Below the pieces are notes generated by a model. The model ran no database searches. It was given only the letters and a program-made list of their open reading frames with translations, and was not told where the DNA came from. From positions 1-26,289 of the IMG/VR virus record IMGVR_UViG_3300006803_000085: DNA of 26,289 nt, one strand, 5' to 3'. Positions within the stretch are counted from its first letter, which is position 1, and every line of letters begins with the position of its first letter. Position numbers and translations under genes: made by a program. Shown here one piece after another: positions 1 to 26,289 of the stretch. Source of the DNA: a virus.

Positions 1-93
1 CGACCGGCCAACGAATAAGGCCAGACGTAAATAGCATAACAGGAAGCCCGAACGGACTAATGATGAATTTGATAATCGAAAAATAACAACCAA

Positions 94-762
94 ATGAAAA
101 AGTATTTCCTTTTCTCCCTGCTGTTAGCGTGCAGCCTATTTGCACACTCGCAGGAGATTGTTTCTGAAAACACAACCTTTCTGCCTTACCAGGATTCGCT
201 ATTTTTGGTGCGAACTGAAATTGAAACGAACACGGGAATCCCAGACGTAAACAACATTTCAGTAATTTTCACCCTACAAACCGACACGGCGGAGGTAGCT
301 GACCAGATCGAAACGGAAGCAGCGAACGCCACTAACACCGCAGTGGCAAAGTTCAGGAATGCAATTTCTTTTCGGGGCGTACTGGCTAATTATCTGGCAT
401 CGAAAAACCTGTTGGCGTTACTTGGGGTAGACCTTGACCAAAGGATGGTTGCGCGGTACGGGGCCACAGTTGCCGGACGTTACCGAGTATTCCGAAACGA
501 TGGGACGAACTTCTTTGTAGACGTGGCGGCTAATCCTGGCAATGCTTCGGTGATGCGGGCGACAGGAACAGCAGGAGAAGGATTGTTCAATGTGCTGCTG
601 TACGGGCGAAATATGCTAAGGATTAGCTTGCCAGCACCGGATGGCATCACTTACTTAATGTGGGATGGTAATAGCACCGAAAGGCCAATTTTGCGGCATC
701 CTTCCTACTGGATTCCCGGTGCAATGGTAACGCTGAAGAACACCCGAATGGTGAAAACATAA
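94..762 (+). CDS. Secreted protein of unknown function
   Basis: I do not recognise this 222-residue protein. It starts with a clear signal peptide: Lys2-Lys3, then a hydrophobic stretch to about residue 18, then Ala-His-Ser-Gln, a likely signal peptidase I site, so export is expected. The mature part has no cysteines and alternates short hydrophobic and polar stretches, suggesting beta-rich structure. An Ala/Thr-rich helical stretch lies around residues 66-82. The start follows an A-rich leader without a Shine-Dalgarno sequence, normal for Bacteroidota. It precedes two membrane proteins and then the capsid genes, so it could be a moron, a lysis-related or a surface protein; nothing in the sequence decides. 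Its codon use looks more AT-rich than that of the following genes. Coding call is good, function unknown. Confidence 0.8.
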   Translation: MKKYFLFSLLLACSLFAHSQEIVSENTTFLPYQDSLFLVRTEIETNTGIPDVNNISVIFTLQTDTAEVADQIETEAANATNTAVAKFRNAISFRGVLANYLASKNLLALLGVDLDQRMVARYGATVAGRYRVFRNDGTNFFVDVAANPGNASVMRATGTAGEGLFNVLLYGRNMLRISLPAPDGITYLMWDGNSTERPILRHPSYWIPGAMVTLKNTRMVKT

Positions 763-803
763 CCAACCAAACCACAAACACAAAACCACAAAACCACAAA
801 ACC
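763..803 (+). repeat. A/C-only tandem repeat leader
   Basis: The gap between the stop at 762 and the ATG at 804 is made almost only of A and C, with the unit AAAACCAC repeated several times. It lacks a Shine-Dalgarno sequence and should be unstructured in RNA. A plausible role is an unstructured translation leader, as often found before Bacteroidota genes. Slippage could change its length between relatives. Confidence 0.6.
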
Positions 804-1367
804 ATGCTAAAACACAGCCGCACCATCCTCTACCTCCTAGTCTTCGGACTAATCGCCCTGGTAGCCACCGAAATCATCCGCCCCGGCACCATCTTCCAGG
901 CAAACAAACCCACTGAGAATCTCGCACAGCCCACCGCCCTGGGCCTAAGTGCAGCCTACGCCCAAGAGGAAGCCTTCGTGGGCAGCGTAGCCACATTGCC
1001 AGCATTCGCTACGCCCGACTACGTGGGCAAAGCCCGCTGCCGCTACGAATACCAGCTCACCGGCATGCTGATCCTCTCCCAGGTACTCGCAGTGCAAGAG
1101 ATCGAGATCACCCACCCGGCCAGCGTGCCCGGTGGATACAAAGCCGAAGGCGGCATTGTAGTAGATACCGACCCCTGGCTGGTAGACGTCCGCATTCTAA
1201 GCAACCGCCCGCTCAGCATGCCGGAAATGCAGAGCACAGTGAAACCGCCTGCCGGGTGGTTTGCTGGCGACTGGTCGAAAGATGAACGCTACGCACCCCG
1301 CTACCGAACCATCTACCAGAACTGCGCCACCAGCTGGCCAGTGGAACCCGCCAAAGAACTGGAATAA
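804..1367 (+). CDS. Membrane-anchored protein of unknown function
   Basis: The 187-residue product begins with a short basic segment and one hydrophobic helix (about residues 8-23), followed by a Pro-rich stretch. That fits a signal anchor with the rest outside the cytoplasm. An Ala-Tyr-Ala-Gln sequence near residues 51-54 could be an alternative signal peptidase site. The remainder holds two cysteines (in ARCRYEY and QNCATS) that might form a disulfide in the periplasm. The stop overlaps the next start by one base (TAATG), so the two are almost certainly co-translated. I recognise no family. It may belong to a lysis, exclusion or lysogenic-conversion group; this is inference from membrane topology and position only. 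Confidence 0.75.
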   Translation: MLKHSRTILYLLVFGLIALVATEIIRPGTIFQANKPTENLAQPTALGLSAAYAQEEAFVGSVATLPAFATPDYVGKARCRYEYQLTGMLILSQVLAVQEIEITHPASVPGGYKAEGGIVVDTDPWLVDVRILSNRPLSMPEMQSTVKPPAGWFAGDWSKDERYAPRYRTIYQNCATSWPVEPAKELE

Positions 1368-1798
1368 TGTACCGCTACACCATCACTATCGCTGTACTCG
1401 TGCTGCTGGCAGGCATTGCCAATGGCATCGTAGATACTTTGCAGTTCCACTACTCCACCAGCTTCGCCAAAGACTGGGATGCCAGCTACTGGAACCCAGA
1501 TAAGAGTTGGGTGCAGAAGTGGAAGCAGGTGAATGGTGAGCTGGTGAAGCCGCTAACGCCTCGCTATTTTGGCAGCAGCACCTTCCTGGTATTCACCACC
1601 GACGCCTGGCACCTGGCCAAAACCAGCTACCACGGATTCCTGCGCATTGCCATGGTGATTATCCTGCTGCGCTATGCGGCGGTATACAACCAGCTGGTGC
1701 TGCGCAGGTGGCAATACTGGACGGCAGGCGTAGGCCTTTGGCTGGTGCTGGCAGGTGTGCAGGCGCTGGGTTTTCACGTATTCTACACGCTGCTTTAG
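1367..1798 (+). CDS. Small integral membrane protein
   Basis: The 143-residue protein has three likely transmembrane helices: residues 4-24, about 88-106 and about 113-141. An aromatic, charged loop of some 60 residues (WNPDKSWVQKWKQV) lies between the first two. The start codon shares a base with the stop of the preceding membrane gene, so they probably form one translational unit and perhaps one membrane complex. A holin would be a possible reading, but the long loop is unlike usual small holins. No family is recognised. The gene ends two bases before the promoter-like element at 1800, so the next gene starts a new transcription unit. Confidence 0.75.
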   Translation: MYRYTITIAVLVLLAGIANGIVDTLQFHYSTSFAKDWDASYWNPDKSWVQKWKQVNGELVKPLTPRYFGSSTFLVFTTDAWHLAKTSYHGFLRIAMVIILLRYAAVYNQLVLRRWQYWTAGVGLWLVLAGVQALGFHVFYTLL

Positions 1799-1799
1799 C

Positions 1800-1838
1800 T
1801 TTTGTCCTAGTGGTGCCCAAAAGGCCACCTTATAATTG
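1800..1838 (+). promoter_or_regulatory. Phage promoter-like element, copy 1
   Basis: TTTTGTCCTA (1800-1809) is followed after 21 bases by TATAATTG (1831-1838). The same pair with the same spacing recurs at 5233, 8094 and 11545. The box resembles the Bacteroidota -7 element, but the upstream part and its spacing do not match the usual TTG-N19-21 arrangement. Here the ATG (1860) lies 22 bases after the box, giving a short leader for the protease/capsid operon. The role as promoter is inferred. Confidence 0.6.
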
Positions 1839-1859
1839 CATTATAATCAACCGAAACGT

Positions 1860-2969
1860 ATGGAACGCTGGTTCAAATCTAACCCACTACCCCTACAGTT
1901 TGCGCCCGACAAGATCGACCGCGAAGCTGGTATTATCCGCGACGTGGTGATGGCCCAGGCCGGACCCGCCAAGGGGCATGGTGTACATTTGGAGGAAAGC
2001 TTCATCGCCAATCTCATTGCCTACGACCAGCAGAACTACAGCAATACCGGACTGAAAGCGCGCTTCGGCCACCCATCCATGAGCAATACCACCATGGGCA
2101 CGCAGCTGGGCTATTTCCGCAACTTCCGCCAGGATGGAGAGAAGGCCGTGGCCGACCTGCACCTGCTGGAAAGCGCCGACAAAAGCCCCACCAGCCCAGG
2201 TATGCGCGAGTGGATGTTGAGCATGGCCGAAGAAGCCACGGACTTCGTGATGAGCAGCATCGTATTCCTGCACTCCGGCCACTACCAGTACGACCCCGAA
2301 ACGGGTGCACGGGTAGAACTCGATGCCAGTATGTTTGGCGAACCAGAAGTGAAATTCCAAAACGAGCGCGTGTTCGTAGCTTTCGATGCCAGCAAAGGCG
2401 CTGCCCACTTGTATACCGACCTGGTAGAAGCTGGCGCCGCTACCGATGCGCTATTTTCGCAGCAATTCAATACCGACAAATTTGCCGTGCGCACTGTAGC
2501 CTGGCTGCAGGAGAACGACGATATACTCACCTTCATTCGCAGCAATCCGCACAAGATCATCGAGATGTGCGAATCGCTGAATATCAACCTGAATATGAAA
2601 AAGACCAAAGAGAATTTCTTCTCCTACATGGCCGCGTTTTTCACCAGCGACGCAGAGCACACGCCCGAAGTGGTGGAAACGCCCGACCTGCCTGTGGCTG
2701 AACCCGTAGCGGAATACGTAGAGCCGGTAGCCGAAGTAACGCCCGGGCCCGACACGGTAGAAGATCCTGAACCCGAAGACCGATTTGCGGCTATCGAAAC
2801 TGCGCTCACTGCCCTGCAGGAAAGCAACAAACAGCTGGCCGCTGAAAACGAAGCGCTGCGCAAGAAGCACCAGGCTGCCCCAGCTACCTACCAGGTAGAA
2901 GTGGCGCCCGCTGATCGATCGCTCCGCTACCAATGTGCAACGACGCGCAGAGCAATGGGAAGGAAATAG
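1860..2969 (+). CDS. Prohead protease/scaffold fusion
   Basis: This 369-residue protein probably cleaves and scaffolds the capsid shell during head assembly. The N-terminal domain (about 1-150) has the pattern of Mu I / P2 O-type capsid proteases: GVHLEESF, then ARFGHPS with a candidate catalytic His71, then AVADLHLL and FVMSSIVF with Ser132/133. A Pro/Glu/Val-rich linker follows (about 265-305). Next comes a Leu/Glu coiled coil (about 310-345) that would act as the scaffold. It lies 51 bases before the capsid gene, the usual pairing. I chose the ATG at 1860 because an in-frame TTG at 1836 lies inside the -7-like box of the upstream promoter element. Catalytic residues are assigned by pattern only. 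Confidence 0.8.
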   Translation: MERWFKSNPLPLQFAPDKIDREAGIIRDVVMAQAGPAKGHGVHLEESFIANLIAYDQQNYSNTGLKARFGHPSMSNTTMGTQLGYFRNFRQDGEKAVADLHLLESADKSPTSPGMREWMLSMAEEATDFVMSSIVFLHSGHYQYDPETGARVELDASMFGEPEVKFQNERVFVAFDASKGAAHLYTDLVEAGAATDALFSQQFNTDKFAVRTVAWLQENDDILTFIRSNPHKIIEMCESLNINLNMKKTKENFFSYMAAFFTSDAEHTPEVVETPDLPVAEPVAEYVEPVAEVTPGPDTVEDPEPEDRFAAIETALTALQESNKQLAAENEALRKKHQAAPATYQVEVAPADRSLRYQCATTRRAMGRK

Positions 2970-3020
2970 CCCACTGCAACCTGCAATCATTTTTTTTAAC
3001 CCAAACAAGTAAAAGCTATC

Positions 3021-3971
3021 ATGGCTGAATCAATTGACCGGACTGAGCTTGCAGCGTTTCGCGCGTACGTCGAAGACCATCGCGACGACATCCTGGACAT
3101 CATGCTCCGCGGCGCTCCGTCGCTGCAACACTTCACCCCCTACGCTGGGGTAATTGGCGAACTGGTGCTCGAATGGGCCGACGTGGAAGACATCGTGAAG
3201 CCCTGGGCTTGCGACTTCACCGCCGCTGCCGACCTGATTGCGCGCAAGCCGATCCGCATCCGTAGCCATTTTCAAAAGGCGGAAATGACCTTTTGCCCCA
3301 AGCAGGACTTCTACACCTACAAGGGCTACCAGGTGAAAACGAAGATGTCGGCTACCGAATACCCATTCGCCCGCTGGGCTATGGAGAAGATGGCGACCAA
3401 GATCAAGACGCAGCAGGAGTTCCAGCAGATCTTCACCGGCGACTACAGTGCTACGCCGACTACGGCGGCGCAGATGTTCAACGGCTTGCTGACGGTCATC
3501 GCCGACGACCTGGGTGCGGGTGTGCCTGTACTTACCCCTGTAACTACTGGCGCACTGATCGCTGGCACCATCATCGCCCAGATTGAAGCAATGGATGATG
3601 CCATCAGCGAGCAGTACCGCACCGAGCAGATGGGTATGTTTGTCTCTCCGGAGGTATTCAAGATGTACCGCCGGGCCTACCGCCTGGCTGCTGGTTTCCA
3701 CCCGAACAACCCCGATACCGATGCGCCGGATGTGATCCAGCTCGACGGCAGCATGACCCAGCTGATCAGCTGCCCCGGCATGACCGGCAGCCAGCGAATC
3801 CTGCTCACGCCAAAGAGCAACATCTACTACGCCTACGATCAGCCCAGCGATGATTCTGTCTTCGAGATGGAGCAGGACCACCGCAACCTGGATGTATGGT
3901 GCGACTTCTGGTCGGGTGTTGGCTTCCTGATCTTCGACCCCCGTATTGTGTACGTGAACGACCAGGCGTAA
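3021..3971 (+). CDS. Major capsid protein (probable)
   Basis: The 316-residue protein directly follows the protease/scaffold gene and has the right size for a HK97-fold capsid subunit. It has a charged helical N-terminus, a long region rich in aromatic and beta-prone residues, a central helical stretch (about residues 165-215), and a C-terminal part ending in a DFWSGVGFLIFDPRIVYV pattern like the final strands of other capsid proteins. No short signature motif exists for this fold, so the call rests on context, length and general composition. A stable hairpin follows the stop (3985-4014) and may lower expression of the next genes relative to capsid. Structural prediction would settle the fold. 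Confidence 0.75.
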   Translation: MAESIDRTELAAFRAYVEDHRDDILDIMLRGAPSLQHFTPYAGVIGELVLEWADVEDIVKPWACDFTAAADLIARKPIRIRSHFQKAEMTFCPKQDFYTYKGYQVKTKMSATEYPFARWAMEKMATKIKTQQEFQQIFTGDYSATPTTAAQMFNGLLTVIADDLGAGVPVLTPVTTGALIAGTIIAQIEAMDDAISEQYRTEQMGMFVSPEVFKMYRRAYRLAAGFHPNNPDTDAPDVIQLDGSMTQLISCPGMTGSQRILLTPKSNIYYAYDQPSDDSVFEMEQDHRNLDVWCDFWSGVGFLIFDPRIVYVNDQA

Positions 3972-3984
3972 GCAAGAATGAACG

Positions 3985-4014
3985 AGCAGCGATTCGGGCA
4001 ACTGGATCGCTGCT
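3985..4014 (+). terminator. Hairpin after capsid gene, possible attenuator
   Basis: AGCAGCGAT (3985-3993) pairs perfectly with ATCGCTGCT (4006-4014) across a 12-base loop, 13 bases after the capsid stop. Only three T follow, so it is a weak terminator at best. Partial termination or protection of the capsid mRNA 3' end would both favour high capsid output. Confidence 0.45.
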
Positions 4015-4050
4015 TTCAAATCAATTTCAAAACTCAAAAGACCATCGACA

Positions 4051-4359
4051 ATGGCTAACGATAAGAAAATTACGGTAGAAGAACAGCTGGCAGAAATGCG
4101 GGCGCTCATCACCGAGCAAGCTGGCACCATTGCCGCACTGCAGGCTTCTGCTGCTCCTGCTCCTGCTGGAAAGCCAGCAGGCGAGCCCGAGTCCGTGCCC
4201 ACCGAAACCTTCACCGCCGACGGCAAGAAGTACCGCTTCACGGTAGGCAAGTACATCAACGAAGGTGTGCTGCAGCTGGCCAAAGACGCACTCAAGAACC
4301 CCGCAGAACTGGAACGCCTGGTGGCTATTCGTTCGGGGATCATTAAGCTCGTCAAGTAG
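4051..4359 (+). CDS. Small structural-region protein, unknown
   Basis: I do not recognise this 102-residue protein. Residues 8-35 form a likely coiled coil (VEEQLAEMRALITEQ), followed by an Ala/Pro/Gly linker (about 36-50). A compact C-terminal domain contains TFTADGKKYRFTVGKYINEG and ends with basic residues. The two-part shape, helix then small domain, would suit a head decoration or head-tail adaptor. Its place between capsid and the probable tail tube fits such a role, but this is positional inference. The start has an A-rich leader. Confidence 0.7.
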   Translation: MANDKKITVEEQLAEMRALITEQAGTIAALQASAAPAPAGKPAGEPESVPTETFTADGKKYRFTVGKYINEGVLQLAKDALKNPAELERLVAIRSGIIKLVK

Positions 4360-4396
4360 GTAACCCCATTTTTTCACCAAGAAAAAAACAAAAGAG

Positions 4397-4930
4397 ATGA
4401 GCGCATTTGACGGAACCTGCTGTGCTGCAGTAGCAGATATTGGCCGGGCGTGTGAACAACATGCCCTGGGCATTAGCACCACCATTGAGCTAATTGAAGC
4501 CTGTGACCTAACCAGCATCCCCGCTGCCGACGTCGACACCCACACCATCAGCACCGACGCGGTGGTAGATACTGGCAAGCGCTGGTATCAGTGGAAGATT
4601 GGCGGCGCCGCTGAGTTCAACGCAACCAGCAAAGGCACCAAAGGAAACCAAACCTTCGGCAACGTGCTGACGGTATTCCTGCCCCTGAGCCGCGACCTGA
4701 TCGACCATACCATCAACGCCCTGCTGAACGGCGAGTTCGTGATCCGCTTCGGCGACGTGAATGGCGCTAAGCGATTGCTGGGCACCGAGCACAGCCCGGC
4801 CATGATTGCCGAAGGCGGTGTGCAGGAAGTCATCACTTCCGACACCAATGGTGTGACTGTGACGTTCGAGAATACTGGCGCTACGCCTTTGTTCTACTCG
4901 GGCGCGGTATCGTTCACCCCTGCAGTATAA
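4397..4930 (+). CDS. Probable tail tube protein
   Basis: The 177-residue protein is rich in Thr, Val, Gly and Phe, with many alternating beta-strand patterns. Examples are WYQWKIGGAAEFNATSK, GNVLTVFLPLSRD and VTVTFENTGATPLFYSGAVSF. Its ending, in a strand-rich segment and no charged tail, is common in tail tube and related tube-forming phage proteins. It lies downstream of the capsid gene and upstream of the terminase block. A tube protein is expected because a tape measure gene is present in the window and no other ORF here fits better. Head decoration is the main alternative. Confidence is limited because the fold cannot be tested by eye. Confidence 0.5.
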   Translation: MSAFDGTCCAAVADIGRACEQHALGISTTIELIEACDLTSIPAADVDTHTISTDAVVDTGKRWYQWKIGGAAEFNATSKGTKGNQTFGNVLTVFLPLSRDLIDHTINALLNGEFVIRFGDVNGAKRLLGTEHSPAMIAEGGVQEVITSDTNGVTVTFENTGATPLFYSGAVSFTPAV

Positions 4931-4934
4931 CCGT

Positions 4935-5174
4935 ATGGGGAATCTACCAAAAGCACCTGGTTATAATTTTGTAGACACGAACCTCGGGCGGGTATTCTCG
5001 CGCGACCGGCTCTACAACATGGATACGATCACCGACAGCCAGATTGAACGGCTAATTGAAAAGAACCCCAAATACTGGGGCGCAAAATTTGAACGTGTTC
5101 AGGTGAAGGCCAAAGCTACCCGCAAAGCCGAAACCGAAGACACCGCAAAGACGGAAGAATCAAGTGAAGTCTAA
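4935..5174 (+). CDS. Small protein with helical tail, unknown
   Basis: This 79-residue product starts four bases after the preceding stop, so it is in the same operon. Residues 30-55 (DSQIERLIEKNPKYWGAKFE) look like a small helix-loop-helix similar to SAP/HeH-type modules, an impression from pattern only. The C-terminus is a disordered Lys/Ala/Thr/Glu tail. Being the last gene before a strong terminator, it closes the capsid operon. Possible roles are head completion or a DNA-contacting adaptor. No family is claimed. Confidence 0.65.
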   Translation: MGNLPKAPGYNFVDTNLGRVFSRDRLYNMDTITDSQIERLIEKNPKYWGAKFERVQVKAKATRKAETEDTAKTEESSEV

Positions 5175-5205
5175 CTTCATGGGATTATGAGCGTGTTTGT
5201 ACCGC

Positions 5206-5236
5206 AAGCCCCAGGCATTTGTCTGGGGCTTTTTTT
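5206..5236 (+). terminator. Strong intrinsic terminator of capsid operon
   Basis: AAGCCCCAG (5206-5214) pairs perfectly with CTGGGGCTT (5223-5231) over an 8-base loop, followed by a run of T to 5236. The T-run merges directly into the next promoter-like element (TTTTGTCCTA from 5233), so termination of one operon and start of the next share bases. Confidence 0.9.
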
Positions 5237-5271
5237 GTCCTAATCCTGCGCGTATATGTCCATTATCATTG
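5233..5271 (+). promoter_or_regulatory. Phage promoter-like element, copy 2
   Basis: TTTTGTCCTA (5233-5242) is followed 21 bases later by TATCATTG (5264-5271), the same arrangement as at 1800. The ATG of the next gene is at 5276, only four bases after the box. A transcript started at the usual distance would therefore begin at or next to the start codon and be leaderless. Confidence 0.65.
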
Positions 5272-5275
5272 TAGT

Positions 5276-6001
5276 ATGGAAGACTTGCAGACCTATCTGA
5301 ATCTACCCGACACCCACCGGCTCTACAGTGCTGGCCTGGCGCTATTCGCAAAATACGCCATGGCCCAGCATAGCCAGCACTATGCGCAGCTGATCCTGGG
5401 CCCATTCTCGGGTAACCCCGACACGCTGCACCGCTGCCTGAAAGCAGCGGCCGCTACCCCGCCACCACCCGTGGCAGCGCCTACGGTGATAAGGATGGAG
5501 CAGCCAAAGCGCGCAATGAGCATGGCCCCGCAGACGTCGCAAGAGATCGACATCACCCTGGAACTGCGCAAGCTTCGTCACCAGCGGATGCAGACCAGCC
5601 AAAAGTTCCATGCCTGCCCGGACGGGAGCGAAGGCAACGCCGCACGGGCGCTGATCTGCGACCGCATAGATGCGCTGTCCAGAGAGATTAAGCGAACAGA
5701 AGACCAACTGCTGTACCTCAAAAAATACGGGCAGCTGCCGCCAGATGATGGTGCGGAAGACTTCGGACCCATGCCCACCACCATGAAGGAAGCACTGGCC
5801 GAACGGGCCCGCCTGAGTAGCCACATACTGAAAGTGGAGAAGCGACTGATTCACCTGAACACCCTGCGCCCTACCGACAAGAAGCGGGAGAAGATACCCG
5901 ACGTAGAAGACAAGCTGCGGGCCCTGGTGGTCCGTAAGTCGGAGGTGCGGATGTTCATCACCATTCAAAAAAACAACGAAGATGCGACACAAGGAAGTTA
6001 A
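5276..6001 (+). CDS. Coiled-coil protein upstream of terminase
   Basis: The 241-residue protein is not recognised. Residues 1-50 are helical, a Pro/Ala linker (PPPPVAAP) lies around 60-67, and the rest is dominated by charged heptad-like helices (about 90-150 and 175-235), so it is probably an elongated oligomer. It overlaps TerS by 20 bases and heads the terminase operon. That suggests a role in packaging or DNA recognition, but this is inferred. I chose the ATG at 5276 because it sits at the fixed distance from the promoter-like box and because the longer upstream frame would translate the terminator. Confidence 0.7.
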   Translation: MEDLQTYLNLPDTHRLYSAGLALFAKYAMAQHSQHYAQLILGPFSGNPDTLHRCLKAAAATPPPPVAAPTVIRMEQPKRAMSMAPQTSQEIDITLELRKLRHQRMQTSQKFHACPDGSEGNAARALICDRIDALSREIKRTEDQLLYLKKYGQLPPDDGAEDFGPMPTTMKEALAERARLSSHILKVEKRLIHLNTLRPTDKKREKIPDVEDKLRALVVRKSEVRMFITIQKNNEDATQGS

Positions 6002-6503
6002 ATACAAGGAGATGCCCGAGGAAGTGGCACGCATCCTTTCGCAAACAGAGCGCATCCAGGCGCACTTCAACGATCAGTACGAACTGAGCGAAGAAGATGC
6101 CAAGTACCTGGACAAGGTGAACACCGTGTTCGCCATCATCCACGGGGAATCGGATAACGACATGGCCAGGGAGAAGATCCGCGTGGTCTTCAAGATGGAC
6201 GGCAACAAGCAGATCAGCGACCTGGTGAATGCTGCCCGCCTGATCTATGGCGACTTCTTCGAGATGAACCGCGACGTGATGCGCATCATCCAGGAGAAAC
6301 GCCACCAGCGCACCTACGAGGCCGCCATGCGCAATGCCGACTACCCTGCTGCCGAACGCGCGCTCAAAAGTATCGACCAGCTGTATCAGCTGTATCAGCG
6401 GGGCACCGATACAAGCCGCGCCAATACCGCCCTGCCACAAACCCGCCGCACCAGCAATGTCACCGCCCTCAAGAAATTGACCGATGGCGACGAAGAAGAA
6501 TAA
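5982..6503 (+). CDS. terS: Terminase small subunit (probable)
   Basis: The 173-residue, mostly helical, highly charged protein lies directly before the large terminase and overlaps it by 20 bases (and the preceding gene likewise). Small terminases are short helical DNA-binding ring proteins, which this fits. About residues 40-115 form a helical bundle (NDMAREKIRVVFKMD, LVNAARLIYGDFFEMNRDVM). The C-terminal 30 residues are Thr/Arg-rich and probably flexible, ending in DGDEEE, as in many TerS tails that contact TerL. It would recognise phage DNA for packaging. The name rests on position, size and composition; no catalytic motif is expected. Confidence 0.65.
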   Translation: MRHKEVKYKEMPEEVARILSQTERIQAHFNDQYELSEEDAKYLDKVNTVFAIIHGESDNDMAREKIRVVFKMDGNKQISDLVNAARLIYGDFFEMNRDVMRIIQEKRHQRTYEAAMRNADYPAAERALKSIDQLYQLYQRGTDTSRANTALPQTRRTSNVTALKKLTDGDEEE

Positions 6504-7968
6504 GGCACTGCAGGAGGTAGAACTGTACTACAACCCGAAGATCCTGGAATTCCTGGACCTGGTAAAAAAGGTGAAGGTGCTGAAAGGTGGCCGTGGCTGT
6601 GGCAAGACGCGCAGCATCGCAGAAGACATGCTGGACCGGGCCTACCAATTGCCGCGGTCCCGCCACTTCGTGTTGTCGCTTACCTTCGAGGCCATTGACA
6701 CCAACATCATGCCCGACGTGCACGAGGTGTTCCAACTGCACGGCCTACAGGATGGCATCCACTACGTAATCGACCAGAAGCCGCCCGACCACTTTCAGGC
6801 ACCCTTCAAAGCGCTGGAAGACTACAGCCACTGCGTGTGCCTCATCAATGGCACTGTATTCCAGAAGATCAGCATGGGCCGCATCCCCAAGAAGAACAGG
6901 GGGCGAAGCTACGATGGTGGCATCATCGACGAAGCCCTGAACTTGGACGGCTGGCAGGTGCGCAACATCATCCTGCCTACCCTGCGCGGCCTGGATCGTT
7001 GGAAGGGGAACCCATACTGGAAGATGCTATCCATCTACAGCAGCCACCCGCGCACCGCAGAAGGCAGCTGGTTCATGGTATACGAAAAGCTGGCGAATAC
7101 CAGCCCCAAGCTATACGGATGGGTGGAAGCTACCGCCCTGGACAACCTGGCAGTGCTGGGTGAAAGCTACATCGAAGATCAGCGCGCAAGCCTGAGCTAC
7201 ACCGATTTCATGATTGAGATTATGAACGAAGGCAACGTGAAAGACTTGCCCCTCCTGTTCTACTACCAGCACGACGAGAAGCGCCACCACTACGTGGCCG
7301 AAAACCTGGGTGACCTGGATGCGGATCTACCCCTGGAACTATCCTTCGACTTTGGTGGGCGCTACACCTGCTGCACCGTCAGCCAGGAACAAGGCCAGGT
7401 GGAACGCTACCTGCACGAGTTCGACACCAACGACATCACCGAAAACGAGCGCGTGACCGGCAAGGTGAAGAAGCTGCCCGACGTCGTGAAAGACTTCTGC
7501 CGCGTGTTCGCCAAGCACCCGACCCGCCAGGTACGCGTATGGGGCGACCGCACCGGGCTGAACCCACGAGAAATGGATGACGCCACCCTCTACGATGTGA
7601 TTCGGGAACAACTGTCGAAGGCAGGATGGGAAGCCCAGGTGATGGTGAGCTACAGCGATAGCGCCCTGCACAAAAGCCGCTACAGCTTCATGAACACGAT
7701 CTTCGAGGAAAGCATCGACGACTACCCGCGGATTCAGATTAATGCGTTCACCTGCCCCAACCTGATCGTGAGCCTGGACACCACCCGCGTGACCGAAGAT
7801 TTCAAAAAGGATAAGAAGGATGAACGCAACATTAACTACAACCAGAGCTACGCACCGCACCTAACCGACACCCTCGACTACAAGATGTTCAACAAGTACT
7901 TCTACCTACTCGATGACGACTACTTTGGCGGGTTCAGTGGAATCGAAAGTGGCATTGAAACCCTTTAG
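6484..7968 (+). CDS. terL: Terminase large subunit
   Basis: The 494-residue packaging motor pumps DNA into the prohead and cuts it. The ATPase domain shows Walker A GGRGCGKT (residues 35-42) and Walker B GIIDE (Asp149-Glu150). The RNase H-like nuclease domain begins near residue 280 with LSFDFGG (Asp289), continues with WGDRTG (Asp355), and ends with HLTDTLDY (Asp462/Asp465), the usual spacing of acidic metal ligands. Length is normal for the family. It overlaps TerS by 20 bases, so translation is coupled. After its stop come 168 bases without a gene, with only a weak short hairpin (AGGCT/AGCCT), then a new promoter-like element. This is one of the safest calls in the window. Confidence 0.95.
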   Translation: MATKKNKALQEVELYYNPKILEFLDLVKKVKVLKGGRGCGKTRSIAEDMLDRAYQLPRSRHFVLSLTFEAIDTNIMPDVHEVFQLHGLQDGIHYVIDQKPPDHFQAPFKALEDYSHCVCLINGTVFQKISMGRIPKKNRGRSYDGGIIDEALNLDGWQVRNIILPTLRGLDRWKGNPYWKMLSIYSSHPRTAEGSWFMVYEKLANTSPKLYGWVEATALDNLAVLGESYIEDQRASLSYTDFMIEIMNEGNVKDLPLLFYYQHDEKRHHYVAENLGDLDADLPLELSFDFGGRYTCCTVSQEQGQVERYLHEFDTNDITENERVTGKVKKLPDVVKDFCRVFAKHPTRQVRVWGDRTGLNPREMDDATLYDVIREQLSKAGWEAQVMVSYSDSALHKSRYSFMNTIFEESIDDYPRIQINAFTCPNLIVSLDTTRVTEDFKKDKKDERNINYNQSYAPHLTDTLDYKMFNKYFYLLDDDYFGGFSGIESGIETL

Positions 7969-8093
7969 GCTCAAAGCCTTATACATGGGGTAGAATACCA
8001 TACTGCTTTCTTCTGCAAGATTGGAGCGGCGCGCCTTAGCTTTTTTAGCCAAATAGATTTTCAATTTCGCTTAATATCTGCTGGAAACGTTTT

Positions 8094-8132
8094 TTCTGTC
8101 CTATTGCAGGGCCACGGATGTCCACATCTTAG
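8094..8132 (+). promoter_or_regulatory. Phage promoter-like element, copy 3
   Basis: TTCTGTCCTA (8094-8103) is followed 21 bases later by CATCTTAG (8125-8132). The first base of the box deviates from the other copies, but the A, T and G at positions 2, 6 and 8 are kept. The next ATG (8137) again begins exactly five bases after the last base of the box, as at 5276 and 11588. Confidence 0.6.
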
Positions 8133-8136
8133 CACT

Positions 8137-8469
8137 ATGAACGACGAATGGATTAGCATCTCGGAAGTACTGGCAGACATGGAGCGCATCGGTGATGATG
8201 GGCGCCTGCACACGTTCAGCATCGAGTTTGTGCGAGAGAACAGCAGTAGCAATGGGGAGCGCGGCAGCATCAAGCGGGTAGCCAGTGCAGCCAAGTACAC
8301 CAAGCCTGGCAAGAAGGTATTCCAACCCAAGCGAGCCAACACCACCAGCTGGCAGTTCAAGGACCACAATGCCCTACCCATTCAAGACCTCACGACCGGG
8401 CAAATGCTGACCCCGAAGTGGACACACTTAATCAAATACAATGAGCAGAGGATCAAGCATTACGGATAA
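8137..8469 (+). CDS. Small conserved-type protein before portal, unknown
   Basis: This 110-residue product is not recognised. Its N-terminus is acidic and helical (WISISEVLADMERIGDDG). The middle has strand-like segments and a basic stretch (RGSIKRVASAAKYTKPGKK), and the C-terminus ends in LIKYNEQRIKHYG. It overlaps the portal gene by 29 bases, so the two are made together; a role at the portal or in head assembly is likely but inferred. The start at 8137 is preferred over an in-frame TTG at 8104, which lies between the two promoter boxes. Confidence 0.7.
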   Translation: MNDEWISISEVLADMERIGDDGRLHTFSIEFVRENSSSNGERGSIKRVASAAKYTKPGKKVFQPKRANTTSWQFKDHNALPIQDLTTGQMLTPKWTHLIKYNEQRIKHYG

Positions 8470-9784
8470 GGACTACATCAAGTACGACGACGATGATGTG
8501 GTGATGACCGATGGCGGCCTGGTATTCCAGTTCGAGCCCCAGCGGCAGAAGCTGGTGATGGGCACCTACACCGCACAGGGCCAGGGCAACAGTGAAATCG
8601 TATTCTGGGGCGAACACAATGCCCTACCCGAATACCGCGAGGCATTGCTATCTGAGAATACCTTCGTGCCCCAGATCATCCGCACCAAGCGGGATATTAT
8701 CCTGGGTGGTGGCCTGATGGGCTACCGCGAAGTAATTACTGCAGGTGAACGTATCTTGGAAGAAGTAGCACTGCCTACCCGATTCACTGACTTCCTGGGA
8801 GAACAGGAAGAAATGTGGGGAGGCATGGAAGACCTGGCCAACGACCTGCTCAAGCATGGGCAGTACTACGTGGAGTGTATCCGCAATGGTGCAGACGAAA
8901 TCGTGACCATGAAGCCACACCCAGCACGATGTGTGCGTGCGCAGAAGCAAGACACCACCGGGCGCATCCCTGCTTTCTGGTTGTCTGGCGGATGGAGCAA
9001 GGTGAACGACCCGCAGCGCTTGAGCGAAGTGAAGGAGTTGCTGCGCATCCCAGCATACAACCGCCAGGCAGAAACGCCCCAGGGCAAATTTATGCTGCAA
9101 GGAGCCGACCGCCTGCTGGGTGGCCCCTACTACTACGACCCCCACTATGCCGGATCTACTACCTGGATCAAGGTGGCCAACATGATCCCGCGGTTCCACC
9201 AAAGCAATTTGCAGAACGGGTTCAACATCCGGTACGTGATCAAAGTGCCCGAAGACTACTTCCTGCGCAGCCTGAGCGAAGCCAAGCGGAAAGACACCAC
9301 CCAGGTGCAGGCACACATTGCCGCGGCCAAAAGCAACTTCAAATCTAAGATAAACAGCTTCCTGGCCGGTGCCGACAATGCTGGCCGCGGGCTGATCATC
9401 ACGAAGCACTTCTACAAGCACCTACAGAAGGAATGGCCAGAATTGGAGATCGTCCCCCTGCAAGTGGATCTGAAAGATGAAGCCATGCTGAAACTCTACG
9501 AGAGCAGCAACCAGGCCAATACCAGCGCCCACGGCATCCCCCCAGTGCTGGCGGGCCTGGCTACTGGCGCCAAGATGACCAGCGGCTCGGAAATTCGGAA
9601 CCTGTACAACTTCTGGCAGATTTCGGCTACCCCTGCCCCACGGAAATGCCTATTGCAGCCCTACAACCTGGTTTGGCGTTCGATGAAGCTAGACCCTACC
9701 ATCAAACTAGGTTTTCGCAACATCGAGCTGACCACCACCGACAAAAACCCGAACGGGCAATCTGACCCAATCGTAAACGAATAA
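8441..9784 (+). CDS. Portal protein
   Basis: The 447-residue protein would form the dodecameric ring at the capsid vertex through which DNA passes. Portal-like features are an N-terminal region of mixed strands (VFQFEPQRQKLVMG), and the block FVPQIIRTKRDIILGGGL in the first 90 residues. It also has the long helical segment around 265-310 and the C-terminal motif ANTSAHGIPPVLAGLATGAKMTSGSEIRNLYNFW in shortened form HGIPPVLAGL (about residues 360-370), typical of portals where a crown helix follows. Position between terminase and the connector supports the call. It starts inside the preceding gene and ends two bases before the next, so the block is one operon. Confidence 0.85.
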   Translation: MSRGSSITDKDYIKYDDDDVVMTDGGLVFQFEPQRQKLVMGTYTAQGQGNSEIVFWGEHNALPEYREALLSENTFVPQIIRTKRDIILGGGLMGYREVITAGERILEEVALPTRFTDFLGEQEEMWGGMEDLANDLLKHGQYYVECIRNGADEIVTMKPHPARCVRAQKQDTTGRIPAFWLSGGWSKVNDPQRLSEVKELLRIPAYNRQAETPQGKFMLQGADRLLGGPYYYDPHYAGSTTWIKVANMIPRFHQSNLQNGFNIRYVIKVPEDYFLRSLSEAKRKDTTQVQAHIAAAKSNFKSKINSFLAGADNAGRGLIITKHFYKHLQKEWPELEIVPLQVDLKDEAMLKLYESSNQANTSAHGIPPVLAGLATGAKMTSGSEIRNLYNFWQISATPAPRKCLLQPYNLVWRSMKLDPTIKLGFRNIELTTTDKNPNGQSDPIVNE

Positions 9785-9786
9785 CT

Positions 9787-10848
9787 ATGCTGTTCAAGAT
9801 CACGGACGCCAATGCTGGCCCCAATGCCCAGGTGAAGCACACCGAGTTCAAAACCTTCTACCCGGCCATCAATCGGAACATGGAATGGTGTACCATTGAA
9901 CCCTTCGTGCAGCAAGCCGAAGACAGCGACATCATTCCGGCCATCGGTCTGGCGTTCTACACCGAGCTGGACGACGAATACCAGACTGATGGCACCATCG
10001 CAGACGCCACCAAAGCCTACACCTTCCGGCTGTTGCGCACCGCCCTGGCACATTATGCCATCTACCTGGCCCTGCCCCAGCTGAATATACGGGTAGGCGA
10101 TGCGGGCACCAACGAAACCACCGCCAGCGACATCACCCCCGTGCGGCAGTGGGTGTTCAACATCTCGCGCTGGGAAGTGGCGAAAACCGCCTACCGATAC
10201 CTGGACATGGCCCTGGCACACATGGAAAGCCAGGTGATTGCGCTCAATCCCGACTACGACACGTTTTTGAACTCCGAAGCCTACACGGAAAGCAAAGAAC
10301 TGCTTATCCCGAACGCCCGGAAGTTCCAACGCTTCTACAACCTGCAAACCAGCCGGAGAGCCTATACCACCCTGCGCCCCTACATCCGCAAGGCCGAAGC
10401 TATCTACCTGAAACCTATGCTGTGCACCTTCTTCGACGAATTGAAGACCCAGCACACCACCAATACCCTGACTGCCGAAAACGCCAGCATATTGCCGCTG
10501 GTGCAGCAGCTACTGGCAGAATATACCGTGATTCTCGCCCTACCCGACCTAAACTTCGTGAACGATGGCGACGGCTGGCGGGTAATGGAAAACCAGTACG
10601 GAATGAACGAAAGCAGCAACCTGAAAGCCAGTATGCAGCAAATGCACACCCGCGCCGAACAGAATGCCGCTGCCTACGAAATACTACTGAAAAACGAGCT
10701 GTACGCAACCCTCGACGACTACCCCACCTACCGGGATAGCCCCTGCAACGAACTGACCCAGGACACCGACGGCGATGGCATCACCGACGCCGAAGAAGCA
10801 GCCTGCAACGGCGACGAATACCAGGAATACGGCGCCGTGATCCTTTAA
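9787..10848 (+). CDS. Connector-like protein with C-terminal calcium-type loop
   Basis: The 353-residue protein starts two bases after the portal stop. It resembles the DUF6712-like head-tail connectors of Bacteroidota phages in gene position and in its start (MLFKITDANAG, then a helix-rich body). That family match is from memory and is uncertain. Two similar helical halves may exist, since YTFRLLRTALAHYAIYLALP (about 77-97) and a later LAEYTVILALPDLN segment (about 243-257) are alike. The C-terminus carries DTDGDGITDAEEA (from residue 326), a classical calcium-binding loop of EF-hand or thrombospondin type 3 form. That is unusual in an internal virion protein. Confidence 0.65.
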   Translation: MLFKITDANAGPNAQVKHTEFKTFYPAINRNMEWCTIEPFVQQAEDSDIIPAIGLAFYTELDDEYQTDGTIADATKAYTFRLLRTALAHYAIYLALPQLNIRVGDAGTNETTASDITPVRQWVFNISRWEVAKTAYRYLDMALAHMESQVIALNPDYDTFLNSEAYTESKELLIPNARKFQRFYNLQTSRRAYTTLRPYIRKAEAIYLKPMLCTFFDELKTQHTTNTLTAENASILPLVQQLLAEYTVILALPDLNFVNDGDGWRVMENQYGMNESSNLKASMQQMHTRAEQNAAAYEILLKNELYATLDDYPTYRDSPCNELTQDTDGDGITDAEEAACNGDEYQEYGAVIL

Positions 10849-10877
10849 TTTTTCTAACCCTCATAAATACCCAGACA

Positions 10878-11483
10878 ATGGCGAAATCTGATTACAAAGC
10901 CCCACTGCGGGGCATCGGCTTACTGATTAGTAAGCTACTTACCCAACTGGCCGGGCTTTTCCTGCCAAAGATTACCGACCCCGAGCAGCGCCTGATGGCC
11001 ACCGGATTGCTCGAGAGTTCAAAACTCACTGTTGACGCCCTGAGCGATGCCAACCCCAACGATGGGGATCAGCTGCGCGAAATCTTCAACAAGCTGCTCA
11101 AGGTTGGACCATTCAGGCAGGGCGCACAGGCTGAACTCATTGCCAAAATTAACCAGCTCACCAACGAAAACGTGCGGGTGCTGCTGTCGGTAGTGAACAA
11201 CCAAAGCTTCGTGGTAGCCGACATCCTTACTGATGCCGACCCGGGCAACACCGACCAAATGGAACAATACCTGCGCAATTTGCTGCGCGACCAGGATGGC
11301 ATTGTATTTCTGCGCGCAATCCTGGGCCTACTGTTGAAAAACCAGCAGTACGCAGACACCGCAGCAGTGGTGATCATTCAGCTACTGCTCACTGCAATCG
11401 ACGACGAAGGGGCCGGGGATGACACCAAAGCCCGCCTGGTCGAATTGCAGAAAGTCTACGAAAGCAGGGCGCTGGTAGCTTAG
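10878..11483 (+). CDS. Helical protein with internal duplication
   Basis: This 201-residue product is not recognised. It has a hydrophobic helix near the N-terminus (about 12-30), and two copies of a segment with alike sequence. ALSDANPNDGDQLREIFNKLL covers residues 54-74 (only key positions given: LSDA, DQL, KLL), and its counterpart covers residues 116-136 (LTDA, DQM, NLL), offset by 62 residues. Each copy is followed by hydrophobic helices. The duplication suggests a two-repeat helical solenoid or dimer-like fold. It is the last gene before the 11519 terminator, in the portal operon. Role unknown; a head or neck protein is most likely from position. Confidence 0.7.
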   Translation: MAKSDYKAPLRGIGLLISKLLTQLAGLFLPKITDPEQRLMATGLLESSKLTVDALSDANPNDGDQLREIFNKLLKVGPFRQGAQAELIAKINQLTNENVRVLLSVVNNQSFVVADILTDADPGNTDQMEQYLRNLLRDQDGIVFLRAILGLLLKNQQYADTAAVVIIQLLLTAIDDEGAGDDTKARLVELQKVYESRALVA

Positions 11484-11518
11484 TAAGCGAAGTTTTCATC
11501 ATAGGATTATGTTTTGGG

Positions 11519-11548
11519 CAGCCCTGGCAATGGTCAGGGCTGTTTTTT
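11519..11548 (+). terminator. Strong intrinsic terminator of portal operon
   Basis: CAGCCCTG (11519-11526) pairs perfectly with CAGGGCTG (11535-11542) over an 8-base loop, followed by six T. As at 5206, the T-run continues straight into a promoter-like element (TTTTGTACTA from 11545). Confidence 0.9.
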
Positions 11549-11583
11549 GTACTAACCCCTACCCTTTTTCGTGGCTAATTTCG
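11545..11583 (+). promoter_or_regulatory. Phage promoter-like element, copy 4
   Basis: TTTTGTACTA (11545-11554) is followed 21 bases later by TAATTTCG (11576-11583). One base differs from the consensus TTTTGTCCTA. The ATG at 11588 begins five bases after the box, the third instance of this exact geometry, pointing to a leaderless mRNA for the tail operon. Confidence 0.6.
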
Positions 11584-11587
11584 TGAT

Positions 11588-12154
11588 ATGGAACAACCGT
11601 TCGACGATACCACCCTGAAAGTGCTGGAAGACGCTGGCGAATACTTCGCAGTGGAGGCGGTCGGCATCCTTACAGCTGCTATTCGGGCGCAGAAGCTGAC
11701 GAATACCCGCACGCTGATCAACAGCCTGTCGGTAGAGCAGAAAAGCGACGTGGGCAGAGTAGTACACTCCCTTTCCTTCGCTTTCGAGGAATATGGCCGC
11801 CACCTCGACATGAAGGGCAAACGCTGGAACGCGCAGCCACCGGTGGCTAAGCTGATGGAGTGGATTGAAGCACGTGGGGTGGCCAGTTTTGGCGCAGATC
11901 CGCGACCCAACAAGAAGAAGCCCAAAACCGAGGAACGCCGGAAGAACGAAATAGCCTGGGGCATTGCCCGAGGCATGATGAAGCGAAAAGGACCAGCAAA
12001 AGCACGACCCTGGTACAACAACAACTTTTTCCAAGCCTTGCAAGCCCTGGAAGAACAACTGATCGTAAGCATGGGCGACAAGACCATGGAATCATTCAAA
12101 GAGGCACTATTGTGGCGCCTGAAAAGGGGCGGTGGCGCTCGCAAATATTTCTAA
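11588..12154 (+). CDS. Tail completion candidate
   Basis: The 188-residue protein directly precedes the tape measure gene with one base between stop and start. It is helical, with a hydrophobic N-terminal helix (about 15-33) and a Lys/Arg-rich middle (NKKKPKTEERRKNE, about 107-120). The C-terminus is basic, ending in RGGGARKYF. In many tailed phages the genes just before the tape measure encode tail completion or tape-measure chaperone proteins, so such a role is plausible but only positional. I recognise no family. Basic stretches could also point to nucleic-acid contact. Confidence 0.6.
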   Translation: MEQPFDDTTLKVLEDAGEYFAVEAVGILTAAIRAQKLTNTRTLINSLSVEQKSDVGRVVHSLSFAFEEYGRHLDMKGKRWNAQPPVAKLMEWIEARGVASFGADPRPNKKKPKTEERRKNEIAWGIARGMMKRKGPAKARPWYNNNFFQALQALEEQLIVSMGDKTMESFKEALLWRLKRGGGARKYF

Positions 12155-12155
12155 G

Positions 12156-14900
12156 ATGGCTACGAGGAAAGATAACATCCAGATTGTAATCGATATTGAA
12201 GCCCAGGCAGGTATCCGGGCCTACCAGAAGCTGCTGGATGAAACCAAGCGCGTGAACCAGGAGATGCAGAAGATGAAGCGCGCCGGCAAGGAAAACAGCG
12301 ACGAGTTCAAGCAGCTGCAAAAGCGCGCTGGCGAACTGAACGGCGAGCTCACCAAGCTGGGCGGGGCCGGGGCCAATATGGGCCAGCTCATCAACCGCAG
12401 CCGGGAACTGAACCGGGAACTAAAAAGCCTGGCACCTGGCACCCAGCGCTTCATCGAAGTTACCAAGGAACTTAAAGACGTAGCCCAGCGCCTGCGCGAC
12501 ATCCGCGACCAAACCAAGAGCGTAGGCCAGGGCATGGAGGAAGTGCGCATTGCCGGTATCCGGCTGCCAGAAGGCATGGCCAAAGGCGTGATCGGGGTGC
12601 AGACTGCCTTCAAAGCCCTCTTTGTGCTGCAGGTGCTGCAATGGTTTGCCGACCTGTTCCGCAGCATCGACGAAACCACGAAACAATTCGTAAAGCTGCG
12701 CGGCGGCATCCAGCAGTTCACCAACGCCACCGGCGACGACCTCGACGACTACACCAGCCGCCTGGCAGGAATAGCGACCACCTTCGGCAAGGATAACGAC
12801 GAAGTACTCAAGGCCGCCAATGCCCTCACCAAGCAGCTCACCGGCGACTTTTCCCAGTCGCTCGACCTGATCGAAAAAGGCTTTCTGGCCGGTGCCGACC
12901 GGTCTGGCGAATTCCTGGACAGCCTAAGCGAATACCCTGCCTTTTTCCGCGAAGCACGCCTTTCTGGAGAAGAAATGATTGCCGTGCTGGCGCAAAGTGC
13001 CCAGGAGGGCGTATTCTCCGACAAGGGCGTCGACCTGGTGAAGGAATTCACCCTGCGCGTGCGCGAAATGCCCAAGGCCACCAAAGCAGCATTCACCGCC
13101 ATCGGCCTGGATAGCGCGCAAGTGGCCAAAGCCATCGATGAAGATGGCATAGGTGGTGCCTTCACCATGGTGCAGAAACGCCTGCGCATGCTGGAAGACG
13201 ATTCGCCAGCCGTAGGGCAAGCCCTGGCCGACATCTTTGGCGGGCCCGGTGAAGATGCCGGTATCCAGTTCATCAAGCAGCTCGACCTCACCGACGATGC
13301 CCTCAACGGCCTAATCGACAGCAGCAACACCTATACCGCCACCCTGATCGATCAGTTGGACGCCAACCAAGACCTGGCACGCGCGCAGAACGATGTGGCC
13401 AAAAGCTTCGAGGATGCCTCGGGTAGCCTGAGCATCTACATTACCAGAGTAAAAACGTTCCTCTACGATACCGCTGCACTCGTGCTGCAGTTTTTCGAGC
13501 AACTGCCGGCCACTGCTAAAGGCGTACAGGCAGCCATGCGCCAGATCGGGCAAAACATCAGCAACTTTTTCCAGGGCCTGGTGCTCGACCTGCGCATCTT
13601 GGTGAAGCAGGCCGAAAAGCTGAACCCTTTCGGAAAAACCAGCGAGCAGCTGAACCAGGAAATTGCCGCCCTTCGCGTGCAGCGCAACCAACTGAGCGAG
13701 GAAGGCATGAGCGCTGCCAAAGCCTACCGCGAAGCCTACCTGGAAGAAATGAAAGATGTGGAGGTGAGAAAAGAGGTGGCCAAAGTGCTGGCCCCGCCAC
13801 CAGACGATAAGACCATCCGCACTACTGCCAAAGCCACCGCCGAAAAAACAGCCGAAATAGAAGCCGAAGAACTGGCCAAAGCTCGCGCAGCACGGGCAAA
13901 ACAGCCAGGTGTAGTGGCAGCACTGGGCACCACCTCCCCCCCTGCCAGCGTGGCCAGCACCGGCGAATCGGAACAAGACATTACCGCCCAGGAAGAAATA
14001 CTGAAAAACAAGTTCCTCCGGGGATTGGTCACCGAACAGGAATACGAAGACCGACGCTACCAAATGCAGCAGGAAGCCTACACCCGCAGAATGGAATTCC
14101 TGAAACAGCAGTTCGGCGAAGAAAGTGCCGCCTACGTCGCCCTGGAAAACCAGAAGCTGGAAGCCCAGCGCAACTACGAGCAGCAACGCCAGGAACTTAC
14201 CCGACGAACCGAGCAAGTGCGGCAACAACTGAGCGAGAAAGGGTTCCAGTCGCTGAGCCAACTCACCGGTGGGGTGATCGCCTTGCTGAAAAGCGAAGAA
14301 GGCGAACGCAAGAAGAATGCCACCGCATTGAAGGCGTTTTCCATTGGCAAGGTGCTGATAGATACCCGCGAAGCCATTATGGCCATTATCAAGAACGCCG
14401 AAGCCAACCCGGGCAACATCCTTTTCCCTGGCCTGAGCAACATCATTGCCGGTGCGAAAATCGGTGGCGTGCTGGCCCAGTCGGCAGTAGCCGTGAACCA
14501 GATCCGCAAGCAAGGCTTCTACGATGGTGGATTCACCGGCACCAGTGGCCTTTTCCGCGACAACAACAACCGCAAGGTGGTAGGAGCCGTACACGAAAAC
14601 GAATGGGTAGCCCCCGCCTGGATGACCAGCCACCCACAAGCCGGGCAGATGATCGGGATGCTCGAAAACATGCGCAAACGGGGCTACCAGGAAGGTGGAT
14701 TCGCTAACTTTGCGGGCTCTACTACCCCAGGCAGCAGCGGTCCCGACCTCAACTTCCTGAAAGATGCGGTGCAACAACTGGCCCGCAGCCAGAGCGAAAT
14801 GACCGAAACCATCAAGCGCAAGCAGTTCAGCGTGATGACTGGCCAGGTACGCGACGCGCTCGACGAAGACTATCGCCTGGAACGAAACGCAAGTTTCTAG
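12156..14900 (+). CDS. Tape measure protein
   Basis: The 914-residue protein sets tail length and helps eject DNA. It begins with an alpha-helical coiled coil (about 20-75) and a hydrophobic helix (about 150-168, TAFKALFVLQVLQWFADLF). Next comes a TP901-like tape measure core with ATTFGKDNDEVLKAANALTKQL and a second hydrophobic part. A Glu/Lys/Ala-rich coiled region (about 525-690) follows. The typical Gly-rich end is GFYDGGFTGTSG (about residue 787) followed by an ENEWVAPAWM stretch. Size, composition and tail-end signature fit the family. I chose ATG 12156, because an in-frame GTG at 12132 would overlap the preceding gene. A tail of roughly 914 residues times 1.5 angstroms, about 135 nm, is implied, which suits a siphovirus. 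Confidence 0.9.
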   Translation: MATRKDNIQIVIDIEAQAGIRAYQKLLDETKRVNQEMQKMKRAGKENSDEFKQLQKRAGELNGELTKLGGAGANMGQLINRSRELNRELKSLAPGTQRFIEVTKELKDVAQRLRDIRDQTKSVGQGMEEVRIAGIRLPEGMAKGVIGVQTAFKALFVLQVLQWFADLFRSIDETTKQFVKLRGGIQQFTNATGDDLDDYTSRLAGIATTFGKDNDEVLKAANALTKQLTGDFSQSLDLIEKGFLAGADRSGEFLDSLSEYPAFFREARLSGEEMIAVLAQSAQEGVFSDKGVDLVKEFTLRVREMPKATKAAFTAIGLDSAQVAKAIDEDGIGGAFTMVQKRLRMLEDDSPAVGQALADIFGGPGEDAGIQFIKQLDLTDDALNGLIDSSNTYTATLIDQLDANQDLARAQNDVAKSFEDASGSLSIYITRVKTFLYDTAALVLQFFEQLPATAKGVQAAMRQIGQNISNFFQGLVLDLRILVKQAEKLNPFGKTSEQLNQEIAALRVQRNQLSEEGMSAAKAYREAYLEEMKDVEVRKEVAKVLAPPPDDKTIRTTAKATAEKTAEIEAEELAKARAARAKQPGVVAALGTTSPPASVASTGESEQDITAQEEILKNKFLRGLVTEQEYEDRRYQMQQEAYTRRMEFLKQQFGEESAAYVALENQKLEAQRNYEQQRQELTRRTEQVRQQLSEKGFQSLSQLTGGVIALLKSEEGERKKNATALKAFSIGKVLIDTREAIMAIIKNAEANPGNILFPGLSNIIAGAKIGGVLAQSAVAVNQIRKQGFYDGGFTGTSGLFRDNNNRKVVGAVHENEWVAPAWMTSHPQAGQMIGMLENMRKRGYQEGGFANFAGSTTPGSSGPDLNFLKDAVQQLARSQSEMTETIKRKQFSVMTGQVRDALDEDYRLERNASF

Positions 14901-14950
14901 CCAGGTCAACGAATTTCCCCCTACTTGCTGTTTTTCATGATTTGGTATCC

Positions 14951-14983
14951 GAAGCCCTGGTGCACCGCCGGGGCTTCCCTTTT
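14951..14983 (+). terminator. Terminator between tail operon and integrase
   Basis: GAAGCCC (14951-14957) pairs with GGGCTTC (14971-14977), extended inward by a GG/CC pair, and is followed by CCTTTT. It ends the plus-strand structural transcript just where the minus-strand integrase gene ends. On the minus strand there is no T-run, so it mainly serves the plus strand. Confidence 0.65.
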
Positions 14984-16035
14984 CATATCCCCGGAAAGTC
15001 GCTACGCAAATTCCCCACATCACGCACCCCCATCTGGCGCAGGTACTTATCTGTTTCATCCAGCGAGTGGTGGCGCAGCTGGATCTGCAACTGCTTCACC
15101 CCGATGCCCGCTTTGATGGCCATCACCGCGCCGGTATGCTTCCAGGAGTAGAGGCAATAGTCTGATCCGAATTTGAGCCGCCGCAAAATATCCCGATGCC
15201 GCTGCGACATGGTATTCCGCCCGATCGGCTTTCTGGGATCGTGGCAGCCGGGAAAGATGTATTCGTTGGGGCCCAGATCGTAGACGAACGACAGCGCTGG
15301 CATGAAGGAATCGGGAATGGCCACGTACTGGGTTTTCTTGTTCTTCGAGTGGGCGCCACGGATAATGATCTCCCTGTCCTGCAACATGATGTCGCCCGCC
15401 TTGAGGGGTGGCAGTTCCCGCGATGGCCGGATGAAACAGTAGAAAACAAACTGGATGTAGAGCCAGAGCTGCGGATCGCAGGCGCTAATCTCGTCGCGCA
15501 GGCGGGCTACCTGGTGGGCCTGGAAGAACCGGGCAGGCGTCTTGATCGTCTTCACCGGCTCGATGTTGATGAACAGGTTGGGCCGATCAATGGCGTCGCA
15601 GATTTTCGACAGCCATTGCCGGTACACATTGTAGGTGGTAGTGTGGCGGGTAGCGCCAACGTGGGCGAAAAACTCCTCCATCGCTACCCTATCCAGCTGC
15701 CGGCCATTGAGCCAGGTGAAAAGTTGGTTGGCAATACCCACCACGTTGGTGATGGTGCTGGCCCGGCAATGTGCCGCCATGCCCTGGATGTGGTCTTCCA
15801 CCTGGCACTGGTCCACCGTCTTCACCGGCGTCAGCTCGTTGGCCAGCGACTGCGCAAACTGCTCCGCCAGCACGAGCCGGCCTTTGTACGAGGTTTCCGA
15901 ATTGATGTTCCCGTATTTCCGCTGCCGCTTGCCGGCGTCGTACCATTCCACGAACCACTTCTTACCGAGGTCTTCCGGAGCGTACAATTTGAAGGTACGC
16001 CCCTGAAAGGCAAAAAGTTTTTTTTCTCCTAACAT
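14983..16035 (-). CDS. int: Tyrosine-type phage integrase
   Basis: The 350-residue site-specific recombinase integrates and excises the phage genome. The N-terminal part (about 1-160) holds the arm-binding and core-binding regions. The catalytic domain shows FIRPSREL (Arg203 or Arg206), YSWKHTG (Lys299-His300), LRHHSLDETDKYL with Arg321, His322/323 and the nucleophile Tyr331. The KHTG box, with no HxxR arginine at the usual place, is a feature I associate with Bacteroidota integrases. I chose ATG 16035, since the longer frame opens with TTG at 16080. It faces the tail operon tail-to-tail. Its upstream region holds repeated TTGTCTACGG sites and its start lies in a hairpin, so its expression is probably controlled. 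Confidence 0.9.
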   Translation of the reverse strand: MLGEKKLFAFQGRTFKLYAPEDLGKKWFVEWYDAGKRQRKYGNINSETSYKGRLVLAEQFAQSLANELTPVKTVDQCQVEDHIQGMAAHCRASTITNVVGIANQLFTWLNGRQLDRVAMEEFFAHVGATRHTTTYNVYRQWLSKICDAIDRPNLFINIEPVKTIKTPARFFQAHQVARLRDEISACDPQLWLYIQFVFYCFIRPSRELPPLKAGDIMLQDREIIIRGAHSKNKKTQYVAIPDSFMPALSFVYDLGPNEYIFPGCHDPRKPIGRNTMSQRHRDILRRLKFGSDYCLYSWKHTGAVMAIKAGIGVKQLQIQLRHHSLDETDKYLRQMGVRDVGNLRSDFPGI

Positions 16036-16053
16036 GCTCAAAGTTGTTAGGAG
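16026..16053. repeat. Inverted repeat around integrase start codon
   Basis: CTCCTAAC (16026-16033) and GTTAGGAG (16046-16053) form a perfect 8-bp inverted repeat with a 12-base spacer. In the minus-strand mRNA, the integrase AUG lies at the edge of the loop and stem. It could hide the start (translational control) or be a protein binding site. Confidence 0.6.
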
Positions 16054-16070
16054 GTCCGGTGAATCTGAAC

Positions 16071-16246
16071 CCGTAGACAAGCCGAAACCCGGTTATTGTC
16101 TATGGACACCCGCAACCCCTTGGAATTGCTGGGATTTTTTGAAATTGTGCCCAGAACAGGATTCTACCCCATTCACCGTACCCCCTTGGTTTTCAATCTA
16201 TTGCTATTGGCCGTAGACAACGTTTTGTCTACGGCATTGTCTACGC
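16071..16246. repeat. TTGTCTACGG repeat sites upstream of integrase
   Basis: Five copies of TTGTCTACGG or near copies are present: CCGTAGACAA at 16071-16080, TTGTCTATGG at 16096-16105, CCGTAGACAA at 16211-16220, TTGTCTACGG at 16225-16234 and TTGTCTACGC at 16237-16246. The second pair is a perfect 10-bp dyad with a 4-base centre; the first pair is a dyad with a 15-base centre. Likely uses are integrase arm sites, an excisionase site or operators for the integrase promoter. A weak minus-strand promoter (TTG complement at 16218-16220, TAGATTG complement at 16194-16200) overlaps the second cluster. The rest of this 284-base gap shows nothing else I can name. Confidence 0.65.
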
Positions 16247-16256
16247 TATCCGACAC

Positions 16257-16291
16257 AAAAAAGCCCACCGATATGCGCATATCGGTGGGCT
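16257..16291 (-). terminator. Perfect-palindrome terminator of repressor unit
   Basis: Bases 16262-16291 form a perfect 30-bp palindrome (half AGCCCACCGATATGC), followed on the minus strand by six T (16262 down to 16257). It terminates minus-strand transcripts coming from the repressor and the small ORF before they reach the integrase upstream region. On the plus strand only a short T-free tail follows. Confidence 0.85.
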
Positions 16292-16319
16292 AAAAGATGT
16301 GTGTGTGTAGTAGGCGGAT

Positions 16320-16442
16320 CTACTTGTCTGTTCGCTCTAGCTCCTCTCCATACCGTTTTTGTAATGCGACCAGTAATTTTTCCCGACAGGCTTTTTCGTT
16401 TCGAATAAGCTCGATCAGTATCAAAATCAATAGGGGATTCAT
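16320..16442 (-). CDS. Possible 40-residue membrane-active small protein
   Basis: An ATG-started frame encodes 40 residues: a hydrophobic N-terminus (MNPLLILILIELI) followed by a charged amphipathic helix ending in EELERTDK. It ends 29 bases before the terminator palindrome, and begins 57 bases after the repressor stop, on the same strand, so it would be the second gene of the repressor transcript. A longer minus-strand frame at 16246-16497 overlaps it but reads through the terminator palindrome, so it is a poorer candidate. The shape is like small membrane peptides, for example an exclusion or toxin-like peptide. Both the coding call and any role are uncertain; too short to be sure. Confidence 0.4.
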   Translation of the reverse strand: MNPLLILILIELIRNEKACREKLLVALQKRYGEELERTDK

Positions 16443-16498
16443 ACAATTCAGGTTTAGAACGAGATAAAAAAAGAATATGTAATAATAAATTCAACATC

Positions 16499-16894
16499 TC
16501 ATATATTGTATTTTTTTCTAATGCTTTGTACTGCCGCTGGCGAAATCTTTTCCAGCTCGTCCATCAATCCTGGAATATCCTTCTCCTGCTCGATCTTCGA
16601 CCGCATGTTTTCCAGCTCACGTTGGTACATGCCGATGATGTGTTTCATATCCACGTCGATGAGTTGCTGGTTGGGCTGCTCTACCCCTTCTTTGGCGAGG
16701 TCTCGCATGACAAGATCGTTGGCCGTCACATTGAAAAACTCCATGAGTTTGATCAATACACTATAGCTTGGATAACTCTTGCCATTTTCATAAGCACTGA
16801 CCTGAGACGCAACCACTCCAAGTTCCTGCCCAAGATCATTTAAGGTTAGTTTTTTGCTAGTTCTTAAATAGCGAATATTGTCCCCTACTGCCAT
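16499..16894 (-). CDS. XRE-family repressor (CI-like)
   Basis: The 131-residue protein has an N-terminal helix-turn-helix of the XRE/Cro-CI type in residues 6-60: IRYLRTSKKLTLNDLGQELG, then VASQVSAYENGKSYPS, the recognition part. A longer helical C-terminal half (about 80-125, ENMRSKIEQEKDIPG) probably gives dimerisation; no peptidase motif of LexA type is visible, so induction would not be by self-cleavage. It is transcribed away from the small gene at 17004, the classic lysogeny switch layout. A dyad at 16942-16972 around the lytic promoter is the probable operator. It likely represses the lytic genes and perhaps its own transcription. Confidence 0.85.
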   Translation of the reverse strand: MAVGDNIRYLRTSKKLTLNDLGQELGVVASQVSAYENGKSYPSYSVLIKLMEFFNVTANDLVMRDLAKEGVEQPNQQLIDVDMKHIIGMYQRELENMRSKIEQEKDIPGLMDELEKISPAAVQSIRKKYNI

Positions 16895-16928
16895 TTCCGT
16901 TTTATTTATAAAAAAATCACTTGTTAAC

Positions 16929-16959
16929 TTGTTTTTTCACTTAAATTGAAATACTTTTG
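16929..16959 (+). promoter_or_regulatory. Lytic promoter, Bacteroidota type
   Basis: TTG (16929-16931) and TACTTTTG (16952-16959) with a 20-base spacer match the Bacteroidota housekeeping consensus TTG-N19-21-TANNTTTG exactly. It points to the gene at 17004 and is the best host-type promoter in the window. No comparably good box is visible for the divergent repressor. Confidence 0.8.
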
Positions 16960-16972
16960 TTACATCAATTTA
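16942..16972. promoter_or_regulatory. Operator dyad over the lytic promoter
   Basis: TAAATTGA (16942-16949) and TCAATTTA (16965-16972) form a perfect 8-bp dyad separated by 15 bases, with the -7 box TACTTTTG inside the spacer. A repressor dimer or tetramer bound here would block RNA polymerase. The likely binder is the XRE protein encoded next door; the small gene product at 17004 could compete for it. Confidence 0.6.
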
Positions 16973-17003
16973 GGAATTCAAATTTAATCAAATTAATAAC
17001 GAT

Positions 17004-17252
17004 ATGACCACATCTCCGCGGCTTACTCCTTTACAAGAATGGAAACGTAAGAACATGACCGAGGCCATGAAAGAAGACCTTCTCCGAGATTTGCAATGGA
17101 CCCCATATACTATGACGACTAGGATCAACCTCACGTCACGTTGGACCTTCGACGAAATACAGAAATTTGAAATGGTAGCCGGCTGTAAAAACGGCACCAT
17201 CCTAAGCCTGATTCCTCAAGTACTCATTCGACTGAGCGAGGAGACAGCATAA
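17004..17252 (+). CDS. Small Cro-like regulator (putative)
   Basis: The 82-residue protein lies just after the lytic promoter and is divergent from the XRE repressor, the position of Cro in lambdoid phages. Its sequence has the layout of a compact helix-turn-helix: LLRDLQWTPYTMTTRINLTSRW followed by TFDEIQKFEMVAGC (residues about 27-60). This recalls XRE proteins in which a short turn joins helices two and three, but the match is weak. It is short and would be a dimeric DNA-binding protein. It is followed by an intrinsic terminator, so it is transcribed as a short unit or relies on antitermination for downstream genes. Confidence 0.65.
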   Translation: MTTSPRLTPLQEWKRKNMTEAMKEDLLRDLQWTPYTMTTRINLTSRWTFDEIQKFEMVAGCKNGTILSLIPQVLIRLSEETA

Positions 17253-17291
17253 AGAATCATGGGATTACAATTTGTTAGTTAATGCTTTTAT

Positions 17292-17318
17292 ACCGAGCCA
17301 TCAGCGGCTCGGTTTTTT
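17292..17318 (+). terminator. Intrinsic terminator after Cro-like gene
   Basis: ACCGAGCC (17292-17299) pairs with GGCTCGGT (17306-17313) over a 6-base loop, followed by a T-run to 17318. It separates the Cro-like gene from the early block, so either a new promoter or antitermination must feed the following genes. Confidence 0.85.
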
Positions 17319-17425
17319 ACAAAGTAAAAACGAGGAGGTCCCCGAGCCTAGTCCAGCCGAGCGAGGATATAAGAGGCAAAGCGAGGGGATTTCTTCACCA
17401 ACTTCAACATTCATAAAAACAGCGA

Positions 17426-17455
17426 AGCCGCCTTGCTCTCGTACAGCAGGCGGCT
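17426..17455 (+). promoter_or_regulatory. Leader hairpin before membrane-protein gene
   Basis: AGCCGCCT (17426-17433) pairs with AGGCGGCT (17448-17455), extended inward by GCT/AGC with one bulged T and a 7-base loop CTCGTAC. It ends 16 bases before the ATG at 17472 and has no T-run. It may be a translational control hairpin or mRNA stabiliser. The rest of 17319-17425 is purine-rich in part (repeats of GCGAGG), with no clear promoter. Confidence 0.5.
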
Positions 17456-17471
17456 CCTAAAACAAATTCTA

Positions 17472-18734
17472 ATGAGTAACAAAGGTACAATTATCGAACG
17501 AGAAAAACAACGGGCAACCAGCAAAGCCGCCGACCGCGACAGCTTCATCGCCCGCAACTACGGATTATGGGTGATGGTAGCTTTTGTGGCCTACCCCCTA
17601 GCCTCTTGCCTCTCTGCCTTCACCGAGGGTAGCAACGTATACTTCCGCATTGCCAGCAGTGGCGCACCTTGGATACTCGTAGTCCTGGTCGTTGCCATTG
17701 TTGTCACCCTGATTGAAGTACTGAGCTATACCCTTGGCAAAGGCGCAATCGACGACATGCAGGCCGGGGTATTCTCCGGAGACGGTGCCGACAAAGGCAT
17801 GTTCGCAGTGAAGGTGATCGGCTTCCTGGCCATCATGGGCTTTTCGGTGTTCCTTTCCATCAATGGCGCTCCGCTCCTGAACGAGAAGCTGCGCAAAAGC
17901 TACACCCCTGCCGAAGCCAGCTTCGTGAATGTGGACAGCATCAACACTGCCTACAACACTGCCCTCCTACCCCACCAGGAAAACATCAAGCACATGCAGC
18001 AAACCAAGTGGAAAGGCAGCATCACCCGCGACGCAAACCGCAGCATCATGCAAAGCCAGAAGATGATGGCTATGATTGAGGAACGCCGCACGGCGGAATT
18101 GTCGGCGGCTACCGACCGCAATACGGTGATCCGCAGCGAATGGGAAGATGAAACCAGCACGAACAGCAGCTACGCTATGGGCTTTGCGGGCCTGGGCGAG
18201 ATCATTAAGCTGTTTTGCCTCATCTTCATCGGCATCTACGACCAGGGCTTGAGCAAGGAAGCAGCTGTATTTGGTGGCAGCGATGGTCCCGACCGAACTG
18301 GCCGAGATGGTGGGCAGCAAGGAAGCGGCCAATCGAGGTACTTCCAGATACCCAACAACAGCCCAGGAAACAACCGGGCACAAGCCGCCTACCCTACCTC
18401 GGTGCAGCCTATTGGCTTCTTCCAGCGGGCCACAGTGGAACCAGCCACCAGCACCCAACCTGCCGCAGGGGTAGCTAATGTTAGCTACACACCTACAAAC
18501 GAAGAAATGGAAGGAGACTACCCGATAGACCTCCTGAAAGAACTTCGCTTCTACGCCGACGCAAAGCGGCAGTACGATTGCTACGAATCCAACACCCGCA
18601 TCGGTAGCGATACCAAAGTCAAGCGGCAAGAACAGTTTACCCGCCGCATGAACCATTCGCTGACGCGAATGAAAGATATGGGATACCAGCCCCGACTGGT
18701 GAACAGAACCTGGGAGCTGATCCCACTGAATTAG
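17472..18734 (+). CDS. Four-helix membrane protein of unknown role
   Basis: The 420-residue protein has likely transmembrane helices at about 29-50, 66-88, 110-130 and 240-258. Between helices three and four lies a roughly 105-residue soluble, Asn/Ser-rich domain that is helical and charged; the part after helix four (about 260-420) is a long tail with Gly/Gln/Pro-rich disorder and a folded basic end (ADAKRQYDCYESNTR). I recognise no family. It lies alone between two terminators, upstream of the primase-helicase. Possible roles are membrane anchoring of replication, superinfection exclusion or lysogenic conversion; none is supported by a motif. I chose ATG 17472 since an in-frame TTG at 17433 lies in the hairpin stem. 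Confidence 0.75.
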   Translation: MSNKGTIIEREKQRATSKAADRDSFIARNYGLWVMVAFVAYPLASCLSAFTEGSNVYFRIASSGAPWILVVLVVAIVVTLIEVLSYTLGKGAIDDMQAGVFSGDGADKGMFAVKVIGFLAIMGFSVFLSINGAPLLNEKLRKSYTPAEASFVNVDSINTAYNTALLPHQENIKHMQQTKWKGSITRDANRSIMQSQKMMAMIEERRTAELSAATDRNTVIRSEWEDETSTNSSYAMGFAGLGEIIKLFCLIFIGIYDQGLSKEAAVFGGSDGPDRTGRDGGQQGSGQSRYFQIPNNSPGNNRAQAAYPTSVQPIGFFQRATVEPATSTQPAAGVANVSYTPTNEEMEGDYPIDLLKELRFYADAKRQYDCYESNTRIGSDTKVKRQEQFTRRMNHSLTRMKDMGYQPRLVNRTWELIPLN

Positions 18735-18764
18735 ATTAGGGTTTTTAGGTGTTTTTTATTCCCC

Positions 18765-18799
18765 CGGGCGGGGAGGTGAGAGCCCCCGCCCGTTTTTTT
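18765..18799 (+). terminator. Strong intrinsic terminator
   Basis: CGGGCGGGG (18765-18773) pairs perfectly with CCCCGCCCG (18784-18792) over a 10-base loop, followed by seven T. It closes the membrane-protein gene. The 324-base gap to the primase gene then holds a weak promoter-like element (18887) and a G/C hairpin (19006-19037). Confidence 0.9.
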
Positions 18800-18886
18800 G
18801 AGAGCCAAGAGAGGCAACCCAAACAAGGCACAAGGGCTATTCCCGCCTTCACATACATCCAACATACCAAGCTGAATCACGGTAGT

Positions 18887-18925
18887 ATCTGTCCTATGCG
18901 ATAGATGTCCTACCAATTACATTGC
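18887..18925 (+). promoter_or_regulatory. Phage promoter-like element, copy 5 (weak)
   Basis: ATCTGTCCTA (18887-18896) is followed by a TACATTG box (18918-18924, or TTACATTG one base earlier) at a spacing of 25-26 bases, like the four copies in the structural region. A second GTCCTA at 18907-18912 lies between the boxes. If used, it would start transcription about 130 bases before the primase-helicase gene, through a leader that contains the hairpin at 19006. Confidence 0.4.
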
Positions 18926-19005
18926 TACCCGGCATGATCTGAGGGGTAGGAGAGCACTGTCCGATTGGAGGCCAACGCTTTTCTATTGCTATTGATCATC
19001 CGGCT

Positions 19006-19037
19006 GGGGAATGGGTACGATGCCCGTTCCCCACTTT
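19006..19037 (+). terminator. Leader hairpin, possible attenuator of primase gene
   Basis: GGGGAATGGG (19006-19015) pairs with CCCGTTCCCC (19023-19032) with one T-G wobble and a 7-base loop, followed by ACTTTTTC. It sits 26 bases before the ATG at 19059, so it could partly terminate transcription, or modulate translation of the primase-helicase. Confidence 0.5.
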
Positions 19038-19058
19038 TTCCAAAGAAGAAAAGACACG

Positions 19059-22000
19059 ATGATGATAGCAAACGCCAACGAGATCAAAGATAGCCTCAAC
19101 ATGGAGGAGGCTTTGGTATGCCTGGGCCACCAGCTCAACCGCCAGCGTCGCACCACTTGCCCCGTCCACGGTGGCACCGATGCCAACTTCTCGGCAAAGA
19201 ACAACTACGGCACCTGCTTCTCGCATTGTGCTGGAAAAACTTGGTCCGTCACCGACCTGGTGATGGAAGTCAAAAACCTTACTTACCCCGAAGCCCTGGA
19301 ATGGATTGCCTCACAATCTAAAATTAATGTACAGTACCAGGGCGGCGACCGCAAAGAGCTGATCGAAGCAGCTAAGCAGGAGCGCGACCGCAAGGAAGAA
19401 CTCTACCTGGCCAACGAAGCAGCCCTGGAACGCTACGAGAATGGTGCGGTGATCGAGTTCAAAGAACGATACCACTTTGACGGGAGAGATTGGAGCGGCG
19501 AAACCATCAAGGCGTTCAGGCTTGTGCAGTCGCCCAACGACAACGTGCTGGCCAAACAAACCACCATCAGCAAGGCACTGCTGCAGGAGCTGGGCCTGAT
19601 TAAGCACAGCGAAACCAAAGACATCTGGTACGACTTCCTGCGCGACCGAATTCTCTTTCCCATCTTCACCCACCAGGGTAGGGTGGCAGGCTTCACCGGG
19701 CGCAAACTGAGTACTGCACACCCCGACAGCGCCAAGTACAAGAACAGCCAGGAGAGCCTGGTATTTGAAAAAAGAAACCTGCTGTATGGCATCTGGCAAA
19801 ACCGGCGCACCATCCAGCAGGTTGGGGCCCTGCTTTTTGAAGGCATGGCCGACGTGGTTACCGCTTACGACTACGATGTTCGCCGCGCTGTAGCCACCGG
19901 TGGCACCGCGGTAACTGCTGGCCAATTGAAGCTGCTTAAGCGCTACACCAACACCGTGACAGTGATGATGGATGGCGACGACGCCGGCTATAAGGCTGCC
20001 CGCAACGCGGTAGAAGAAGCCATTGCCATCGGGCTGCGGGTGCAGGTCTGCTTCTTCAACGAGCCTACAGCCGAAGACCAGGAAGCAGGCATGAAGCGCT
20101 ACGACCCCGACAACTTCCTGCGCCGCTACGGCAAAGCTGCATTCGAGGCAGTGGTGGAGGAGCAGAGCCAGGACGGGTTGATGTGGCGCGCGATGGAGGA
20201 ATGGAACGACAAAGACATCTTTCGCCAACACGCTGCCGTGAGCCTGGCCGGGCGCATGATCAGCATGCTCGACGAGGAAATGCTGCGCGACCATTATCAG
20301 CGCGAGCTGCTCACCACCAACTACTTCGGCAAGGTGCACAAGAATGCCCTGGAAGACGCAGTGAAGGCCGAGCTGGAAAAGCGCATGCGCGACAACAACA
20401 AGCCAGACCTGAGTGCCCAGCAGCAAAGCGACATTAAGAAGTATGGCCTCTACATTAAGAACCACCAGTACTGGGTGTCGGGCGACGAGGATATGGAAGG
20501 TTACCCGATCAGCAATTTCTCGGTGGAGCCGGTGATGCTGGTGGTAGGTTCCGCCAAGTCGGAGCGGCGGGTGGAGATTAAGAACATCTATGGCGCCAAG
20601 TTCACTGCCAATATTGATAGCGACAGCTTTGTGGAAATGACTGCTTTCCGCAAGGAAGTGGAACGCCGGGGCAACTACCTGTTCCTGGAAACCTTCCGGC
20701 CTGAGCACTTCACCAAAGTGAAGCGGAAGCTGTACGATGAGATGAAGGTATGCTACCCCATAACAACCCTGGGCCGCCATGCGAAGAAAGATTTCTATGC
20801 CTTTGTGAATGGTATTGTCGGGCCTGGTGGCCAATTCATTGAAGCCAGCGAAAACGGAATTGTGAATTTCGACGACGCCAAGTTCTTCCTGCCCGCATTC
20901 GCCAACGACGACGATACCATGTTGAGCGACGACGAAGACAACAGCTACGAATCAGAGCAGAACTTTATCTACATCGATACCATCAAAGCGCCATCGTTCA
21001 CCGAGTGGTCGGCCATGATGGCCACGATACACGGCGAGAACGGCATGATGGGAGTGGCCTGGTACTTGTCGGCCTTGTTCCGCGACATCATCTACGACCG
21101 CAACGACTGTTTCCCACACCTCAACTGTTTTGGCCCTCCGGGTTGCGGCAAGTCGTTTCTGGCTTGGTCCTTATCCTACATGTTTGGCCATGCCCGCCGA
21201 CCTTATAACCTGAACGATGGCACCAACGTAGGTTTCTTCCGCCGCATGGCCCAGGTGCGCAACGGGGTAGCCTGGTTCGACGAGTACAGCAACGACATCG
21301 ACTTCAAGCGGGCGCAAGGTCTTAAGAACGCTTACGACGGTGCAGGCCGGGAAAAGGGGGTAGCCACTACCGACAACCGCACGGTGACAACCAAGGTGAA
21401 CAGCGGCCTGGTGATCACCGGGCAGGAGCTGATGGTGCAAGACATTGCCATGTATACCCGCTGCATCACCTGCAGTTTCCCCGACGTGAAGCGCACCCAG
21501 GAACAGCTGGACGCAGGCGATGCGCTGATGGCCTTGCAAAAGACCGGCTGCTTGTCGCAAATAACGGCGAAGATGCAGTCGTACCGCGAGATCATCAAGA
21601 CCGATTTCGACGAAGTATACTACGACGTAAGGGGCCAGCTGAAAGGAATGGTACAGGGCAAAGAAGTACTGGACCGCCTGGTAAACAACTACGCCGTGGC
21701 CTTATCTACCGCGTTCATCATCGACCGCTGCGAGCCGCTGGGCTTCAAGTTTGCCGACCTGCTGGAATTCTCGCTACAAAACCTACTGTGGCAAAGCAAT
21801 AGCATCGGGCAAGAAGACGACCTGGCCGTTTGGTGGGATACCCTACAGTACTACATTGCCAAGAACGACCTTCTGCACAACGACGACATCCTGGTGCAGG
21901 AGATGCGCACCCTGAAAGTCAGAGATTCAAAAGGCAAAGAAACCGACACGATAGAGATCAGCTTTGAGGAAGACCGCAAGGTGCTGTTCCTCACCATGAC

Positions 22001-22220
22001 CAAGAGCTTCCGATTCTACAAAGAGCAGATCCGGAAGGAGGGGGGCAAGAGTGGCCTCAACAAGGAAGCCATCCGCTACTACCTGGCAGGATCACCTGCC
22101 TTTATCGGGGATGTAAGAGCCAAGAAGTTTGCCGGAACGGCCAAGCGCTGCATGGCTTTCGACATGACCCGCATGAACTTTGATCTGCCGATCAGTACCC
22201 ACGTAGAATACGAGCATTAA
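19059..22220 (+). CDS. DNA primase-helicase fusion
   Basis: The 1053-residue protein probably synthesises primers and unwinds phage DNA at the origin. A CHC2-type zinc finger lies at Cys34, His37, Cys53, Cys57, followed by a TDLVMEVKNLTYPEALEWIA segment typical of DnaG-like primases. The TOPRIM core has LFEGMAD (Glu261) and DGDDAG (Asp305, Asp307). In the C-terminal half a P-loop GPPGCGKS (residues 692-699), then VAWFDEYS and a VITGQEL segment, suggests an AAA-type ATPase. The zinc spacing CFSHC has one extra residue compared with classic CHC2. ATG 19059 is preferred over the in-frame ATG at 19011, which lies in the leader hairpin, and AAGAAAAGA precedes it. The origin candidate follows. Confidence 0.85.
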   Translation: MMIANANEIKDSLNMEEALVCLGHQLNRQRRTTCPVHGGTDANFSAKNNYGTCFSHCAGKTWSVTDLVMEVKNLTYPEALEWIASQSKINVQYQGGDRKELIEAAKQERDRKEELYLANEAALERYENGAVIEFKERYHFDGRDWSGETIKAFRLVQSPNDNVLAKQTTISKALLQELGLIKHSETKDIWYDFLRDRILFPIFTHQGRVAGFTGRKLSTAHPDSAKYKNSQESLVFEKRNLLYGIWQNRRTIQQVGALLFEGMADVVTAYDYDVRRAVATGGTAVTAGQLKLLKRYTNTVTVMMDGDDAGYKAARNAVEEAIAIGLRVQVCFFNEPTAEDQEAGMKRYDPDNFLRRYGKAAFEAVVEEQSQDGLMWRAMEEWNDKDIFRQHAAVSLAGRMISMLDEEMLRDHYQRELLTTNYFGKVHKNALEDAVKAELEKRMRDNNKPDLSAQQQSDIKKYGLYIKNHQYWVSGDEDMEGYPISNFSVEPVMLVVGSAKSERRVEIKNIYGAKFTANIDSDSFVEMTAFRKEVERRGNYLFLETFRPEHFTKVKRKLYDEMKVCYPITTLGRHAKKDFYAFVNGIVGPGGQFIEASENGIVNFDDAKFFLPAFANDDDTMLSDDEDNSYESEQNFIYIDTIKAPSFTEWSAMMATIHGENGMMGVAWYLSALFRDIIYDRNDCFPHLNCFGPPGCGKSFLAWSLSYMFGHARRPYNLNDGTNVGFFRRMAQVRNGVAWFDEYSNDIDFKRAQGLKNAYDGAGREKGVATTDNRTVTTKVNSGLVITGQELMVQDIAMYTRCITCSFPDVKRTQEQLDAGDALMALQKTGCLSQITAKMQSYREIIKTDFDEVYYDVRGQLKGMVQGKEVLDRLVNNYAVALSTAFIIDRCEPLGFKFADLLEFSLQNLLWQSNSIGQEDDLAVWWDTLQYYIAKNDLLHNDDILVQEMRTLKVRDSKGKETDTIEISFEEDRKVLFLTMTKSFRFYKEQIRKEGGKSGLNKEAIRYYLAGSPAFIGDVRAKKFAGTAKRCMAFDMTRMNFDLPISTHVEYEH

Positions 22221-22228
22221 GGCTTTGG

Positions 22229-22271
22229 GAAAGTGTTAAAATTGTTTTAAACAACAATTGTTAAAACTTTC
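22229..22271. repeat. AT-rich inverted repeat after primase gene
   Basis: The arm starting GAAAGTGTTAA (22229-22246) and the arm ending TTAAAACTTTC (22253-22271) are inverted copies with one mismatch and one extra base, around the spacer TTAAAC. A following T-run after CTGTACCTGG is too far for a clear terminator. It may be a weak bidirectional terminator or a part of the origin region. Confidence 0.55.
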
Positions 22272-22317
22272 TGTACCTGGTTTTTCAGCTGTTTTTTGCA
22301 ACCGATAGAAGGAAGCC

Positions 22318-22612
22318 CAAAAAGCCCACAACCGCCCATAACCGAATGCAACCAACAAAATTTAATTCTTTAAAAAAGTTAATCAATTGAAAACCAAGCA
22401 AATAACAAAAGTAACCTATTGCCGATCGGTTGTGTTTGGGGGTGTTTTCGGTTGTGGGCTGGTTGTGTTCTGCATAACCAAACACAACCGGGTTGCATTT
22501 GAACACAACCGTGCAACCGAAAAAACGCCAAAGTTGTGTTTTCAACTAATTGTAAATCAATAAATTAACTCCGGTTATGGGCGGTTGTGGGCTTTTTGCC
22601 AAAAACACAACC
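22318..22612. other. Candidate replication origin with iterons
   Basis: A perfect 27-bp inverted repeat (22318-22344 and 22572-22598; core CCCACAACCGCCCATAACC on the left) encloses this gene-free block. GGTTGTG or its complement occurs eight times: complement at 22327, 22483, 22504 and 22606; direct at 22428, 22450, 22461 and 22583. The central five starts are 22, 11, 22 and 21 bases apart, about one or two helical turns. Nested pairs add symmetry, for example CGGTTGTGTTTGG (22427-22439) with its exact complement at 22478-22490. An AT-rich tract (about 22357-22412) sits beside them and could be the melting site. Position after the primase-helicase fits an origin; a repressor-controlled early regulatory region is the alternative. 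Confidence 0.6.
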
Positions 22613-22639
22613 CTGCCTCAGCCACGAAAAAAACGCAAA

Positions 22640-22864
22640 ATGAAAATGTTTGAAGTTCAAACTCAAAGCGGGCGCAAATTCCCGGTGATCCGCCGCAAGC
22701 AAGGCGCCATGGAAACCGACGAATGCCCATACTGTGGCGGCACCCACATACACGGCACGGCACCAGGCCACCGCATTGCTCACTGCACCAACAAAGCATT
22801 GGAGCTGAACGTGGATGGCGAGCGGCTGACGCCGTTTGATGGGTACATCATTGTTCATTATTAA
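22640..22864 (+). CDS. Small zinc-ribbon-like protein
   Basis: The 74-residue protein contains CPYCGGTHIHG followed by GHRIAHC (Cys-x2-Cys, several His, then a Cys), probably one zinc site in residues about 30-50. Its role is unknown. It is the first gene after the origin-like block, 28 bases after the last GGTTGTG box, so it may be controlled from there. I chose ATG 22640, with an A-rich leader; an earlier in-frame ATG at 22577 lies inside the right arm of the 27-bp inverted repeat. Small zinc proteins of this kind are common in phage early regions. Confidence 0.65.
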   Translation: MKMFEVQTQSGRKFPVIRRKQGAMETDECPYCGGTHIHGTAPGHRIAHCTNKALELNVDGERLTPFDGYIIVHY

Positions 22865-22886
22865 TTCACCAAAAATATCATCAACC

Positions 22887-23117
22887 ATGAAAATCAGCAA
22901 CGAACGCAGAATTAGCGAGATCAAAGAGCTGCAGGCAAAAGTGAGGTGCGAACCCGGCACTGATGCGTACAGCCGCGACATCCGCCTGGCCATCCTGCAG
23001 GAACAGATAGATCTGCTGCAATTACTCGAAGGCCAAATCATCAGCGTCAACATGCTGATGGATATTCTTCGCGCCAAAAAAAGCGAAACCGTGAACCGGC
23101 AAATCCGCCTCCTATGA
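22887..23117 (+). CDS. Small helical protein, unknown
   Basis: The 76-residue product is highly charged and predicted helical along its length, with Leu/Ile repeats (IRLAILQEQIDLLQLLEGQIISVNML in shorter form: LQEQIDLLQLLEGQ at about 36-50) that suit a coiled coil. No family is recognised. It starts after an A-rich ATCATCAACC leader, and its stop overlaps the next start (ATGA), so the two are translationally coupled. An in-frame ATG at 22839 overlaps the preceding gene and is less likely. Confidence 0.65.
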   Translation: MKISNERRISEIKELQAKVRCEPGTDAYSRDIRLAILQEQIDLLQLLEGQIISVNMLMDILRAKKSETVNRQIRLL

Positions 23118-23344
23118 TCCAGCAAGACATAAACCCCAGGGTGCAACTATACGCCGACGAATCTGGCTGCATCCTGCGCATCTTCAAAGACGTCACCAGG
23201 AAGGGGGGGTACATGGATGTGCCAGTTCAAAATCCCCGGATTCCTCACTCAGTTGCTGCGTTCGTTTCAGAGCGCGACAGCTGGGATCTATTGAAAACCC
23301 TGAGCAGCTATTTTGCAGCTCGCAAAAAATGCAGCGTAATATGA
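23114..23344 (+). CDS. Small protein, unknown
   Basis: This 76-residue product has no recognisable motif. It contains a beta-like N-terminal half (RVQLYADESGCILRIFKD) and a helical C-terminal end (WDLLKTLSSYFAARKK). It overlaps the previous stop by four bases (ATGA at 23114) and ends in another ATGA with the next gene. The chain of ATGA junctions argues that this is a real coding gene in a coupled operon, although function is unknown. Confidence 0.65.
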   Translation: MIQQDINPRVQLYADESGCILRIFKDVTRKGGYMDVPVQNPRIPHSVAAFVSERDSWDLLKTLSSYFAARKKCSVI

Positions 23345-23658
23345 AAAATTTAACAGATGAATGTTTTGTTTTGAGAACCGACGAAGGCCGGTACTTCTAC
23401 AGATTCGGAAACAAAAGCAGAGTAATGACAGCCTATACATTGGCCGGGGCAAAGATGTTTAGCGCGGATGATAAGACCAAAATAGAAGCAGTCGAGAATA
23501 AGCTGCACCAGAAAGGCAAGAACTTTGAAAGGGTGACTATTTCTTCAATCGAAGGACTGGTAAGAGGGCTTATATCTGACTTCCCACCATTTGCATCATC
23601 AGTGAAAACCCTCCTTCCTTCTATTTGGGTAGGGCTAGAGAAAAATGGCGAAGTCTAA
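23341..23658 (+). CDS. Small protein, unknown
   Basis: A 105-residue product with no recognised family. The N-terminus has a strand pattern (ECFVLRTDEGRYFYRFGNKSRV), followed by a helical segment (about 38-62) and a C-terminal helix-rich part. I place the start at ATG 23341, which overlaps the previous stop as ATGA; an ATG at 23329 is possible. It shows somewhat more A/T-rich codons than its neighbours, which may mean a different origin. Confidence 0.6.
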   Translation: MKNLTDECFVLRTDEGRYFYRFGNKSRVMTAYTLAGAKMFSADDKTKIEAVENKLHQKGKNFERVTISSIEGLVRGLISDFPPFASSVKTLLPSIWVGLEKNGEV

Positions 23659-23686
23659 ATCTAAACATCTTAAAAATACCATAACC

Positions 23687-24007
23687 ATGGCAACAGTAAC
23701 AATCATCACCGGGCCAGACAACACCCCAAAAGCAGCCTACGCCAATGCACTGACCGGCTTGAGCTTCGTCGAGCGAATCATCCCAATGGAGGAGTGGCCT
23801 TACTACACCTACGAAGAAGACAGTGGCACCGCCTACATCGCAGAAAATTTGGAGCGCGATGCCATCATCAACCTGATCAACTTTGCGATGGCCTGGCCAC
23901 AAGATGTGCAGGTGATCATCATCACCAGTTTCCCGGTACACAGTATCGACTTCGCCGAAATGCCTGGGAAGGTGACGGCGGTAATTAAGATGGTAGATGC
24001 CGATTAA
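23687..24007 (+). CDS. Small protein, unknown
   Basis: The 106-residue product begins VTIITGPDNTP, strand then loop, then helix, and later has VQVIIITSFPVH. The layout recalls a P-loop fold but the Walker Gly-Lys-Ser/Thr is absent, so no ATPase call is made. The ATG at 23687 is preceded by ATACCATAACC, similar to other starts here (ATCAACC before 22887); an upstream ATG at 23645 overlapping the previous gene is possible. The end overlaps the HNH gene by 11 bases. Confidence 0.6.
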   Translation: MATVTIITGPDNTPKAAYANALTGLSFVERIIPMEEWPYYTYEEDSGTAYIAENLERDAIINLINFAMAWPQDVQVIIITSFPVHSIDFAEMPGKVTAVIKMVDAD

Positions 24008-24398
24008 GCGCAGCAACTACCCGCCAGACTGGCCACACATTGTGGCCAGGATAATGGAGCGGGCCCAGTACATGTGCGAAAGCTGCGGCGTGCCCCGCTA
24101 CGCAGTTGGCTACCGGAGCGGGGAAAATAAAACGATGAACACCCTCATAGTGGGGGAGAACTACCGCGAAGCGAACGAGCTGCGCCACCGGATACAAAGG
24201 GCCATGGGCAGGAAGATAATCGTGATCCGCCTCACCACCGCCCACCTGAACCACGACGAATGGAACCCCGCCGTGACCGATGCCGACCTGGCCTGCTTCT
24301 GCGAGAAGTGCCACCTCGACCACGACCGGAAAGACAACCAGCTGCGCAAACAGTATGGGAAGCAGTACAAGCGACACCAATTATCAATTTTCAAGTGA
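23997..24398 (+). CDS. HNH endonuclease
   Basis: The 133-residue protein has the HNH fold signature: a Cys27-x2-Cys30 pair (CESCG), the catalytic-type HLNHD at residues 83-87, and a second zinc pair CEKC (102-105) followed by HLDHD. The order CxxC, HxNH-like, CxxC-H-x2-H fits metal-dependent HNH nucleases. Between the first pair and the motif lies an insert of about 50 residues (residues 33-80). Phage HNH proteins act in DNA packaging, host DNA breakdown or homing; it is far from the terminase here, so I cannot say which. It overlaps the preceding gene by 11 bases, in the early operon. Confidence 0.8.
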   Translation: MPIKRSNYPPDWPHIVARIMERAQYMCESCGVPRYAVGYRSGENKTMNTLIVGENYREANELRHRIQRAMGRKIIVIRLTTAHLNHDEWNPAVTDADLACFCEKCHLDHDRKDNQLRKQYGKQYKRHQLSIFK

Positions 24399-24415
24399 AA
24401 TTCAAAACAATTCTA

Positions 24416-25003
24416 ATGAACGAAGCAAAGAAAAGCCCACTCGAAACCTTCAAGACCGTACTCTTGCTGGTAGTAGCAGTTTGGCTGGTGGTAACCACCT
24501 GTGAAAAGAAGACACCCGAAGGCCCCCCCGACACCGACACCGCAACCGTGGACCTGTCGGCACTGACCGACGTCCGGTTCTTACGCAAGCTGCCTGGCGA
24601 GAACTACCTGGGCGCATCGGTGAACCAGCCCGAATTGGTAGCGCTCCGCAAAGCTGGCATCCGCACCATCATCCGCCTGAATGGTGACACCCAGTCCGAT
24701 CGGGGCTACCTGAGCATACAACAGGAGGCCGAGCTGTGCCACGAGCTGGGCATCCGATTCTATTACCTCAACATCGAAGGCAACATCGAGCAGTCTGGCG
24801 AAGTAGTGAGCAACCTCATGAGCACCGGCAACACCTTCGTGCACTGCCGCAACGGGCAGCACCGGGCACCGGCCATGGCGGCGGCGTACCTGCGGCGGCT
24901 GGATCTGCCTCGCGGCGAAATACTGCATCTGGTAGGATGGAACAAGCTGGCGCTGAATCCCGGCAAGTACGAGAAGTACACCGTGGTGCTGCCAGTACAA
25001 TAG
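24416..25003 (+). CDS. Membrane-anchored tyrosine-phosphatase-like protein
   Basis: The 195-residue protein begins with a hydrophobic helix (residues 14-27) ending VVTTC29, a possible but non-standard lipobox (Thr at -1), then a Pro/Asp/Thr-rich linker. From about 55 it resembles a dual-specificity phosphatase: IRTIIRLNGDT, LGIRFYYLNIEG, then the signature HCX5R as His143-Cys144-Arg-Asn-Gly-Gln-His-Arg150. Cys144 would be the nucleophile and Arg150 the phosphate binder. The general-acid Asp usually in the second motif seems replaced by Glu122 or absent, so activity could be altered. The anchor suggests it acts in the periplasm or at the membrane. It ends the operon, 17 bases after the HNH gene. 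A phosphatase of the host surface or a defence role is possible but untested. Confidence 0.75.
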   Translation: MNEAKKSPLETFKTVLLLVVAVWLVVTTCEKKTPEGPPDTDTATVDLSALTDVRFLRKLPGENYLGASVNQPELVALRKAGIRTIIRLNGDTQSDRGYLSIQQEAELCHELGIRFYYLNIEGNIEQSGEVVSNLMSTGNTFVHCRNGQHRAPAMAAAYLRRLDLPRGEILHLVGWNKLALNPGKYEKYTVVLPVQ

Positions 25004-25061
25004 ATATTTAGAGGGGTAGTTTGGATTCATTTTTTCACATTCCTGAGTACACTATGGTAAG

Positions 25062-25088
25062 ACCGGTTGGCCCCTCGCCGGTTCTTTT
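25062..25088 (+). terminator. Weak intrinsic terminator
   Basis: ACCGG (25062-25066) pairs with CCGGT (25078-25082) over an 11-base loop, followed by TCTTTT. It would end the 22640-25003 operon. The remaining gap to about 25260 is non-coding. It holds two TGAAACAGT copies (25132 and 25210), each followed by a T-rich tract, and GGAATCC copies near 25120 and 25228, of unknown meaning. Confidence 0.45.
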
Positions 25089-25264
25089 CTCAAAACCGTA
25101 GGTATTATTGGAATCCCTACCGATCGAATAGTGAAACAGTTTTTTGAAAACCTAAATGCCTGCGCTACCTGGGTGCCCTGAATTGGGGATAGGGTGGTGG
25201 GGGTTAGTTTGAAACAGTGGTTTTTGTGGAATCCTGCCCTGTTTTAGTGGGGTAAATGTTAAAA

Positions 25265-25329
25265 TTACGCCTTTCTGCGTAAATAAACAGGGAAACACTT
25301 GCATTATAACGCAAAGGTGCGTAATATTG
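25265..25329 (+). promoter_or_regulatory. Promoter with paired operator dyads
   Basis: TTG (25299-25301) and TAATATTG (25322-25329) are 20 bases apart, a good Bacteroidota promoter with one mismatch. Two dyads of the form TTACGC-N6-GCGTAA lie here: 25265-25270 with 25277-25282 (perfect), and the imperfect TATAACGC (25305-25312) with GCGTAATA (25319-25326), which covers the -7 box. Both have a 6-base centre and their centres are 42 bases apart, about four helical turns. This points to a dimeric regulator binding twice on the same DNA face. Confidence 0.6.
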
Positions 25330-25374
25330 TAGGGTAATCGGGAGACAAACAAACCCGGTGAAAATAAAAAGACA

Positions 25375-25644
25375 ATGTTTTACGCACACGAAGGAAGCAG
25401 TAGTGACAACGGATTTTGGACAAGAGGAGAAGCGCCTATCCGATCTTTCAAAGCATTTGATACGAAAGCCGAAAGAGCCGCCTACCAAGACAAAATTTGG
25501 AAGGAGAGCAACGGCGAAAAAAATGTAATTTTTTGCACCGCAGCTTTTGTGCGGGAGTTCTACCCCCGGCCGTATGTTGTTGGTAATGACGTTTACCCAA
25601 ACCGCGACACATACATTTACTGCACCGAAATGGAAGCCCAATGA
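25375..25644 (+). CDS. Small protein, unknown
   Basis: The 89-residue product is rich in aromatic residues (FYAHEG, GFWTRGEAP, REFYPRPYVV) and has two cysteines. No family is recognised. It is the first gene of a new operator-controlled operon whose promoter lies 46 bases upstream. Its stop overlaps the next start (ATGA), giving translational coupling with the next gene. Confidence 0.65.
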   Translation: MFYAHEGSSSDNGFWTRGEAPIRSFKAFDTKAERAAYQDKIWKESNGEKNVIFCTAAFVREFYPRPYVVGNDVYPNRDTYIYCTEMEAQ

Positions 25645-25982
25645 ACTTAACCGACCTCATTAAATTCGTTGGCCCGAGCGAAAGCAGCCGGGCCAACAAT
25701 CGGCGGCCAGAAGATGGTAGCCGGTTTTTGTCCACCCTCTTAAAGAGAATTATCCAGATCGACCGCATTGCCGCCCATGCTGGGCTGGTTATTGTAGTCG
25801 AAGAAAACAAAGCAATGAAGCAGCAGATAGCAGACCAGTACAATGTGCCCGTAGATCGGGTAGGGATCAAAAACGGTGTAGTAACGCTGGCGATTGATGC
25901 CTACGGCCGCCCCGAGTATACCATAATTGGGGAAATCAAAGCGGGGCAATTCGTGGCTTTGCTTTCTCCGGAAGAAATTTAA
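25641..25982 (+). CDS. Small protein, unknown
   Basis: A 113-residue product without a recognised motif. It has an N-terminal charged part, a helical middle (LLKRIIQIDRIAAHAG, about 33-48), then strand-like segments (GVVTLAIDAYGRPEYTIIGEI, about 79-98). Coupled to the previous gene by an ATGA overlap, it probably works with that product. The balance of hydrophobic and charged residues looks like a small soluble domain. Confidence 0.65.
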   Translation: MNLTDLIKFVGPSESSRANNRRPEDGSRFLSTLLKRIIQIDRIAAHAGLVIVVEENKAMKQQIADQYNVPVDRVGIKNGVVTLAIDAYGRPEYTIIGEIKAGQFVALLSPEEI

Positions 25983-26004
25983 TTCACATCAAAACCAGCT
26001 AATT

Positions 26005-26169
26005 ATGAGCAATATTAAAAAGTGGGTAATCCATGCAATATTCAGGTGCCACGTTTGTGAAAAAGAATGGCAAGACCATACTAATGCCAGGAAAAAAGCA
26101 TACGAACACGCCAAGGCAACCGGCCATAAAGTTACGGGCGAAAGTGCCTGGGCTATTCATTACAACTAA
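26005..26169 (+). CDS. Small C2H2-type zinc-finger protein
   Basis: The 54-residue protein has FRCHVCEKEW followed by YEHAKATGHKV, giving Cys-x2-Cys and His-x5-His. This arrangement is like small single-finger proteins found in mobile elements, and would bind nucleic acid or another protein. I chose ATG 26005; an in-frame upstream start overlaps the previous gene. Its few residues outside the finger are basic, which favours nucleic-acid contact. Confidence 0.65.
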   Translation: MSNIKKWVIHAIFRCHVCEKEWQDHTNARKKAYEHAKATGHKVTGESAWAIHYN

Positions 26170-26179
26170 AACCAGGATT

Positions 26180-26289
26180 ATGGAAAAATTGATATACATA
26201 TCCGAAATAATGATCGCCATTACGGTGGTGATCTTTTGCATAGCAAGGCTACTCCACAACTACAACCTCGCACAGCGGCGGCACACGCA
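26180..26289 (+). CDS. Partial gene, membrane protein N-terminus
   Basis: The frame runs off the window end after 36 codons. It starts at ATG 26180, ten bases after the previous stop, after CCAGGATT, one of the few Shine-Dalgarno-like sequences here. It encodes a hydrophobic helix (EIMIAITVVIFCIARLL) followed by basic residues, so it is likely a single-pass membrane protein. The rest is unknown. Confidence 0.55.
   Translation, partial: MEKLIYISEIMIAITVVIFCIARLLHNYNLAQRRHT

Follow-up and report, generated by a model that had tools for sequence, protein, structure and literature searches.

A box array next to a primase-helicase gene as a candidate replication origin in phages of Bacteroidota

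Phage replication origins are rarely recognisable from sequence, and the question raised by this locus is whether a dense array of short boxes beside a primase-helicase gene is such an origin or a site of some other kind. The window (the whole stretch of DNA analysed, a linear virus record of 26,289 bases) carries terminase, portal and tail tape-measure genes, and its array occupies 22318-22612. From the array itself and its comparison with relatives, we consider it highly likely that this segment serves the phage as its origin of replication and that the primase-helicase encoded immediately upstream recognises it.

The array and the adjacent gene in the window

A first-pass annotation of the sequence had described a perfect 27-bp inverted repeat with 227 bases between its arms, enclosing helically spaced GGTTGTG boxes, eight boxes in both directions with central spacings of 22, 11, 22 and 21 bases, together with an AT-rich tract, all directly after the primase-helicase gene (Table 1). 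This description is correct. The repeat is exact, the start-to-start distances of the five central boxes are as given, and eight of the nine GGTTGTG copies in the whole window lie at 22327-22612; most of the eight are enclosed by the repeat, but one box lies outside its right arm. The AT-rich tract is present, and there is a second between the centre and the right arm; the left tract is a possible site of melting. In 2000 dinucleotide shuffles of 22221-22639, the mean number of boxes was 0.18 and the maximum 2, compared with the eight observed, and the longest inverted repeat in 100 shuffles was 13, compared with 27 observed. The annotation had missed four one-mismatch boxes, at 22337, 22473, 22532 and 22573, and thus each arm of the repeat is in fact made of two tandem boxes 10 bp apart, which read outward on both sides (<< on the left, >> on the right). 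The left arm begins 97 bp past the end of the primase-helicase gene (22220), which places iterons immediately 3' of the putative initiator gene.

Table 1. Positions of the array elements and of the primase-helicase gene in the window
Feature	Position	Strand of gene or direction of boxes	Details
Primase-helicase, 1069 aa	19011..22220	+	PHROG DNA primase families, E to 1.9e-65
Winged-helix codons (proposed box-binding domain), residues ~980-1051	21948..22163	+	AlphaFold2 elements E341-355, H357-370, H379-387, E392-401, E404-412
Left outer group = left arm of inverted repeat	22318-22344	-	Boxes CACAACC 22327-22333 and CATAACC 22337-22343
Left AT-rich spacer, 74 bp	22354-22427		24% GC
Central cluster	22428-22510	+ and -	Exact + at 22428, 22450, 22461; exact - at 22483, 22504; one-mismatch - at 22473
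Right AT-rich spacer, between centre and right arm	22519-22571		26% GC; one-mismatch box at 22532
Right outer group = right arm of inverted repeat	22572-22598	+	Boxes GGTTATG 22573-22579 and GGTTGTG 22583-22589
Extra GGTTGTG box outside right arm	22606-22612	-

The product of the upstream gene matches DNAG_N and Toprim in Pfam. AlphaFold2 modelling of residues 640-1069 with 24 relatives (pLDDT 85) predicts an AAA+ core followed by a winged helix at the C-terminus, and the predicted model most closely matches, by Foldseek comparison with the PDB, the SCCmec protein Cch (5dgk, E 5.5e-9); SaPIbov1 Rep (8tch, 3.1e-6), SaPI5 PriRep1 (7pds, 8.9e-5) and MCM proteins are also among the top matches. 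A sequence-profile search of the PDB gave no match; the structural link rests on the predicted model. The protein would combine a primase of the DnaG type (zinc finger and Toprim) with an MCM-like AAA+ motor that, in the model, carries the winged helix at its C-terminal end. We propose it as the initiator, with the winged helix as the domain that binds the boxes.

Several other features of the window were noted. An AT-rich near-palindrome at 22230-22271, just past the primase stop (GTTAAAATTGTTTTAAACAACAATTGTTAAAAC), could be a terminator or an origin element. Immediately after the array, 22640-22864 encodes a small protein with a zinc-ribbon-like motif (CPYCGGTH...HC), which we do not tie to the array because in L003 a relative with 41% identity is encoded 4 kb away from the array of that locus. 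At 24260-25003, in a region of small genes, there is an ORF with a dual-specificity phosphatase-like domain (PTP-SAK, E 8.5e-8). At 14983-16900, after the tape-measure gene, AT skew goes negative and GC content falls, which suggests a block of opposite-strand or foreign genes. At the array itself, the skew check called for by the annotation gave nothing: neither GC skew nor AT skew switches cleanly within this linear 26-kb piece of a virus record.

Layout and box words in relatives

The annotation had called for a search of relatives for the same block. A search of 395 Bacteroidia genomes with the whole protein recovered mostly host DnaG and was redone with the C-terminal half. We left out three loci that match short or N-terminal stretches only (L009, L021, L045) and two contigs that end just 3' of the primase (L017, L104). 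A box array is found 3' of the gene in nearly every primase-helicase relative with enough flanking DNA, including four in which it seemed absent until we searched further out or more loosely (L039, L023, L032 and Ingeline_1). The 37 arrays tabulated are carried by phages and prophages of Bacteroidota and by a Chlorobiota-labelled bin.

The architecture of the array is kept, while the box sequence is not. The arrays span ~160-357 bp and contain 8-20 boxes each. In nearly all of the 37, the outer groups consist of two to three tandem boxes with a period of 8-10 bp and are mutually inverted; most arrays have two AT-rich spacers, mostly 64-95% AT, and the centre contains mixed boxes, many of them spaced at close to 10 or 21 bp. 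The annotation had argued that such helical phasing implies cooperative binding on one face of the DNA, and the ~10/21-bp centre seen in the sequences of many arrays fits that idea. The layout is less clear in L004, where the word is palindromic, and in L102 and L116, which have irregular edges; the right edge of L054 is beyond the scanned stretch, and in L103 and L105 the outer groups are inverted but in the opposite sense for the word as written.

The box words differ substantially between lineages. In two viral contigs with primases 36-37% identical, the layout is kept right after the gene with the words GGTTGAC and GTCGAC, and across the diverged relatives (36-40% amino acid identity) the array is in the same place with GGTTGAC, GTCGAC or GGTTGTC, the last being the word of the Chlorobiota-labelled bin. 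The word is TGTAGGAC in Echinicola, GTTGAGA in Flavobacterium phages, TGTTGGAAC in Cellulophaga phage Ingeline and TGTAGGA or TGTTGGA in Porphyromonas gingivalis phages; gut phages have TGTAGGA, TGTTGGA, GGTTGGA, TGTTGTTA, TGTAGTT, GGTAGGA or TGTAGGTC, and prophages of other Bacteroidia genomes have TAAAGTAA, TGTTGTA, GTTGACA or TCGGGCA. The words are thus lineage-specific with respect to the initiator: they agree with the tree of the primases, along which position 3 switches. One genome (G253) carries three prophage-like loci, L099, L100 and L101, with primases 85-87% identical and almost identical TAAAGTAA boxes; at L101 the boxes are degenerate and the C-terminus is the most diverged. Records of P. 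gingivalis phages (L051, L054, L055, L010) list short hypothetical proteins encoded over the box arrays, and these are probably not genes.

The distance between array and gene ranges from ~40-80 bp in L003, L004, L007 and L008 to as much as ~6.9 kb in L023/L116, so adjacency is not strict. Because the distance varies to this extent and the genes between differ, linkage to one neighbour does not explain the association. When 16 array loci were compared by tblastn, the primase-helicase was the only compared protein common to all.

At box position 3, T and A have switched more than once on the primase tree. In the P. gingivalis/gut clade, a site where the second wing strand begins (residue ~1292-1295 of L015, corresponding to ~1044 in the window protein) tracks this letter: it is Asn or Gln in 15 of the 16 rows with TTG boxes and in none of the 20 rows with TAG boxes, where it is Ser, Ala, Ile, Val or Pro throughout; these rows are related, non-independent and drawn from one clade. 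The single exception is L031. This rule was picked on few rows, and it held in eight P. gingivalis phages fetched later, as it did in two loci with boxes recognised only afterwards (L032 and L023). With control labellings, the number of such columns is likewise 0-1, and a looser test is passed by two further columns of the primase, one of which lies in the same loop of the wing. To the clade of the window itself the rule does not carry over. The tracking of one box letter by a wing residue in the P. gingivalis/gut clade is suggestive only, and a reading of the adenine opposite T by Asn or Gln would be chemically sensible. A second candidate specificity column, at window residue ~608, was perfect on 14 representatives and failed on the full set of rows.

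Origin reading, proposed mechanism and alternatives

The comparison supports reading the array as an origin, as the annotation had proposed: the layout is kept, and the array is tied to one gene, that of an MCM-like initiator helicase-primase. The array, its kept layout, its exclusive tie to the primase-helicase, the lineage-specific words and the fold predicted for the C-terminal half were all computed here. The array is very probably the site at which this virus of Bacteroidota-type bacteria begins to copy its DNA.

By analogy with the SaPI and SCCmec initiators, we infer winged-helix binding, double loading, melting and a bidirectional start. The C-terminal winged helix would bind the 7-8-bp boxes, and the central, roughly helically spaced cluster would nucleate the complex; the tandem, mutually inverted outer groups, which together form the 27-bp repeat, would make two helicase rings face opposite ways. 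Melting of the AT-rich spacers would follow, the MCM-like motors would load themselves and unwind outward, and the fused DnaG-type primase would lay down primers.

One alternative is an operator, with the boxes binding a phage repressor or activator of the operon that starts near 22640 and the layout being regulatory. The array does lie upstream of a co-directional operon, and HTH or LuxR-type regulators are found near the primase in some clades. In ~14 gut and P. gingivalis arrays (L012, L018, L022, L024, L028-L030, L033-L036 and L040-L042), the right AT-rich spacer contains TAnnTTTG reading toward the downstream genes, which we take to be the promoter-like -7 box of Bacteroidota. These arrays may thus affect transcription, in addition to or in place of replication, and an origin may double there as a promoter region. 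Yet TAnnTTTG is not found on the downstream-reading strand of the spacers of the window array, and no regulator is common to the 16 array loci compared. In the P. gingivalis/gut clade, neither of two other conserved proteins, an annotated repressor and the protein encoded after the array, has a column that tracks the box letter. Moreover, 8-20 boxes with two mirrored outer groups exceed the usual operator. We therefore regard an operator as unlikely; a dual role, in origin function and autoregulation, is conceivable.

Short-repeat arrays near mobile-element genes can be parS-like, and a partition (centromere-like) site could in principle look like this one, as might a packaging site. We consider either very improbable, since no ParA/ParB partner is common to the 16 array loci compared, the terminase gene of the window (6484-7968) is far from the array, and such sites would leave both the association with the initiator and the drift of the boxes with it unexplained. 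The perfect 27-bp repeat with 227 bp between its arms also resembles the termini of a transposon or MITE, but its arms are tandem boxes with the same word as the centre, and the arms of related arrays are built from the word of the lineage concerned. The arms are therefore not mobile sequence, and the repeat corresponds to paired outer boxes rather than transposon ends. It is present in a single copy in the record, there is no ORF of transposase size between the arms, and the bases flanking them show no visible target-site duplication. The annotation was right to judge against a transposon, a reading to which we give almost no credence.

It is an evenly balanced proposition that a replicon class so far undescribed is common to tailed phages across Bacteroidota. 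In it, a fused DnaG-type primase and MCM-like self-loading initiator would act on a three-part, mirror-edged origin, the wing of the winged helix would recognise the letters of the boxes, which would change along with it, and matched pairs of initiator and origin specificity would occur naturally. In the open-access literature we found no description of such origins in Bacteroidota phages, and the P. gingivalis phage paper that we searched mentions neither an origin of replication nor an iteron. The architecture of the array would allow rule-based finding of origins in many Bacteroidota phages. Initiator-origin specificity can be tested directly in natural pairs, for example the P. gingivalis phages that carry TAG or TTG boxes.

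Comparison with known initiator-origin systems

The candidate origin shares features with several known systems and differs from each. Iteron plasmid origins of the RepE/TrfA type likewise combine repeated initiator boxes with an AT-rich region, but their initiators have no helicase motor of their own and bring in DnaA and DnaB from the host, whereas here the motor is within the proposed initiator. The alpha protein of phage P4 binds repeats (ori/crr) in two separate loci, in contrast to the one compact block of ~160-357 bp seen here, and the likeness carries no demonstrated sequence relation. Like the protein described here, alpha is a fused primase-helicase, and it drives replication from its own origin (PMC6092414, PMC7145576).

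Among the SCCmec proteins, Cch is the best PDB match of the window model. The C-terminal domain of Cch2 binds direct repeats just downstream of its own gene, a putative origin, in vitro (PMC7581432). That system has three iterons and a separate primase (CCPol-MP), compared with 8-20 boxes and a fused DnaG-type primase here.

There are also parallels with the rep-ori systems of SaPIs and PICIs (SaPIbov1 Rep, SaPI5 PriRep1, EcCICFT073). Their initiator is an MCM/D5-like helicase that loads itself and whose DNA-binding domain is C-terminal, and the model predicts a protein of this type here; in SaPI Rep this domain recognises an iteron origin directly downstream of its own gene (PMC7581432). Both systems have short iterons 3' of the initiator gene with an AT-rich melting candidate, and in both the iteron words differ between elements (PMC7581432, PMC6092414). 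Unlike helper-dependent satellites, the viruses here are tailed phages with their own structural genes (terminase, portal, tape-measure); their primase is of the DnaG/Toprim type rather than the AEP type of SaPIbov1 and SaPI5, and in relatives the array may lie up to ~6.9 kb from the gene. PICI origins have two iteron sets flanking one AT-rich region (PMC6092414), in contrast to three box groups and two spacers here. Because the satellite life style, the AEP primase and the two-set layout are all absent, we do not file the array as a SaPI/PICI rep-ori; by analogy, the candidate origin would work like one but is not a member. That ordinary tailed phages have a related layout, here in three parts, is relevant to how satellites and phages are connected.
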